Source: Deltaproteobacteria bacterium HGW-Deltaproteobacteria-6
Lineage (GTDB): Bacteria; Desulfobacterota; Syntrophia; Syntrophales; Smithellaceae
Direction of reading: 5' to 3'
DNA length: 64,000 nucleotides
NCBI GenBank assembly: GCA_002840435.1
Contig: PHAT01000002.1
Coordinates: 62,001-126,000, forward strand
In this document: piece by piece, positions 1 to 64,000 of the stretch
Layout: each line of letters begins with the position of its first letter
Numbering within the stretch: position 1 is the first letter of the stretch
Notes under the pieces: model-generated
Told to the model about the DNA's origin: nothing
Databases searched by the model: none
The model's input: only the letters and a program-made list of their open reading frames with translations
Position numbers and translations under genes: made by a program

Positions 1-154
1 CGGGCCAGTAATGCGTGTCCAGTTTGGGTTCGCTTTCCCGGCCTTCGCCCGTCGCACCATGCATTTTTGTATAAGATTTGTAACCGGCTTTTTTAAAGGC
101 TGCTGTGATGATTTCATCGGAGGATTCGGCATAAACAACAAAAAACATTTTCAT
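1..154 (-). CDS. PII-like transporter-associated protein (partial, 3' end outside window)
   Basis: Only the first 51 codons are inside the window. The start ATG at 154 is preceded by a good GGAGG ribosome site. The visible N-terminus begins MKMFFVVYAESSDEII and continues with an alternating strand-helix pattern like the small ferredoxin-fold PII-like proteins that sit next to RND or other transporters (PG0541-type). It lies 130 bp downstream of the RND pump gene on the same strand, so it is probably the last gene of the efflux operon. A role in sensing or tuning the pump is inferred from position only. The missing C-terminal half prevents a firm family call. Confidence 0.55.
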   Translation of the reverse strand, partial: MKMFFVVYAESSDEIITAAFKKAGYKSYTKMHGATGEGRESEPKLDTHYWP

Positions 155-256
155 TCTGGCACCTCCAGGAGCATCCATACGTTATTTTCTAAAAACTCTG
201 ATTCTGAACGCATAGCGTAAACAAAGCCTGCGGCCGAATGGTCCCGTAAAAGGGGG

Positions 257-292
257 GCGCAGTAGTCCGCAGCAAGCTGCGGACTACTGCGC
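257..292 (-). terminator. 16-bp perfect hairpin spanning the RND stop codon
   Basis: Arms at 257-272 and 277-292 are perfectly complementary with a 4-nt loop. On the minus strand the stem contains the TAG stop of the RND gene and is followed by CCCCCTTTT, only a short T tract. It may be a partial terminator or an mRNA-stabilising element that lowers expression of the downstream PII-like gene. The hairpin itself is certain; the function is inferred. Confidence 0.5.
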
Positions 293-3200
293 CGGTGGTT
301 TTTCAGCAAGTTCCGCTTTTTTGCTTTTTCTGTGTTTGAATTTTTCCTGCCAGTCATCAAAAATATCGTAGGCGGACGGAATAACGATCAAGGTCAAAAC
401 CAGTGATGTGAGGAGTCCGCCAATCACCGCGATACCCATCGGGGCGCGTGTTTCCGCCCCTTCTCCGACGCCGAGAGCAATCGGCAGCATGCCGAAAACC
501 ATCGCAAACGTCGTCATGAGAATCGGCCGCATCCGGACGGGTCCCGCCTGAAGGATCGCTTCACGGCGCGCCGTGCCCCGGCCCCGCAAAACATTGGTAT
601 AGTCTACCAGCAGGATGGCATTTTTCTTTACCAGACCCATCAGCAGAATCAAACCGATAAAGCTGAAAATGTTCAGGGTCTTGCCGGTGATAAACAGGGC
701 GCCGAAAGCGCCGACAAAAGACAACGGCATGGAAAGCAGCACGGTGATCGGATGAACAAAACTTTCAAATTGCGATGCCAGAATCATGTAAGCCATGATG
801 ATGCCCAGCATCAGGGCAAAAAGCAGATAACCGAAAGATTCGCTCATCGTATCAGCCATGCCCTGATATTTGGGTAAATAATCGGAAGGCAGAATTTTAC
901 CGGCAATGGCATCGAGCTCACCTTTCGCCTGTCCCAGTGGTTTTCCTTCCAGCGAAGCGAATATGGTAATGGCCCTTTGCCGGTCAACACGGTTGATGAC
1001 GCTGGGGCCGGTGCCTTCCTCTACTTTAACCACGTTAGCCAGCTCCACCAGCTTTCCATCGCGGGCGCGCACGAAAATACGCTGCATGCTCCTTGAACTT
1101 TCCCGGTCTTCCGGATTGAGCCGGACCCGGATATCGTACCGTTTTCCCTTGAGTTCGTCCTTGTATCTCGCGATGTCCAATTCGCCGCTGATCAGCAGGT
1201 TGATGGCCTCGGCAACCGTGGCCACATCCACGCCCAAAGCGGCTGCCCGGTCGCGGTCGATGTAAACCTTGAATTCCGGCTTGCCGACTTCCAGCGACGT
1301 ATCCACATCCACGATTCCCGGCAGCTTGGAAAACTCGGACGTGATCTGCTTGGCATAGTTCTGCATGGCGCCAAGGTCCTGACCGCGGATGCTGTATTGA
1401 ATCGGCACATTCCTGATGCCGCCGCCGACAACTGAAAGATCTTCGGCGGAGACTTTCAATCCCGGAATTTCCCGCAGTTTCGTTCGCGCTATTTTCTTAA
1501 TGTCTTCCTGGCTGTTTTTACGCTGCGCTTTGGGCGTCAGGTTGATCATCATCCTGGCGCGATTGGCATACCCTCCGTATCCCTGAACGTAAAAGACGGA
1601 TTTGACGCCCGGGATTTCCTGCATGATGGCTTCCGTTTTTCCCAGATACTGTTCGATCTGATCAACGGAATAATCAATCGGTGCTTCCATGCGAACAATA
1701 AATACACCCTGATCTTCAGGCGGTGTGAATTCCTTTCCGATGAATTTCGTCAGACCGATACTTAAAATAAAAATCATCAAGGCGCCTGCCAGCACGGTTT
1801 TACGGTACCCCAGTGTAAATTCCAGCGTTGCGCGGTAAAATAACTCCAGCTTGCCGTAATAATGTTCGGCATAATCGCTGATTCTCGTCCAGAGGTTCTT
1901 CCTGCCGCCCGTGTTTGCGGCCAGAGGATTGGGTATGGATTTTTTATGCGACTTGAGGAAAATCGACGCCATCATCGGCGTCAGCGTAAAGGATACCAGA
2001 AGGGAAACCATTACGGCAAAAACAATCGTCAGGGCAAACTGCAGGAAAAAGCGGCCGATGATGCCTTTCATGAAGGCGACGGGCAGAAATATGCCGACGA
2101 TGGCGAACGTTGTGGCCATAACGGCCAGTCCGATTTCCGATGTGCCGAAGGTTGCCGCTTCCCGTGGTTCCATGCCTTCTTCCACATGCCGGTAAATGTT
2201 TTCAATAACAATAATGGCGTCATCAATCAACAGGCCCACCGAGAGCGACAGCGCCAGCATGGTCATGTTGTTGAACGTAAAACCGAAAGCGTTAATCAGC
2301 GCGAAGGTCGAGATGACGGAAACGGGCAGGGCTACCGCGCTGATGAGCGTTGTGCGCATATTTTTCAGAAAGATAAAGACAGCCAGAATGGCAAAAAGAC
2401 TGCCGATAATTAAATGAAACTGCACTTCCTTAATCGAACGGACAATAAAAAGCGACTGATCCACGGCGGTGTTGATTTTCATTCCGGGAGGCAGTGTCTT
2501 ATTAATGCGCTCCACTTCCTTTTTGACGCGATCGGCCACTTCCACCGTGTTGGTCCCCGATTGTTTCTGAATCGCCATGCCGACGGCAGGAACCCTGTTG
2601 AAACGCGACAGGGATCGTTTTTCTTCCATGCCGTCTTCCGCCCGGCCGATATCGCGGACCCGCACCGGCGCGCCTTTGTAATAACTGATGATCAAGTCGT
2701 TGAAATCCGGAATCTTGGCGAACTCCCCCTTGATCCGGACGGTATATTCTTTGGTTTTTGTTTCAATCCGGCCGCCCGGCAACTCGATATTTTCACGCTT
2801 CAGGGCCACAACCACGTCGCTTGGGGCTATCTGGTAGGCCTGCATTTTTGCGGCAGAAAGCCAGATGCGCACCTGGCGCAGCCGCTGACCATAGAAGATC
2901 ACGTCTCCCACGCCATTGATGCGCTGAAGCTGCTCTTTGAGCACTTCATCCGCGTAGGTGGAAAGATCGCGTACGGAACGGGTTCCGGAAAGATTGATAA
3001 ACAAAATCGGCGTGGCGTCGGGATCCACTTTGGCAATCTTGGGCTCGTCAATATCGGGGGGCAATTTGTTCCGGATTCCGGACACTTTTTCGCGCACATC
3101 CTGAACAGCCTGGTCGATATTTCTCTCCAGGACAAATTCAATGGTGGTAAGCGATACGCCTTCGTAACTTGTTGATGTGATGCTTTTGATTCCATTAATG

Positions 3201-3418
3201 GTATTGACGGCGCCTTCAATGCGATCAGCGACATCCACATCCATTACGTCGGGACTGGCGCCTTTCAGCTCCGTCCTGACGGTGACGATGGGAAAATCAA
3301 TCTTCGGCAAAAGATCAACGCCGATGGACGGATAACTGACCAGGCCCAGCACCACCAGGGCCATGATCACCATCGTGGCGAAAACCGGTCGTTTAACAGA
3401 GGTATCAGCGAGCCACAT
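284..3418 (-). CDS. RND efflux transporter permease (AcrB/HAE1-like)
   Basis: 1044 residues, the usual length for an AcrB/MexB-type inner-membrane pump that exports drugs or other small molecules using the proton gradient. The N-terminus (MWLADTSVKRPVFATMV) gives the first membrane helix, followed by a large periplasmic loop, a helix bundle, a second periplasmic loop and a second bundle. The proton-relay pair Asp399-Asp400 is present in GLLIDDAIIVIEN and the partner lysine lies in GLVKKNAILLVDY near residue 930, so the pump should be active. The start overlaps the end of the adaptor gene by 14 bp, indicating translational coupling. The substrate cannot be read from sequence; the DD motif argues for HAE1 rather than a heavy-metal CusA type. 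Confidence 0.95.
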   Translation of the reverse strand: MWLADTSVKRPVFATMVIMALVVLGLVSYPSIGVDLLPKIDFPIVTVRTELKGASPDVMDVDVADRIEGAVNTINGIKSITSTSYEGVSLTTIEFVLERNIDQAVQDVREKVSGIRNKLPPDIDEPKIAKVDPDATPILFINLSGTRSVRDLSTYADEVLKEQLQRINGVGDVIFYGQRLRQVRIWLSAAKMQAYQIAPSDVVVALKRENIELPGGRIETKTKEYTVRIKGEFAKIPDFNDLIISYYKGAPVRVRDIGRAEDGMEEKRSLSRFNRVPAVGMAIQKQSGTNTVEVADRVKKEVERINKTLPPGMKINTAVDQSLFIVRSIKEVQFHLIIGSLFAILAVFIFLKNMRTTLISAVALPVSVISTFALINAFGFTFNNMTMLALSLSVGLLIDDAIIVIENIYRHVEEGMEPREAATFGTSEIGLAVMATTFAIVGIFLPVAFMKGIIGRFFLQFALTIVFAVMVSLLVSFTLTPMMASIFLKSHKKSIPNPLAANTGGRKNLWTRISDYAEHYYGKLELFYRATLEFTLGYRKTVLAGALMIFILSIGLTKFIGKEFTPPEDQGVFIVRMEAPIDYSVDQIEQYLGKTEAIMQEIPGVKSVFYVQGYGGYANRARMMINLTPKAQRKNSQEDIKKIARTKLREIPGLKVSAEDLSVVGGGIRNVPIQYSIRGQDLGAMQNYAKQITSEFSKLPGIVDVDTSLEVGKPEFKVYIDRDRAAALGVDVATVAEAINLLISGELDIARYKDELKGKRYDIRVRLNPEDRESSRSMQRIFVRARDGKLVELANVVKVEEGTGPSVINRVDRQRAITIFASLEGKPLGQAKGELDAIAGKILPSDYLPKYQGMADTMSESFGYLLFALMLGIIMAYMILASQFESFVHPITVLLSMPLSFVGAFGALFITGKTLNIFSFIGLILLMGLVKKNAILLVDYTNVLRGRGTARREAILQAGPVRMRPILMTTFAMVFGMLPIALGVGEGAETRAPMGIAVIGGLLTSLVLTLIVIPSAYDIFDDWQEKFKHRKSKKAELAEKPPAQ

Positions 3419-4520
3419 GGACCTTCACCCCTTCCGATAAATTGTTCTGGCCGACAACAACAACCTGTTCTTTTTCTTTGAGGCCTTCTCTGATTTCTAT
3501 ATATTCGCCGTATTTGTTGCCTGTTTTAATCACCCTTTCCTGCGCTTTATTCCCGTTGACGACAAAGACACGGATTGTGGCGGCGTCATACAGAAGCGAT
3601 GTGATGGGGATGACCACAACATCCCGCGCCGCCTGGGTATTGATTTGCACCCGGGCAAAGTATCCCGGCTTCAGCAGATGATCGGCATTGGGCACAAGGG
3701 CCTCCGCCTGAAGCGTCCGCGTGCGCTCTTCCACATTCGGATAAAGCAAACTGACCTTGCCTCTGAATTGTCTGCCCGGGAAAGCATCGACTGAAAAAAC
3801 AACTTCCTGTCCTGTTTTCAAACCGGCAACATCTTTCTCGCTGATGGTAAAACTGAGCTTCAGCGCATTGATCTTAATCAACTGCAGAAGGGGCGTGCCG
3901 TTGCGGACATAATCGCCGACGGATACTTTCTTTTCCTTGACCGCGCCGACAAGCGGTGAATAAATTCTCGTCCGGATCAGTTTTTCGCGGGAGATGGCCA
4001 GGGTTGCTTTGGCCCTGTCCAGTTCCGCTTCCGCCAGAGCAACTCTTGTGACGATATCATCAAATTGTTGTTTGGTAATCAGTTCTTCCTTGAACAGAGC
4101 TTCCTTCCTCCTGTATTCGGCATTCGCATTGGCCCCAGAAGCCTGGGCCTGTTTCAGCGCTGCTTCGGATCTTTTCCAGTCCAGCTGATAATCGGTTTCA
4201 TTGATTTCCACCAGAAGTGTTCTGACGCCGACGGAGGTTCCTTCTTCCACATGAATTTTTTTAATCAGGCCGTCGACTTCCGAACTGATCGTTACTTCTT
4301 CATCCGCTTTCAGGGTTCCCGTTGTTTCAAGATACGGCTGAACTCTTTTTATTTCAGCAGGCCAGACGCGCACATTCACCTGCCGTTCCGGCTCCGCTTT
4401 TTTTTCCTTCTGACAGGATGCAAAAGAAAAAACAGCCAATATCATCATCAGCAGCAGGACCGTTGAGATCAACCGTCCCGGCCGTGTGTTCGCGGAATTA
4501 TTTTTTTTCTGAAACCCCAT
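3405..4520 (-). CDS. Periplasmic adaptor (membrane fusion) lipoprotein of the RND pump
   Basis: An HlyD/AcrA-family adaptor linking the inner-membrane pump to a TolC channel. The ATG at 4520 is preferred over the one at 4529 because AAGGAGG lies directly against the latter and 9 nt before the former. The N-terminus is a lipoprotein signal ending FSFASC, so the mature protein is lipid-anchored. The lipoyl/barrel-sandwich half (TISSEVDGLIKKIHVEEGTSV), an alpha-helical hairpin (about residues 95-170) and the beta-barrel region (VPNADHLLKPGYFARV) follow in the normal order. It sits between the TolC-like genes and the pump gene in the same operon. Confidence 0.93.
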   Translation of the reverse strand: MGFQKKNNSANTRPGRLISTVLLLMMILAVFSFASCQKEKKAEPERQVNVRVWPAEIKRVQPYLETTGTLKADEEVTISSEVDGLIKKIHVEEGTSVGVRTLLVEINETDYQLDWKRSEAALKQAQASGANANAEYRRKEALFKEELITKQQFDDIVTRVALAEAELDRAKATLAISREKLIRTRIYSPLVGAVKEKKVSVGDYVRNGTPLLQLIKINALKLSFTISEKDVAGLKTGQEVVFSVDAFPGRQFRGKVSLLYPNVEERTRTLQAEALVPNADHLLKPGYFARVQINTQAARDVVVIPITSLLYDAATIRVFVVNGNKAQERVIKTGNKYGEYIEIREGLKEKEQVVVVGQNNLSEGVKVHVAR

Positions 4521-4564
4521 ACCCTTCATCCTCCTTGTGACATGCCGGCGCGCATCTGTTTGAA

Positions 4565-5866
4565 TTAAATGCCTTCCGTAATAAATTTCAGCAGTGTGCC
4601 GCTTGATTTTCTGACTTTCAGGTGGGCCAGTTGATAATTATACAAAGCTTCAGCCACATTCTTTTCCGATGATAAAAGAAGGGTGTTGGCATCCATAACA
4701 TCCAGGCTTGTGGCCAGGCCGTTTTCATACTGCCTCAGGACGGCCTTGTAATTGTCCCGGGCAAAAACAAGTTGATCTTCCAGAAATTTCAGTGTGCCTT
4801 TTTGTGTTTCCAGGTCCAGGCAGGCTCCGCGCAATTCAATATCAATGTTTTTCTTTAGGTCATCATACGCCAGACGCGCCTGCCGCTCTTTGGATTTTGC
4901 TTCGTTGAGTTCGGCGACTCTCAAGCCGCCTTCAAAAAAAGGAAAGGTAAGCGAAACGCCGGCCAGCATGCTTTCCCGGAGAAGCGTTGCGGTGACGGGA
5001 TTTTGATCAACCCCGTTGTAAACGGCAAACACGCCAACGCTGGGCCAGAAGGCGCCCCGGGCATACTTTACCTGTTGCCCGGCCATTTGCGTCTGCATGT
5101 CATAACTTTTTAAATCGGCTCTTGCGGCCATGGCCGTTTCGCGTATTTTTTCGAACCGGTCAAGATCAGCGGACGGAATTTCCGTTTCTTTCAGACGGAA
5201 GGTTTCCTCGATGCCCGTGATGCGGATTAACGCGGCGCGCGCGAGTTTGAGGGCATTGGTTGCCCGGAGATAATCGGCGCGGGCTCCCGATAATTCGCCG
5301 TTGGCCCGCAGCAAAGCTGTTTTAGTCAACTCACCGACCTTCACTCTCTTTGCCGCAAAATCACGGTACTGGGTCAGCCTTTCCATATTGTCCGCCGCAA
5401 TGTCGAGAGCTTTTTTCGCTTTTAACACGTCATAGCAGGCCGACGCGACCGCCAGGACGAAATCCGATTTTGCGGCATCCAGATCAAACTCGTTTTTTGT
5501 AATATTCTGTCCGGCAAATTTCAAGGCGTCGAGTTCGCGCACGGAGAGAGAAAAAGATTGATCCGCACGGACGCTCCACGTTCCTGATTCTTCCGGCTGA
5601 ATCAACGAACCGGCAACGGAGTATTTCTTATCGGTATAACGATTATAGGTTCCAGCCGCCGTCACTCTGGGAATTAAAACCGCCCAGGCCTTGTTTTTGC
5701 CCATCTGGGAGATGTAGACATTTTCCTCGGCATACTTGATTTTTTCTGAATTTTTCAGCGCCTGCTGATACAGATCCTGCAGGGTGTATTCCTGAGCCCA
5801 CCCGCCAGATGCGGACATCAGGGTGACGGCCGGCAGCATCAACAGGCATAACCATACGTTCTTCAT
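4565..5866 (-). CDS. TolC-family outer membrane channel (second copy in operon)
   Basis: 433 residues with a Sec signal (MKNVWLCLLMLPAVTLMSASGGWA) and two repeated coiled-coil/beta-strand halves typical of TolC/OprM proteins (YTLQDLYQQALKNSEKI at the start; long helices ending in NYQLAHLKVRKSSGTL). It exports substrates through the outer membrane together with the adaptor and RND pump. It lies 36 bp downstream of another TolC-like gene, so the operon carries two candidate outer-membrane channels. The start is preceded by AAAGGA and GAGG. Confidence 0.92.
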   Translation of the reverse strand: MKNVWLCLLMLPAVTLMSASGGWAQEYTLQDLYQQALKNSEKIKYAEENVYISQMGKNKAWAVLIPRVTAAGTYNRYTDKKYSVAGSLIQPEESGTWSVRADQSFSLSVRELDALKFAGQNITKNEFDLDAAKSDFVLAVASACYDVLKAKKALDIAADNMERLTQYRDFAAKRVKVGELTKTALLRANGELSGARADYLRATNALKLARAALIRITGIEETFRLKETEIPSADLDRFEKIRETAMAARADLKSYDMQTQMAGQQVKYARGAFWPSVGVFAVYNGVDQNPVTATLLRESMLAGVSLTFPFFEGGLRVAELNEAKSKERQARLAYDDLKKNIDIELRGACLDLETQKGTLKFLEDQLVFARDNYKAVLRQYENGLATSLDVMDANTLLLSSEKNVAEALYNYQLAHLKVRKSSGTLLKFITEGI

Positions 5867-5901
5867 CCTCGAAAATCCTTTCCTGCAAAAACTAATGACT
5901 G

Positions 5902-7233
5902 TTAATTGGTGACGCCCATCGCTCTTAAGAGGCGGGCGTATGAAATATTATAATCGGCCAGTGCATTGGCATATTCGGATTTGGCTTTTGTGAGCAGCGT
6001 CTGGGCATCAAGCACTTCCGTTGAACGCGCCACTCTTTCTTTATAACGCGCTTCGGAAATCCGGAAATTCTCCTCGGCCTGATCGATCACTTTCTGCGAA
6101 ACGGCGATCTGGCTTTCGGCTTCCTGCAAGAGGAGATAGGCATTTCTTATCTCCAGCGCAATCTGGTCGTTTAATTCTTTGGATTGATCAATGGCCTGAT
6201 TTTCCGCGGCTCTTACGGCGTCAACCCGGAACTTTGTCTTTCCCCATTCCCAGAAATTCCAGTTGGCCACCGCCATGATCTGCCAATTTTCCCGGTCTTT
6301 ATATTCGGTGCCGGAAACGGACGCCGTATCGCCTTGGCGCCCGTAGGTGCCGACAAGGTTGACCGAGGGAAAGAATTCACTTTGACCCGCGCGAACCATT
6401 TTGCCCGCCTGCAGGGCCTTGAGCTCGGAGATCCTGAGCTCCGGCCGGTGTGTCTTTGCGGTGACCAGACAATCCTGCAATGACTGACGGAGAGGTTTGT
6501 AGTCGAGAACATCAACAACCTCAACAGATGACAGCAATTCTCTTTTTAAAACGGTATTGAAGCGGGATTTCGCCAGTTCCACGGCATTTTGCGCTTTGAC
6601 CAGCGCCTGCCTGCCGTTAGCCAGTTCCACCTCCGTTTGCAGGAGGTCATTCTTGGGGATCAGGCCGACGCGGAAAAAATTTTGCGCGACGTCACGATGG
6701 GCCCCCAGCATTTCCACCGCCTGACGCGACGTGTCCCGGAGCCTTTGTGTCCGCAAAATGTTGTAATAAGCAATCCTGACATCCTGAACGACATCATGAG
6801 ATTTCGCCTTTTCTTCAACCAGGGCGGCGTCTTCGGCAATTTTATTGGCCTGATAGTTGGCGAGTATTCCTCCGCCGGCAAAAAGCGGCTGACGGGCTTC
6901 GACAATCCAGTTGTAATTATTAATGGTGCCGGTAACCATATTACTTGCGGGGATCAGGGGGGGGAATCCGGGAAAATAAAAACTGGGTTCTTGATTAAGC
7001 CGTGTATAGTTGTAGGATGTGCTGAATCTGGGCAGGAAGCCGGTCAGGGCCTCCCGTTTCCTGGCTTCCGCTCCCTTTGTTCCTTCCTTGGCGATGTGGA
7101 TCACCAGGCTGTTTTTGAGGGCGATGGCAATGCTCTCGTCCAGCGTTAAAGGTTGTGATGCCGCGATGGACGCGGGCAGGAATAATAAAGCGGCAAACGT
7201 CACGACCAGCATGCACCGGGTTTTAATCGTCAT
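5902..7233 (-). CDS. TolC-family outer membrane channel (first copy in operon)
   Basis: 443 residues with a signal peptide ending about SIAAS, then the TolC family start QPLTLDESIAIALKNS and two long helical halves; the second half contains ALEIRNAYLLLQEAESQI and a final coil ending SYARLLRAMGV. Its ATG overlaps the end of the TetR gene by 11 bp, so it is the first structural gene of the efflux operon. It differs clearly from the neighbouring TolC-like protein, so this is not a recent duplication. The two may serve different pump complexes or form alternative channels. Confidence 0.92.
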   Translation of the reverse strand: MTIKTRCMLVVTFAALLFLPASIAASQPLTLDESIAIALKNSLVIHIAKEGTKGAEARKREALTGFLPRFSTSYNYTRLNQEPSFYFPGFPPLIPASNMVTGTINNYNWIVEARQPLFAGGGILANYQANKIAEDAALVEEKAKSHDVVQDVRIAYYNILRTQRLRDTSRQAVEMLGAHRDVAQNFFRVGLIPKNDLLQTEVELANGRQALVKAQNAVELAKSRFNTVLKRELLSSVEVVDVLDYKPLRQSLQDCLVTAKTHRPELRISELKALQAGKMVRAGQSEFFPSVNLVGTYGRQGDTASVSGTEYKDRENWQIMAVANWNFWEWGKTKFRVDAVRAAENQAIDQSKELNDQIALEIRNAYLLLQEAESQIAVSQKVIDQAEENFRISEARYKERVARSTEVLDAQTLLTKAKSEYANALADYNISYARLLRAMGVTN

Positions 7234-7873
7234 GTTTTTTCACTCCGTTAAAAAAAATGTTCAGGATCATTTCTTTTTTGGAAACAAGCCTGTCTTGCGA
7301 CGGTGTGATCAACCAGTTCATGATAGCCGCCCTGATCAGAAAGGACAAAGCTGCCGCAAGATCATGCGGCGGGATATCACGCAACACACCGTCTTTTACA
7401 CCGGCTTTCAGGATGTTTTCGATAAAAGATAAATGTTTAAAATAATCGCTCGTCAACCGTTCCTGCATGGAATTCATCGTTTTAGCCGACAGCTCGTTTT
7501 CCCCCCGCAGAAAGATCCGGCAGAAATAAGCATTCTCTTCGGCAAACTTTAGCTGTGTGCCAACCAGAGCAGCGATCTTACCATTCAGATCGGAGACCGA
7601 ATTCACTTCCTGCTTGATGATTTCATACATCATGGCCAGCTTTTCACTGATCATGGTTGTGTAGAGATGTTCCTTGCTTTTGAAGAACTGATAAAGGGCG
7701 CCCGTGGAAAAACCTGATGCGGATGCGATTTCGGCCATGGTCACATAATGATAACCTCTGGCGGAAAAATTCTTTTCCGCCTCGGTCAGAATCGCCGTGC
7801 GCCGGATATTATATTCACGTTCTTTTCTTTTTACCTTTTCCATGCATCCCTGGTTATGTGAACAATGATTCAT
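7223..7873 (-). CDS. TetR/AcrR-family transcriptional repressor
   Basis: The N-terminal helix-turn-helix domain is clear (AILTEAEKNFSARGYHYVTMAEIASASGFSTGALYQFFKSKEHLY, about residues 27-71), followed by an all-helical ligand-binding domain. It heads the efflux operon and overlaps the first TolC-like gene by 11 bp, so it most likely represses its own operon until a toxic ligand binds. A near-perfect 35-bp inverted repeat covers the ATG at 7873; if that is the operator, translation may begin at the second ATG (7843, MEKVKRKERE), giving 206 residues. Either start keeps the DNA-binding domain whole. Confidence 0.93.
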   Translation of the reverse strand: MNHCSHNQGCMEKVKRKEREYNIRRTAILTEAEKNFSARGYHYVTMAEIASASGFSTGALYQFFKSKEHLYTTMISEKLAMMYEIIKQEVNSVSDLNGKIAALVGTQLKFAEENAYFCRIFLRGENELSAKTMNSMQERLTSDYFKHLSFIENILKAGVKDGVLRDIPPHDLAAALSFLIRAAIMNWLITPSQDRLVSKKEMILNIFFNGVKKHDD

Positions 7874-7892
7874 TTTATGAATAATGGTTCAC
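7858..7892. promoter_or_regulatory. Probable TetR operator (35-bp inverted repeat)
   Basis: GTGAACAATGATTCAT, three T residues, then ATGAATAATGGTTCAC: 16-bp arms with two mismatches. It sits at the 5' end of the TetR/efflux operon, where a TetR dimer-pair site is expected. No other gene needs a site here; the next gene to the right starts at 8045 on the other strand. Confidence 0.7.
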
Positions 7893-8044
7893 ACAGATTG
7901 CAGGATTAGTCAAGATTTTTGTGGAGATGGCCCTGCTGCTTCTCTATAGGAATTCACTTGTTGAAGGATCGGAGAAAATATGTCATAAAGATGACGCTAA
8001 AGGGCAGAGCAAAAGCCATAATCCCACACATTTTCAAATGATGA

Positions 8045-8911
8045 GTGACCGTGAAGAAAGAAAAACTGACTAATTTACCGGATATCGTGTCGGACATCCC
8101 TTCTCTGCCGATTGTTGCTTCCCGGATTCTGCACATCATTGCCGATGACAAATCTTCGCTGGAAGAATTAAAAAAAGTCATCTCAATGGATCAGTCTTTT
8201 TCCTCCCGTCTGCTCAAAGTTGCGAATTCCCCTTATTACCGGGCCAGCAATACGATTTCCGATATTACCGACGCCATTACGCGCATCGGATTTACCACCG
8301 TTCAGGCGCTTGTCTTTGCCATATCTTTAAAAGACCTGCGCCGCGCATCCAATAAAACAGACATCCAGTTGTGGGAGCACTCTCTGGCGGTGTCTGTTGC
8401 GACGGGGCTGATTGCCAGGGAACTGGGAATGATGTCTTCGGGTGAAATGTTCGTCTATGGCCTGCTGCATGATATCGGGAAAGTTGTCATCAACCTGTCT
8501 TTAAAAAAAGAATATGCCGATGTCATCCGCATTGTCCAGGAACAGGATCTTCCTTTCTTTGAAGCGGAAAATAAAATACTGGGTTTTGATCACGGCGACA
8601 TGGGCAAATACGTGGCCGATCAATGGCGCCTGCCGGCGGACCTAACCTTTGTTATTGCGAATCACCATGAAACCGACATTCTGGAAAGTCATACGGCAAT
8701 CGATTTAAAGAAGAAAACTATGATTGTCCGGGCGGCCGACGCTCTGTGCTCGTCATTGGATATCGGTCTGACCTATAGCGGTGTCCTTTCAGAGGAGGAG
8801 TGGCAATTTCTGAAACTGGCCAATCTCAAAAAGCAGGACGCAATCCGCGCCAGAATAATGGAAGAGTATCAAGCCTACCGGGTTTTCATTATGGGGCAGG
8901 GGCCTCGCTGA
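8045..8911 (+). CDS. HDOD-domain signalling protein
   Basis: 288 residues dominated by one HDOD domain (about residues 10-205), a degenerate relative of the HD phosphohydrolase fold found in bacterial signal-transduction proteins. The start (LPDIVSDIPSLPIVASRIL) and the core LLHDIGKVVINLSL near residue 140 are typical. There is no attached receiver, GGDEF or kinase domain. HDOD proteins usually act through protein-protein contacts rather than as enzymes. The start is GTG at 8045 with no obvious ribosome site; ATG at 8041 is out of frame. It lies 36 bp upstream of an unknown helical protein that may be its partner. Confidence 0.85.
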   Translation: MTVKKEKLTNLPDIVSDIPSLPIVASRILHIIADDKSSLEELKKVISMDQSFSSRLLKVANSPYYRASNTISDITDAITRIGFTTVQALVFAISLKDLRRASNKTDIQLWEHSLAVSVATGLIARELGMMSSGEMFVYGLLHDIGKVVINLSLKKEYADVIRIVQEQDLPFFEAENKILGFDHGDMGKYVADQWRLPADLTFVIANHHETDILESHTAIDLKKKTMIVRAADALCSSLDIGLTYSGVLSEEEWQFLKLANLKKQDAIRARIMEEYQAYRVFIMGQGPR

Positions 8912-8947
8912 AAAAGGGCAAAGACTTTAATCTTTTGAGAGGTCAGA

Positions 8948-9454
8948 ATGGATACACTTCAGAATCAGGGCCGCCAGGAAATCATTTACCGCTATGCAGC
9001 GAAAAAAGCCCTGCAGGATTTGAGAAACGGCGAAGCGCTTGACGAGGCGCTCATATCGCATCTGAACGAACATCCTCTTCTTGGTTATTGCAGCGACGCC
9101 GTGAAAAAAGACGATAAGAATATCCTCAAGAAAAACGCAGCGGCAACCGACAATCCTCTTCTCCTCAGGCGTTTTTGTCTGAAACTGCTGCGTCCTTTCG
9201 GAAACGAACGGGATGTCCGGGATTTTTCATATGAACTGTGGAAGACATCGACCGATTATGAAATCAAGCTGGAGGTACTCTGGAGCCTGCTCAGCTATCA
9301 GGATCTGGCTGAAGAAATCTACGCGGATATCAGCCGTCACTTCGACGCGGCCAACTGGGACAAGTGGCTGCCGTTGATTGTGGAAAAGCTGGAGGGCGAC
9401 AAAGAAGAAAAAAACCACGTCAAAGAACTAATGAAGCGATACTTTAATCTGTAG
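8948..9454 (+). CDS. Hypothetical helical protein downstream of HDOD gene
   Basis: 168 residues with no family I recognise. The sequence is charged, soluble and mostly helical, with HEAT-like features (PLLLRRFCLKLLRPFGNE; DYEIKLEVLWSLLSYQDL) and an acidic/basic C-terminal helix. No signal peptide or membrane segment is seen. AGAGGT precedes the ATG. The short gap to the HDOD gene and shared strand suggest co-transcription. It ends just before a converging transporter gene. Confidence 0.75.
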   Translation: MDTLQNQGRQEIIYRYAAKKALQDLRNGEALDEALISHLNEHPLLGYCSDAVKKDDKNILKKNAAATDNPLLLRRFCLKLLRPFGNERDVRDFSYELWKTSTDYEIKLEVLWSLLSYQDLAEEIYADISRHFDAANWDKWLPLIVEKLEGDKEEKNHVKELMKRYFNL

Positions 9455-9466
9455 GATGTTAGAGCA

Positions 9467-10261
9467 TTATTTCGACAGCTGTAGAATTCGATACGCACCT
9501 TTTCCGACCATAACAAAAACTATGGCCCCGACGATCAAGTCGGGAAGCATGGATTTCGTCAGATAGACTGTGACGCCCGCCAGAATAACACCGATGTTAA
9601 CGATCACATCCATGGATGTGAAAATCATGCTTGCCTGCATATGCACTTCCTGACTTCTGGACTTCTGAAGCAAATACAGGCAAATCGTATTGCCGGTAAG
9701 AGCGAGAAGAGAAATAATAATCATCAGCTGAAAATCAGGTGTTTCTCCATGCCCGGCAAAACGTCTGATCACCTCTGCAAACCCCAAAACGGCCAGCGAC
9801 AGTTGGAAATAACCGGCTGCTTTGGCAACGTTCTTCTTCCGCAAGGCCGCTCCCCCGACAACAGAAAGCGATAACCCGTATACAATGCTGTCGGCCAGCA
9901 TGTCCAGACTGTCGGCGACAAGACCCATGGAACCGGCGATGAAACCGGTGAGCATTTCAAGGATGAAAAAGAATAAATTGATAACCAGAACCTGCCACAG
10001 GACTTTTCTTTCCTGACGGTGGCCGTCATGGGTATTTCCGATGTCCACTGGTTCGGAGGAAACAAGTTTCGTATCAAATTGAAGCGAATGGAGGGAGGCA
10101 AGGATGTCGTCATAGCCGTCTGTATGGCAAACCTCCAACCTGCGGTCGGGTATATCAAACCGCAGCGATTGTATGCCGGTCAGTCCTTCCAATTTCATTC
10201 TGATCATGCGCTCTTCAGAAGGACAGTCCATCTTTGATATTTTAAATGTTGTTTTCAGCAT
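9467..10261 (-). CDS. CDF-like cation transporter with N-terminal HMA-like domain
   Basis: 264 residues: an N-terminal ferredoxin-like metal-binding-type domain (residues 1-75, with a single cysteine in KMDCPSEE rather than a CxxC pair) followed by about six membrane helices like cation diffusion facilitators. The helix-2 metal-site aspartates are present (DSLDMLADS), but the usual HxxxD of helix 5 reads FTSMD, and the C-terminal cytoplasmic domain of classical zinc exporters is missing. It probably moves a divalent metal, but specificity and direction are unclear. It follows fdhD by 37 bp on the same strand and converges on the gene at 8948. Confidence 0.8.
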   Translation of the reverse strand: MLKTTFKISKMDCPSEERMIRMKLEGLTGIQSLRFDIPDRRLEVCHTDGYDDILASLHSLQFDTKLVSSEPVDIGNTHDGHRQERKVLWQVLVINLFFFILEMLTGFIAGSMGLVADSLDMLADSIVYGLSLSVVGGAALRKKNVAKAAGYFQLSLAVLGFAEVIRRFAGHGETPDFQLMIIISLLALTGNTICLYLLQKSRSQEVHMQASMIFTSMDVIVNIGVILAGVTVYLTKSMLPDLIVGAIVFVMVGKGAYRILQLSK

Positions 10262-10298
10262 GAATTTCTTTTCACATCAGACAGGAAAATGCGACCCG

Positions 10299-11096
10299 TC
10301 ACACCAACCGGTTTTCGCCGGAATAGACAAAGCCTGAGTTTTTACGCACATAGCCTAAAAGCGTAACGTTATACTCTCTGGCCAGATGGACGGCGGCAGC
10401 CGTGGGTGTCGACCGGGACACAAGAACCGGTACGCCCAGGCGAATGACCTTGGTGATGATTTCAGACGAAACCCTTCCGCTGACCAGCAGCATGCCGGTT
10501 GTAACCAGCGCCATTTTGTTGTTTCTCAGGAGTACGCCCCCGATCTTGTCAAAGCAGTTATGCCGTCCGATATCCTCGTTGAAAACAGAAAAGTCCGGGT
10601 GCCGGAAAAGGACACTGTGCACACCGCCCACACGCCTGTATACTTCCGACTGCCGCTCGAAATCTTTCATCACATTCAGGATGTCATTGATGGAGAATTT
10701 ATCCTGATTGGCGACAGGCAGAAATTTCTCGTGCTTGAGCGGATTGATGTAGGTAAAGCATTTGCCGCAGCCCGACGTGACACTGCGCAGGCTCTCGCAT
10801 TTTTCAACGGACTTACCGGGAGCAAGGTTGATCATGACGGCAAAGAGACGCTCGTTATAGGAGATGTCGGCGACATCGCCGATGCTGTCGATAACGCCTT
10901 CACTGTAGAGAAAGCCAAGGGCCAGTTCTTCCGTCAGTTGATTGAGGCACAAAAGCGACGCATATTCCGTCCCGTTGATATATATTTTCAGCGATATCTC
11001 GCCGATGACATCTTTTTCTTTATCGCGTAAAACGGTCGTGCCGTTATCAGCAGTAATTTCTTTTACGTCAAAAGTAGCGAATAATTTATCGTCCAT
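10299..11096 (-). CDS. fdhD: FdhD, formate dehydrogenase sulfurtransferase
   Basis: FdhD transfers sulfur from a cysteine desulfurase to the molybdenum/tungsten bis-MGD cofactor of formate dehydrogenase, a step required for activity. The conserved redox cysteine loop is present (VTSGCGKCF), as are the family blocks FLYSEGVI, NEDIGRHNCFDKIGG and LLVSGRVSSEIITKV. The ATG at 11096 (MDDKLF) is favoured by an adjacent GGGGG; an upstream ATG at 11111 is possible. No formate dehydrogenase gene is in the window, so the target enzyme lies elsewhere. Confidence 0.95.
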   Translation of the reverse strand: MDDKLFATFDVKEITADNGTTVLRDKEKDVIGEISLKIYINGTEYASLLCLNQLTEELALGFLYSEGVIDSIGDVADISYNERLFAVMINLAPGKSVEKCESLRSVTSGCGKCFTYINPLKHEKFLPVANQDKFSINDILNVMKDFERQSEVYRRVGGVHSVLFRHPDFSVFNEDIGRHNCFDKIGGVLLRNNKMALVTTGMLLVSGRVSSEIITKVIRLGVPVLVSRSTPTAAAVHLAREYNVTLLGYVRKNSGFVYSGENRLV

Positions 11097-11206
11097 ATTT
11101 CCCCCATTCATGCTTTAATTGAACTGATACATAAACCATGTTCAGTCAGGTGTCAATTTCCGTTAAAACCGGAACCGACCATTTCGGCAGTCCCGCTAAT
11201 GCGGAA

Positions 11207-12349
11207 TCAAACAAGGGCCAGCGCCTGCTGCAGATCGGCGATCAGATCATCGACATGCTCGATTCCGACGGAGATGCGAATCAGATTGCCGGTGATGCCT
11301 GCGGCCTTGCGGACATCTTCCGGCATGGAGAGATGCGTCATCGTCCACGGGTGTTCGATAAGCGACTCGACGCCGCCCAGCGATTCCGCCAGGATGAAGA
11401 GTTTGAGATTTTCCAGCAGGCGAAACGCGTCTTCCTCTCCGCCTTTTACTTTGAAAGAGAACGTGCCGCCGAAACCGCGTGCCTGTGAGACGGCCAGTTT
11501 ATGCTGCGGGTGACTTGCCAATCCCGGATGCAGAACGTCTTCAATTTTGGGATGCGCTGCAAGCCACAAAGCTATGGCCAGGGCGTTTTTGTTGTGGACT
11601 TCCATCCGCAGGGCCAGTGTCTTCAGGCCGCGTAAAACCAGAAAACAGTCATGAGGCGCCTGACAGGTGCCCATCGTGTTCTGATGGAAATAAACGCGTT
11701 TGGCCAGGTCCTCATTATTCACAACAATCGCGCCGCCCACGACATCGGAATGACCGTTGATGTATTTGGTGGTGGAATGCAGCACCATATCGATTCCCAA
11801 AGCCAGCGGATTCTGAAAGTACGGAGACAAAAAAGTGTTATCGCAGACGGTCAGCACACCTTTGGCTTTTGCGATGGCGGCAATGGCCGCGAGATCCAGA
11901 ATGTTCATCAGGGGATTGGTGGGCGATTCCGTCCAGATCATTTTGGTATTGGATTTGATGGCCGCCTTCAAGGCGTTAAGATCCCGCAGATTGACAAACT
12001 GGACTTCAACGCCATGCTGAGTGGCCACTTTAGACATCAGACGATAGGTGCCGCCGTAAAGGTCGTTATGCACAATGACGTGGTCTCCGGCTGCAAGCAG
12101 AGCAATCGCGGTTGCTTCCGCAGCCATGCCTGTACCGAAGGTAAAACCGTGCGTTCCGCCTTCGAGGGCGGCGATGCATTCTTCCAGCGCTTTGCGCGTG
12201 GGATTGCCGGAGCGGGAGTAATCGAAAGGCCCCATCTGCTTCACGCCCTTGTAGGCGAATGTTGACACCTGGTAAATCGGCTGCATGACTGCGCCATACG
12301 CCGGGTCCGGCGCCTGTCCGGCGTGAACGGCAAGCGTTTCAAATTTCAT
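11207..12349 (-). CDS. Cystathionine gamma-synthase/gamma-lyase (PLP enzyme)
   Basis: 380 residues of the Cys/Met-metabolism PLP family. The lysine that binds PLP is in HSTTKYINGHSDVVGG, and the phosphate-binding tyrosine/arginine region in DYSRSGNPTRKALE. It either joins cysteine to an activated homoserine (MetB) or splits cystathionine to cysteine (CGL); sequence alone does not separate the two. It is the last gene of a sulfur amino acid cluster with cysK and metY on the same strand. AGGGGGAT lies 5-6 nt before the ATG. Confidence 0.9.
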   Translation of the reverse strand: MKFETLAVHAGQAPDPAYGAVMQPIYQVSTFAYKGVKQMGPFDYSRSGNPTRKALEECIAALEGGTHGFTFGTGMAAEATAIALLAAGDHVIVHNDLYGGTYRLMSKVATQHGVEVQFVNLRDLNALKAAIKSNTKMIWTESPTNPLMNILDLAAIAAIAKAKGVLTVCDNTFLSPYFQNPLALGIDMVLHSTTKYINGHSDVVGGAIVVNNEDLAKRVYFHQNTMGTCQAPHDCFLVLRGLKTLALRMEVHNKNALAIALWLAAHPKIEDVLHPGLASHPQHKLAVSQARGFGGTFSFKVKGGEEDAFRLLENLKLFILAESLGGVESLIEHPWTMTHLSMPEDVRKAAGITGNLIRISVGIEHVDDLIADLQQALALV

Positions 12350-12608
12350 ACGCTATCCCCCTGGGGTTATTTTCGGGTAAGTTATATCATTCCTGCAATG
12401 AAAACAACCGCCCCTTTACAATGGCAAATCACCTTTTGAGTCCAATGAATCCTTTCAAACAAGGTTATCCAAATAAATTAATCAATGAGGCCGCAAATGA
12501 GATCCGCAAGCAGCTTTTCTCCCCGAGCCCCCGGGGCCATGTCCTGAATCCGGATTAATATGACCTGCAGCGGCCGCCCATTGGTCACAGGCAGCGCTGC
12601 CCCGGGCG

Positions 12609-13568
12609 TTAAGCCCCTATGCCTTCAAATAAAACGGTTGACAGATAACGCTCTCCGGCATCCGGCAGGATGACCACGATGGTCTTGCCCGCAAACTCTG
12701 CCTGTTTGGCCAGCCGCACCGCCGCTGCTGCCGCCGCACCGCAGGAGATGCCGACAAGCATGCCCTCTTCTTTAGCCAGCCTGCGGGCGAACTCTACGGC
12801 TTCCGCACTGTCCACCTGTTCCACGCGGTCGACAACCGACAAATCAAGCGTATCGGGAATGAAGCCCGCGCCGATTCCCTGAATTTTGTGCGGTCCCGGC
12901 TTTAAATCTTCGCCAGCCAGTTTTTGACTGATCACCGGGCTTTCTTTGGGCTCGACGGCCACGGAAATGATTTTCTTTCCCATTTTATTTTTGATGTAGC
13001 GGGAAATGCCGGAAATCGTTCCGCCGGTGCCGACGCCGGCGACCAACACGTCAATGGCGCCTTCGGTATCATTCCAGATTTCCGGACCGGTCGTTTTTTC
13101 ATGGATCGCCGGGTTGGCCGGATTCTTGAACTGCTGCGGCAGAAAATATTTCTTCGGATCGGATGCGGCAATGGCCTCCGCTTTATTGATTGCGCCTTTC
13201 ATGCCTTCCGCGCCGGGCGTCAGGATAAGATTGGCGCCGAAGGCGGCCAGGACTTTCCGCCGCTCTATGCTCATTGTTTCCGGCATGGTCAAGGTGAGCC
13301 GGTAACCGCGTGCCGCTGCGACATAGGCCAGAGCAATGCCCGTGTTGCCGCTGGTCGGCTCAATGATTTCCATGCCCGGTTTGAGCAGACCTTTCTCTTC
13401 GGCATCCCAGATCATCGCTGCTCCGATGCGGCATTTCACGGAGTAGGCGGGATTGCGGCCTTCAATTTTCGCCAACAGGGTTGCCTTGGCACCATCCGTG
13501 ATGTGATTTAATCTGACCAGCGGCGTGTTGCCGATGGACTGTGAATTGTCCGCATATATTTTTTTCAT
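12609..13568 (-). CDS. cysK: Cysteine synthase A (O-acetylserine sulfhydrylase)
   Basis: 319 residues. It makes cysteine from O-acetylserine and sulfide using PLP. The PLP lysine lies in [14 protein letters not shown], the substrate loop in [11 protein letters not shown], the phosphate-binding glycine loop in [11 protein letters not shown] and the C-terminal serine in VGISCGAA. The length and motif order are normal for CysK. It follows metY by 64 bp that contain a long hairpin, and precedes the cystathionine enzyme by about 260 bp. Confidence 0.95.
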
Positions 13569-13590
13569 GGCGCGCCTCCTTAGTTATTTA

Positions 13591-13627
13591 ATGCAGAGGC
13601 ACGAGGCCAGTCCTCGCACCTCTGCAT
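13591..13627 (-). terminator. Intercistronic hairpin between metY and cysK
   Basis: Arms 13591-13606 and 13612-13627 pair over 16 bp with two adjacent non-canonical positions and a 5-nt loop. On the minus strand it is followed by TAAATAA, not a T run, so it is more likely an mRNA-processing or stabilising stem than a strong intrinsic terminator. It lies 5 nt after the metY stop. Confidence 0.45.
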
Positions 13628-13632
13628 GTGTT

Positions 13633-14931
13633 TCAGATTTTGCCCAGGGCCTGTTCAATATCCGCCAGGATGTCATCGACATGCTCAATGCCAATCGACA
13701 GACGGATAAAATCAGCCGTGACGCCTGTGGCCAACTGTTCTTCCGGTGAAAGCTGTGAATGGGTGGTCGATGCCGGATGAATCGCCAGCGTTTTGGCATC
13801 GCCGATATTGGCCAGATGTGAAATCAGCTCCAGGGAATTAATAAATTTCTTTCCTGCTTCAATTCCGCCTTTCACACCAAAACCCATGATTGCACCAGCA
13901 CCTTTAGATAAATATTTCAGCGCTCTGTCTTTTTCGGGGCTGGATGCCAGTCCCGGATAATTCACCCAGGCAACTTTGGAATGCTTCTCCAGATAAAGAG
14001 CAACAGCCAGTGCGTTTTCACAATGTCTCGGCATACGCAGATGCAGCGTTTCCAATCCCTGAAGAAACAGAAACGCATTAAACGGCGACATAGCCGGGCC
14101 CAGATCGCGCAAAAGCGTAACACGCGCTTTAAGGATGTAGGCCAGGTTGCCCATCGGTTTTAGCGCTTCGACAAAATTCAGGCCGTGATAACTGGGGTCA
14201 GGATCGGCAATGAGCGGAAACTTCCCGTTCGTCCAGTCGAACTTCCCTGAATCAACAATAACACCGCCCAGTGACGTGCCGTGGCCGCCGATAAATTTGG
14301 TTGCGGAATAAACAATAATGTCCACGCCATAATCAATGGGACGCAGGAGATAAGGCGATACGGTGTTATCCAGAATAAAAGGGATGCCGTTTTTGTGAGC
14401 GATGGCGGCAATGCCTGCAAGATCGGCCACATCCATTTTAGGGTTTCCGATGGATTCCGCATAAACGGCTTTGGTCTTTGGCGTAATGGCCGCTTCCAGT
14501 GCTTTCAGGTCATTGGATTTGACAAAGTTAACCTTGATGCCCAGGCGGGGAAATGTGTAATGAAACAGTGTGTAGGTTCCGCCGTAGAGATTATCCGCCG
14601 AGACGATTTCATCGCCGGCTCTGGCAATATTCAGCAGGGCCAGTGTGATAGCGGACTGGCCGCTGGCCACCGCCAGCGCGCCGATGCCGCCGTCCAAAAG
14701 CGCGATTCTTTTTTCCAGAACATCCGTGGTCGGGTTCATCAGCCGCGTATAAATATTGCCGAACTGGGTGAGCCCGAAGAGGGCGGCGGCCTGATCGGTA
14801 TCCTTAAACTGATAGGACGTGGTTTGATAAATGGGCACAGCCCTGGATCCGGTTGTCGGATCCGGTTCCTGTCCGCCATGAAGCGCTAACGTTTCTATTT
14901 TTAATTTTTCATCAATTTTACTCATTTTCAT
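13633..14931 (-). CDS. metY: O-acetylhomoserine sulfhydrylase
   Basis: 432 residues, the usual length for MetY, which makes homocysteine directly from O-acetylhomoserine and sulfide. Diagnostic blocks are [13 protein letters not shown] at the start, [16 protein letters not shown], the PLP lysine in [16 protein letters not shown] and the family insertion around [18 protein letters not shown] strong AAAGGAGAATGAAA site precedes the ATG. With the neighbouring cysK and cystathionine enzyme it gives both direct sulfhydrylation and transsulfuration routes. A possible -10 (TATAAT, 14953-14958) lies just upstream. Confidence 0.93.
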
Positions 14932-15223
14932 TCTCCTTTCCGAATGAAGACCATTATAAACTATCTTTTTATGTTTTGTTTTTCGATCCGTTCAAACGAA
15001 CTTATCGATGAAGACTGTATTTCATCCGCCGGCCTGACCGTTCATCCGGAAAACGGCGGATGGATTATCCGTTCGCTGTAGCTATTGACACGATCGCATC
15101 AAGCATCGGAGATAACAAGAAGCGATCTCCGACAAAAGGCTCCCGCGAGTATTAAGGATACTGCAAAATAAAAAAATATGTTGATCTGTTGATTTTATAT
15201 TCTTTAAATTATTCATATAGCTT
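14932..15223 (-). promoter_or_regulatory. metY 5' region with two inverted repeats
   Basis: This 292-bp gap between mnmA and metY holds a perfect 9-bp inverted repeat (CATCCGCCG at 15023-15031, CGGCGGATG at 15054-15062) and a second stem CGGAGAT/ATCTCCG within 15106-15130. A TATAAT box at 14953-14958 could drive metY. I looked for SAM-I and SAM-II riboswitch core sequences and did not see them. A structured leader is possible, but its class is unknown. Confidence 0.4.
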
Positions 15224-16309
15224 TCACTCCGGTCCACGAATAACATCTTCGATGACCGCGCCGCCCAGCACTTCATCACCATTGTAGAATACGATTGCCT
15301 GTCCCGGCGTAATCGATTCCTGGGCTTCTTTAAAAATAACTTTTAATTTCCCGCCATCGTTTCTCAGGGTGCAGCGCGCCGGTTTTTTGCGGTAGCGGAT
15401 TTTAGCTTCCACCTCTTCGGGGAACTGATCGGTCAGAAAATTCAGGTCGCCGGCAATTAAGCCCGATGCGTAAAGGTCTTCTTTATTGCCAACCAGGATC
15501 GAATTGGTGTGGGCATCAAAACGAAGAACATATAAAGGGGCCTTCGCGCTGATTCCCAGACCGCTGCGCTGTCCGATCGTATAATAAATGATGCCCTGAT
15601 GACGTCCGAGAACCTTGCCTTCCTTGTCAACGATATTGCCCGGGGCGGCAGACAAATTTCTTTCTTCAAAAAACTGCCGGTAATTTCCGGTCGTCACAAA
15701 ACAAATATCCTGACTTTCCGCCTTTTGTGCCACATGCAGCCCGGCATTTTTCGCCAGTATCCGGACGTCTGCTTTGCTGAGATTTCCCAGCGGAAAAAGA
15801 ACACGCGGCAAGTCATCCTTCTTGATCGGATAGAGAAAATAAGTCTGATCCTTATTCTTGTCCTCCGGACGCTTGAGATGCCAGGCATTATCCGTTTGTT
15901 CGATTCTGGCGTAGTGGCCGGTAGCCAGATAATCAAAACCCATTGCGCGGGCCCGATCCAGGAGCGATCCGAATTTCAGGTAGCGGTTGCAGTCCACGCA
16001 GGGGTTCGGTGTTCTTCCACTTAAATATTCAGCGGTGAATTTACTGATCACCAGTTCTTCCATCAACTGAGCGAAGTCAAAGACAAAGTGAGGAACTTCC
16101 AACTGGCCGCAGACACGCTTGGCGTCTTCTATGGCGTCGCCGCCGCAGCAGCTTGAGCGGTCGCCGTTCTGCCGGATGCCCAGACACATGGTGACGCCGG
16201 TAACCGCGTAGCCTGCCTCTTTGAGCAGTAGAGCCGCGAGCGATGAATCAACGCCGCCGCTCATTGCCACAAGAACTTTTTTCCTTAAAGGACTGCTTTC
16301 GTCATTCAT
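15224..16309 (-). CDS. mnmA: tRNA 2-thiouridylase MnmA
   Basis: MnmA places sulfur on U34 of Glu, Gln and Lys tRNAs. The ATP pyrophosphatase loop (VAMSGGVDSSLAALLL), the catalytic cysteine in RTPNPCVDCNRYLKF and the second cysteine in AESQDICFV are all present. I place the start at ATG 16309 (MNDESSPLRKK); an earlier ATG at 16330 would overlap the Rrf2 stop and add seven residues. It directly follows the Rrf2 regulator, so sulfur supply and tRNA thiolation are probably co-regulated. Confidence 0.94.
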   Translation of the reverse strand: MNDESSPLRKKVLVAMSGGVDSSLAALLLKEAGYAVTGVTMCLGIRQNGDRSSCCGGDAIEDAKRVCGQLEVPHFVFDFAQLMEELVISKFTAEYLSGRTPNPCVDCNRYLKFGSLLDRARAMGFDYLATGHYARIEQTDNAWHLKRPEDKNKDQTYFLYPIKKDDLPRVLFPLGNLSKADVRILAKNAGLHVAQKAESQDICFVTTGNYRQFFEERNLSAAPGNIVDKEGKVLGRHQGIIYYTIGQRSGLGISAKAPLYVLRFDAHTNSILVGNKEDLYASGLIAGDLNFLTDQFPEEVEAKIRYRKKPARCTLRNDGGKLKVIFKEAQESITPGQAIVFYNGDEVLGGAVIEDVIRGPE

Positions 16310-16319
16310 ATTACTGCAC

Positions 16320-16760
16320 TCAAATATCATTCATCAAATTATTATCCGCCTTTTGTCGACGGCTCCGAACCAGATCGGCCAGCGTAATCGCTTTCAGCGT
16401 TTCACTTATTTTTTCTCCCAGCATACCCCAGATATCCCGCGTCGGACAAGTGCTGATTCGTGAGCACCGTTTTGCGTCCTGCACGCAATCCACCAGGCAT
16501 ATTTCGCCCTCCAGGGCCTGCAGAATATCCCGAACCGTGATTTCTTCGGGGCGGCGAGTGAGGCTGTACCCGCCGTGTGCGCCTCTGACCGACTGAATTA
16601 AACCGGCGCTCTTCAAAGGAATGACAATCAGGCTTAGATACTTTTCAGAAATATCCTCTCTTTTGGCAATGTCTTTCAGCAAAATCGGATTGCTGCCGTA
16701 ATGGTCGGCTAAATCCGTCATCATCCGTGTGCCGTATCTTGATCTCGTTGATAATTTCAT
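16320..16760 (-). CDS. Rrf2-family regulator with Fe-S-type cysteines (IscR/CymR-like)
   Basis: About 146 residues from the ATG at 16760 (MKLSTRSRYGTRMM). It has a winged helix-turn-helix (residues 25-60) and four cysteines in CLVDCVQDAKRC...TC, matching the spacing of Fe-S-binding Rrf2 proteins such as IscR. It likely senses Fe-S status or cysteine supply and controls this sulfur cluster; this is inferred from the neighbours. An imperfect inverted repeat lies in its own promoter (16783-16805), consistent with self-repression. Confidence 0.88.
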   Translation of the reverse strand: MKLSTRSRYGTRMMTDLADHYGSNPILLKDIAKREDISEKYLSLIVIPLKSAGLIQSVRGAHGGYSLTRRPEEITVRDILQALEGEICLVDCVQDAKRCSRISTCPTRDIWGMLGEKISETLKAITLADLVRSRRQKADNNLMNDI

Positions 16761-16782
16761 TGTTCGTTGGTCTAAGCCTAGC

Positions 16783-16830
16783 ATTCCTATCGTTTTAGTA
16801 GTAATTAGATTAAGGCCGATAAATTGTCAA
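16783..16830 (-). promoter_or_regulatory. rrf2-mnmA promoter with possible Rrf2 site
   Basis: Reading the minus strand, TTGACA (16825-16830) is followed after 17 bp by TAATTA (16802-16807). An inverted repeat ATTACTAC-N7-ATAGGAAT (16783-16805, six of eight positions paired) covers the -10 and start region, where a repressor would block polymerase. The -35 is strong; the -10 and operator are inferred. Confidence 0.45.
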
Positions 16831-16984
16831 GTATTTTTTAAGGGGATATTCAAAAATTATTACTAATCCGTTCATTTGATTGCAGTTAATTGCCCGTAGT
16901 GTTTAATGAATTTTTTCTGTAACACTTAGTAACTATTCCGGTATAAGATAACATATAGACAATAACTTAATATGCCGAGGAAAG

Positions 16985-17866
16985 ATGCACAACCCTTTTC
17001 AAGAAAAAAACACCGACGATGGACGCGATGCCGACTATATCTTGCAATCGCTGAAGGGTGACCAAAACGCTCTGGAAGCTCTGATTCTTCGTCATCAGTC
17101 GTGGGTATTCAACATAGCGCTGACGATGACCGGTGATATTCCACTTGCCGAGGATGTCACGCAGGAAGTCCTGATCAAAGTGATCACAAAATTATCCACT
17201 TACGACCCGCAAAAAGCGGCGTTTCGAACCTGGCTGTATCGTATTGTTGTGAATCACATTGTCAATATGAAGGAAAACAGAAAAGAAAGTTTTTTTTCAA
17301 AAATGATGGAAAGCAATGACGATGAAATGTTCATCAACAACCAGCCGGATCGCCGAAAAACCGTGAGAGTGGAAAATGAACGATTGAAAGAAGAGACAAA
17401 GGCATCCTGCGTCCTTTGCGTGCTCCTGTGCCTGACGAGAAAGGAGCGAATGGTCTTTACCCTGGCGGCCGTCTTTGATGTTACCGACAAAATCGGCGCG
17501 GAGATCTGTGAAATGTCGCGGGTGAATTTCCGGCAGTCCCTGTCCCGCTCCCGTAAAAAAGTATATCAATACTTTATGAAGAATTGCAGTCTGCTTAATG
17601 AAAATAACCCCTGCGCCTGCGCCGATCAGACCAATTATTTGCTCAAGGCGGGGATCATTAATCCTGAGCGGCTGATTGTTGGACAGAATTCGTTGGGAAG
17701 CATCCAAAGCGCATTAGGCAACACGATAAGGGAGGTGGAAGGGTCCTACCATGAATTTATTTCTCTTTTTCGAGACCGGCCTTTTTTGCAGGGACCGGAC
17801 ATGGTTTCATGGCTCAGGGACTTGATGAAAAGCAGTCATTATCGCAGTCTGATGAACTGGACATAA
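16985..17866 (+). CDS. ECF-type RNA polymerase sigma factor with C-terminal extension
   Basis: 293 residues. Region 2 is clear (ALILRHQSWVFNIALTMTGDIPLAEDVTQEVLIKV, then FRTWLYRIVVNHI; residues 35-95) and region 4 follows (LTRKERMVFTLAAVFDVTDKIGAEICEMSRVNFRQSLSRSRKKV, residues 155-195). An extra 95-residue tail carries CSLLNENNPCAC, then helices, resembling the cysteine-containing extensions of some ECF groups that replace a separate anti-sigma factor. No anti-sigma gene is adjacent. GAGGAAAG precedes the ATG. The regulon is unknown. Confidence 0.88.
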   Translation: MHNPFQEKNTDDGRDADYILQSLKGDQNALEALILRHQSWVFNIALTMTGDIPLAEDVTQEVLIKVITKLSTYDPQKAAFRTWLYRIVVNHIVNMKENRKESFFSKMMESNDDEMFINNQPDRRKTVRVENERLKEETKASCVLCVLLCLTRKERMVFTLAAVFDVTDKIGAEICEMSRVNFRQSLSRSRKKVYQYFMKNCSLLNENNPCACADQTNYLLKAGIINPERLIVGQNSLGSIQSALGNTIREVEGSYHEFISLFRDRPFLQGPDMVSWLRDLMKSSHYRSLMNWT

Positions 17867-17899
17867 ACATAATCATCAATAAATAAAGGAGAGGCTGAC

Positions 17900-18346
17900 A
17901 TGATCAAAAAAGAATTGGTTGCACCATGCGGCTTGTATTGCGGCGTCTGCGGCATTTATCAGGCGACCGTCAAAGACGATCAGAATTTGAAAGAGAAACT
18001 GGCCAAAGCTTATGGCGACAGCTCCGACAGGATCAGCTGCCGGGGGTGTCTCTCCGACAAGGTTTACTGGTACTGTTCGGTCTGTTCCATCAAGAGCTGC
18101 GCCATCGAAAAGAAACTTGATGGCTGTCATCAGTGTGATCAATTTCCCTGCGATATAGTGGATTCTTTTCCCGTTCCCGAGGGGGAAAAAAATATCCTGC
18201 GGGCCGTTCCCGAGTGGCGCAAACTGGGTACGGAAGACTTTATTGCCGCTGAAGAAAAACGATTTATCTGCCCGCAGTGCCGGACGACACTTTTTCGCGG
18301 CGCCCGCAAATGCCGCATCTGCGGAACGCTGTGGGAGCCATCCTGA
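17900..18346 (+). CDS. DUF3795-type cysteine-rich protein with zinc ribbon
   Basis: 148 residues with at least 16 cysteines. It starts APCGLYCGVCGIY and continues CRGC, CSVC, CHQCDQFPC, the pattern of DUF3795 proteins common in anaerobes; a C-terminal zinc ribbon (CPQC-N11-CRICG) is added. The cysteine sets suggest metal binding. Function is unknown. AAAGGAGAGG lies before the ATG. It lies 33 bp after the sigma factor and may be in the same transcript. Confidence 0.85.
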   Translation: MIKKELVAPCGLYCGVCGIYQATVKDDQNLKEKLAKAYGDSSDRISCRGCLSDKVYWYCSVCSIKSCAIEKKLDGCHQCDQFPCDIVDSFPVPEGEKNILRAVPEWRKLGTEDFIAAEEKRFICPQCRTTLFRGARKCRICGTLWEPS

Positions 18347-18371
18347 ATCGGTGAGCGGATCACGTTTTTTA

Positions 18372-18401
18372 TTGACACATCCCAGGTTATAAAGATATCA
18401 A
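18372..18401 (+). promoter_or_regulatory. Predicted promoter of the MaoC-like gene
   Basis: TTGACA at 18372-18377, an 18-bp spacer and TATCAA at 18396-18401, about 30 bp upstream of the TTG start at 18433. The -35 is a consensus match; the -10 is weaker. Confidence 0.4.
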
Positions 18402-18432
18402 TGTTCCATCAAAACGAGAGGGAAAAGATATT

Positions 18433-19308
18433 TTGCCTGTTTCCATCGACCTTGTTTTTACAAAAGCTCCTTCGCTTCTCACCATCGGATTATCAATCCT
18501 CCGGGGGTACCGCTTCTCGTTGGACACGGCAAAACCCTTTCCCGCCATGACCGCGAGACGACACGGCATCAAGCCTGATGCCGCGCGCCTGGCCGATTTC
18601 GCGCGGATCTGCGGGATTAAAACCGGCGAAAGCCTGCCGCTCGTTTACCCGCTCACCTATATCTACCCCCTTGTTCAGATCATGCTCGCGCACAAGGAAG
18701 TGCCGCTGTCGCTTTTGAACACGCTCAATATCCGGACGCAAATCATCCGGTACCGCCCCATCCTCCCGGATGAGACATGCGACGTCTGCTGCCGGCTGGC
18801 CCGGCACCGCGTGTTGGAGAAAGGTCTGGAAGTTGATATCGCCTGCGCCCTCCAAATTGCCGGAGTAACTGTCTGGGAAAGCACGATCACCTTCTACTTT
18901 CGCGGGCGTTTCGGCAGCCCCGAGGCCGATTTTGTGCCCCCGCAATTGGAAGCTATTCCGGACGCGCCGGAAATTGCCTGCTGGTTTTTGCCTGCGGGAA
19001 TCGGTTTTGCATTTGCCAAACTGTCGGGTGACGGCAACCCGATTCACTTTTGGAAGTTCTATGCAAAGATGCTCGGCTTTGCGCGCGATTTTGCTCAGCC
19101 GCTGCTTGTTTTGACCAAGGCCCTTTCCTACCTGGACGAGAAACCGTCCCGGGGCAAAGCGCATCTGGATATCGCTTTCAAGGGCCCCGCTTATTATGGA
19201 AGAAACGCCTGTCTGAAAGCGAAAGAAAACACGCAGTCGGAACGCTTCGATATTTACAGCGAGGGCAATCCCCGTCCCTGTATATGCGGAGATCTTCAAT
19301 ACGGATAA
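18433..19308 (+). CDS. MaoC-like hot-dog dehydratase
   Basis: 291 residues read from a TTG start with GAGAGGG ten bases upstream. The second half has the MaoC hydratase signature (LSGDGNPIHFWKFYAKMLGF), giving the catalytic Asp and His of R-specific enoyl-CoA hydratases; the first half looks like a second, diverged hot-dog unit (PLTYIYPLVQIMLAHKEVPLSLLNTLNIRTQI). Such proteins hydrate or dehydrate CoA- or ACP-bound acyl chains. The exact substrate is unknown. It stands alone between the DUF3795 gene and a kinase gene. Confidence 0.8.
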   Translation: MPVSIDLVFTKAPSLLTIGLSILRGYRFSLDTAKPFPAMTARRHGIKPDAARLADFARICGIKTGESLPLVYPLTYIYPLVQIMLAHKEVPLSLLNTLNIRTQIIRYRPILPDETCDVCCRLARHRVLEKGLEVDIACALQIAGVTVWESTITFYFRGRFGSPEADFVPPQLEAIPDAPEIACWFLPAGIGFAFAKLSGDGNPIHFWKFYAKMLGFARDFAQPLLVLTKALSYLDEKPSRGKAHLDIAFKGPAYYGRNACLKAKENTQSERFDIYSEGNPRPCICGDLQYG

Positions 19309-19506
19309 TGCGCTGGGATATGAACAAATGCATTATGAATTCAGCAAGATATATAGTGTGAGCCGGTATTGGCAGATCAGGCTTCATCGATGCGCTTTTT
19401 CCAATCTTGCAATTTCACACCAACCTTGCTATTCAGTAATGTGCCATGAAAATAAATATTACAGGCAAAGTTGTAAATGTCTTTGATTCATTTGAGTGAA
19501 ATGACC

Positions 19507-19530
19507 GGATCGGGATTTCATACCCGATCC
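19507..19530 (+). promoter_or_regulatory. 8-bp inverted repeat in kinase leader
   Basis: GGATCGGG (19507-19514) and CCCGATCC (19523-19530) flank an 8-nt loop, 20 bp before the kinase start and just ahead of its AGGAGC ribosome site. It could be an operator or an mRNA hairpin. The rest of the 240-bp gap before it shows no gene. Confidence 0.4.
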
Positions 19531-19550
19531 TCGCTATACAGGAGCGCATA

Positions 19551-20795
19551 ATGCAGGATCATTTTCTTCTCTTTATTTTGTTTCTGGCGACCACGGCCAT
19601 TGTCAGTTTTGCCTATGCGATCTGGAGAGGCCGCAATGACCAGCAAATACTTCGCAGCATTATTCAAAGCTCTCCCATTCCGACATTCGTTATTTCAACG
19701 GATCATAAAATCCTTCACTGGAATAAAGCCCTGGAAGGACTGAGCAGCATCAAGGCGAATCAAGTGATCGGCACGGACCAGCAATGGCGGGCCTTTTACT
19801 CATCGCCCCGTTCCTGCATGGCCGATTTAATTTTAAAAGACAAAATCAGCAATTCTTCCAGCCTTTACTCAGGGGTGGTTACAAAGTCGAAAGTCCTGAG
19901 GGACGCCTATGAAGTAACGCAATTTTTCCCGGATCTGGGTGAAAAGGGGAAATGGTTCCGGATTACCTCGGCGTGTATTAAGGATTCCAGCGGCAGAGTT
20001 TTCGGCGCCATGGAGACCCTGGAAGACATCACCGACCAGAAAACAGCTGAAGAAGAACTCCTCAAAAGAACCAAGCTCGAATCATTGGGAACGTTCGCTG
20101 ACGGCGTGGCCAAAGACTTTGACAGTTTGCTTTCAGCCATCCTGCGCAATGTTTTCCTGGCTAAAATATCCGCCAATGAAGAAGATAAAATTCTGGAAAA
20201 CGGTCTGGCCATAGCGGAACGGGCCGGTCTGCAAGCCAAAGAACTGGCGCACCGGCTGATTACCTTCGCGCAGGGCGGCTATCCGGTTAAAAAAATCGAG
20301 ACAGTCGGTGAATTAATCAAAGAAACCGTGCAAAAAACCCTGGCCGGTTCCAATGTGACCTGCCAGCCGGTTATCGCGCCGGATCTCTGGCCGACGGAGA
20401 TCGATGCGATGCAGATTAAACAGGTGATTGAAAACATGGTCACCAATGCGAAAGAGGCCATGCCGGACGGCGGTATTGTGGAGGTGATTGCGGAAAACAT
20501 CACAACCGGAACCAACATCCGGATGATGGGTAAAGGCAATTATGTCCGTATTGTTATTAAAGACCAGGGCGTCGGCATTCCCCGCGAAAACCTTTCGAAA
20601 ATATTTGATCCCTATTTCACGACAAAGGAAAAGAAAGACCATGGCGGAATCGGCCTGGGGCTCGCCATCTGTGATTCCATTATTAAATACCACCAGGGGT
20701 TGATCAGTGTGGAATCGCTTGTCGGCGTCGGGACAACGTTTTTCGTCTATCTGGCGGCAGACCCCAATGACACGCGGGAAAATGTACAGCCATAG
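19551..20795 (+). CDS. PAS-domain histidine kinase lacking the phospho-accepting histidine
   Basis: 414 residues: one N-terminal membrane helix (residues 3-22), a PAS domain (about 35-165) and a kinase core. The dimerisation segment aligns with the family pattern GGIAHDFNNLL but reads ADGVAKDFDSLL: the histidine is Lys188 (codon AAA at 20112-20114). The ATP-binding boxes are intact: NMVTNAKEAMPDGG (N box), DQGVGIP (G1), FDPYFTTK (F) and GGIGLGLAI (G2). It may therefore bind ATP but should not autophosphorylate in the normal way, suggesting a pseudokinase or a partner subunit. No response regulator lies next to it. The start has AGGAGC upstream. Confidence 0.85.
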   Translation: MQDHFLLFILFLATTAIVSFAYAIWRGRNDQQILRSIIQSSPIPTFVISTDHKILHWNKALEGLSSIKANQVIGTDQQWRAFYSSPRSCMADLILKDKISNSSSLYSGVVTKSKVLRDAYEVTQFFPDLGEKGKWFRITSACIKDSSGRVFGAMETLEDITDQKTAEEELLKRTKLESLGTFADGVAKDFDSLLSAILRNVFLAKISANEEDKILENGLAIAERAGLQAKELAHRLITFAQGGYPVKKIETVGELIKETVQKTLAGSNVTCQPVIAPDLWPTEIDAMQIKQVIENMVTNAKEAMPDGGIVEVIAENITTGTNIRMMGKGNYVRIVIKDQGVGIPRENLSKIFDPYFTTKEKKDHGGIGLGLAICDSIIKYHQGLISVESLVGVGTTFFVYLAADPNDTRENVQP

Positions 20796-20990
20796 TCAGA
20801 CACAGGCGTCACGGTCTTTTTTTACGTATTCAAGCAGATCCTCAATATTGCGCAGGCGCTCCTGGAATGTGGCAATACCCAAGACCGACTCCCGGGGATG
20901 CAGATTTTCTATCTCGGTGAGCCGGGTGCGCAAATGGAGAATAACTTCCTCCGCCAATCCTAAAAGAAGAGCGCGCTCATACTTTGTCAT
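20796..20990 (-). CDS. Small helical protein, unknown
   Basis: 64 residues, charged and predicted all-helical (MTKYERALLLGLAEEVILHL...RLRNIEDLLEYVKKD), with no family I recognise. GATGGGA lies 9 nt before the ATG. It follows the cytidylate-kinase-like gene by 45 bp on the same strand and its stop codon abuts the stop of the converging kinase gene. The sequence looks like a real small protein, but conservation is not known to me. Confidence 0.5.
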   Translation of the reverse strand: MTKYERALLLGLAEEVILHLRTRLTEIENLHPRESVLGIATFQERLRNIEDLLEYVKKDRDACV

Positions 20991-21034
20991 TACTGAAGTC
21001 CCATCATTGATAATTTATACGAACCCAGACGGCC

Positions 21035-21835
21035 TCACACCCGCTCCCGCGTGGACTTCCACGACAGAAAGGCCTTCTTAATGGATTCTGCCGCGCTTTC
21101 AATGCCTACATGCTCCGTATTCACCATCATGTCGTAATGTTTCGGATCGTTGATGTCTTCATTGAAATATTTTTTGATGAAACCGATCTGATAATCATCA
21201 TACTTGCGCACATATTCCAGCGCTTCCGATTGCGTAATGTGACGATCACGCATGACTTTCTCCACACGCGACTGCTCGGGTGCGACAATACGGACACGAA
21301 ATGCCTTGTCTTTCAGAATAAAGCTGCCGCCGCGGCCAATGATGATGATATTGCCGTGCTGCGCGTTGGTGTGCATGACCATCGACAAATGGCGCAGATA
21401 TTCATTAGGCCAGATATGGCGGGCTTCGAAGAAGGAACTGATGAGGCTGTCGAAAAGCGAAATACTTTTTTCATCCAGTGATTTGATGACCTTGTCGCTC
21501 ATATGTGCGCTTTCCGCAACCTTATGGATCAATTCACTGCCGACAATGTTCATTTGCAGTTCTGTGGCCAGAATGCGGGCTATCCAGCCTCCGCCTCCGC
21601 CTGTTTCGCTGGAAAGGGTGATCACGTGCCCCGGCTTTTCCTTTTTCTCTTTCTCCCAGCGCAGCACCTGATCTTCAACCAGCTTATCGACGTCCTTATC
21701 GCGCAGTTTAATATCCCGGGTGTAATCCGGGCAATTGACATCATAGAGGGCATTCGTTTTCACCCGATAACGCTTCGTGCATTCCCCGCGCCACGCGCAG
21801 ATGACGCAAATCCTTTTATCCGATCCTGTTGACAT
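21035..21835 (-). CDS. Cytidylate-kinase-like family protein
   Basis: 266 residues. The central and C-terminal parts match the AAA-type cytidylate-kinase-like family (VITLSSETGGGGGWIARILATEL as the nucleotide loop; IIIIGRGGSFIL; FRVRIVAPEQSRVEKVMRDR). The P-loop is glycine-rich rather than a standard GxxGxGK. A short N-terminal segment has CVICAWRGEC and a later Cys, resembling a small metal-binding motif. These proteins are distinct from housekeeping Cmk, and the substrate is not established. It starts 26 bp after atpG and is probably co-transcribed with the N-ATPase genes. Confidence 0.8.
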   Translation of the reverse strand: MSTGSDKRICVICAWRGECTKRYRVKTNALYDVNCPDYTRDIKLRDKDVDKLVEDQVLRWEKEKKEKPGHVITLSSETGGGGGWIARILATELQMNIVGSELIHKVAESAHMSDKVIKSLDEKSISLFDSLISSFFEARHIWPNEYLRHLSMVMHTNAQHGNIIIIGRGGSFILKDKAFRVRIVAPEQSRVEKVMRDRHITQSEALEYVRKYDDYQIGFIKKYFNEDINDPKHYDMMVNTEHVGIESAAESIKKAFLSWKSTRERV

Positions 21836-21861
21836 GGGCCAGTCCCCCTTTCTGAATAAAG

Positions 21862-22752
21862 TTATGATGCCTCTTCCTGCAGCGCTTCAAATCCGGCAAC
21901 GATGTCAAGAAGCTCTTCGGTGATGGTCATCTGTCGTGTGCGGTGAAACTGCACATGCAGATCCTGCAACTGTTCTTCAATGTTCTTTTCGGCATTCTGC
22001 ATGGATGCGAGACGACTGGCGTTTTCACTGGCCAGGGATTCGGCGAATGCCCGGTACAAAGACACAAAAAGATATTCACGGATCAGCGAAGAAAAAATCT
22101 TGTCGGTGTCCATCCGGAAAATCGGCAGCGATTTGGAATCCCATTTTTTCCTGGCAATTGTCGTCAGCCAGTCCGTATTGACCGGCAGAAGTTGGAGCAT
22201 ATGAGGGTGGTAAGTGGCGCCGGTGACATATTCATTATAAAACAACAGAAAATGATCAATGTTGTTGCGAAAATGCCATTCGTCGATAATCATGATGATT
22301 TCCTGCACCAACGGCGTGATGCCCGCCGTGGAGCTCGGTGTGGTCAATAGCTCGTCCACAGGCTGTCCCGCATCTTCCACATAATCGGCCACGCGCGCGC
22401 CGACGGAAAGCACTTTGCGGTTTTCTTTTTTAACGCCGCTTTTTTTAAGATAGTCGAGCATGAAAACGGATATCTGCTCATTGAGCTGTCCGCACAGCCC
22501 CTGATCGGAGCCGAAAACAATGACGCCGAGCCGTTTCATCTTTGTATGCTTCTGACGCATTGTTGTGCCCATTTTTTCCTTGAGCACAATCTGCAGGCCC
22601 ATTTCGACCGTCCGGTTGTAATCGCGCAGAGAATCCACCGCCCGCTGATATTGACGAATGCTCACCGCCGCCAGGGCTTTCATCGTCTTGACGACGGATA
22701 AAAGATCACCCGCGCTTTTCATTCTTCTTTTCAGGGACTCAGTTGTTTGCAT
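21862..22752 (-). CDS. atpG: N-ATPase F1 gamma subunit
   Basis: Rotor shaft subunit. The N-terminal coil ([36 protein letters not shown]), the block [14 protein letters not shown] and the C-terminal coil with [18 protein letters not shown] match ATP synthase gamma. The start is placed at ATG 22752 ([10 protein letters not shown]), inside the end of atpA; GAGG precedes it. The sequence is of the shorter N-ATPase type. It is the last ATPase gene of the operon. Confidence 0.93.
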
Positions 22753-24307
22753 TGGCATCCTCAATTTCTTCAAACGGTTGAATGGCCGGTTTGATTTTAT
22801 TCATGATGCTGTCGCGATCCGCTATATCCATTTTCTTACCGTCTTCAATACGCGCGCACAATTCCGGCAGCTGATCTCTGACGGTTTCCAGAAGCTTTGC
22901 CTCCACCTCGCGAATCTTTTCCGTCGGAACAAGATCCAGCGCGCCGCCGGTCACCGAAAGCAGGGAGGCAATCTGTTCGGAGGCCCGCAGCGGTTTGTAT
23001 TGCCCCTGTTTCAGAATTTCACGAACCCGCCAGCCTCTCTCCAGCGTCCGGCGGGTGCTTTCATCAAGTCTTGTGCCGAAGCGGGAGAAGGATTCCAGTT
23101 CTTCGAACTGTGAGTAGGAAAGTCTGAGATCGCCGGCCACGGACCGATAAGCGGGCAGCTGTGTTTTACCGCCCACCCGCGATACCGATTTGCCGACATC
23201 CACCGCCGGCAGGATGCCTTTGCTGAAAAGAACCGGCGAGAGATAAATCTGTCCGTCGGTGATGGAAATCAGATTGGTCGGGATGTAAGACGACATGTCC
23301 TGCGCTTCCGTTTCGGTAATCGGCAGCGACGTCAGCGACCCGCCGCCCAGTTCCGGCTTCATATGCGTGGAGCGCTCAAGCAGCCGGGAATGGATATAAA
23401 AAATATCGCCGGGGAAAGCTTCGCGTCCGGGAGGACGCCGCAAAAGCAGCGACACTTCACGGTAGGCTCGGGCGTGTGATGTCAGATCATCGTAAATAAT
23501 CAAGACATCTCGTCCCTGCTCCACGAAATATTCTCCCATACTGGTGGCCGCGTACGGCGCGATAAACTGCAGGCCCGGCGTGTCTTCTCCGGTGGCTACC
23601 ACCACAATGCATGATCCCATGACACCGTGATCCCGCAGATCGGCAATCACCTTCGCCACATCCGCGCTTTTCTTGCCGACGGCGCAATAAATGGAAATGA
23701 TGCCGGTTTCCTTTTGATTGATAATGGTATCCACGGCGATGGCCGTTTTGCCGGTCATTCTGTCACCCAGAATTAATTCGCGCTGACCGCGTCCGACGGG
23801 AATAAGCGCGTCGATCACCTTGATGCCCGTCTGAAGCGGCACGACAACCGGAGCGCGGTCCATAACCGCCGGAGCCGGTCTTTCCACCGGCAGCCGCATG
23901 ACGGTATTGACTTCGCCCAGACCGTCGAGCGGTCTTCCCAGGGGATCGACCACCCGTCCTAAAAGAGCGTCTCCCACCGGTACATCCAGTACCCGTTTCG
24001 TGCGCTGCACTTCCGATCCCACCTGGATGTGTTCACTGGGATCCAGAAGAATCACCCCGATTTCCTTCGGATCGATATTGAAAACAAGTCCCATATAATT
24101 TCCCGAAAAGCGAACCAGTTCCTCCGCGCGGATATGGGGCAAACCGCTGACCCGGGCAATATCGCGTCCGACAAATTGCACGGTGCCGATTTCATACTGC
24201 CTCAGCTCAGGGTTCTGCTCGTCTAAGACCTTTTCCATCGTATCGAACGTATCATCCAGAAAGGTCTTCAATTCCTGATTTTCGACTTTATTCACGTCTT
24301 GATTCAT
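22739..24307 (-). CDS. atpA: N-ATPase F1 alpha subunit
   Basis: 522 residues. Non-catalytic nucleotide-binding subunit with Walker [10 protein letters not shown], Walker B-like [25 protein letters not shown] and the family block [17 protein letters not shown]. The N-terminus is that of the alternate (N-type) class ([41 protein letters not shown]) rather than the housekeeping alpha. GGGAGG precedes the ATG. It lies downstream of the b subunit, with no atpH (delta) gene between them. Confidence 0.96.
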
Positions 24308-24373
24308 TATTCGCCTCCCGACCTTATTTCCATAATTGCCTATCGTGCCCCCTTGCCAAGGGAGCCGGCCTTG

Positions 24374-25144
24374 TTACGCCGCATGCGCCTCTTTCTGGAG
24401 CGTTTCGGTCAGACTCTCCACCAGGGTCTCCAGATACTCATTGAGACTCCAGGCGATTTTATGCCCGTTCACCCGCATTTCAATGCCTGACACAATATCC
24501 GGCTGTTTCATGTAGCGAATCGTAAAGCCATTGGTGATTTGCTTTTTCAGGACTTCCTCAATTTGCGTCTGTCTGGGAGCGGGAACGTCAAAAGCGCTCT
24601 GGATGATCACCCTGTTGCCGCCGCCGCTGATCGCTTTGCGCATCTGAGTGCTTTTTTCTTCATCAAGCGCCTGGATGCGCCGCAGAAATTCATCAACAAT
24701 CCGTTCCTCCAGATCGGCATCCGCCAGATCCGAGAGCGCCTTGCGCGCCGTGGCATACAACTGCTTGGCCGCCCTCTGGCGCAGGTCATAGAAGAAGGCA
24801 TCCTGCTCCCGGACGAGCATGTCCTGCCAGCGTGTTTTGACCGCGTCTACTTCGACGCGCACCTTTTCCATCAGTTCCTTGCGCTTGGCATCAGCCGCCA
24901 TCGTTGCCTCATTGAGCATGATCTCCTTTTTCTCATTGAGGACCTGGTTGCGCTTCTCATAAAGCAGGGCTTCCTCTTTGGCCTTGGCTTTCAGGTCTTC
25001 GGCTTCGGCAAAGCGTGCGGCAATTTTTGCTTCCCGGTCATCCATGGCCTTGATAATCCGCCCGTAAAGAAAGCGTTTCAGCAAGTACATGAGCAGGAGG
25101 AAATTAAAGATTTGCGCTAAAAAAACAAACCAGTCGATATGCAT
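24374..25144 (-). CDS. atpF: N-ATPase Fo b subunit with delta-like C-terminal part
   Basis: 256 residues, about 100 longer than a standard b subunit. It has an N-terminal membrane helix (VFLAQIFNFLLLMYLLKRFLYGRIIKAM), a long charged coil (residues 35-150) and a C-terminal segment ending IVSGIEMRVNGHKIAWSLNEYLETL that resembles the end of ATP synthase delta. This would explain the absence of atpH: the stator is made from a b-delta fusion, as in known N-ATPases. The start has GAGGGGG upstream and follows atpE closely. Confidence 0.92.
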   Translation of the reverse strand: MHIDWFVFLAQIFNFLLLMYLLKRFLYGRIIKAMDDREAKIAARFAEAEDLKAKAKEEALLYEKRNQVLNEKKEIMLNEATMAADAKRKELMEKVRVEVDAVKTRWQDMLVREQDAFFYDLRQRAAKQLYATARKALSDLADADLEERIVDEFLRRIQALDEEKSTQMRKAISGGGNRVIIQSAFDVPAPRQTQIEEVLKKQITNGFTIRYMKQPDIVSGIEMRVNGHKIAWSLNEYLETLVESLTETLQKEAHAA

Positions 25145-25156
25145 GGATCATCCCCC

Positions 25157-25423
25157 TCACTTTATAATGAAACTCCAGAAAGGATTGGCGAAAATCAGAA
25201 TCATGGAAATAACGAAGCAGTAAATGGCAATGGATTCAATCATGGCCAATCCGACAAAAAGTGTTCTGGTTAAAGAATTCCTCTCATCCGGCTGCTGAGC
25301 GATCGCGGCCAGTGCCTGGGCGATTGCCTGCCCCATACCCAGACCGGGGCCAATTGAACCGATCCCCATTGCCAAACCCGCACCAATAATCGAGGCCATC
25401 GCGACGAGACTTACTTTGTCCAT
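25157..25423 (-). CDS. atpE: N-ATPase Fo c subunit
   Basis: 88 residues forming a two-helix hairpin. The ion-binding carboxylate is Glu63 (AMIESIAIYCFV). Compared with the sodium-type c ring of Ilyobacter, Pro26, Glu63, Ser64 and Tyr68 are kept, but the helix-1 glutamine ligand is Met30 (PGLGMGQ) and the helix-2 threonine is Ile65. A loop QQPDERN joins the helices. The ring would carry H+ or Na+; the missing ligands argue against a classical Na+ site. AGGAGG lies before the ATG. Confidence 0.95.
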   Translation of the reverse strand: MDKVSLVAMASIIGAGLAMGIGSIGPGLGMGQAIAQALAAIAQQPDERNSLTRTLFVGLAMIESIAIYCFVISMILIFANPFWSFIIK

Positions 25424-25450
25424 AAAAACTCCTCCTTTAATTCAAATTTG

Positions 25451-26176
25451 TCAGGCTGGAGAGCCTTCTTTCTTTACTTCTACGTGAACTTCATCCTCTG
25501 CGCTGAGCGCGGAGGCTATATAGACCATGGAAAGGATTGCGAAGATATAAGCCTGAATCACGCCGATCAAGAGCCCCAGGATCTGCATGACAACCGGGAA
25601 CAAAAAGGGCGTGACCGCCAGCAGAATTCCGATAACCTTCTCATGACTCATGATGTTGCCGAAAAGACGAACGGTAAGCGCCAGCGTCCGGGACAATTCG
25701 CCCATGACATGGAACGGGAAAAAGATAAAATTAGGCTGAAAATATTCCTTCACATAATGCAAAATGCCGTTGCGTGATATTCCGTAGTAGGGCACGGCAA
25801 TAAAAACGCAGGTGGCTAGTGCCGCTGTGGTGGTCATGGACGACGTCGGTGCGACAAACCCCGGTACAATGACCAGCACATTGGATATGCAAATGAACAG
25901 AAAGAGCGTCCCGACCAGAGGGACATAATGATCCGCGCCCTTTTTCGTCATCTCGCCGATTTCACCCCGGATAACGGAAATAATTACTTCCATGAAATGC
26001 TGCCAGCGCGACACATTCATTTCCGAAGACAGGTTGCGGGTGATCAGCCAGGAACCGCCGACCAGAATAGCCATGACCAGCCATGTATAGAGGATCGTTA
26101 CATTGAGGATGATAAATCCCCAACTCCAGATAATGACCTGATCCGGGCTGATTTGATTGAGCGCTACGACTTCCAT
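25451..26176 (-). CDS. atpB: N-ATPase Fo a subunit
   Basis: 241 residues with about six membrane helices. The essential stator arginine lies in LALTVRLFGNIMSHE, and the C-terminal helix QAYIFAILSMVYIASAL is typical. It forms the ion half-channels against the c ring. The N-terminal part is the short N-ATPase form (MEVVALNQISPDQVIIWSWG). AAGGAG precedes the start. Confidence 0.95.
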   Translation of the reverse strand: MEVVALNQISPDQVIIWSWGFIILNVTILYTWLVMAILVGGSWLITRNLSSEMNVSRWQHFMEVIISVIRGEIGEMTKKGADHYVPLVGTLFLFICISNVLVIVPGFVAPTSSMTTTAALATCVFIAVPYYGISRNGILHYVKEYFQPNFIFFPFHVMGELSRTLALTVRLFGNIMSHEKVIGILLAVTPFLFPVVMQILGLLIGVIQAYIFAILSMVYIASALSAEDEVHVEVKKEGSPA

Positions 26177-26208
26177 AGTAACTCCTTTAACGGTTGATCA
26201 ATGCCTGT

Positions 26209-26508
26209 CTATTCATGAACGGCTTCCATCGTCTTTTGGGGTCCGAAACGATTAGTGAGGATTTTGCGCATGGCCACAAAACCGATCATGGCCGCAACCA
26301 GCCGCTCCCAATGACCGCCCTGCATCATCAGGTAAAATGCCGTTAAGACGACCGCGAGGCGCAGGACGTAACTGACGGCCAGCAGGCGCACGCGGTTTTC
26401 CGTCTGTCCCAGCTTCTGCACGGTCTGCCACAGACTGATAAAGTAGAAAGCTCCCAGAGCCAGTCCCGCGGCAAACATCAGAATAATAAGCATCGCGTTC
26501 ATATTCAT
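26209..26508 (-). CDS. atpR: N-ATPase accessory membrane protein AtpR
   Basis: 99 residues from the ATG at 26508, preceded by GAGGA at the end of the previous gene. Three membrane segments are seen (AMLIILMFAAGLALGAFYFISLW; VSYVLRLAVVLTAFYLMM; LVAAMIGFVAMRKIL). AtpR is found only in N-ATPase operons, in this position between AtpQ and the a subunit. It is thought to work with the c ring; its exact role is not established. Confidence 0.88.
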   Translation of the reverse strand: MNMNAMLIILMFAAGLALGAFYFISLWQTVQKLGQTENRVRLLAVSYVLRLAVVLTAFYLMMQGGHWERLVAAMIGFVAMRKILTNRFGPQKTMEAVHE

Positions 26509-26509
26509 G

Positions 26510-26839
26510 TCAGTCCTCTTCAATAATCCTGCTGCGAATTTTTCTGACCCAGTAAGCGGCGTTAATGCACCCGACGATCACGCCGAGAACCAGAAACATC
26601 AGCGCCCAGGAATACTGGGTGGGCCAGGTCCGGTCTATCCAGAGCCCCAGAGCGACTCCAATCAGCGTGGGGATGGACACCGCCCATCCGATGATGCCGA
26701 ACATCCCCAAGCCGAACCAGACGGTTTCACTTTTATGTTTAAGTCCCTTAATCCGCAGAGCCTCCCTTTGAGCGACCTTTTCGGTGAAATGATCCGCCGC
26801 TTTCTGGCGCCGTTTGGATGTCCGTCTTATTTCGACCAT
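26510..26839 (-). CDS. atpQ: N-ATPase accessory protein AtpQ (AtpI/AtpZ-like)
   Basis: 109 residues: a basic soluble N-terminus (MVEIRRTSKRRQKAADHF), then two membrane helices (FGIIGWAVSIPTLIGVALGLWID; WALMFLVLGVIVGCINAAYWV). This is the AtpI/AtpZ-like fold that occupies the AtpQ slot of N-ATPase operons. A role in assembly or in metal transport is known for related proteins, not shown here. Its stop overlaps the ribosome-site region of atpR. Confidence 0.88.
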   Translation of the reverse strand: MVEIRRTSKRRQKAADHFTEKVAQREALRIKGLKHKSETVWFGLGMFGIIGWAVSIPTLIGVALGLWIDRTWPTQYSWALMFLVLGVIVGCINAAYWVRKIRSRIIEED

Positions 26840-26880
26840 GGTTCATTCTCCTGTATTGCGGCGTGTTCGGGGAACCCGCC

Positions 26881-28639
<1,759 letters not shown>

Positions 28640-28657
28640 TCATTCACCTCGTCTTAA

Positions 28658-29110
28658 TTATTTTGGGGATTTGTCGCCCCTTAATTCAGAATATTTTTCC
28701 GATACAATGTAAGTGATATAATCAAAAATCAGAATGGTTCTGGTCTGGCTCTCGAGTGCCTGATGCTGCTCCGTGATGGTAATAAAAATGGCCTGAAATT
28801 CGGCGTAAAGCCAGATATGACGGCGCATGAGGATGATGGCATAGAGTGTTTCATGCAAAGGCACCCCTTCCTTAAAGCGAGCCTCTGCGAATTTGGACAT
28901 GAATTCTTTAATGGCGGGGTAGGGATCTTTCAGGGTATAGACAGCGCTCAGCTTACGATAAAAATCCGCTGCCTGCGGGACAAGATAATCTGCGTTCAGG
29001 TAATGGTAAAAAGGAGTTTTAGGATTTTTGATAACATCCTTCGCCCAGTTGCCGGCGATGGCTTCGGAATTATTGGCCATCAGGTCGAGTAACTTCAATG
29101 ATGCCAGCAT
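28658..29110 (-). CDS. RsbR-N-like globin-fold sensor protein
   Basis: 150 residues from ATG 29110, which has a strong AAGGAGG seven nt upstream. It is all-helical, with a start like the RsbRD N-terminal domain of stressosome proteins and some histidine kinases (LDLMANNSEAIAGNWAKDVIKNP; FYRKLSAVYTLKDPYPAIKEFM; HETLYAIILMRRHIWLYAEF). No STAS or kinase domain follows. It lies 21 bp upstream of atpD, so it is likely in the N-ATPase operon. A signalling role is inferred. Confidence 0.72.
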   Translation of the reverse strand: MLASLKLLDLMANNSEAIAGNWAKDVIKNPKTPFYHYLNADYLVPQAADFYRKLSAVYTLKDPYPAIKEFMSKFAEARFKEGVPLHETLYAIILMRRHIWLYAEFQAIFITITEQHQALESQTRTILIFDYITYIVSEKYSELRGDKSPK

Positions 29111-29657
29111 ATGCGTCCTCCTTTTCTTCCGATTTGAAATAACTCCCATGCTTCAGACGAATACTGCATTACTGCTGTTCAAAGAAACGGTTGCTCTTTG
29201 ACAGGAATGAAGAGCAACAGACATGCCAATTGTTTCATTTGTCGCAAACTATTGATGTGATTGAATTTGCGCAATCATGCTCCAGAACGCACTGATGAAA
29301 GATATGACCGCAATGTCTTCCTGAAGCATGGCCGATGCCGGATTAAAACTCTGCAAACGCTGACTGGTAAAGATCTGGAGCGCGGCGACTATTTTGTCAT
29401 GGGGGTGCGACCGAAATGTCGCCTTTGGAAAAGCAAAAGGAAGTGATGATGGTTTTTTTGCGAAACGGTTATTATACCGGTTAAGAAGCGTTCGACGGCT
29501 GCCGTCGAGGCGGTATCCCCCGGCCGATAACCCATAGAAGAATGCTGTTTCGCCTTTCAACACCTATCCGTCATCATATCATTATTCCTGTTTGACATCA
29601 TACGGCTCATTTGGTAGCTTCCCCTTGGCAACATCCCCGTTCAAGGAACCATACAAC
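29111..29657. promoter_or_regulatory. 547-bp gap between N-ATPase operon and K+ channel
   Basis: No convincing gene is seen. It holds a perfect 9-bp inverted repeat (GTTGCTCTT at 29190-29198, AAGAGCAAC at 29210-29218). The N-ATPase operon promoter must lie here on the minus strand, and the channel promoter on the plus strand, but I could not pick either with confidence. Confidence 0.35.
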
Positions 29658-30992
29658 ATGATGAAGGTACCCCTAATTTCCCATAACAGCAGAATGAAGA
29701 TCGGCTGGGACCTTCTGATCGTTATTGCCGTCTTCGCTTCAGGCCTCATCATCCCTTATCGGATGGTTTCCGGTCAGGATCCCGCGGATTTAATTTATTG
29801 GCTGATTACCATCATTTTCTGCATCGATATTATCATTATTTTCAACACCGATGTAAAAAACGGGCTGGTTGTATTGACTGACCGCAAAGCCGTGGCAAAA
29901 CAATACCTCACCTCCTGGTTTTTCCTCGACCTCCTCGCGGCGCTTCCCCTGGCCTCTCTGTTTGAGCTGGTTTCGTCCCATGATGTTTCGGGAACGCTGG
30001 CCTATCAAACCATGATGCTCTTCAGAATGTTCCGGCTTCTGAAGCTGGTCAAAATATCAACGACGTTCAAGGCGCTTCAGGAGCTCGTTGACATTCCTCC
30101 CGCGCTCATGCGCCTGATTGTATTTTTCTTCTGGTTCGCGCTTATCGCGCATTTCATGTCCCTGGGCTGGATTGCCATCGGCGCCAGCGAAGCGGCGCGG
30201 TCTTTCGGGGACCAGTACATCCGTGCGCTCTACTGGTGCATCACCACGATTGCGACCATCGGATACGGAGACTATGGTCCCAACCATGACAGCAACCTCC
30301 AGATCATCTACACCATCATTGTCCAGATCATCGGCGTGGGCATGTTCGGCTATATCATCGGCAACGTGGCCACACTCATTGTCAATATCGATACGGCGCG
30401 CGCGGACTTCCATGCCAAGATGGAAGAAGTCCGCAACTATATGCGCATCAAGCGCATACCGGCGCCCATCCAGGACCGCGTCAAAAACTATTACAACTAC
30501 CTGTGGGAAACGCAGCATGGGATCCACGACGTCGATTTTATCCTGACGCTTCCCAAAACCCTGCGTTTGGAAATTGCGCTGTTTCTCAACAGGGAGATCC
30601 TTGAGAAAGTCTCGCTCTTCAAGAATGCGGATGAGGTGTTCATCCACGAGGTCATCGAAGAACTTGAGCCCCTTGTTTTCCTTCCGGGGGATTTCGTGAT
30701 CCGGCAGGGAGAATTCGGGGATTGCATGTACTTTCTCAGCTCCGGAAGCGTGGAAGTGATTGTTGACGGGAAGCAGGTGGCCGTATTGGCCGAGGGATCG
30801 CCCTTCGGGGAGACGGCGCTCATCGAGAATGAATCGCGCAATGCCTCCATCAGGGCCGTTTCTTATTGCGACGTCTACAGACTTTCCCGGCACAGCTTCG
30901 AACAGCTGAGAAAGAGGCATCCCGAATTCGACAAACGGGTCTCTGAAATCTCTATAAAACGCCAGGAATCCCTGGAAAAAATACCTTCATAA
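29658..30992 (+). CDS. Cyclic-nucleotide-gated K+ channel
   Basis: About 444 residues. Six membrane segments (S1 near residue 15; S4 is short on positive charge: LFRMFRLLKLVKI), a pore with filter TTIATIGYGDYGP near residue 199, a C-linker (YMRIKRIPAPIQDRVKNYYNYLW) and a cyclic-nucleotide-binding domain (about 325-440) with FGETALIENESRNAS, which keeps the Glu and Arg that bind the ligand. This is the HCN/CNG architecture, like the bacterial channels SthK and LliK. The ATG at 29658 has AAGGAAC upstream; a longer TTG start at 29592 is less likely. Confidence 0.93.
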   Translation: MMKVPLISHNSRMKIGWDLLIVIAVFASGLIIPYRMVSGQDPADLIYWLITIIFCIDIIIIFNTDVKNGLVVLTDRKAVAKQYLTSWFFLDLLAALPLASLFELVSSHDVSGTLAYQTMMLFRMFRLLKLVKISTTFKALQELVDIPPALMRLIVFFFWFALIAHFMSLGWIAIGASEAARSFGDQYIRALYWCITTIATIGYGDYGPNHDSNLQIIYTIIVQIIGVGMFGYIIGNVATLIVNIDTARADFHAKMEEVRNYMRIKRIPAPIQDRVKNYYNYLWETQHGIHDVDFILTLPKTLRLEIALFLNREILEKVSLFKNADEVFIHEVIEELEPLVFLPGDFVIRQGEFGDCMYFLSSGSVEVIVDGKQVAVLAEGSPFGETALIENESRNASIRAVSYCDVYRLSRHSFEQLRKRHPEFDKRVSEISIKRQESLEKIPS

Positions 30993-31224
30993 AGACGACT
31001 ATCCAATCAACTGCATCTTCAGGGCAGGCCTTGCGGGATGACTCCCTTTGCCGCCCGCGGATTTCTTCAGCATAAAATTTCCTTGCCGTGTAAAGCCCCC
31101 TGTGTTTAGATTAAAAGATGATAAGAAACATTTTTGTTGATCTCAATTTGTGTCATCAGCATTTTGACGCCTGCTCCGCAATGACCGTGCTTCGGTCAAC
31201 CCCGGGAACAGCGGGGAGGACGCG

Positions 31225-33528
31225 GTGATTCGTCGATCCCTCCTTTTGCTTTTGACGGTAGTTCTGCTCGTTATCATCTTTCGTATCGGCTATCTGTATG
31301 TTGAAGTGGGTAAAGGAATTGCCGAAAGCACCAGTGAAGCCCCATCCATCTTTTACGGGCGTCCCCTGGAAATCAGCAGGGGCGATCATCTGGGGAATAT
31401 TCACTTTGTTGAGCGGCTGAACAGGCTTTCCTATAGAAAAGTTATTGGAGAACCATCGGCCGCCGGCACATTTTCCAGGGAACCGGAGCATATCCGGATA
31501 TTTCTGCACGATAAAGGCATTGAAAAGCGCTTTTTCAAAAGCGGTCCGGTGGATATAGCGCTCCGCGACGGCCGGGTCACAGCGCTTACGTCCGCAAGCG
31601 GCGGAGAGTTGGAATCGATCCGGCTGGAACCGGAAGAAATCGGCCGTCTGATCAGTTCGAAAATGGAATCCCGGCATCCGGTTACGCTCGCCGTTGTTTC
31701 CCCTTACCTGCAAAATGCGATACTCGCTTCCGAAGACAAGCGCTTTTATTCTCATTGCGGAATCGATATCCTGGCCATTGGCCGGTCATTGTTTGCCAAC
31801 ATCAAAGAGCAGCGTTTCGCCCAGGGCGCTTCCACCATTACCCAGCAACTTGCCAGAAACTTCTTTCTATCCCCCCGGAAGACCGTCGCGCGCAAACTGC
31901 GCGAAGTGGAGCTTGCACTCATCATTGAGCTGCGGTACTCGAAAAAACAGATACTGGAAATGTATCTTAACAAAATTTATTTAGGTCAGGCAGGTTCTCA
32001 GGGGATCTACGGCGTCGAAGAGGCGGCGGGATTCTATTTCTCGAAGCAGGCAAAGGATCTTTCCCTTGAGGAGGCGGCGCTGCTGGCCGGAATCATCCAC
32101 TCCCCGAACCGTTACACCCACCCCAGAAATTCGAAAGCGGCAAAGGAGCGTCGGGATAAGGTTTTGCTCAGAATGCAAAAACTTGCCATGATCACGGAAG
32201 GTGATTTCCGCGGGGCATCAAATGCACCGGTAAAACTCCAATCCCGCAGTCTTCCTGTCCACCTGTCATCCTATTTTATTGATTATATCCAGAGGATCAC
32301 CAGAGAAGAACTGGGGACTGAAAAATTCTACCACAAAGGGTATCATTACTATACCACCCTTGATCCCTTTCATCAGGCTGCGGCAGAGGAGGCTCTTGCC
32401 CGGGGGCTTTCGACAATCGAAAAAACGGCTCTTCCTGCCGGTGAACCGCTGCAGGCCGCGCTGGTTGCCATAGACCCGAAGACAGGAGCCATAACAGCCA
32501 TGGTCGGCGGAAGGAACTATGGCCAAAACCGGTTCAACAGGGCCGTGGACGCGAAACGTCAGCCGGGGAGCGCTTTCAAACCTTTCGTTTTGCTGGCGGC
32601 GCTTTCCCAATCGCTTGCCAGCCACGGGAGCATAACACTTTCCACCCTGGTGTCCGGCGAACCGATATCCCTTCCGACGCCTGAAGGGACATGGACCCCG
32701 ACAAATTTCGAATATAAAAAATACGGAAACATTACGATTCGTAAGACCATCGAAGATTCCATCAACACCGCCACGGTAAGGCTGGCCAATGATGTCGGCT
32801 TTAAGGAAGTCCTGAAAACCGCCCGCCTGGCCGGTATTACAAGCCCTCTTTTGCCTGTCCCTTCCATGGCCCTGGGAAGCTTCGAAGTCACGCCTCTGGA
32901 GCTTGCTTATGCCTATGCGACCATGGCATCGGGAGGCATCCGGTTTGAACGATTTCCCCTCTTCTCGGTCACTACGGCGGACGGGGATGCGATCATCACC
33001 AGAACCGTCAGGCAAAAACAGGTCTTTGATCCGAGGGTGACGTATCTGGCAGGCTATGCCCTGGAGGGTGTCCTTGAGCGGGGTACGGCAAAAGAAGCGA
33101 AATCTCTAAACATCAACTTTCCGGTATCGGGAAAAACCGGGACAACCAACGGCAACCGGGATTCCTGGTTTGTGAGTTATACCCCCGATATCGTTTGCGC
33201 CGTTTGGGTGGGCTATGACTCCGGAGCCGATACGGGGCTGACCGGGGCGGCCGGAGCGCTCCGCATCAATGCGCGGTTTCTGCGGGCCCTCTATTCCCAG
33301 GCAGGACCTTCCGCCGTCGTTGTGCCTGAGGGAATCGAAACAGCCGTAATCGATCCCGTCTCCGGATATCTGGTCACGGCTTCATGTCCTAAAACATTTA
33401 AGGAAGCTTACCTTGCGGGAACGGAGCCTAAGGAAATCTGCCCCGATCATCCGGTGAATCCCGTGATGGATGCCGTCCGCAACAAAATGCGCGATGCCGG
33501 GAATTTTCTGCGCAAGCTGTTCAAGTAA
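31225..33528 (+). CDS. Class A penicillin-binding protein (PBP1b-like)
   Basis: 767 residues. A membrane anchor (residues 5-25), a UB2H-like segment (YGRPLEISRGDHLG...), a GT51 glycosyltransferase with EDKRFYSHCGID and GASTITQQLARNFF, and a transpeptidase with SAFK (Ser at 447), SIN (511) and KTG (635). It polymerises and cross-links peptidoglycan outside the inner membrane. The start is GTG with GGGGAGGA five nt upstream. Its neighbours are K+ transport genes; no functional link is obvious. Confidence 0.94.
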   Translation: MIRRSLLLLLTVVLLVIIFRIGYLYVEVGKGIAESTSEAPSIFYGRPLEISRGDHLGNIHFVERLNRLSYRKVIGEPSAAGTFSREPEHIRIFLHDKGIEKRFFKSGPVDIALRDGRVTALTSASGGELESIRLEPEEIGRLISSKMESRHPVTLAVVSPYLQNAILASEDKRFYSHCGIDILAIGRSLFANIKEQRFAQGASTITQQLARNFFLSPRKTVARKLREVELALIIELRYSKKQILEMYLNKIYLGQAGSQGIYGVEEAAGFYFSKQAKDLSLEEAALLAGIIHSPNRYTHPRNSKAAKERRDKVLLRMQKLAMITEGDFRGASNAPVKLQSRSLPVHLSSYFIDYIQRITREELGTEKFYHKGYHYYTTLDPFHQAAAEEALARGLSTIEKTALPAGEPLQAALVAIDPKTGAITAMVGGRNYGQNRFNRAVDAKRQPGSAFKPFVLLAALSQSLASHGSITLSTLVSGEPISLPTPEGTWTPTNFEYKKYGNITIRKTIEDSINTATVRLANDVGFKEVLKTARLAGITSPLLPVPSMALGSFEVTPLELAYAYATMASGGIRFERFPLFSVTTADGDAIITRTVRQKQVFDPRVTYLAGYALEGVLERGTAKEAKSLNINFPVSGKTGTTNGNRDSWFVSYTPDIVCAVWVGYDSGADTGLTGAAGALRINARFLRALYSQAGPSAVVVPEGIETAVIDPVSGYLVTASCPKTFKEAYLAGTEPKEICPDHPVNPVMDAVRNKMRDAGNFLRKLFK

Positions 33529-33609
33529 AAAATTTGGTGCGCCTTGACCCGCCAGAAGATGATTGACTTCCTGGAAAAGATAGTTTAGTTATCGCCCGAC
33601 AAAAGCCCA

Positions 33610-33745
33610 ATCCTGATTTTCAGGAGCGGAGGAACCAATTTTTTGGGGCGTATCGCTTGAGCGTAGGGTAACCTCTTCGACCCGAGCCCTTCAGCTAACT
33701 TCGTAGGCTTCGATGAGGAGAACCAACCGGAATGGTCCGGGAGGA
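33610..33745 (+). promoter_or_regulatory. c-di-AMP riboswitch (ydaO/yuaA type) upstream of kup
   Basis: Conserved blocks of the ydaO motif appear in order: AGCGGAGGAACCA (33625-33637), TTGGGGCG, GCGTAGGGTAACCTC (33661-33675), CCCGAGCCC and TCAGCTAACTTCGTAGGC (33691-33708), then GAGGAGAACC. A short stem GGGAG/CTCCC follows before the kup ribosome site (GGAGG, 33769-33773), so control is probably on translation or a weak stem switch. c-di-AMP binding to this class normally shuts off K+ import genes. Outer boundaries are approximate. Confidence 0.85.
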
Positions 33746-33778
33746 TGATTCTCCCCTGAACAATCTTCGGAGGTTTTT

Positions 33779-35716
33779 ATGTTATCATCAGACGATGAGA
33801 ATGAAGCTGCTGTCGAATCCAAATCCAAACGAAAATCCCCCCTCCAATGGCTTAATAAAAAAATCCTTCTGCTGGCAGCCGGATCGATTGGCGTAGTCTT
33901 TGGCGATATCGGGACAAGCCCTCTTTATGCCATCAAGGAATGTTTCCACGGAAAACATGCCATCATCCCCAGTGAGGCAAATATCCTGGGTGTTTTATCG
34001 CTCATCTTCTGGTCGATGATCATTGTGGTCAGCATCAAGTACGTTACGTTCATCCTTCGGGCCGACAATCGGGGCGAAGGCGGCATCTTTGCCCTGCTGG
34101 GTCTTTTGCATACGTCCGATAAAAGCATCTCCCGCCATCTTCAGGCCATCCTGGTGTTCGCCGGAATCCTGGGCGCGGGGCTTCTTTATGGAGACGGCGT
34201 CATCACACCGGCCATATCCGTCCTTTCCGCCATTGAAGGACTGGAAATCGCCACCAGAGCTGCGGCGCCTTTTGTATTACCCTTGACCTGTGTCGTGCTT
34301 GTTTTGCTGTTTTCATTGCAGAGTAAGGGCACCGCTCACATTGGAAAGTTGTTTGCTCCGATCATGGTGCTCTGGTTTGTGTCCATCGGCGCTTTCGGCA
34401 TCATCCAGATCGTGCGTGACCCGGCTGTTTTTCGCGCCATTCATCCGGCCTATGCGATAGAATTCTTCATGAACAATGGCATGCACGGCATGGTGGTGCT
34501 TGGATCGGTTGTGCTCTGCATCACGGGTTGCGAAGCGCTCTATGCCGATCTGGGACATTTCGGCCGGGATGCCATCCGGCTGTCCTGGCTTGCATTTGTC
34601 CTGCCCGCATTGCTGTGCAACTATTTCGGACAGGGGGCTTTGCTGCTGGCGCACCCGGAGATGAATATCAGCCCTTTTTATAAAATCGTGCCCGAGTTTC
34701 TGCTGTATCCCATGATCGGACTTTCCACCGTTGCGACGGTTATCGCTTCTCAGGCATTAATATCCGGCGCCTTTTCACTCACGCAACAGGCCATACAACT
34801 GGGCTTCTGTCCCCGGGTGCGGATTGTCCATACCTCCAGTGAAATGCAGGGGCAAATCTACATTCCTTTCGTCAATTATGCTTTGATGATTGCCTGTATC
34901 GCTGTTGTTATCGGATTCAAAGAGTCCGGAGGCCTGGCCGGCGCGTATGGAATTGCCGTTACGGCAACCATGATTATCACATCACTTCTGTATTTCCTGG
35001 TGCTGACCCATGACAGAAAGTGGTCGCTGTGGAAGGTCATTCCTCTTGTCGGAATATTCCTGGCGTTTGATTTTGCCTATTTCGCCGGCAACATCTTCAA
35101 AATTGCCGACGGCGGTTGGTTTCCTCTCTTTGTCGCAGCCATTATAGCGGTGGCCATGACCACCTGGAAAAAAGGGCGGGAGGAACTTTACCGCAAGCTG
35201 ATCGGCTCACGCCTTCCACTGGAAATGTTTCTTGCCGAAATACAGAGGAGCCGTATGCCGCGGGTTGCCGGAACCGCAGTCTTCATGACGTTATCCCCCG
35301 AAGGAACGCCGCCGACACTGCTTCACCACATCAAGCACAACCACGTACTGCATGAAAAAGTAGTGCTTCTGTCCATTATGTCCAAAGATACTCCGATGGT
35401 TCATATTGATGAACGGATTAAGTTGACCGATTTGGGGCAGGGCTTTTACCGTGTTGAGGCATTCTATGGTTTCATGCAGAAGCCCAATGTGCCGCAGATC
35501 ATGAAAATCCTTGCCCAGTATGGACTCGTGACCGACCCGATGACCACGACATTTTACATGGGCAGAGAAACGCTCCTGACCGGCGGATCATCAAAAATGA
35601 TGAAGTGGCGCAAAGCTGTTTTTGCCTTTATGTCCCGAAATGCGGGAAATCCCACTTCTTATTTTGGAATTCCCGCCAACCGGGTGGTCGAACTGGGCAC
35701 GCAAATCGAGTTATGA
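33779..35716 (+). CDS. kup: Kup-family potassium uptake transporter
   Basis: 645 residues, about 12 membrane helices and a soluble C-terminal part. Diagnostic blocks are GVVFGDIGTSPLYAIKECF, LLYGDGVITPAISVLSAIEGLE and GCEALYADLGHFGRDAIR. It brings K+ into the cell, probably with H+. GGAGG lies five nt before the ATG, downstream of a c-di-AMP riboswitch, so import should fall when c-di-AMP is high. It ends two bp before the converging flavoenzyme gene. Confidence 0.96.
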   Translation: MLSSDDENEAAVESKSKRKSPLQWLNKKILLLAAGSIGVVFGDIGTSPLYAIKECFHGKHAIIPSEANILGVLSLIFWSMIIVVSIKYVTFILRADNRGEGGIFALLGLLHTSDKSISRHLQAILVFAGILGAGLLYGDGVITPAISVLSAIEGLEIATRAAAPFVLPLTCVVLVLLFSLQSKGTAHIGKLFAPIMVLWFVSIGAFGIIQIVRDPAVFRAIHPAYAIEFFMNNGMHGMVVLGSVVLCITGCEALYADLGHFGRDAIRLSWLAFVLPALLCNYFGQGALLLAHPEMNISPFYKIVPEFLLYPMIGLSTVATVIASQALISGAFSLTQQAIQLGFCPRVRIVHTSSEMQGQIYIPFVNYALMIACIAVVIGFKESGGLAGAYGIAVTATMIITSLLYFLVLTHDRKWSLWKVIPLVGIFLAFDFAYFAGNIFKIADGGWFPLFVAAIIAVAMTTWKKGREELYRKLIGSRLPLEMFLAEIQRSRMPRVAGTAVFMTLSPEGTPPTLLHHIKHNHVLHEKVVLLSIMSKDTPMVHIDERIKLTDLGQGFYRVEAFYGFMQKPNVPQIMKILAQYGLVTDPMTTTFYMGRETLLTGGSSKMMKWRKAVFAFMSRNAGNPTSYFGIPANRVVELGTQIEL

Positions 35717-35718
35717 TT

Positions 35719-37764
35719 TTAAACATTTCTCGCAATTTCGTAGGCGTCCCAGATCGCTTTCATGACATTTTCCGGTTTATCCGCATCACCGATAAGATGG
35801 ATATTTTCGCTCTTTATCTCGTCATACAGTTTACGGTCGCTTGTGTAGCCCACGGATACCACGATATGGTCCACCTTCAACTTTGATTTATCCGGTATTC
35901 CCGCGGGACCGGCGGTAAACATTAATTTTGCCCGGTTGGCAATATTGGGGAAATTTTTCACAGTGGTCAACAATTCGGCGACGCCATTTTCATAGCCGGT
36001 TACCGTTGTCGACAGCATGACCTTCACCTGATAGTAATCCAGCATATCCATCAGCATATTGTAGTTTGCCGCGCATATTCCAAAGGAGTTGAGCATGGTG
36101 TCACAGGCTTCCGCCACGGTTACGTTTTTCCCTTTTTTGCCGAGTTCACAGGCGATCTCAATACCGGTCAGTCCGCCTCCCACCACCAGTATATTCTGCC
36201 CTTTAATATCCGTGTGAAGCAGCGTGTCGATGGCATAGGTGACATTTTTACAGTCAAAGCCGGGGACGTCCAGCTTGCGTTCGACTGCTCCGGTAGCGAC
36301 AAATACCGCATCATATTTATTTTCATTTACAATTTCTTTGCCGGCTTCTTTATTGAAAAATATATTGACATTCAGATTCTTCATTTGCCTGATGTACCAC
36401 TGAAGCAGGCGCTTATCGTCCACTTTATAATCCTCGGTGGAAGCCGCGATAAAGGCGCCGCCCAGTTGACCCGTCTTTTCATAGAGATCCACCGTATGGC
36501 CGCGAAGCGCGCAGACTCTGGCGGCTTCCATGCCGGCCAGTCCGCCGCCGATAATCAGCACTTTTTTGGGCTGGTCCGCCCTGGCCACGCCGTAGCTTAG
36601 TTCTCTCGCGCAGGCGGGATTGACGGCGCAGCAGATATCTTTATACTGGAATATCCGGGAGAGGCAGCCTTGATGGCAGCCGATGCAGGGACGGATATTA
36701 TTCAGATCCCCTGTGGCGAATTTGTTGGCCAGTTCAGGGTCCGCCAGCAAGGGCCGCCCCATGCCCATCATGTCTATTTCGCCTCCGGCGATAACATCAT
36801 TGGCGAGCCCCGGGTCATCAAACTTTCCCGCACAGATGACCGGGATGGATACGTATTTTTTCAGAGCCTTTACATCCGCAAGGTTGCAGGCCTTGGGCAT
36901 ATACGTCGGTGGATGGGGCCAGTACCAGGAATCATAAGAGCCGTTGTCGCAATTGAGCGCGTCATAGCCTGCTTCCGCAAACTTCCGTGCCACCATAACG
37001 CTTTCCTCGAGGTTTCTGCCGAATTCTACAAATGCTTCTCCGGGAAGGGCGCCCCGGTTGAAGCCTTTCATGTAGCTTCTGACGCTGTAGCGCAGCAATA
37101 CGGGGAAATCGCCGCCGCATTTCGCTTTGATGGCCTGCACGATTTCACAGGGGAAGCGCAGCCGGTTTTCCAGGCTTCCGCCGTATTCATCAGTTCGATG
37201 ATTGGTATTGGCGATGGTAAATTGATCCAGCAGGTAGCCTTCATGAACGGCATGAACTTCCACGCCGTCAATGCCGGCCAGTTTGCAGGCCAGGGAGGCA
37301 TTGGCAAACTTTTCCGTTAATTCATGAATTTCCTTCCGGCTTATTTCCGGATTCTTCTTTGTCGGGTCCCAGACATTTTGAATCTCACAGGCCGCGGGTT
37401 CGGATGCACTTACGCTTGCGCGTCCGGTCATCGCGGTAATCTGCACAACAACCTTCGCGCCGTATTGATGCACGCCGTCCGCCAGATATTTTTGCTGCTC
37501 CACATATTGATGGAAACCGTCGCCCTGGTCGCCGGGTCCGCGGCCTTTCGGGAAAAGGCCGACGGGCAGCAATCCGGTGATGATCAGGCCCGTGCCTCCT
37601 TTGGCTCTTTCAATATAATAGTCCGCTCCGTCCTTCGTATAAGCGCCATGAGGGCCCATCAGCCTTGGAGAGAACACGCCCATGGGCATCATGGCAATGC
37701 GATTTTTAACTTGCATACTCCCTATTTTGATCGGAGAAAATAAAGCAGGATATGAATTTGCCAA
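35719..37764 (-). CDS. NADH:flavin oxidoreductase / 2,4-dienoyl-CoA reductase-like Fe-S flavoenzyme
   Basis: 681 residues in three parts: an FMN-binding TIM barrel of the Old Yellow Enzyme family (residues 1-350, LFSPIKIGSMQVKNRI; AVHEGYLLDQF), a [4Fe-4S] site (CIGCHQGCLSR, then CC and CAREL) and FAD/NAD(P) domains (VLIIGGGLAGMEAARVC near 400; ILVVGGGLTGIEIACEL). This is the layout of DCR, BaiC-type and trimethylamine dehydrogenase-like enzymes that reduce enoyl or dienoyl substrates. The true substrate is unknown. AAAGGAAGC lies before the ATG. Confidence 0.93.
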   Translation of the reverse strand: MANSYPALFSPIKIGSMQVKNRIAMMPMGVFSPRLMGPHGAYTKDGADYYIERAKGGTGLIITGLLPVGLFPKGRGPGDQGDGFHQYVEQQKYLADGVHQYGAKVVVQITAMTGRASVSASEPAACEIQNVWDPTKKNPEISRKEIHELTEKFANASLACKLAGIDGVEVHAVHEGYLLDQFTIANTNHRTDEYGGSLENRLRFPCEIVQAIKAKCGGDFPVLLRYSVRSYMKGFNRGALPGEAFVEFGRNLEESVMVARKFAEAGYDALNCDNGSYDSWYWPHPPTYMPKACNLADVKALKKYVSIPVICAGKFDDPGLANDVIAGGEIDMMGMGRPLLADPELANKFATGDLNNIRPCIGCHQGCLSRIFQYKDICCAVNPACARELSYGVARADQPKKVLIIGGGLAGMEAARVCALRGHTVDLYEKTGQLGGAFIAASTEDYKVDDKRLLQWYIRQMKNLNVNIFFNKEAGKEIVNENKYDAVFVATGAVERKLDVPGFDCKNVTYAIDTLLHTDIKGQNILVVGGGLTGIEIACELGKKGKNVTVAEACDTMLNSFGICAANYNMLMDMLDYYQVKVMLSTTVTGYENGVAELLTTVKNFPNIANRAKLMFTAGPAGIPDKSKLKVDHIVVSVGYTSDRKLYDEIKSENIHLIGDADKPENVMKAIWDAYEIARNV

Positions 37765-37788
37765 GGTTCATGCTTCCTTTCTATTTTA

Positions 37789-37896
37789 TTAGAAGATGTT
37801 CTTATAAATTAAAGCGGATGCTTCTTCACTGCTTGAAGGCAGAATCAGGCTGAATGTTTCCTGCCCTGTCAACTTTTTGATAACACACATCAGCAT
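37789..37896 (-). CDS. Possible 35-residue ORF in the leader of the flavoenzyme gene
   Basis: An ATG at 37896 opens a short frame (MLMCVIKKLTGQETF...) ending at 37789, 24 bp before the flavoenzyme start. Codon use looks natural but the ribosome site is weak (GGATATG) and I know no homologue. It may be a leader peptide, a remnant of a gene or chance. Confidence 0.22.
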   Translation of the reverse strand: MLMCVIKKLTGQETFSLILPSSSEEASALIYKNIF

Positions 37897-38016
37897 GAAA
37901 TGAGCATATCCTGCGTTGGGGTTGATGCCTGTTTCCGATCCGATGATCCTTCCGTATGGCTGGCGTCCGTTTATTTTGTGTCCAAGGTCATGATGGTCTT
38001 GCCTTAAATCTTGAAA

Positions 38017-38046
38017 ATAGTAAGCCAAAGTGTCAGATGGTGTCAA
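38017..38046 (-). promoter_or_regulatory. Predicted promoter of the flavoenzyme gene
   Basis: On the minus strand TTGACA (38041-38046), an 18-bp spacer and TACTAT (38017-38022). It would give an unusually long leader of about 245 nt before the start at 37764. TGACA occurs twice nearby, which could be part of an operator. Confidence 0.5.
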
Positions 38047-38178
38047 TATTTATTAATTCATTACAAATAGATAAAAAATAAACAGGCAAGATACCCTTGC
38101 TTGAATTTTGCCCTTCTTCATGGTAGCTTGCCCGCAAAGAAGGGAAAAAGTGTGTTTCGGCATCGGGAAAGGGAAAAC

Positions 38179-38814
38179 TTGAAATATTATCCTGTCTTTT
38201 GGGACATCACCGGAAAAAAATGCGTCGTGATCGGCGGAGGGGATGTAGCGGCCAGAAAAGTTGCGAGACTTTTGGACTGTGACGCGAAAGTCTGCGTCGT
38301 GAGCCCTGTCCTTGTCCCCGAACTGGAGGTGTTGAAAAAAGATCAGCGTATCGAACACATAGATGACGAATATGCCGGAGAATATCTTTACGGGGCGTCT
38401 CTGGTCATCGGGGCGACGGATGATGAAAAAGTCAACGCCGCCATCTCCAGAGATGCGAAAACCAAGGGCATTCCGGTCAATATTGTGGATGATCCGCAAA
38501 AATGCGATTTTATTCTGCCGTCGCTTGTGGAACGGGGCGATCTGACGATTGCCTGCAGCACCGGCGGCAATTCACCGGCGCTGGCGCGCCATTTGCGCGA
38601 GGAACTGGAAGAAACCTATGGAGAGGAATACGCAACCCTGCTGAATATTTTAGGGCAGTTACGGATGAAGATGGAAAAGAATGCCGGTGTTGGCAAGACC
38701 TGGTTTGATCAGTTGATGGCGGCCGGTTTGCTGGACGCGATCCGGCAAAAACAGGGGGACAGGGTGAAACAAATCATTTATGACATTACCGGCTGGGAGG
38801 TGGCCATTGACTAG
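38179..38814 (+). CDS. Precorrin-2 dehydrogenase / sirohydrochlorin ferrochelatase domain protein
   Basis: About 211 residues from TTG 38179 (KYYPVFWDITGKKCVVIGGGDVAARKVARLL), with GGGAAAGGG before it; an upstream TTG at 38101 would add 26 residues not seen in the family. It has the NAD-binding fold of the CysG N-terminus/Met8p (GGGDVAARK; VNIVDDPQKCDFILPSLVERGDL). It oxidises precorrin-2 to sirohydrochlorin and may insert iron, feeding siroheme to the Ahb heme pathway. It heads the heme operon and overlaps the next gene. Confidence 0.93.
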   Translation: MKYYPVFWDITGKKCVVIGGGDVAARKVARLLDCDAKVCVVSPVLVPELEVLKKDQRIEHIDDEYAGEYLYGASLVIGATDDEKVNAAISRDAKTKGIPVNIVDDPQKCDFILPSLVERGDLTIACSTGGNSPALARHLREELEETYGEEYATLLNILGQLRMKMEKNAGVGKTWFDQLMAAGLLDAIRQKQGDRVKQIIYDITGWEVAID

Positions 38815-39631
38815 TCTGGAAACAACCTTGTTCGCGTTGGCCCTGATCTGCTGCGCACTGGCTACCGCCGGCTATCTGCTGTCGCTGCTGGTTCAAAAAA
38901 TCGTGCTGGCCAAAGCGTCCATGTGGATTCTGGCGTCCGGTTTCCTTTTTCTGACGCTGACCCTTCTTCTGGCAGCCATTCATTCTTCCGGCTGGATCAA
39001 TTTCGGTTCGCGGCATTTCCTTTCGATTTACGCCTGGGCGATTGCCGGCATTTATCTGGGGTTGCAGTTTAAGACAAAAACGCGATTGCTGGGCGCTTTT
39101 ATCGCGCCGTTTATTTTATTGTTTCTGATTGCCGCCGCCGGACAGGGCTCGGGCAAGAATCTTGTGCCGGCCGAGTGGCAGGGATGGCTCACGGCTTTGC
39201 ATCTGGTGCTGGCGATTGCCGGCGAGGCGCTTTTTGTTCTGGCGTCCGCCGCCGGGGCGATGTTCATGATACAGAACAGCCTGCTCAAACATAAAAAACC
39301 GGGCAGAATGGGCCGCCTGCTGCCGTCGCTTAGTGATCTGGACCGCATCAATCATCTGGGACTGCTGTGGGGGTTTCCGCTGCTGACGCTGGGGATGATC
39401 GAGGGCGCCGTTTACGCCGCTTTTGAATGGGGCGGTCCGTGGCCTGCCGACCCGAAAGTGATCTGGTCTTTTGCCGTCTGGATTGTTTACGGATTCCTGC
39501 TGCATCAGCGTCTGGCGATCGGTTGGAAAGGGTTCCGGATGGCGTCTTTATCCTGCGTGGTCTTTTTGTTTTTTTTAATGTCGGCTCTGGTGATCAGATT
39601 TTGTTGCACAACCGTTCATAACTTTATTTAA
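38807..39631 (+). CDS. HemX/CcsA-like cytochrome c assembly membrane protein
   Basis: 274 residues read from TTG 38807, which has GGGAGG six nt upstream and overlaps the previous stop by 8 bp. About eight membrane helices match the CcsA/ResC/HemX family (HLVLAIAGEALFVLASAAGAMFMIQ; LDRINHLGLLWGFPLLTLGMIEG; WPADPKVIWSFAVWIVYGFLLHQR). The tryptophan-rich WWD heme loop of true CcsA is not evident, so it is nearer HemX, which lowers HemA levels in Bacillus. It is directly upstream of hemA here too. Confidence 0.85.
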   Translation: MTSLETTLFALALICCALATAGYLLSLLVQKIVLAKASMWILASGFLFLTLTLLLAAIHSSGWINFGSRHFLSIYAWAIAGIYLGLQFKTKTRLLGAFIAPFILLFLIAAAGQGSGKNLVPAEWQGWLTALHLVLAIAGEALFVLASAAGAMFMIQNSLLKHKKPGRMGRLLPSLSDLDRINHLGLLWGFPLLTLGMIEGAVYAAFEWGGPWPADPKVIWSFAVWIVYGFLLHQRLAIGWKGFRMASLSCVVFLFFLMSALVIRFCCTTVHNFI

Positions 39632-39634
39632 AAA

Positions 39635-40894
39635 ATGATTGTATTAGTCGGATTAAACCATAAAACAGCGCCGCTTGCGGTGCGCGAAAGACTTTTTGCC
39701 GGATGCCGGGAAGAGATGAATCTTCTGGCCGGTCTGCAGGCGATTGACGGCGTGCGGGAGATTCTGCATCTTGCCACCTGCAACCGCGTAGAGCTGGTTG
39801 CTTCCGTTGACGATGCGCTGCAGTCGATGGATGCGCTCAGATCTTTTCTGGCGAAATATGGCGGGCTGACGAATGACGAAGCCGCCTGTCTTTACGGTTA
39901 TCAGGGTGAAGAAGCGATTAAGCATTTGTTCCGGGTCACGTCCAGCCTCGATTCACTGGTAATGGGCGAGGCGCAGATTCTGGGGCAGGTGAAAGAAGCC
40001 TACCGTCAGGCGCTGGCGCAAAACGCCACCGGCATCGCGCTCAATCGTTTGATGCACCGGGCCTTCCGCACGGCTAAGCGCGTGCGGACGGAAACAGGCA
40101 TTGCCGCCAATCCGGTGTCGGTGAGCTTTGCGGCGGTGGAACTGGCCAAGAAAATATTCGGAACGCTGGCGGGTAAAAAAACGCTGGTTATCGGCGCAGG
40201 CGAGATGGCCGAACTGACCTGCACGCACCTGATCGGCAACGGCGCAGAGGGCATTACCGTCGCCAACCGGTCACTTGCCCAGGCCGCAATACTTGCCGAA
40301 AAATATCACGGCAGGGCTCTCAGTCTTACCGCCCTTGACGAAGCGCTTTGCGATGCCGATATTGTAATCAGCTCCACCGGCGCGCCGACGTATATCGTGA
40401 CACAAGAGATGGTTCGTCACTGTCTGCGCAAACGTAAAAACCGTCTGCTGTTTTTGATCGATATCGCCGTCCCGCGCGACATCGATCCCGCGGCTGACGG
40501 CATTGAGAATGTCTATCTATACAACATCGATAATTTGCAGGACATTGTCGATGAAAATATTAAAGGCCGCCGTCGCGAGGCGCTTAAGGCGGAGCAAATT
40601 GTTTCCGAAGAAGTGACGCATTATTTAAACTGGCTCAAGGAACTGGAAGCCGTGCCGACCATTGTGTCGCTCAGGACAAAGGCCGAAGGCATTGTGCGCA
40701 TGGAAATGTCCAAAGCTGAAAACTGGATGTCGAAGCTCGAAAACGGTGATCGTGAAAAAGTGGATGCGCTGGTGAATGGCATTGTTAATAAATTACTGCA
40801 TGCGCCGGTGGCAGTCATGAAGGAAGAAAGCGCCGAATTTAATTCGCAGGATATTGTGGCGGCGGCCCGGCAGCTTTTCCGGCTGGATGATTAA
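39635..40894 (+). CDS. hemA: Glutamyl-tRNA reductase
   Basis: 419 residues. It reduces glutamyl-tRNA to glutamate semialdehyde, the first step of tetrapyrrole synthesis. It has the catalytic cysteine in HLATCNRVEL, the substrate-binding start GLNHKTAPLAVRERLF, the NADPH fold VIGAGEMAELTCTHLIGNGAEGITVANRS and the C-terminal dimer coil. The start comes four bp after hemX with no strong ribosome site, so it is probably translated by coupling. hemL is not in the window. Confidence 0.96.
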   Translation: MIVLVGLNHKTAPLAVRERLFAGCREEMNLLAGLQAIDGVREILHLATCNRVELVASVDDALQSMDALRSFLAKYGGLTNDEAACLYGYQGEEAIKHLFRVTSSLDSLVMGEAQILGQVKEAYRQALAQNATGIALNRLMHRAFRTAKRVRTETGIAANPVSVSFAAVELAKKIFGTLAGKKTLVIGAGEMAELTCTHLIGNGAEGITVANRSLAQAAILAEKYHGRALSLTALDEALCDADIVISSTGAPTYIVTQEMVRHCLRKRKNRLLFLIDIAVPRDIDPAADGIENVYLYNIDNLQDIVDENIKGRRREALKAEQIVSEEVTHYLNWLKELEAVPTIVSLRTKAEGIVRMEMSKAENWMSKLENGDREKVDALVNGIVNKLLHAPVAVMKEESAEFNSQDIVAAARQLFRLDD

Positions 40895-40902
40895 GAGGTG
40901 AT

Positions 40903-41086
40903 GCGGCAGTTGAAGGGGCATTTTATCGCTCAGAATCCCCTGCAATGGTGGCTCTAAAGCTCATTGCGCGGCAGCCGAAAACTCGCCCTTCGGGCTCAAA
41001 CAGTTCGGCTGCCTGATGCTTCATTTCGCTAAGAGCCACAGCATTTCGGGGATATTCGCTCAGCCAATGCCCCGATTCATTGCCGC
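40903..41086. repeat. 184-bp imperfect palindrome between hemA and hemC
   Basis: Nested inverted arms: GCGGCA/TGCCGC at the edges, GGGGCATT (40915-40922) with AATGCCCC (41066-41073), GGCTCT with AGAGCC, GGCAGCCGAA (40970-40979) with TTCGGCTGCC (41004-41013), and a central GCCC-TTC-GGGC loop. It can fold as one long hairpin. This resembles a MITE or other dispersed palindrome placed inside the operon. Confidence 0.65.
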
Positions 41087-41108
41087 AGGTTAGAATGAAA
41101 GGTTAAAT

Positions 41109-42023
41109 ATGAATATAAAAATTGGGACAAGAGGCAGCAAGCTGGCGCTGGCGCAGACCGGCTCGGTCGTGGAAAGTTTAAAAAAGATCGCGCCGGATAT
41201 CCATGCCGAAATTTCCGTGATCAAAACCAGCGGCGACATCATGCAGGATGTTTCGCTTTTGCAGATCGGCGGCCAGGGCGCGTTTGTCAAGGAAATTGAA
41301 GAAGCGCTCCTTGCGGGCGGCATTGATCTGGCCGTCCACAGCATGAAAGACGTGCCGGGGGAAACGCCGGAAGGTCTGACCTTTGCGGCCATTCTGAAGC
41401 GTGAAGACGTGCGGGATATCCTGGTATCGCGCGACCGGATCAAGATGGAATTTATGCCCAAAGGGGCGAGAATCGGCACCGGGTCGCTGAGGCGGGGCGC
41501 ACAGATCAAAGCCATCCTGCCGGACGTCGAGATCGTTCCGTTGCGCGGGAATATCGACACGCGTCTGAAAAAAGTAGAGACGGAAAATCTTACCGCCGTC
41601 GTTCTGGCGGCGGCCGGCATGAAAAGACTGGGATATGCGCAAACCATCACGCAATTTTTGCCGGTGGAACTGATGCTGCCGGCGGTGGGGCAGGGCGCGC
41701 TGGGTTTGCAGATTCGCAGGACGGATTCTGAATTGTTTGAGGTTTTGTCCAAGCTCAACCACGTACCTACGGCAACGGAAGTAACGGCGGAGCGCTCCTA
41801 TCTGCGGGCGCTGGGCGGCGGCTGCCGTCTGCCGATTGCGGCCTACGGCGCAATCGAAGGCGGCCGTCTGACGCTGGAAGGCCTGGTTGCCGCGCCCAAC
41901 GGTGGAACCGTGATCCGGGATAAAGTCTGGGGAGCGCTTGACGAGGCGGAAGAGCTGGGCAGGAAGCTTGCCGACATGATTATGGAAAAGGGCGGCAAAA
42001 AATTGCTGGATCTGGTGTGTTGA
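41109..42023 (+). CDS. hemC: Porphobilinogen deaminase (hydroxymethylbilane synthase)
   Basis: 304 residues. It joins four porphobilinogens into hydroxymethylbilane. Seen are KIGTRGSKLALAQTG at the N-terminus, DLAVHSMKDVP, GTGSLRRGAQ and RGNIDTRLKK for substrate binding, and the dipyrromethane-cofactor cysteine in RALGGGCRLPIAAYG. AAAGGT precedes the ATG. It lies after the palindromic element and 4 bp before cobA-hemD. Confidence 0.97.
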   Translation: MNIKIGTRGSKLALAQTGSVVESLKKIAPDIHAEISVIKTSGDIMQDVSLLQIGGQGAFVKEIEEALLAGGIDLAVHSMKDVPGETPEGLTFAAILKREDVRDILVSRDRIKMEFMPKGARIGTGSLRRGAQIKAILPDVEIVPLRGNIDTRLKKVETENLTAVVLAAAGMKRLGYAQTITQFLPVELMLPAVGQGALGLQIRRTDSELFEVLSKLNHVPTATEVTAERSYLRALGGGCRLPIAAYGAIEGGRLTLEGLVAAPNGGTVIRDKVWGALDEAEELGRKLADMIMEKGGKKLLDLVC

Positions 42024-42027
42024 AAAT

Positions 42028-43578
42028 ATGGCTGAAAAAATAAAAACTGGAAAAGTTTATATCATTGGCGCGGGGCCGGGGGACGCGGGGTTGATTACCG
42101 TCAAAGCCGTCTCGTGCCTTCGTCTGGCCGATGTCGTGATCTATGATAATCTCGTTAATGAAGAACTGCTCAAATACGCGCCGTCCTCCGCCCGTTTCAT
42201 TTACGCGGGTAAAAAAGGCGGCGACCACACGTTGTCGCAGGACAAAATTAACGAACTGTTGGCTAAAGAAGCGCTGGACGGCAACACCGTCGCCCGTCTC
42301 AAGGGCGGCGATCCTTTTATTTTCGGACGCGGCGGTGAAGAGGCCGAAGTGCTGGTGGCTCAGGGCGTCCCGTTTGAATTGATTCCCGGCGTGACGTCGG
42401 CTATTGCGGTTCCGGCTTACGCGGGCATACCGCTTACGCATCGCGGTCTCACCTCCACGGTGGCTTTTATCACCGGCCATGAAGATCCGACCAAGGAACA
42501 AAGTGATATCGACTGGCAGGCGCTGACGGGGATCGGCACGCTGGTTTTTCTGATGGGCGTGAAAAATCTGTCACAGATTACGGAAGCGCTGATGGCGCAC
42601 GGCAAATCTCCGGAAACGCCTGCGGCGTTGATTCGCCGCGGCACCACGCCGCACCAGGAAATCATTACCGGTACGCTGTCCACGATGGTTGAGTTGGCAC
42701 AGGCCAGACATTTTAAGCCGCCGGCTATTCTGGTGGTAGGTCCGGTTGTGGACTTGAGAGAAACGCTTGGTTGGTTCGATAAAAAGCCGCTGTTCGGCCT
42801 GGGTGTGGTTATCACGCGTCCCGAACGGCAGGCCGATGATCTGGCGAGGCTGCTTATGGCTGAAGGCGCTTCGGCTATTGCTTTTCCGACCATCAGCATC
42901 GTGCCGCCTGCCGACTGGAGCGAACTGGACCGGGCACTGGAAACACTGGCGGACTATCACTGGCTAATTTTCACCAGCGCCAACGGCGTGCATTTCTTTT
43001 TCGACCGCCTGCGGGAAAAGGGCGGGGACGTGCGCGATCTTAAGGGAATAAAAATCTGCTGCATCGGTCCCGCCACGGCCTCGCAGATTGAAGCCAGAGG
43101 CATCCGGGTGGACCTGGTGCCTGATGAATTTATCGCCGAAGGGATTCTGAAATCCTTTGCGGCGCTGGATTTGTCGGGAAAGAAAATTCTGATTCCACGC
43201 GCCCAAAAGGCCCGCGACATTCTGCCCGAGGGTCTGAAAAAGCAGGGATCTTTTGTTGATGTCGTCACCGCCTACCGGACGGTTAATTCGGGCGCGAAAA
43301 AAGAAGATCTGACGGCATTGATCGAGGCGGGTGAAGTGGACGTGATCACCTTTACCAGTTCATCCACCGTGACCAATTTTATTGAAATCATGGGCGGCGA
43401 TTATGTGTTGCCGCCTCAGATCAAAACAGCCTGTATCGGGCCGGTGACGGCGGCCGCCGCGAAAAAAGCCGGCTTCCGGATTGACATTACACAGGAAGAC
43501 TATACGATGAACGGTCTGGTGCAGTCGCTCATCCGATACTTTAAAGACCGGGCTCTTCCGGGAGAGGAAAATCAATGA
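42028..43578 (+). CDS. cobA-hemD: Uroporphyrinogen-III C-methyltransferase / uroporphyrinogen-III synthase fusion
   Basis: 516 residues in two enzymes. Residues 1-245 form a SAM-dependent methyltransferase (VYIIGAGPGDAGLITVKA; RLKGGDPFIFGRGGEEA; LTHRGLTSTVAFITGHE) that makes precorrin-2; residues 255-510 form uroporphyrinogen-III synthase (VVITRPERQADDLARLL; ITFTSSSTVTNFIEI; CIGPVTAAAAKKAGF). The fusion carries hydroxymethylbilane to precorrin-2 and is common in anaerobes. It overlaps ahbC by four bases (ATGA). Confidence 0.96.
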   Translation: MAEKIKTGKVYIIGAGPGDAGLITVKAVSCLRLADVVIYDNLVNEELLKYAPSSARFIYAGKKGGDHTLSQDKINELLAKEALDGNTVARLKGGDPFIFGRGGEEAEVLVAQGVPFELIPGVTSAIAVPAYAGIPLTHRGLTSTVAFITGHEDPTKEQSDIDWQALTGIGTLVFLMGVKNLSQITEALMAHGKSPETPAALIRRGTTPHQEIITGTLSTMVELAQARHFKPPAILVVGPVVDLRETLGWFDKKPLFGLGVVITRPERQADDLARLLMAEGASAIAFPTISIVPPADWSELDRALETLADYHWLIFTSANGVHFFFDRLREKGGDVRDLKGIKICCIGPATASQIEARGIRVDLVPDEFIAEGILKSFAALDLSGKKILIPRAQKARDILPEGLKKQGSFVDVVTAYRTVNSGAKKEDLTALIEAGEVDVITFTSSSTVTNFIEIMGGDYVLPPQIKTACIGPVTAAAAKKAGFRIDITQEDYTMNGLVQSLIRYFKDRALPGEENQ

Positions 43579-44762
43579 TCGGTATTTCCAAGTTATACTG
43601 CGGGGCGGTGGAGCCTTCCGATGTGCTCCGGTACAACCGGCATTCCGGACAGCTGCCTTCGCATCTGCTCCAATTTTCATCGGATAAAAAACCGGTGGTC
43701 GTCTGGAATATGACGCGCCGCTGCAATCTCAAGTGCATTCACTGTTATTCGGCCTCCGCCGATATCGACTATCCCGATGAACTGACGACCGAAGAAGGCA
43801 AGAAGCTGATTGACGATCTGGCGGCATTCGGCTCGCCGGTGATCTTGTTTTCCGGCGGCGAGCCGCTTTTGCGCCCCGATCTGCTGGAACTGGCGCAGTA
43901 TGCGACGGACAAGGGTATGCGTGCGGTCATTTCCACCAACGGCACCCTCATCACGAAGGAGATTGCGGCCCGGCTCAAAAAGATCGGTCTGTCCTATGTG
44001 GGGGTGAGCCTGGACGGCCTTCAAAAAACGCATGACCGGTTCCGCGGCAGCAAAGGAGCGTTTGAAAAGGCGATAGAAGGCATCCGCAACTGCCGCGATG
44101 CGGGCATCAAGGTGGGTTTGCGCTTCACGGTTAACAAGCATAACGTGGCCGATGTTCCCGATATGTTCGATTTGCTGAGAAAGGAAAAAATCGAACGGAT
44201 GTGTTTTTACCATCTGGTGTACACCGGACGGGGCTCCAAACTGCGCGAAGAGGACCTGACGCATGAGGAAACGCGCAAGCTTCTGGATTTAATTGCCGCG
44301 AAGACCCGGGAAATGTTTCAAGACGGTTTGGCGCCGGAAATTCTGACCGTGGACAATCATGCCGATGGCCCGTATCTCTATTTGAAAATGAAGGAAGAAG
44401 ACCCAAAGCGCGCAGGGGAAGTGCTGGAACTTCTCGAAATGAACGAGGGCAACTCCTCCGGTGTCGGCATCGGTTGCGTGAGCTGGGACGGCGAAGTCTA
44501 TCCCGACCAGTTCTGGCGCAATCAGCCACTGGGGAATGTAAGGCAGAAGCCATTCAGTAAAATCTGGACAAATGAAAATAATGAGCTCCTGATGAAATTG
44601 AAAGACAAGAAAAAGCATGTTCACGGCCGCTGTGCCGCGTGCTCGTGGCTTTCCGTGTGCGGCGGCAACTTCCGGGCGCGGGCGGAATCGGCAGGTGATG
44701 TCTGGGGGCCGGATCCCGCCTGTTACCTTACAGATGAAGAAATCACGCAAAGGGAGGAGTGA
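43575..44762 (+). CDS. ahbC: AhbC, 12,18-didecarboxysiroheme deacetylase (radical SAM)
   Basis: 395 residues. The radical-SAM cluster motif is in MTRRCNLKCIHCYSAS; the SAM-binding GGEP block follows (LFSGGEPLLRPDLLEL). A C-terminal cysteine set (IGCVSWDGEVYPDQF; GRCAACSWLSVCGGNFRAR; DPACYL) should hold an auxiliary cluster. This pattern and its neighbours match AhbC, which removes two acetate groups from didecarboxysiroheme to give Fe-coproporphyrin III. NirJ of heme d1 synthesis is the close alternative, but no other nir genes are here. Confidence 0.9.
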   Translation: MIGISKLYCGAVEPSDVLRYNRHSGQLPSHLLQFSSDKKPVVVWNMTRRCNLKCIHCYSASADIDYPDELTTEEGKKLIDDLAAFGSPVILFSGGEPLLRPDLLELAQYATDKGMRAVISTNGTLITKEIAARLKKIGLSYVGVSLDGLQKTHDRFRGSKGAFEKAIEGIRNCRDAGIKVGLRFTVNKHNVADVPDMFDLLRKEKIERMCFYHLVYTGRGSKLREEDLTHEETRKLLDLIAAKTREMFQDGLAPEILTVDNHADGPYLYLKMKEEDPKRAGEVLELLEMNEGNSSGVGIGCVSWDGEVYPDQFWRNQPLGNVRQKPFSKIWTNENNELLMKLKDKKKHVHGRCAACSWLSVCGGNFRARAESAGDVWGPDPACYLTDEEITQREE

Positions 44763-44764
44763 AA

Positions 44765-45271
44765 ATGAAAGTTGAATTGTTGAAAGAAAATTTAGAGCTG
44801 ATAGAGAAATTGAAAAATGTTCCGGTGCTGCATTCTTTTGGCAAAAGGGACATTGGTAAGCTTTTCAACTTCAGCAATGTGAAAAAATACTTTGCGGGGG
44901 AAACCATCATTGAGGAAGGAAGTTATGACAACTGGATTTATTTTTTAATCAGCGGCCATGTCCGCATTATTAAAAATGGCGAAGAAATCGACACGCTGAG
45001 GCGCACGGGAGATATCTTCGGAGAAATGTGCGTGATTGACGGCTGTCCCCGTTCGGCTTCAATTGAGGCCATGGACGACGTCGTATGTCTGGCCACGGAC
45101 GTATCCTTTATGGACAGCCTCTACAGTGATGACAAGGTGGCCTTTTGTTCGATGTTTTATCAAATGGTTGCTGAAGTGCTGGCCTGCCGCCTGCGGGAAA
45201 CCAGTTCTGAACTGGCCAAATATAAAGAAGAACTCCAGAAGTTGAAAAGTGTCAACAGCAAGGGAGGTTAA
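44765..45271 (+). CDS. Cyclic-nucleotide-binding-domain protein inside the heme operon
   Basis: 169 residues from ATG 44765 (KVELLKENLELIEKLKNVP), with GGGAGGAG upstream; GTG 44759 is a possible start two codons earlier. A single CNBD (about residues 25-140) has FGEMCVIDGCPRSASIEA, keeping the Glu and Arg of the phosphate-binding cassette. A short coil follows, with no helix-turn-helix or enzyme domain. It lies between ahbC and hemB with almost no gaps. It could be a cAMP-responsive subunit that acts on a partner; no function is known. Confidence 0.85.
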   Translation: MKVELLKENLELIEKLKNVPVLHSFGKRDIGKLFNFSNVKKYFAGETIIEEGSYDNWIYFLISGHVRIIKNGEEIDTLRRTGDIFGEMCVIDGCPRSASIEAMDDVVCLATDVSFMDSLYSDDKVAFCSMFYQMVAEVLACRLRETSSELAKYKEELQKLKSVNSKGG

Positions 45272-45274
45272 GAA

Positions 45275-46252
45275 ATGCAATTTCCGGAATATCGTCCCCG
45301 ACGAATAAGAAAAAATGAAAATTTCCGTCGCCTGGTCCGTGAGACGAAATTAAGCGTGGATGATCTGGTCTATCCGTTGTTCGCGGTTCCCGGCAAGAGC
45401 GTTAAAAAACCGATTACCTCCATGCCCGGCCAGTTTCAACTTTCGGTGGATTACATTGTTAAAGAAGCGCGCGACGCCTGTGATCTGGGGATACCGGCGG
45501 TGCTGCTTTTCGGCATTCCGTCAAAAAAGGACGAGCAGGGCACAGGCGCTTTTGCCAAAGACGGCATCGTGCAGCAGGCGGTGAAAAGAATCAAAAACGA
45601 AGTTCCCGAAATGCTCGTGATCACGGATGTCTGTCTGTGTGAATACACCAGTCACGGCCACTGCGGCATTCTGGAAAAAGGTCTGGTGCAAAACGACCTG
45701 ACACTGGAAGTGCTGGCGGAGACAGCCCTGTCGCAGGTCAAGGCCGGCGCGGATATGGTCGCGCCCTCGGCCATGATGGACGGGCAGATTGCGGCCATCC
45801 GGGAAGCGCTGGACGAAAATACGCTGGAAGATATACCGATTATGGCCTATTCCGCGAAATACGCCTCCTCGTTTTATGGTCCTTTCCGGGAAGCGGCGGA
45901 AAGCGCACCACAATTCGGCGACCGTAAGGCCTATCAGATGGACCCGGCCAACGGCGATGAAGCCATCCGCGAAATCTCCCTGGATGTCTCCGAAGGCGCG
46001 GACATTATCATGGTAAAGCCCGCGCTGGCTTATCTGGACATTATCTGCCGCGCCAAACAGGAATTCGATCTGCCGCTGGCCGCGTATAATGTGAGCGGCG
46101 AATATTCCATGATCAAAGCCGCTGCCCAGCTGGGCTGGCTGGATGAAGAAAAAGCCATGCTGGAATCATTGACGGCAATCAAGCGGGCGGGTGCGGATAT
46201 CATCATTACGTATTGGGCGAAACAGCTGGCGCAAATCATGAAGAGAACGTGA
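45275..46252 (+). CDS. hemB: Delta-aminolevulinic acid dehydratase (porphobilinogen synthase)
   Basis: 325 residues. It condenses two aminolevulinates into porphobilinogen. The zinc cysteines are in [15 protein letters not shown], the first Schiff-base lysine in [17 protein letters not shown] and the second in [14 protein letters not shown]. The Zn-type cysteine cluster, rather than the Asp-rich Mg type, is clear. AGGGAGG precedes the ATG. Confidence 0.97.
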
Positions 46253-46309
46253 AGCGTGAAGTGTGAGGCGTAAAAAAATAAAGCAGAAAAACAGGCAAGG
46301 TGCATTTGT

Positions 46310-47377
46310 TTGGACAAGACAACAGAACATTTTAAAAAAAATCAGGTTCGCATGATCGCGTGGGAAGTGACGCGCAGCTGCAACCTGAACTGCAAGCACT
46401 GCCGCGCCGCGTCGCACCTCGGGCCGTATCCGGGGGAGCTCTCTACTGAAAAGTGTTTGCGCCTTATTGACGATATTGCGGCCACGTCGCAGCCGGTGAT
46501 CATCCTTACCGGTGGTGAGCCGCTGTTGCGCCCCGATATTTTTGAGATTGCCGCTTACGGAACCGGCAAGGGGCTGCGCATGGTCATGGCGACCAACGGC
46601 ACGCTGGTCGATGAAGTTGTCGCGCGAAAAATGATGGAAAGCGGCATCCAGCGCGTCAGCATCAGCATTGACGGCAAGGACGCCAAAAGCCACGATGATT
46701 TTCGCAATGAGCCCGGCGCGTTTGACGGCGCGCTGCGCGGCATCGAGGCGATGAAATCCGCCGGTCTGGAATTTCAAATCAACACAACGATCACCACCGC
46801 CAATCTGCATCAGATCAGAGACATTCACAATCTGGCGCTGAAAATCGGCGCAGCCGCGCATCATATCTTTCTGCTTGTGCCGACGGGGCGGGGGAAAGAT
46901 CTGGCCTTGCAGGCCATCACGGCTGCCGATTACGAAGAAACGTTGATGTGGTTTCATCAGGAGAGCATGACGTGTGAAATTCAGCTCAAAGCCACCTGCG
47001 CGCCGCATTATTTCCGCATTATGCACCAAAACAGGCCGAAAGGGGAAAAGCCGGTGAGAAAAGCAGGCGGGCATTTTCACGAATCGACGCGCGGCTGCCT
47101 GGGCGGCATTTCGTTCTGCTTTATTTCCCATGTGGGGCAGGTGCAGCCCTGCGGCTATCTGGAACTCGATTGCGGGAACGTGCAGAAGCAGAGCTTTGGC
47201 GAAATATGGGAAAACGCCGAGGTGTTCTGCAATCTGCGTGATTACGGCAAATACGGCGGCAAATGCGGCCGTTGCGAGTTTATCAAGGTCTGCGGCGGTT
47301 GCCGGGCAAGGGCGTATGAGGCGACCGGGGATTATCTATCTGAGGAACCGCTCTGCTTATATGAGCCAGGCCGTTGA
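46310..47377 (+). CDS. ahbD: AhbD, heme synthase (radical SAM)
   Basis: 355 residues read from TTG 46310 with AAGGTG upstream; ATG 46352 is a shorter option. Motif EVTRSCNLNCKHCRAAS is the radical-SAM site, LTGGEPLLRPDIFEI the SAM site, and C-terminal cysteines (RGCLGG; VQPCGYLELDCGN; CGRCEFIKVCGGCRARAYEATG) hold a second cluster. It matches AhbD, which oxidatively removes two carboxyls from Fe-coproporphyrin III to give heme b. The stop codon lies inside a palindromic repeat (47369-47489), so the last residues derive from it. Confidence 0.9.
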   Translation: MDKTTEHFKKNQVRMIAWEVTRSCNLNCKHCRAASHLGPYPGELSTEKCLRLIDDIAATSQPVIILTGGEPLLRPDIFEIAAYGTGKGLRMVMATNGTLVDEVVARKMMESGIQRVSISIDGKDAKSHDDFRNEPGAFDGALRGIEAMKSAGLEFQINTTITTANLHQIRDIHNLALKIGAAAHHIFLLVPTGRGKDLALQAITAADYEETLMWFHQESMTCEIQLKATCAPHYFRIMHQNRPKGEKPVRKAGGHFHESTRGCLGGISFCFISHVGQVQPCGYLELDCGNVQKQSFGEIWENAEVFCNLRDYGKYGGKCGRCEFIKVCGGCRARAYEATGDYLSEEPLCLYEPGR

Positions 47378-47489
47378 AAACTACCCACCTGCGGCGTTGC
47401 GCGTCGTCCTTCGTCGTTGCGGCGTATTCAACGATACGCCTCTCTCCTCAGGACTCGCGCGCCTTGCATCTGGCCAGTTTTGAACGGCC
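47369..47489. repeat. Palindromic intergenic repeat, copy 1
   Basis: 121 bp. Left end GGCCGTTGAAAACT pairs with right end AGTTTTGAACGGCC (one mismatch); the centre holds GGCGTAT-TCAACG-ATACGCC. The left arm contains the ahbD stop. The right half resembles copy 3 at 51667-51718 closely, and the design matches copy 2 at 51529-51651. Confidence 0.7.
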
Positions 47490-47527
47490 TCAAAAAATAT
47501 AGAAAGAATAAAAAGATAGAATGAATT

Positions 47528-47974
47528 ATGGATGCAATCGATAAAAAAATTCTCAACATCCTGCAGACGGAATTTCCTCTTGAGGAGCGGCCTTTCCTGG
47601 TTATTGCCTCGCGGTGCGGAATCAGTGAAGAAGAAGCGCTTGCCCGTATTCAGCAGATGAAAGACAAGGGCATTATTCGCCGCATCGGGGCCGTGTTTGA
47701 CGGCGGGAAACTTGGACGTGTCAGCACGCTTTGCGCCGCGCGTGTGCCGGAGGATAAAATCGACGCCTTCGTTCAGATCGTCAACGCCAATAAAGGCGTC
47801 ACGCATAATTACCGCCGCCGTCACGAATACAATATCTGGTTTACCGTAAGCGCCGCGACGGCTGAAGAACTCACGGCTTTTCTCCGGGGCGTCAGGGAGA
47901 AAACCGGCGTAACGGATATTCTGGATATGCGGGCGGTGAAAACATTCAAGATTAACGCTTCCTTTGATGTCTAG
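47528..47974 (+). CDS. ahbA: AhbA-like siroheme decarboxylase subunit (Lrp/AsnC fold)
   Basis: 148 residues. An Lrp-type N-terminal HTH (MDAIDKKILNILQTEFPLEERPF) and a RAM-like C-terminal domain with GVTHNYRRRHEYNIWFTV, the block found in siroheme decarboxylases rather than true Lrp regulators. AhbA and AhbB form a complex that converts siroheme to 12,18-didecarboxysiroheme. YNIWFTV points to the AhbA side. The AhbB partner is not in the window, so it is elsewhere or one subunit suffices. Confidence 0.82.
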   Translation: MDAIDKKILNILQTEFPLEERPFLVIASRCGISEEEALARIQQMKDKGIIRRIGAVFDGGKLGRVSTLCAARVPEDKIDAFVQIVNANKGVTHNYRRRHEYNIWFTVSAATAEELTAFLRGVREKTGVTDILDMRAVKTFKINASFDV

Positions 47975-48060
47975 GTTTCATTGACGGAAAATCGCAGCTG
48001 TGACACACATACGCCATAATAGTTTCAGCTTTCCCAAAAACAAAAAAGGAGGACGAAAAG

Positions 48061-48789
48061 ATGGACCCGAAAAGTATTAATTTTGCGGCCATGCCTCAGA
48101 CAGCAATCGAGATAGTTACAAAGCCTGCTGAATTTTTTAAGGGAATGCCTAAAACCGGCGGATTTACCGAACCGCTTGTTTTTGCCGTCATGATGGGGTT
48201 CATTGCCGGTATTATTCAGGCGATACTGGGTTTCATCGGTCTGGGCCACGCCGGAGGTTATGACGGAGGCATGATGGGCAGCTTCAGTGTTATTATTATC
48301 ATGCCGATTGCCGCCGTTATCGGCACTTTTATCGGCGGCGCCATATTCTTCTTGATCTGGAAACTGATAGGGTCGCAGGAAAATTATGAAACAGCCTTTC
48401 GCTGCGGCGCTTATCTGATGGCCCTGTCTCCCATTACCTCGGTTGTCGGTGTTGTGCCGTATGCCGGCGGCCTCATCACGATGGCCATCTATATATTTTA
48501 CATGGTGACGGCGAGTATTCATGTTCATCATATCCCGGCTCAAAAAGCATGGCTGGTGTTCGGCCTGATCGGTTTGATCGTTGCGTCAATCGGTCTTTTC
48601 TCCGAATACAAAATCAGGCATATGGCCTCTTCGATGGATCAATGGCGTCAGAGGGGCGAAGAATACCGGAAGTCGGCCAGAGATATGGGAAAATCCAGTG
48701 AGGAAATACGGAAGCAGGCCGAAAAAATGGTTGAGCAAATCAAGGAACAGGCCGAGGATGTTAAAAGACAAACGGAGCGAAATCGATAG
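48061..48789 (+). CDS. Yip1-domain membrane protein
   Basis: 242 residues. Five or so membrane helices (AVMMGFIAGIIQAILGFIGLG; VIIIMPIAAVIGTFIGGAIFFLIWKLIG; GLIGLIVASIGLF) of the Yip1 family, then a charged coil of about 50 residues (EEYRKSARDMGKSSEEIRKQAEKMVEQI). AAAAAGGAGG lies before the ATG. The role is unknown. It is 80 bp upstream of polA. Confidence 0.82.
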   Translation: MDPKSINFAAMPQTAIEIVTKPAEFFKGMPKTGGFTEPLVFAVMMGFIAGIIQAILGFIGLGHAGGYDGGMMGSFSVIIIMPIAAVIGTFIGGAIFFLIWKLIGSQENYETAFRCGAYLMALSPITSVVGVVPYAGGLITMAIYIFYMVTASIHVHHIPAQKAWLVFGLIGLIVASIGLFSEYKIRHMASSMDQWRQRGEEYRKSARDMGKSSEEIRKQAEKMVEQIKEQAEDVKRQTERNR

Positions 48790-48868
48790 CCCTGGAAATG
48801 ATGATTAACCCGGTGCATACCCGCCTGTCGTTTGATCGGGCAAACATGCGCCTTAAAATGGAATATTT

Positions 48869-51526
48869 ATGACTGAAGAAAAAAAGACCCCTCTGCTCGC
48901 CCTGGTGGACGGCAGCAATTATCTTTACCGCGCTTACTACGGCATTCCCGCGTTGACCAACTCGAAAGGCTTTCCCACCAATGCCATTTACGGCTTCACC
49001 ACGATGCTGCTGAAACTGATGCGTGATCTGGAGCCGGACTACGTTGTGGTGGCGTTTGATCTCAAGGGGCCGACGACGCGCCATGGAGAATTTGAAGATT
49101 ATAAAGCGACGCGCAAACCCATGCCCGATGATCTGATTCCCCAGGTCCCCTTCATCAAGGATATTATCCGCGGCTTTTCGATTTGCATCATGGAGCAGCA
49201 GGGCATTGAAGCCGACGACCTGATCGGAACACTTACGCTTCAGGCCACCAAAAAGGGATGGCGCACGGCCGTCATCTCCGGCGACAAGGATTTGATGCAG
49301 CTGATTGGCGACCACGTGACGATGGTCGACACGATGAAAGACAAAACCTATGATGCGGCCGCCGTGAAAGAAAAGTTTGGCGTCGGTCCGGACAAAGTCG
49401 TGGAAATTCTGGGACTGATGGGCGATACGTCCGACAATATTCCCGGTGTTCCGGGCATCGGCCCCAAAACAGCGAAACGGCTCATCGAAGAATATGGTTC
49501 CGTTGATGTGGTCATTGAAAACGCGGAAAGACTGCATAACGTGAAGCTGCGCGATAGTTTCCGCCGGTATGCCGATCAGGCCAGGCTGAGCCGTCAGCTT
49601 GCGCTCATTCGCACCGATATTGATTTGAACATTCATCTCGAAGACACGGCGCGAAGAGAGCCGGATAAAGATACCCTGACCCGGCTCTTCAGCGAGTTTG
49701 AATTTTCTTCGCTTTTGCAGCAAATCAAAACCAACGCCGTCAAACCGGTTAAAGCCTGCAACGTGGTAGCGGATAGTACCGCGCTTGCCGCGCTGGCCGG
49801 GAAGCTGCAAGGCAGTGCGGAAATCGCCTGTGAAATCATCTGGGAGAAGAATCCTCCGCAGGAATTAATCGGATTGAGCGTCAACACGGGCGGTGAACTG
49901 TTTTACCTGCCGATTGGCCACACCAACGCCAAACAACAGTTGGCGGCGCGTGAGGTGTTTGCCGCGCTGGCGCCTGTCTTTGCTAATGCTGCCATTAAAA
50001 AATATGTTTACGATTTGAAAACAACGCTGGTCGCCATGCCGGATCTCGATATTCACTCAGGCGTGGATTTACAACTGGCCGCTTATCTGCTTGATCCCGC
50101 GAGGCACTCCTATGAGCTCAATGAAGTAGCCTGGGAATATTTGCACGAAAGAATTGCCGCGCCCAATGACGTCGCCGGCGGCAAGGGAAAAACCTATCCG
50201 CTGGCTCTGGTCCCGATGGATAGAATGGCCGCCTACGCGGGTGAACGCGCGGAAGCGCTTCTGAATATGGCTTTGCCCGTAAAAGACAGGCTCGAAGAAA
50301 CGGGCGCCGCATCACTGTATAACGACGTGGAAATGCCGCTCTTGTTTACGCTGGCCGCGATGGAGAAAAAAGGTGTTCTGGTCGATGCCGCGCTTTTAAA
50401 ACAGATGTCCGAGGATCTGGGGCAATTGCTGGCTCTTTCGGAAGAAAAGATTCACCGCCTGGCCGGAGAAAAATTCAACATCAATTCTCCCAAACAATTG
50501 CAGACGATTCTTTTCGAAAAGCTGAAGCTTCCTAAGGGCAAAAAAACGAAGGAAGGCTACTCCACGGATGTGGATGTGCTTTCCGACCTGGCCCGCGGCC
50601 ATGAACTGCCCGCAGAGATTCTGGCTTACCGGTCTCTTGCCAAACTCAAGTCCACCTACGTGGATGCGCTCCCCGCTTTGATCAATCCTCAAACGGGCAG
50701 GATTCATACCTCCTACAACCAGACCGTGGCGGCGACCGGCCGGCTCTCCAGCAGCAATCCCAATTTGCAAAACATTCCCATCCGGACGCTGGAAGGCAAA
50801 AGAATCCGCCAGGCCTTTATCGCCGATCCCGGGTCGGTATTGATTTCCGCCGACTATTCCCAAATCGAACTGAGGGTGCTGGCGCATTTGTGCGAGGACG
50901 AAACACTGCTTGCGGCCTTCACCTCCGATGAAGACATCCATACCCGGACAGCCTCCGACGTTTTCGGTGTCTTTCCGCAAATGGTCAGCCCTGATATGCG
51001 CAGGCAGGCCAAGGTCATTAACTTCGGCATCCTCTATGGTATGAGCGCTTTTGGTCTGGCCAAGGAACTGGGCGTTCCTCTGAAAACCGCCCAGGCCTAT
51101 ATCGACGGCTATTTTGCCCGCTACAAAAAAGTGCGCGCCTATCTGGACGGTATTCTGGAAGGCGCAAGGCAAGACGGTTTTGTCTGCACGATCCTGAACC
51201 GCCGCCGCTACCTGCCGGAATTAAAAAGCCAGATTCCCTCCGTGCGCCAGTTTGCCGAACGCATGGCCATTAACGCCCCCATTCAGGGCAGCGCCGCCGA
51301 TCTGATTAAAGTCGCGATGGTCAACATCGACCATCTGCTGACGAAAAAAAATCTTGCCGCCCGCCTGATCATGCAGGTGCATGACGAACTGGTCGTCGAA
51401 GCAGCGGTTCAGGAAAAAGCAGAAGTCATGGCACTGGTCAAAAAAGAAATGGAAGAAGTCATTAAACTCAAAGTGCCGCTGAAGGTGGAGATTGCGAGTG
51501 GAGCCAATTGGGACGAAGCCCATTAA
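48869..51526 (+). CDS. polA: DNA polymerase I
   Basis: 885 residues: an N-terminal 5'-3' exonuclease (LVDGSNYLYRAYYG; IEADDLIGTLT; GDTSDNIPGVPGIGPKTA), a middle 3'-5' exonuclease-fold domain and a C-terminal polymerase (SADYSQIELRVLAHL; RRQAKVINFGILYGMSAFGLA; MQVHDELVVEA). The middle domain has lost its metal-binding acids: the DTE site reads CEII (about residue 320) and the later Asp is Thr in DLKTTLV. So proofreading is expected to be absent, as in Taq. It fills gaps in replication and repair. Confidence 0.96.
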   Translation: MTEEKKTPLLALVDGSNYLYRAYYGIPALTNSKGFPTNAIYGFTTMLLKLMRDLEPDYVVVAFDLKGPTTRHGEFEDYKATRKPMPDDLIPQVPFIKDIIRGFSICIMEQQGIEADDLIGTLTLQATKKGWRTAVISGDKDLMQLIGDHVTMVDTMKDKTYDAAAVKEKFGVGPDKVVEILGLMGDTSDNIPGVPGIGPKTAKRLIEEYGSVDVVIENAERLHNVKLRDSFRRYADQARLSRQLALIRTDIDLNIHLEDTARREPDKDTLTRLFSEFEFSSLLQQIKTNAVKPVKACNVVADSTALAALAGKLQGSAEIACEIIWEKNPPQELIGLSVNTGGELFYLPIGHTNAKQQLAAREVFAALAPVFANAAIKKYVYDLKTTLVAMPDLDIHSGVDLQLAAYLLDPARHSYELNEVAWEYLHERIAAPNDVAGGKGKTYPLALVPMDRMAAYAGERAEALLNMALPVKDRLEETGAASLYNDVEMPLLFTLAAMEKKGVLVDAALLKQMSEDLGQLLALSEEKIHRLAGEKFNINSPKQLQTILFEKLKLPKGKKTKEGYSTDVDVLSDLARGHELPAEILAYRSLAKLKSTYVDALPALINPQTGRIHTSYNQTVAATGRLSSSNPNLQNIPIRTLEGKRIRQAFIADPGSVLISADYSQIELRVLAHLCEDETLLAAFTSDEDIHTRTASDVFGVFPQMVSPDMRRQAKVINFGILYGMSAFGLAKELGVPLKTAQAYIDGYFARYKKVRAYLDGILEGARQDGFVCTILNRRRYLPELKSQIPSVRQFAERMAINAPIQGSAADLIKVAMVNIDHLLTKKNLAARLIMQVHDELVVEAAVQEKAEVMALVKKEMEEVIKLKVPLKVEIASGANWDEAH

Positions 51527-51528
51527 TA

Positions 51529-51651
51529 GGACGGCTGAAAAGCACTGATCTGCGTTGTTGCGCTGCGAACCCGTGTCGTTCAACGTACAATAAAGTACGC
51601 CTCACAACACGGGTCTTGCGCGCCTAGCATCTCAGCACTTTTGAGCCGTCC
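51529..51651. repeat. Palindromic intergenic repeat, copy 2
   Basis: 123 bp, starting two bp after the polA stop. GGACGGCTGAAAAGCACTGA pairs with TCAGCACTTTTGAGCCGTCC at the other end (with mismatches), with CGTAC-AATAAA-GTACG in the middle. It has the same plan and shared words (CTTGCGCGCC..GCATCT) as copies 1 and 3. Confidence 0.7.
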
Positions 51652-51666
51652 TGGAATTTTATTATC

Positions 51667-51718
51667 CCTCACTCCTCAAGGACTCGGTGGCCTTGCATCT
51701 GGACATTTTTGAACAGCC
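51667..51718. repeat. Palindromic intergenic repeat, copy 3 (right half only)
   Basis: CTTGCATCTGGACATTTTTG followed by AACAGCC matches the right half of copy 1 (CTTGCATCTGGCCAGTTTTG, AACGGCC), including the preceding CTCCTCA-GGACTCG. The left half is missing, so it looks like a broken copy. Confidence 0.6.
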
Positions 51719-51738
51719 CTGAAATGTTGTTGTTGCTG

Positions 51739-51776
51739 TCATTGCGAACCGCCCCTTGGGCGGTGTGGCAATCTTT
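51739..51776. repeat. CATTGCG-type short palindrome
   Basis: ATTGCGAACC, then CCGCCC-CTT-GGGCGG, then TGTGGCAAT. The outer ATTGC/GCAAT and inner CCGCCC/GGGCGG stems make a REP-like hairpin of a type often seen dispersed in bacterial genomes. Only one copy is in the window. Confidence 0.5.
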
Positions 51777-51782
51777 TTGTGC

Positions 51783-51843
51783 TTGCATCATTTCAGCCAT
51801 GCAGAAGTTATTTTGGTGCCAGGTGTAAAGAAAAGCTGTAAAT
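51783..51843 (+). repeat. Direct repeat, left copy
   Basis: About 60 bp (starting TTGCATCATTTCAGCCATG) that align at roughly 80 percent by eye with 53878-53939 in the same direction. The two copies bracket the AT-rich TPR gene and the toxin-antitoxin pair. Confidence 0.55.
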
Positions 51844-52121
51844 ATTACTTCCTGTAAGAGAGTCTCCTGTATTTATCGATGGCAGGCATCGTTTCAGGTT
51901 GTACTCATTGATGCCGGTATTTATTAACTGGACAAATTTCCCATAAATTACCTTGCAGGCTTTTGGTCTTTATTACCGTGAAATGCCGAGTGCCTAAATT
52001 TCATTCCCTTTGATTTTAAACATATTTTCACTTTCGATTCTTTTTTAAAGAGAGTATAAAGATAACGAAAAATCGGAAAATACCAGCCACGGTAGATTAA
52101 TTGTTAACTGTAGAGGTGATT

Positions 52122-53048
52122 ATGAAAGGTTTTCTTTGTAAAAAGTTTTACTTTATATTTTCTTTAATTATTTTTTCCGTATTTTTGTGTAGTTGTGAAG
52201 ACTATGACAAATATTATATAAATCTGGGCAATTCGCGTTTATCGTCCGGCAAATTGGATAGAGCAAAGGAATATTTTGAACATGAATTAAAACGTAACAA
52301 AGATAGTGCCGAAGCTTATTTCGGCCTTGGCAGTGTTGCTCTGGCGAAAAAAGAATATCCCGCAGCTATTGATCTATTTACAAAAGTTATTGGACTGAAT
52401 CCTAATCTTGCGGGGGCATATTTTAATAGAGGCCTTGCTTGGAAGGAGATTGGAGATATTGAAAAGGCAATAGTTGATATAAATAAAGGAATGGAGATAA
52501 ATCCAGGGCATCCTCTTGCATATGGCCTGAGAGGGGATATTTATTTTGACAAAAAAGAGTATGACCTTGCTATTGCTGATTATGACAAGGCATTAACAAT
52601 TGATCAAAAGAATGAGTGGCTATATTTAAAACGGGCAAATTATTGGTTTGTTATTGGGAATTTCAAGAATTCGATTTTTGACTTAGAAAAGGCCTTTAAA
52701 TTGAATCCTTCAAATATTACAGCCTTAAATGATTATGCATGGCTGCTCGCCACTTGTTCCGAAAAACCATATAGAAACGGTGAAAAATCTGTACAACTAG
52801 CAGAGAAAGCTGTGGTGGTATCTCGTTCAGCAGGAACATTAGACACATTGGCTGCAGCATATGCGGAAACAGGAAGATTTGAAGATGCCGTAAAGATTCA
52901 AGAAGAATCGATAAATATTCAGAAAAAAACAGGGAGTAATGTGTATTTGTCTGCTTCAATAGAACGTCTTAAAAGTTACAGGGGTAAGATAGCTTGGACA
53001 GATTATTCTAGAAAAACGTTTGAGATTGAAAAGGTAATTTCGAAATGA
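52122..53048 (+). CDS. TPR-repeat lipoprotein
   Basis: 308 residues from ATG 52122, with AGAGGTGAT upstream. A lipoprotein signal (FIFSLIIFSVFLCSCED) is followed by about five tetratricopeptide repeats (YYINLGNSRLSSGKLDRAKEYF; AYFGLGSVALAKKEYPAAIDLF; AYFNRGLAWKEIGDIEKAIVDI; and so on), a protein-binding scaffold at the envelope. The gene is much more AT-rich than its neighbours and uses rare-looking codons, which suggests it was acquired. The binding partner is unknown. Confidence 0.85.
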   Translation: MKGFLCKKFYFIFSLIIFSVFLCSCEDYDKYYINLGNSRLSSGKLDRAKEYFEHELKRNKDSAEAYFGLGSVALAKKEYPAAIDLFTKVIGLNPNLAGAYFNRGLAWKEIGDIEKAIVDINKGMEINPGHPLAYGLRGDIYFDKKEYDLAIADYDKALTIDQKNEWLYLKRANYWFVIGNFKNSIFDLEKAFKLNPSNITALNDYAWLLATCSEKPYRNGEKSVQLAEKAVVVSRSAGTLDTLAAAYAETGRFEDAVKIQEESINIQKKTGSNVYLSASIERLKSYRGKIAWTDYSRKTFEIEKVISK

Positions 53049-53162
53049 GGTTTAGATGTGTAAATTGCAAATATTAAAAATAGTTAACAAAATCAATACA
53101 GCCGATCGATTACGCTACGGCTGATTTCATCGTTGGGCATCACAACAAACCTAAGAATCTAT

Positions 53163-53191
53163 TTGACAAAGTGTAGCCATTGGGCTACATT
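53163..53191 (+). promoter_or_regulatory. Toxin-antitoxin promoter with embedded operator
   Basis: TTGACA (53163-53168), a 17-bp spacer and TACATT (53186-53191). A perfect inverted repeat TGTAGCC-ATTG-GGCTACA (53172-53189) fills the spacer and overlaps the -10, where the antitoxin could bind. The expected start of transcription (53198) is the A of the toxin ATG, so the mRNA may be leaderless. Confidence 0.65.
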
Positions 53192-53197
53192 AAGTTC

Positions 53198-53488
53198 ATG
53201 ATTGAAATTCGCAAAACCGCCATATTCGCCAAGTGGATTGATGGTCTGCAGGATGTTCATGGCCGTGCGCGTATTCAGGCAAGAATCGAGAGATTAGCTA
53301 TGGGCAATCCCGGAGATGTTAAGCCCGTAGGTGAAGGCGTTTCTGAAATGCGTATTAATCATGGTCCCGGCTATCGGGTTTATTATATTAAGCGTGAGCG
53401 CACAATGATAATCATGCTGGCTGGTGGAGATAAAAGTACACAGGCAAAAGACATTAAAACCGCAATTCGCTTAGCAAGAAATTTGTAG
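53198..53488 (+). CDS. RelE/HigB-superfamily toxin (addiction module killer protein)
   Basis: 96 residues from ATG 53198. It matches the small killer proteins of the RelE/ParE superfamily that pair with HTH antitoxins: TAIFAKWIDGLQDVHGRARIQARIERLAMGNPGD, then GVSEMRINHGPGYRVYY and a final LAGGDKSTQAKDIKTAIRLA. Such toxins usually cut mRNA on the ribosome. Toxin first, antitoxin second is the order of HigBA-like pairs. A TTG at 53180 is a weaker start. Confidence 0.88.
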   Translation: MIEIRKTAIFAKWIDGLQDVHGRARIQARIERLAMGNPGDVKPVGEGVSEMRINHGPGYRVYYIKRERTMIIMLAGGDKSTQAKDIKTAIRLARNL

Positions 53489-53497
53489 GAGTTGATT

Positions 53498-53800
53498 ATG
53501 GCAAGAACAGTTACTACCAAATATGATGTATCCGAGCACCTTCGTACACCTCAGGAGATGGCCGCTTATCTGGAAATGTGTATCGAAGAATCGAACGGTG
53601 ATGCGGCATTTATCGCAAAGGCATTGGGAGACATTGCAAAAGCTAAAGGTATGTCTCAAGTGGCGCGAGATGCCGGGTTGTCGCGTGAAAGTTTATATAA
53701 AGCTCTATCCGGTGAAAGAAGTCCGGAATTTGATACTATTCTTAAGGTACTTGGCGCCCTGGGTATAAAGTTACATGCAGAGGCTGTTCGTTCAATATAA
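53498..53800 (+). CDS. HTH antitoxin of the addiction module
   Basis: 100 residues from ATG 53498, with AGGAG upstream, ten bp after the toxin stop. The sequence runs YDVSEHLRTPQEMAAYLEMC...AFIAKALGDIAKAKGMSQVARDAGLSRESLYKALSG, a helix-turn-helix of the putative addiction module antidote family. It should neutralise the toxin and repress the promoter at 53163-53191. Confidence 0.88.
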   Translation: MARTVTTKYDVSEHLRTPQEMAAYLEMCIEESNGDAAFIAKALGDIAKAKGMSQVARDAGLSRESLYKALSGERSPEFDTILKVLGALGIKLHAEAVRSI

Positions 53801-54165
53801 TTTGTAACCCGACTGAAAAAGTAATGAACCAGTTCTATCTAAAAGAATAAGAAGCGCTAACAGCTCGTGTTTTTGCCTTGGATCATTTCAGTTATGTATG
53901 AAGTTGTTTTGGTATCAAGTGTAATGAAAACCTGAAAAAATTTCATTTCAAGTCTGCCGTCATAAGCAATCAAAACAATCACTGATTTCTGATGGCAATA
54001 ATTATTTTCTATCCTGAAATCCTGTTTGTCCATTTTGCCGCTTTCTGCTATATTACGAACCGCATCAGTTGGAATATCAATGAGATGGTAACGTCGAAAA
54101 AAAGTCAACCAGGATATCGGAAGTAACCGCTCTCTTACGACTCAAATGAAAAAGGAGAAAAAGAA
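53801..54165. other. 365-bp gap with right direct repeat and a possible gene remnant
   Basis: It contains the right copy of the direct repeat (53878-53939) and, on the minus strand, a reading frame of about 80 codons (53857-54108, TTG start, KQDFRIENNYCHQKSVIVLI) with natural codon use but no recognised family. This could be a decayed gene. The STAS gene ribosome site (AAAGGAG) lies at the right edge. Confidence 0.4.
53878..53939 (+). repeat. Direct repeat, right copy
   Basis: TTGGATCATTTCAGTTATG onward matches 51783-51843 with about 12 differences, mostly transitions, and one gap. Orientation is the same as the left copy. Confidence 0.55.
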
Positions 54166-54543
54166 ATGTCCCTGATGATGAATATTGAAAACAAAATGCC
54201 CGGTTATTATGTTGTTACTTTAAACGGCCGGCTCGATAGTATCACCTATGCCGATTGTGAAGCAAAAATCACCCCCATTCTGATTCCCGCGACCAAGAGC
54301 ATCGTAATGGACATGTCCAATCTGGATTATATCAGCAGCATGGGCCTGCGAGTAATCCTTAAAACGAGACAAATTATGGAAACCCAGGGTGGCAAGGTCT
54401 TCATCGTCAATATGCAGCCGCAAATTAAAAAGGTGCTGGAGATTGCCAATCTGCTGCACGGGATGACTCTCTTTGCCAGCATTAAGGAGGCCGACGACTA
54501 TTTTGATGCCATGCAGAAAAAAGTCCTGGAATCCTTAAAATAG
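54166..54543 (+). CDS. STAS-domain anti-sigma factor antagonist
   Basis: 125 residues, one STAS domain. The phosphorylatable serine block is present (IVMDMSNLDYISSMGLRVILKT), as is the start YYVVTLNGRLDSITYADCE. Such proteins bind and release anti-sigma kinases. No partner kinase or phosphatase is next to it. AAAAAGGAG lies before the ATG. Confidence 0.9.
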   Translation: MSLMMNIENKMPGYYVVTLNGRLDSITYADCEAKITPILIPATKSIVMDMSNLDYISSMGLRVILKTRQIMETQGGKVFIVNMQPQIKKVLEIANLLHGMTLFASIKEADDYFDAMQKKVLESLK

Positions 54544-54639
54544 CAGCAAGAGCTGTGAGGGCACAGTTAAAATACGGATTATGGAAACATGGTTATTTTA
54601 GAGAAGCAGAATGTGGTGACAGGGGAAGGAGAAAAATTT

Positions 54640-54987
54640 ATGGGCATTATTAAGATGAATAAAAAGTCCCTGATGATGGTCATGGTGTTGATCGTATTTT
54701 TTTTGATGGATATTACACCTGGTGCCACAGAGCAATATTACTGTCAGGCGGCCTCCGATATTTGTAATTACAACCGCACGGTATTAACAATTAATGTAGG
54801 ATGCATGAATTCCCAGTCATGGGTGTGTACGCGAGCGATCGGCAGTACCATAGAATGCGTTGCCGGGTCTTTGAAAAAGACACCGTCACAGACTGATTGG
54901 TTTAGCCCTCAGAAGATGTGTGACAGTTTATGTAATGTGTGCACCAGTGGCTGGAGTCTCAAGCAAAGCGGTGGATCTATGTATTAA
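54640..54987 (+). CDS. Small secreted cysteine-rich protein, unknown
   Basis: 115 residues from ATG 54640, chosen for its AAGGAG; an ATG at 54589 lacks one. A Sec signal (LMMVMVLIVFFLMDITPGATE) is followed by a short domain with eight cysteines (EQYYCQAASDICNYN; GCMNSQSWVC; ECVAG; MCDSLCNVCTSGW), an even number suited to four disulfides in the periplasm or outside. I know no matching family. Confidence 0.65.
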   Translation: MGIIKMNKKSLMMVMVLIVFFLMDITPGATEQYYCQAASDICNYNRTVLTINVGCMNSQSWVCTRAIGSTIECVAGSLKKTPSQTDWFSPQKMCDSLCNVCTSGWSLKQSGGSMY

Positions 54988-55188
54988 CAATCTTCGCACT
55001 GCTCTTTGTAACTTCATATGATGCGGATAAGACCGGTTCCCGCGCCGCCTTCCCTGTGCCCGCTTGAGATTTATTTGTTCATATTTTGCGATCATTGCTC
55101 CGCCCGGAAGTTTATTTAACCTTGCATCGCACGTACAATTCCTGTAACAATCACGTCGTTTTTATAATGAAATCCGGAGGAAAACCAA

Positions 55189-57078
55189 GTGAGAAGATAT
55201 TTTCATACAATGGCCATTCTACTTTTTGCATGCGGCGCGATTATGCCGTTTTATGCACAAGCCGGACAATCATCCCGGCCGGCGATTTACCAGGCCATTA
55301 TTAACGACAGCATTGACAGGGTCAAAGCCGCGATAGACAAAGGCGAGGCAAACGCGGTCTGGGAACAGGAAACCCCGCTGTGCTTTGCGCTCTCTTATGG
55401 CAAAAGATGGGATGTCGCCAAAGCGATCATTCAATCGTCCCGGGCGGACGTCAACAAGAGAGGCACCCGTGAGGATGGATTCGGCAATACGTGGGAACGT
55501 ACGCCCCTGCTGATAGCCGCGGAAAACGGACAAACGGAAATCGTCGATCTTCTGCTGAAAAAAGGCGCCGATATCAATGCCAGGGATCGGACCAATGGCG
55601 CGCCGCTGTCCCAGGGGAATTCAGCGCTGATTCTGGCCGCCGCCATGAATCATCCGGATACCGTCCGGCTGCTTCTGGCCCAGGCCAAAAAACCCGATGT
55701 CCTTCTGAAGGAAAGAGAAGGCAAAACCGCCTTCTGGTTTGCTGTGGCCAATGAAAACCTGGAGATGGTCAAGCTTCTCTACAGCCACGGCTCAAAAATC
55801 AACCTGCCGGACAAAACAGGCGCATCGGTGCTGACCACCACCGTTTTACACAAGAGACATGACGTGCTGGATTTCCTAGTCAAAAATGGCGCGGACATTA
55901 ACAAGGCGGACAACAACGGAACCACCCCGCTCATCGCGGCCATTGGCTGGAAGAATAAAGATCAGGCCGTGGTGTTGAAGTATCTGGAAAAGTTTCTCAC
56001 CTTCAAACCCAAGGTGAACTATGCGGGCGGTGATTATTCAGCCCTGCATAACGCCACCCACTATGATTTTGTTGAGGCCATCGGACTCCTCCTGGACAAT
56101 GGAGCAAATATCAACCTTTTATCCCCGGCCAGCGGCCGTACCGCGCTATATGTCGCCGCCATGTCAAAAAAAATCGATGCGGCCAAATACCTCATGTCGC
56201 GCGGGGCTAAAACGGAAATTCAGGACAAAGCCGGTTACACACCGCTGATCGCGGCCGTAATTGTCACGGATCCGGAAATGGTCCAGGTTCTGATGGAAGG
56301 AGGCGCCGTGACCGATGTAAAATCTCCGGCAAGTAATCTGACGCCGTTGGTTATGGCAGCCGGCAATCCCGACCCTTTTAAACACAAAAGCTACATCAGG
56401 ATCATGACCATTTTATTGGACAATAAAGCGGATATTGATTTCCCGGCCTCCGACGGCCGAACCGCGTTAATTGCCGCGGCTATGTGCGCTGATCAAAAAC
56501 AGGCTCTCGAAAAGGTTTCCTTGCTTTTGGAGAGAGGCGCGAAACCCGATATGGTAAAACACGGGGGAGAAACGGCTTTGATGCTGGCCGCAGGCCGTGG
56601 GCATGACGAAGTTGCCGAATTGCTGATTGAAAAGGGCGCCGATGTGAACCTGAGAAACGGCGCCGGTGAAACGGCCATGAGTTACGCGAAACGTTCCGGT
56701 AAAACCGCCATCATCACCCTTCTTGAATCGAAGGGCGCGAAACCCGATGCGCCCGTGGTCATGAAAAATGTCTCTGTCAAAGAGCTGGTCGGAACCTGGG
56801 AGGGTTTTCAGGATGGACTGCCGCAGGCGCGGTTCAAGCTTACCCTGAACAAAAATAATACATTTGATTTTGTTTCCCGATTGACGCCGGAAGTCCTGAA
56901 GACGCTTCCCAAAGGTTCCGTGAATCCGGTCATTGCCGCCCAGAAAGGGACTTACACCGTCAACAACGACATCCTGATCCTGAATCTGACCGGCGCCGCG
57001 CCGGTTTCCCGGAAGTGGAAACTGGAAAACAAGATGCTGATCCTCGACAACATTATCCGGTTGAAAAAGATGAAATAA
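55189..57078 (+). CDS. Secreted ankyrin-repeat protein with C-terminal beta domain
   Basis: 629 residues from GTG 55189 with CGGAGG upstream. A signal peptide (residues 1-25) is followed by about a dozen ankyrin repeats (TPLLIAAENGQTEIVDLLLKKGADINAR and similar), up to residue 520, then a C-terminal domain of about 100 residues (LVGTWEGFQDGLPQARFKLTL; KGTYTVNNDILILN) that looks like a small beta barrel. It should act in the periplasm or be exported as a protein-binding scaffold. Target unknown. Confidence 0.88.
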   Translation: MRRYFHTMAILLFACGAIMPFYAQAGQSSRPAIYQAIINDSIDRVKAAIDKGEANAVWEQETPLCFALSYGKRWDVAKAIIQSSRADVNKRGTREDGFGNTWERTPLLIAAENGQTEIVDLLLKKGADINARDRTNGAPLSQGNSALILAAAMNHPDTVRLLLAQAKKPDVLLKEREGKTAFWFAVANENLEMVKLLYSHGSKINLPDKTGASVLTTTVLHKRHDVLDFLVKNGADINKADNNGTTPLIAAIGWKNKDQAVVLKYLEKFLTFKPKVNYAGGDYSALHNATHYDFVEAIGLLLDNGANINLLSPASGRTALYVAAMSKKIDAAKYLMSRGAKTEIQDKAGYTPLIAAVIVTDPEMVQVLMEGGAVTDVKSPASNLTPLVMAAGNPDPFKHKSYIRIMTILLDNKADIDFPASDGRTALIAAAMCADQKQALEKVSLLLERGAKPDMVKHGGETALMLAAGRGHDEVAELLIEKGADVNLRNGAGETAMSYAKRSGKTAIITLLESKGAKPDAPVVMKNVSVKELVGTWEGFQDGLPQARFKLTLNKNNTFDFVSRLTPEVLKTLPKGSVNPVIAAQKGTYTVNNDILILNLTGAAPVSRKWKLENKMLILDNIIRLKKMK

Positions 57079-57169
57079 ACCTCCTTTATGTTTGCAGCGG
57101 ATTAGTTGTTTTACGGCATGCAGGTCATAAAAAGAAGAAAGTTTTTGCCGTCTCGCGACATAGTAGTCG

Positions 57170-57198
57170 TGGACAAGAGAAAACTTATTATGTATAAT
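57170..57198 (+). promoter_or_regulatory. Strong predicted promoter abutting a start codon
   Basis: TGGACA (57170-57175), exactly 17 bp, then TATAAT (57193-57198). The expected transcription start (57205) is the A of the ATG of the next gene, so its mRNA may lack a leader; no ribosome site is seen. Confidence 0.6.
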
Positions 57199-57204
57199 TA
57201 ACCC

Positions 57205-57477
57205 ATGGAAATAATTCTGGGCACACAAATCGCGGTTCCTCTTTCTCAGGTGGCTTTGCTGCTGGGAATCAGCACGGTGACATTATTTTTTGGACGGATA
57301 AAAGTTGCCCTGATCATCAATTATTGTTTCACGCTTTACTGGGGCTTTTTTTTGAATCCCGGTTTCTTCTCCGACAATGGAGACCTTATCTTAAACAACT
57401 ACACGTTTGCTTATTTCGGGTTTGGTCTGCTTATTGTTGTTCTGGCGGTTATCGGTTTTATGTTCAGCAAAGAATGA
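57205..57477 (+). CDS. Small membrane protein, unknown
   Basis: 90 residues with three predicted membrane helices (VALLLGISTVTLFFG; VALIINYCFTLYWGFFL; FAYFGFGLLIVVLAVIGFMF) and a short polar loop (NPGFFSDNGDLILNN). I know no family. A promoter sits so close that the message may start at the ATG. Confidence 0.65.
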   Translation: MEIILGTQIAVPLSQVALLLGISTVTLFFGRIKVALIINYCFTLYWGFFLNPGFFSDNGDLILNNYTFAYFGFGLLIVVLAVIGFMFSKE

Positions 57478-57557
57478 AACGGACAATCGCTGAAAGCTGA
57501 TTGCTTTGATCAGGTGCTTCCCGCTGTACTGATTTTCCTGACCGGTCCGTTTAGACT

Positions 57558-57902
57558 TTATCTGGAGAGCTTTCCTCCGCAATCGGATTTGCCCATGCCT
57601 CGCCCTTCAGTTTCTTCTTTGATCAAATTGCCGCTTTCATCAAAAACCAGTGAGTAAAAAAAATCATTGTCGCCGCAGTTATATTTCCAGGCCTGACCCC
57701 GGTTGATGCATAATCCTGTTTCTCTATGGCGCTCAAGGCAGATGGATTCTTTGGATGTAGGGGCTCCGCAGGTGAAGAGCAGTTTTGTTTTGGAATCGCC
57801 AAGTGTGATGAGACCGGTTCCGCAGGAAAACGCCCATCCGCTGTCCGTTATCATCAACATGCTTGCCATAACACAGAACAAAAAAATGATGTGCTTTTTC
57901 AT
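57558..57902 (-). CDS. DUF2845-type secreted cysteine-containing protein
   Basis: 114 residues. The signal peptide (IIFLFCVMASMLMITDSGWA) is followed by FSCGTGLITLGDSKTKLLFTCGAPTSKE, the DUF2845 pattern, and more cysteines (CLERHRETGLC; YNCGDNDFFYSLVF). It should be periplasmic and disulfide-bonded. AAGGAGG precedes the ATG. Function is unknown. Confidence 0.8.
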   Translation of the reverse strand: MKKHIIFLFCVMASMLMITDSGWAFSCGTGLITLGDSKTKLLFTCGAPTSKESICLERHRETGLCINRGQAWKYNCGDNDFFYSLVFDESGNLIKEETEGRGMGKSDCGGKLSR

Positions 57903-58006
57903 CTTTCCTCCTTTTCGCCCTTATTGCAAATGGCGAACTTCGTGCTCAGCGCCGTTTCAATCTTGATTTCAATATATTACATTATTTTTCAGGGTTGTTC
58001 AAGCAC

Positions 58007-58066
58007 TCCGCCCACCGGCGGACAGTCTGAGGATTCGTGTGTTGTAAAGCCTTCGGCTTTTTATTG
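58007..58066 (+). ncRNA. Possible small RNA ending in an intrinsic terminator
   Basis: Between two divergent genes lies TCCGCC-CACC-GGCGGA (58007-58022) and then AAAGCC-TTC-GGCTTT with a T tail (58046-58062). The terminator points along the plus strand but no plus-strand gene ends here, so a short transcript starting upstream of 58000 is likely. The promoter is not clear. Confidence 0.35.
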
Positions 58067-58160
58067 ATTATTCGAGGACTTCTCTGTTATAAGAACTACC
58101 ATGGAAGATACAGGATTCATGACCTTCATCAATGCTCATTCATGAAAAGGAGACGGGATC

Positions 58161-60326
58161 ATGGCTGAAAAAAAGGGGTCTCTGATTTTCTTATCTCGCG
58201 GAGGCATTTTGATTCCGGCGTCTACCGGAAACATCCAGCTGGGAATTCCACCGGAAACAATAAAAGATACGATGAAGCTTAAGGGCGGCGTGCCTGATAC
58301 GTATATTGTGCCCGGGGATATGTTTGATCTGCATTACGGGGTCGCGCTGGCCGAGATGGAATTTCCCGTCTATTACAATTTCTTTATCAAGAAGGAAAAA
58401 ACAAGAATCATCTGCCATGAAGGCCAACGGAAAAGAATTGAAACGGTCATCTCGGAAGCCCTGTTCGGGCCGGAAACAATGGACTACGTTAATGAATATG
58501 CAGACGGAGAGAATACGCCGGGTTTTCCGGATCTGAGAGCGGAAATGAACCATTTCAGAAAGTCCATGGGCCCGGAGGGCAGCGTGGACCTGGAGGACTT
58601 GATAGACTTCTGCGTTCTGGATGATCACGGGAGAGCATCCTATAACGGGATTGATGTCCAGTTTGACAGCGATGATAATTTAAGAGTCTATGAAAAGGGA
58701 AAGGAGATCGCGTTTGTCGGCAGGGATGTGTCTGTTATGGTCCGTAAAGCGGCGGCTGCCCGTTCCAAACTCAATTTCCGGCCGCCCTTATTCGGCGTGA
58801 CAACCCTTGGGGCCGGTCATGGCTTCGATCCTGAAGCGGATACATCAGGGCTGATCATCTGGGTAAGCCGGCGGGGGATTATGGTGGATCCTCCTGTTGA
58901 TTCCACCGAGAAACTGCTGGCCTTAGGCGTCGGTCCAAAATGGATCGATAGTGTCATCCTGACGCACTGTCATGCGGATCACGATGCGGGAACGCTGCAG
59001 AAGATTCTTCATGAAGGAAAAATCAACCTGTACACAACGAGCACCATTTATAACAGCTTTATGAAAAAGGCCGGGGCTTTGACGGGTATTGAAGAGTCGC
59101 GGCTCAAGAGGCTGGTTCATTTTTACCCCGTCTGCATCGGGAAGCCCATGATCATCAGCGGGGGCAAATTCAATTTTAATTATACCCTTCATTCCATTCC
59201 GACCATTTCCATCCAGGCCTCTTTGTCCGGAAAGAGCATGGTATACAGTTCAGATACAATGAACGATCCGCAATATATTGAACAACTGTACGCGGAGGGT
59301 ATTCTGACGAAAAGCCGCCGGGACTCTCTGGTGAATTTCCCCTGGGATCGGGATGTCATTTTTCACGAAGCGGGCATACCGCCTATCCATACGCCGCTTG
59401 ACTTTCTTTGCAACCTGCCTGCGGACATCCGGAAGCGAATGTATCTGGTCCATGTAAATCCCGAGAGCATCCCCTGCGAAAGCAGTCTGCGTATCGCCCC
59501 CACAGGGTTGGCCAACACCATCGAACTGGACGTCAAGTCCATTCCGCATGATGAAGCTATTGAAATGCTGGACACCTTTTCCCGCGTAGAACTGTTTGAG
59601 AACCTGGCCTTTGAAAAGGCCAGGGAGTTTTTACTGGTTGCCGGGGTTGAACATTACAAGGCGTCCGACGTCATCTTCAGTAAAGGGGACAAAGGGGATA
59701 AGTTCTACGTGGTGATGAGCGGCATTGTGGATATTACTCTGGGCGGCAAGATGATCACGACATACGATGTCGGCGGCTATTTCGGGGAAAAGAGCCTGTT
59801 TCTGGATGAAAACCGCACGGCAACGGCAACCTCCCGAACGGATGTAAAACTGCTCACCATTCGGAAAGATGAAATGTTGAGCCTGATACGCGGAACGGAA
59901 AGTGAATACCTGCTGCATCAGATTGCTGATTTTCAGAATGTCAAACTGCGGAAAACCCTGAAAAATAATCCAATCCTCGGCAGTTTAACGGCAACGCAGA
60001 AAACCCGGCTTCACGGACTGATCAGACCTTTTGCTCATTCCTTCCATCCGGGAGATATTATCGCCGGTAAAAATTCGGCGGCGGGATTCACTTATCTTGT
60101 CGGTGAGGGAAGCGTCGATGTCTACCAGGGACGAGTATTGATTGACACGTTGATCAAAGGCGGTCTGTTTGGCGTGAAGGATCTCTTTGAAGGAAAAGAT
60201 AAAAAAACATTTTCATTTGTCGCGAAAGAAGAGACATGCCTTTACTGCATCGAGCATGCCGACCTTAAACATTTTTTGGATACGAATCCCGGCGTCTATG
60301 TAAAAATGTATCATATTCCTTATTGA
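58161..60326 (+). CDS. MBL-fold cyclic nucleotide phosphodiesterase with two CNBDs
   Basis: 721 residues. The central metallo-beta-lactamase domain has THCHADHDAG near residue 267 and later metal ligands (YSSDTM near 365; IFHEAG; YLVHVNP). The C-terminal part has two cyclic-nucleotide-binding domains: the first (475-590) with FGEKSLFLDENRTATA keeps the ligand-binding residues; the second (610-720, FGVKDLFEGKDKKTF) does not. It matches the cAMP/cGMP-dependent phosphodiesterases described in Leptospira. It probably degrades cAMP and is controlled by it. AAAAGGAGACGG precedes the ATG. Confidence 0.88.
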   Translation: MAEKKGSLIFLSRGGILIPASTGNIQLGIPPETIKDTMKLKGGVPDTYIVPGDMFDLHYGVALAEMEFPVYYNFFIKKEKTRIICHEGQRKRIETVISEALFGPETMDYVNEYADGENTPGFPDLRAEMNHFRKSMGPEGSVDLEDLIDFCVLDDHGRASYNGIDVQFDSDDNLRVYEKGKEIAFVGRDVSVMVRKAAAARSKLNFRPPLFGVTTLGAGHGFDPEADTSGLIIWVSRRGIMVDPPVDSTEKLLALGVGPKWIDSVILTHCHADHDAGTLQKILHEGKINLYTTSTIYNSFMKKAGALTGIEESRLKRLVHFYPVCIGKPMIISGGKFNFNYTLHSIPTISIQASLSGKSMVYSSDTMNDPQYIEQLYAEGILTKSRRDSLVNFPWDRDVIFHEAGIPPIHTPLDFLCNLPADIRKRMYLVHVNPESIPCESSLRIAPTGLANTIELDVKSIPHDEAIEMLDTFSRVELFENLAFEKAREFLLVAGVEHYKASDVIFSKGDKGDKFYVVMSGIVDITLGGKMITTYDVGGYFGEKSLFLDENRTATATSRTDVKLLTIRKDEMLSLIRGTESEYLLHQIADFQNVKLRKTLKNNPILGSLTATQKTRLHGLIRPFAHSFHPGDIIAGKNSAAGFTYLVGEGSVDVYQGRVLIDTLIKGGLFGVKDLFEGKDKKTFSFVAKEETCLYCIEHADLKHFLDTNPGVYVKMYHIPY

Positions 60327-60441
60327 TGCGGCAGGCGCGCTTTCATCATAGCCCGGACTTCACCCATAGAACCGGTGGCAACCGGTAAAAAAGAAGTATA
60401 TACGTTTTATGTTTGTATTTTGCGCATGAGGGGGAATGGCA

Positions 60442-61593
60442 ATGATGATTCCATCGGACATCAAGCGTTTGTTTCAGGACCATGGCACCGAGATGATTCT
60501 GGAAAAAGGAGACGTACTGTTTCGCCAGGGAGATGCCAGTGATGCGGTATACTACGTCATGAGCGGCAGTTTGACGGTATACGTGCGAGAAGGCAGCGCG
60601 GACCCCCACCTGCTCAACGGCGTCGGAGCAGGAGAACTGCTGGGCGAGTTGGGCGCCATTACCCAGCAACCCCGTTCAGCCACCCTGATTGCCTCATCGC
60701 AGGTCGTGCTTTCATACATTCCCACACTCAAATTCCGGGCTCTGCTGGCCGATTCCTTGCCTCTGGTTGAGAATATGACCTTGACCAGTCGCGAACATGT
60801 GATTTCCGCGGACCGGGCGCGGATTCAGTTCGGAAAAACCTATCAGCAGATGCAGAAGCGCCTTGCCAGTCTGGGCGAAGAAAAAGAACAGCTGCAGGAG
60901 CTGCTGCGCCTGCGTGAAGAGCTTGAGGCCATGGTGGTTCATGATTTGCGCAATCCGTTGAACACGGTCATGATGGTCCTAAGCCTGATGGAAAGCATGA
61001 AGGATCAGGTCAATGACCCGGATGCTTTCATGCACCTGTCCAAACTGGCCAGCGGCGCCGCATTGCGCATGAATCAACTGATTTCCACCCTGCTGGATAT
61101 TGCCCGGTTGGAAGCCGGTAAATTGGTTTTGAATATCCAGGAATTTGACCTCTCGATCCTGTTGGCGGATGTGATCGATATACAGCAGCCGATTGTGAAA
61201 GGTGATGTTAAAATTGTTAATCAGACGACGCCGGGTTTGATCATCAAAGCCGACCGCGAAGTGTTGAGGCGTGTGGTGGCTAATTTATTGGACAATGCGT
61301 TTAAATTTGCGCCCCCTTCCAGCCAAATCGAAATCACGGCCCAATCGCTCAACAACCGGGCCGTCCGCATCAGCGTTATTGATGCCGGGCCGGGTGTTCC
61401 ACCCGAGGAACGCGAACGCATTTTCGAAAAGTTCACGCAGGTGAAAGATGCGGTGCACGAGAGGCGCATTGGCACGGGGCTGGGGCTGACCTTCTGCCGC
61501 ATGGCGGTGGAGGCGCACGGTGGTTCCATTTGGGTCGAGGACGGCCCTTCAGGTGCGGGAAGCTGTTTCAGCATCCAGCTCCCTCAGGAGTAA
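60442..61593 (+). CDS. Histidine kinase with cyclic-nucleotide-binding domain
   Basis: About 383 residues from ATG 60442 (60436 is too near the GAGGGGGA site). An N-terminal CNBD (residues 10-120; LLGELGAITQQPRSATL keeps Glu and Arg), a coil, then the kinase core with the histidine in VVHDLRNPLNTV, N box NLLDNAFKFAP, G1 DAGPGVP and G2 GTGLGLTF. It has no membrane part, so it senses a soluble ligand, probably cAMP. It lies 115 bp after the phosphodiesterase. No response regulator is adjacent. Confidence 0.92.
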   Translation: MMIPSDIKRLFQDHGTEMILEKGDVLFRQGDASDAVYYVMSGSLTVYVREGSADPHLLNGVGAGELLGELGAITQQPRSATLIASSQVVLSYIPTLKFRALLADSLPLVENMTLTSREHVISADRARIQFGKTYQQMQKRLASLGEEKEQLQELLRLREELEAMVVHDLRNPLNTVMMVLSLMESMKDQVNDPDAFMHLSKLASGAALRMNQLISTLLDIARLEAGKLVLNIQEFDLSILLADVIDIQQPIVKGDVKIVNQTTPGLIIKADREVLRRVVANLLDNAFKFAPPSSQIEITAQSLNNRAVRISVIDAGPGVPPEERERIFEKFTQVKDAVHERRIGTGLGLTFCRMAVEAHGGSIWVEDGPSGAGSCFSIQLPQE

Positions 61594-61614
61594 AAACGGA
61601 TTCCGCTTTTTTGA
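61594..61614. terminator. Weak two-way terminator between converging genes
   Basis: AAAAACGG-ATT-CCGCTTTTTT: a short imperfect stem with A and T tracts on both sides, in the 35-bp gap between the kinase and HD-GYP genes. Confidence 0.35.
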
Positions 61615-61628
61615 ATATATCCCTTACT

Positions 61629-63704
61629 TCAGCCCAGATACTTTGAAATATCGACATGATCGATTTGTTCCGGCCTGAGATAACGGCTGGCGTAGCGCAG
61701 GTAAACGCCCGAAGTCAGGAACAGGTCGAACAGATCGGGATCGATGTGTTTGTCCTTCTTGAAGAAGGAAAGGATTTTCACCGATTCGGAGAGCGTCTTA
61801 GCTTTTTTATACGGGCGGTCAGAAGCGGTGAGGGCTTCGAAAATATCGGCAATCGCCATGATGCGGGCCGGGATGGATAGATCGTCCTTCGTAAGCCCGA
61901 GAGGGTACCCGGAACCCGTCAGGGTTTCATGATGGCTGCCCGCGTATTCAGGAACTCTCGAAAGCTCCTTGGGAAAAGGCAGCGCCTCCAGCATGACGAT
62001 AGTCTGGATAACGTGCTCATTGATCTTGAAACGTTCCTCTTCGGTGAGCGTGCCCTTCTCCACGCACAGGTTTTGTACCTCGCCAAAGTTATAAAGATGT
62101 TCCGGCACCTTCATCTTGAAGCCGTAGTGGGGATCGGGTACGTTGCCGACGCCCCGGGGGATGATGTGGCAGGGCTTATCGGCAAGCAGGTTTTCAACCG
62201 CAGGCAGCGCGGAGACAGGCATGCTTTCATATCGCTGTAATTCTTCGTGTGACAGGCCGAGGCGGTCGTCAAAATGGCGCGTCCAGGTCTGACCGGCAAT
62301 CCTGTTAATCTGGTCGATCCGCTCCGGCGCCATGAACTCACCGCCCATGTTGCATTCCGCCAGGAATGCGAAATCGGCGATCAACTGCATGTGCCGTTCA
62401 TGGAATTTCTGCGCAGTTGCAGCGGGATCGGCTCCATTTTGGATTGCCTTGAGAGATGTGATCTCGGCATCGCGCAACAAGACCTCGAATCGCGCGCGCA
62501 CCTCATGGATTCGGTTGTAGATCATTTCGAGCTTGGTTGCTTTGTCGACCACGTATTCGGGGGTAGTGACTTTGCCGCAGTCATGCAGCCAGGCGCCGAT
62601 CCGGAACTCCCGCCATTCTTCATCAGAATGAAAATCGAAACCGGCGAGCGGCCCCTCCCTGACACTGGACGCCTCCCGGGCCAGCATGACGGCCAGTTCC
62701 GGCACCCGTTCACAATGGCCGCCGGTATAAGGACTCTTCGCATCAATTGCACCCGCCACAAGTTTAATCATCGAATCGACCAGCGCACGCTGTGCCGCAA
62801 GCAGATTGCTGTTTTCCAGGGCGACCGCCGCCTGCGAGGCAAGTGCTTGCATAAACCCCACCAGTTCTTTCGGAAACGCGATGACTGCTCCGCTGCCCGG
62901 ATCCAGGGCGTTCAGAAACTGCAACACGCCAATGACCTCTCCTTCGCGCGGAGACATGGGGATGGTCAGCATGGATAAGCTCCGGTATCCGGTCCGGTCA
63001 TCGAAGTGGTGTGAGCCGCTCATATCAAACCGCTTTTCAGCGTAGACATCGTCGATGATAACGGTTTCGTTATGCAGTGCCACATAGGTCGCCACGTATT
63101 TCTCATTTGGCGCGCCCGTGCCCGGGTCCGTAAGCGGAATCTCCATCGAGGGCAGCAGGTCGTCCTTGGTGCGCAACGCAAAGACCAGTGTGTTATGATC
63201 GGTTTTCAGGTACATTGTTCCGGCATCACAGTTGCACAATTGCTTCCCGCTTTCCAGAATATGCCTGAGCAGTGTTTGCCAGTTGCGCTCCCGTGACAGC
63301 AGGATGCCGGTTTCCACCAGGCTGGCCAGTTTCTGTTCGGCCACCGTCAGGGCTTTGGTGTGTTGATCGAGCGTGCGCTTCATGGCCTTGTGGGCTTGCC
63401 CCAGAATGTTGACTTCATGGAGGATGGTAGGCCGGGGATCAACCTCGCCTGTGAAATCCAGATTTGCGATTTGCTCCGCGTCCGCGGCAAGGATGGAAAG
63501 AGAGCGTCCAATCCGGCGCGCGCCGATAACCGAGAGGGGGATCATGACCAGAAGAAGAGCGATCATCACGTAGATGACCTGGCTTCGCGCCTCAATGATC
63601 AAACCGCCGATGAGGACCAGGGCGGTGATCATCAGAACGATGCCCAGAAGAATCAAGATGACAAAGTTGTGAAAACGCAAACTCAGACCAGAGATGCGGG
63701 ACAT
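61629..63704 (-). CDS. GAF / HD-GYP-type c-di-GMP phosphodiesterase
   Basis: About 691 residues from ATG 63704, which has AAAGGAG upstream. Two membrane helices and a linker (residues 12-115), a GAF domain (140-310) and an HD-GYP-like domain. The HD motif is in AWLHDCGKVTTPEYV (near 373), and the HHETLTGSGYP motif near 591. About 150 extra residues lie between the two halves compared with standard HD-GYP proteins. It likely breaks down c-di-GMP in response to a GAF ligand. It converges on the CNBD kinase. Confidence 0.88.
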   Translation of the reverse strand: MSRISGLSLRFHNFVILILLGIVLMITALVLIGGLIIEARSQVIYVMIALLLVMIPLSVIGARRIGRSLSILAADAEQIANLDFTGEVDPRPTILHEVNILGQAHKAMKRTLDQHTKALTVAEQKLASLVETGILLSRERNWQTLLRHILESGKQLCNCDAGTMYLKTDHNTLVFALRTKDDLLPSMEIPLTDPGTGAPNEKYVATYVALHNETVIIDDVYAEKRFDMSGSHHFDDRTGYRSLSMLTIPMSPREGEVIGVLQFLNALDPGSGAVIAFPKELVGFMQALASQAAVALENSNLLAAQRALVDSMIKLVAGAIDAKSPYTGGHCERVPELAVMLAREASSVREGPLAGFDFHSDEEWREFRIGAWLHDCGKVTTPEYVVDKATKLEMIYNRIHEVRARFEVLLRDAEITSLKAIQNGADPAATAQKFHERHMQLIADFAFLAECNMGGEFMAPERIDQINRIAGQTWTRHFDDRLGLSHEELQRYESMPVSALPAVENLLADKPCHIIPRGVGNVPDPHYGFKMKVPEHLYNFGEVQNLCVEKGTLTEEERFKINEHVIQTIVMLEALPFPKELSRVPEYAGSHHETLTGSGYPLGLTKDDLSIPARIMAIADIFEALTASDRPYKKAKTLSESVKILSFFKKDKHIDPDLFDLFLTSGVYLRYASRYLRPEQIDHVDISKYLG

Positions 63705-63787
63705 GCTGACTCCTTTCGACTGAATCAGTCGCGCAGGCTTACCCATGTTCCGGGGTTCGTGTTTTCCGCAATTGTTTTTATGCGGTA

Positions 63788-64000
63788 TCAGCGAACCGTG
63801 ATCTCCACGCGCCGGTTTTTCGGTTCCGGCGTGTTATCCGGTGTGGAGACAAGCAGATTTCTTTCGCCATGAGATGCAATCGTTATATGAACGTCGTCTT
63901 TCCTGATGCTTTCCGCTTTTTTAATTTCCGCCCTGATAATGTCCGCGACAATCTGCGCCCGTTCCAATCCGAGTTTCTCGTTGGCGTCGCCGTCTCCCAT
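63788..64000 (-). CDS. OmpA-family C-terminal domain protein (partial, 5' end outside window)
   Basis: The last 70 codons of a larger gene. It has the OmpA/MotB peptidoglycan-binding pattern (ANEKLGLERAQIVADIIRAEI; final PEPKNRRVEITVR). It would anchor an outer-membrane or periplasmic protein to the cell wall. It lies 84 bp upstream of the HD-GYP gene on the same strand. Confidence 0.85.
   Translation of the reverse strand: MGDGDANEKLGLERAQIVADIIRAEIKKAESIRKDDVHITIASHGERNLLVSTPDNTPEPKNRRVEITVR

Follow-up and report, generated by a model that had tools for sequence, protein, structure and literature searches.

A Syntrophales lineage of probable PAS-containing pseudo-histidine kinases with a conserved lysine at the phospho-acceptor site

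A histidine-kinase-like protein encoded by Deltaproteobacteria bacterium HGW-Deltaproteobacteria-6 (Syntrophales, Smithellaceae) carries lysine where the phospho-acceptor histidine is expected, and this lysine is shared by all orthologues recovered from the order. The gene lies in the window, the 64,000-nucleotide stretch of DNA analysed here, which is part of a 4.09-Mb assembly. We consider it probable that the product is a membrane-anchored PAS pseudo-histidine kinase that works by allosteric docking under the control of nucleotide and of its PAS domain. A signal at the PAS domain, together with ATP or ADP bound by the CA domain, would shift the conformation of the DHp. A partner would then be bound and regulated in trans by the DHp surface, of which Arg199 and Phe202 form part. 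The partner would most likely be a receiver domain or another kinase, and no phosphotransfer would be performed by the pseudokinase itself. We infer the docking, its nucleotide control and the nature of the partner from comparative sequence data.

Gene, domains and residue 188

The reading frame listed in Table 1 begins with ATG and runs without an internal stop through 414 codons, which agrees with the original prediction that the gene is whole. The codon AAA at 20112-20114 places Lys188 at the phospho-acceptor position, in the context G-V-A-K-D-F-D-S-L-L (LESLGTFADGVAKDFDSLLSAILRN) as opposed to GIAHDFNNLL in canonical relatives, and the Asn pair at +3 and +4 is altered to Asp191-Ser192. Both changes had been read from the sequence beforehand and are borne out. 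The canonical comparison class (HDFNN) is one that we take to be HPK4-like, and the +4 position after the histidine is presumably the phosphatase position.

In the 414-residue protein, Pfam matched PAS and HATPase_c, and no HisKA match was obtained at E<=0.01. The N, G1, F and G2 boxes of canonical HisKA-type kinases are all present, confirming that the PAS domain and the ATP-binding boxes are intact. A histidine-kinase-like DHp and CA without the phospho-acceptor histidine is the combination by which a pseudo-histidine kinase is recognized. Such a protein would be expected to bind nucleotide and, because of Lys188, to lack autokinase activity. With 26 input rows, AlphaFold2 gave pLDDT values of 51-62 in the DHp; with 39 rows the mean pLDDT was 82.6, with 59-76 over residues 171-250 and a pTM of 0.47, values for which the domain arrangement was not drawn on as evidence. 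A Foldseek search with the model confirmed the PAS-DHp-CA fold and nothing more.

The PAS subfamily, with a motif around WRAFY..RPC.ADL, occurs in many proteins of the order at about 48-58% identity, sometimes in tandem. All 26 aligned sequences share its Cys89 (19815-19817).

Table 1. Features of the pseudo-histidine kinase gene and adjoining genes, in window coordinates
Feature	Position	Strand	Basis
AGGAG, Shine-Dalgarno-like, 6 nt 5' of ATG	19540..19544	+	by eye, unscored
Pseudo-histidine kinase gene, 414 aa, TM-PAS-DHp-CA	19551..20795	+	sequence, Pfam, AlphaFold2 model
Lone hydrophobic N-terminal stretch (residues ~5-25), presumed membrane anchor	19563..19625	+	by eye; model helix 2-39
PAS domain (residues 28-165)	19632..20045	+	Pfam PAS, PAS_4, PAS_9; model
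DHp helix 1, conserved core (residues 177-209)	20079..20177	+	orthologue alignment; model helix 161-207
Lys188 codon AAA	20112..20114	+	sequence, orthologue alignment
Asp191-Ser192 replacing Asn-Asn (+3, +4)	20121..20126	+	sequence, alignments
Arg199 (+11) to Phe202 (+14)	20145..20156	+	alignment
DHp helix 2 (residues 213-240)	20187..20270	+	model, alignment
CA (HATPase_c) domain (residues ~246-405)	20286..20765	+	Pfam HATPase_c 285-402; model
N box (Q291..A303)	20421..20459	+	orthologue alignment; E294, N295, N299 in 42/42
G1 box DQGVGI	20562..20579	+	orthologue alignment; D338, G340, G342 in 42/42
F box FDPYFTTK	20604..20627	+	orthologue alignment; T357 in 41/42, others 42/42
G2 box GGIGLGL	20643..20663	+	orthologue alignment
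Cytidylate_kin2 gene, convergent neighbour	21035..21835	-	Pfam; also adjoins gene in G028 (same family) and G146 (another family, Gln version)
F-type ATPase gamma and alpha genes, end of ATPase operon	21862..24307	-	Pfam, gene neighbourhoods

Fixation of lysine and loss of histidine in the order

A whole-protein search of 155 genomes of the order recovered 42 orthologues (identity at least 64%, two of them partial) in 41 genomes, namely 39 of the 51 genomes of the family and two genomes of another family. The orthologue alignment called for by the original prediction places Lys at site 188 in all 42, followed by Asp189, Phe190 and Asp191, and the lysine codon varies synonymously (AAA in 22, AAG in 20). 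At +4 the residue is Ser in 35, Asn in four and Gly in three, while His234 in helix 2 is invariant. The nucleotide-box positions checked are likewise invariant where present, save T357 and Q291 (40/42); one row stops before residue 371. In G028 the gene is present and an assembly gap spans site 188, and the L117 row was left out for an assembly gap. Seven near-complete genomes of the family (G022, G023, G024, G027, G034, G074 and G078) gave no Lys copy at E<=1e-62, and the absence of the gene from the search results for the first five indicates that it is not required everywhere. A scan of named records (48 loci, of which four, L094-L097, are only distant matches) placed it in Smithella, Smithellaceae, Syntrophaceae and Deltaproteobacteria MAGs and in Smithella sp. 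SCADC (L083). Among the next-best loci of the window's own genome (L002-L020), a simple pattern found an AHDFNN- or AHDLNN-type box in 16 of 19; L003 reads AHEINNP, and L008 and L012 gave no clear read.

Several genomes hold more than one version. G098 carries Lys and Gln copies about 5 kb apart (L098), and G009 has two Lys versions (L036, L146). In G119, Gln and Lys versions (L108, L112) occur together, the latter as a 355-residue open frame that begins inside the PAS domain and contains one ambiguous residue.

More distant relatives in the order (46-57% identity) differ at site 188. Histidine is present in L101, L104, L106, L107, L109, L110, L115 and L118, and also in L121, a match starting at residue 180 that was read separately and stands outside the residue list, both trees and the DHp-position counts. 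Glutamine is found in L098, L099, L102, L103, L108, L111 and L113, Asn in L105, Glu in L100 and Arg in L114, with Lys in the second copy of L098 and in L112. L088, L089 and L090 duplicate loci of this set, having been taken from the named collection. By comparison, each of the 28 aligned rows from outside the clade has His. When 395 genomes were sampled evenly across the phylum, with the order itself contributing at least 16, seven genomes outside the order matched at E<=1e-75, all with HDFNN and all outside the clade. The earlier statement that the histidine is invariant in this subfamily therefore applies to the 28 outside rows and does not extend to the protein's own clade, where H, K, Q, E, R or N occupies the site.

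In a careful tree, built from 40 of the 86 quick-tree rows with five box columns removed, 20 of 22 His-less rows fell in one clade (support 98/98), and the remaining two (Q, N) grouped beside the His-bearing L107. The quick tree of 86 rows, from which only column 188 was removed, recovered the same clade. The fewest changes on the tree are two for loss of His and eight for residue identity; by parsimony on these alignments, the phospho-acceptor was lost at least twice.

The closest His-bearing kin are Syntrophales hybrids (L101, L104, L106, L109 and L110; 50-55% identical), which have the PAS subfamily, the LRNIF helix and the CA domain in common with the window protein but are longer and carry the HDFNN histidine and a C-terminal receiver (L106 being cut by a contig end). 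Receivers are present in the His-bearing forms of one group (f16) and in the H, Q and N forms of a second (f17), and absent from the short forms, the window protein included. In the f16 hybrids the conserved receiver Lys is replaced by Val or Ile in all seven readable cases (L101, L104, L109, L110 and L118 aligned, L115 and L121 by eye). In the f17 forms it is Lys with His and Arg with Gln or Asn. This conserved lysine matters in receivers, and the phosphorelay seems, from these substitutions, to have been loosened at both its ends.

A possible but tentative account is that the phosphorelay was dismantled stepwise within one order while the docking surface was kept, the end product being a nucleotide-reading allosteric hub. 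The series would have started from His-bearing hybrids with altered receivers and passed through forms that lack the His and keep the receiver (Gln, Asn). It would have ended in short TM-PAS-DHp-CA proteins with neither, in which Lys became fixed in Smithellaceae and Q, E, R and K drifted elsewhere. The DHp of such a hub would be under stronger constraint than in working kinases.

Constraint on the DHp domain and candidate partners

Conservation is concentrated in the DHp. Mean entropy over the 42 orthologues is lowest for DHp helix 1 (0.18 bits), followed by the remainder of the DHp (0.33), the CA (0.82) and the PAS domain (0.90), and 25 of the 33 positions of the helix 1 core are invariant. 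Median dN/dS within the genus was 0.015 for the DHp, 0.019 for helix 1, 0.099 for the CA and 0.091 for the PAS domain (Nei-Gojobori, 91 pairs of 14 members, 87-90 usable), ratios that are rough, since mean dS is 1.0-1.5 and near saturation in many pairs. One canonical hybrid kinase (L132 type) served as the rate control. In four shared genomes, dN/dS was 0.088 (DHp) and 0.110 (CA) for the control, as against 0.008 (four of six pairs usable) and 0.089 for the pseudokinase. Across 15 pairs from the six genomes shared with the control, pairwise identity was higher in the pseudokinase in 15 of 15 for the DHp, in 14 with one tie for helix 1 and in 12 for the CA, the control CA being the more identical in the other three. 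L162, only 30% identical and not orthologous to the control, was left out. The pseudokinase is thus better conserved overall than this single control gene and, judged by it, the DHp is constrained at least as tightly as that of a working kinase. Together with the fixed Lys, this purifying selection supports the earlier suggestion of a selected pseudokinase.

Part of the conserved surface is clade-specific. All 18 deeper His-less rows, a subset of the quick tree's 50 His-less rows chosen to thin close orthologues, combine Arg (+11) with Phe (+14), versus Gly at +11 in 28/28 and S/T/E/D at +14 in 24/28 canonical rows. Seven of the eight His-bearing sisters have Arg at +11 and all eight have Phe at +14, so that R199 and F202 were retained through loss of the His. 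In EnvZ the +11 position is one of those that set receiver specificity, and its conservation would fit receiver docking.

The surroundings of the gene were searched for a partner. No response regulator gene is conserved beside the pseudokinase in the neighbour clusters and lists examined. An NtrC-type regulator (convergent, in L078, L079 and L092) was rejected as cognate, its own kinase adjoining it in L078 and L092. Function was not deduced from neighbours either (the ATPase and cytidylate-kinase-like genes, radC with a FAD gene, or a 730-aa synthetase-like gene), as linkage varies by genus and therefore informs orthology, not function. Two such linkages connect variants with the Lys gene. 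In G146 the Gln version is flanked by the ATPase and Cytidylate_kin2 genes found in the window's genus, although its orientation is opposite; in G108 the Glu version adjoins the radC and FAD-gene pair, as in L082-L084. At E<=1e-8, no stand-alone regulator of the own genome matched the receiver of L107, the sole match being the receiver of the canonical hybrid kinase L132. This kinase is present in only 8 of 51 family genomes, and a split-off receiver or L132 was rejected as a general partner.

Within the window, the F-type ATPase operon followed by the Cytidylate_kin2 gene occupies 21035-28636 (-), a linkage that recurs in G028 and G146. By eye, and with Pfam for alpha and gamma only, the operon begins with beta and epsilon and ends with alpha and gamma, an arrangement that recalls N-ATPases. 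On the other side lie a Sigma-70-like factor (16985-17866, +; Sigma70_r2 and r4_2, of ECF-like size) that is extended by ~100 aa at its C-terminus, and a 291-aa ORF with a TTG start (18433-19308, +) and no Pfam match at E<=0.001.

In terms of co-occurrence, the best candidate is a kinase from the window's own genome, encoded in a 753-aa frame, that has the PAS subfamily in common with the pseudokinase (55% identity), though its DHp type differs. Of the 39 family genomes that contain the gene, 35 also have this kinase, as do 7 of the 12 without the gene (Fisher p 0.024; p 0.016 for the 37 genomes listed as at least 90% complete), a weak association that is confounded with phylogeny, for which neither value is corrected. 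This lead bears on an alternative that we regard as unlikely, in which the protein is the catalytic half of a heterodimer and its CA domain phosphorylates the His of another kinase paired through the DHp. Such a role would agree with the intact CA boxes, with a CA dN/dS as low as that of a working kinase (0.099 versus 0.110), with the highly conserved DHp and with the co-occurrence itself. Pairing through the DHp is nevertheless improbable for a partner whose own box reads AHEINNP; moreover, this kinase is also found in G027 and G034, where the gene was not found, and only 7 of the 39 genomes with the gene have the L132-type kinase, the best canonical match within the own genome.

Remaining explanations and known pseudokinases

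The original prediction had offered two roles, an allosteric partner and a phosphatase, of which the former is favoured by the alignments and the latter weakened. A dedicated phosphatase of a response regulator could still draw on D189 (+1), kept in 42/42, on the few orthologues with Asn at +4, and on the statement of a review that HisKA phosphatase activity does not strictly require the His (PMC12632262). Outside those few, the +4 Asn is gone from the orthologues, and it occurs in 0 of 18 deeper His-less rows versus 28 of 28 canonical rows. Furthermore, the same review argues against phosphatase activity as a general role of such proteins (PMC12632262), and DivL is described as not being a phosphatase (PMC4211667). 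We hold this role to be very improbable.

It is just as doubtful that the protein is an active kinase with another acceptor, be it Lys188, His234 of helix 2 or a Ser, Thr or Tyr of another protein. The intact CA domain and the invariance of His234 among the orthologues would be compatible with this, and retained kinase activity has been suggested for the His-less chloroplast sensor kinase (PMC5054060). However, relatives keep Gln, Glu, Asn or Arg at position 188, among them the syntenic loci with Gln (G146) and Glu (G108), which makes Lys unlikely as a new phospho-acceptor. Four of the 18 His-less rows have Phe or Asn at position 234, and six of the eight His-bearing sisters have His there, which argues against a relocated acceptor. 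Finally, decay, a frameshift or a sequencing error, with nothing but the missing His in its favour, is effectively refuted by the whole frame, by Lys in every orthologue where sister species might have shown His, by the two lysine codons and by a DHp constrained more tightly than the rest of the protein rather than relaxed.

Pseudo-histidine kinases are already known as a kind. HisKA domains without the His made up 0.9% (722/76,471) of those analysed in the review (PMC12632262). DivL resembles the window protein in its PAS-DHp-CA order, retained kinase boxes, replaced acceptor His and conserved patch around the site. It differs in having several PAS domains, weak ATP-analogue binding and action with DivK~P and CckA, and in its residue, Tyr in Caulobacter and other alphaproteobacteria or Ala in Magnetospirillum; its Y550H change alone does not lead to labelling with ATP (PMC4211667). 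The orthologues have Lys and their relatives Q, E, R or N, the nearest named records are not alphaproteobacterial, and a PDB profile search matched DivL (4q20) over the CA part only.

NifL of Azotobacter vinelandii likewise combines a PAS sensor, an H domain and a nucleotide-binding GHKL domain, and controls its target by complex formation stabilised by ADP. Its two PAS domains, one with FAD, the His in its H domain and its target NifA set it apart (PMC9866876). A NifL structure (PDB 9qq6) was among the PDB profile and Foldseek matches, and one PAS domain is present in the window protein according to Pfam and the model. The nifL and nifA genes are adjacent, and no nifA was found beside the gene in the window or in the neighbour loci listed.

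The chloroplast sensor kinase CSK is comparable in that its His is replaced variously (Tyr, Gln, Glu) across lineages with ATP binding kept; it is a plastid protein of plants and algae whose G2 box is unrecognisable in higher plants, whereas the boxes are intact here (PMC5054060). RocA of group A Streptococcus is a membrane-bound pseudokinase acting on an active kinase, CovS, but its CA is without the residues for kinase function (PMC7028121). The present lineage does not appear in the titles or abstracts covered on histidine pseudokinases or on Smithella two-component systems and histidine kinases, a body of literature that lies mostly outside subscription journals.

Most pseudo-histidine kinases in the literature encountered stand alone as individual examples. 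In this order, by comparison, related genes encode His-bearing, intermediate and His-less forms, and swaps between close homologues could reveal what the DHp and CA do once phosphotransfer is gone. In syntrophic bacteria, a strong histidine-kinase match need not mean a kinase.
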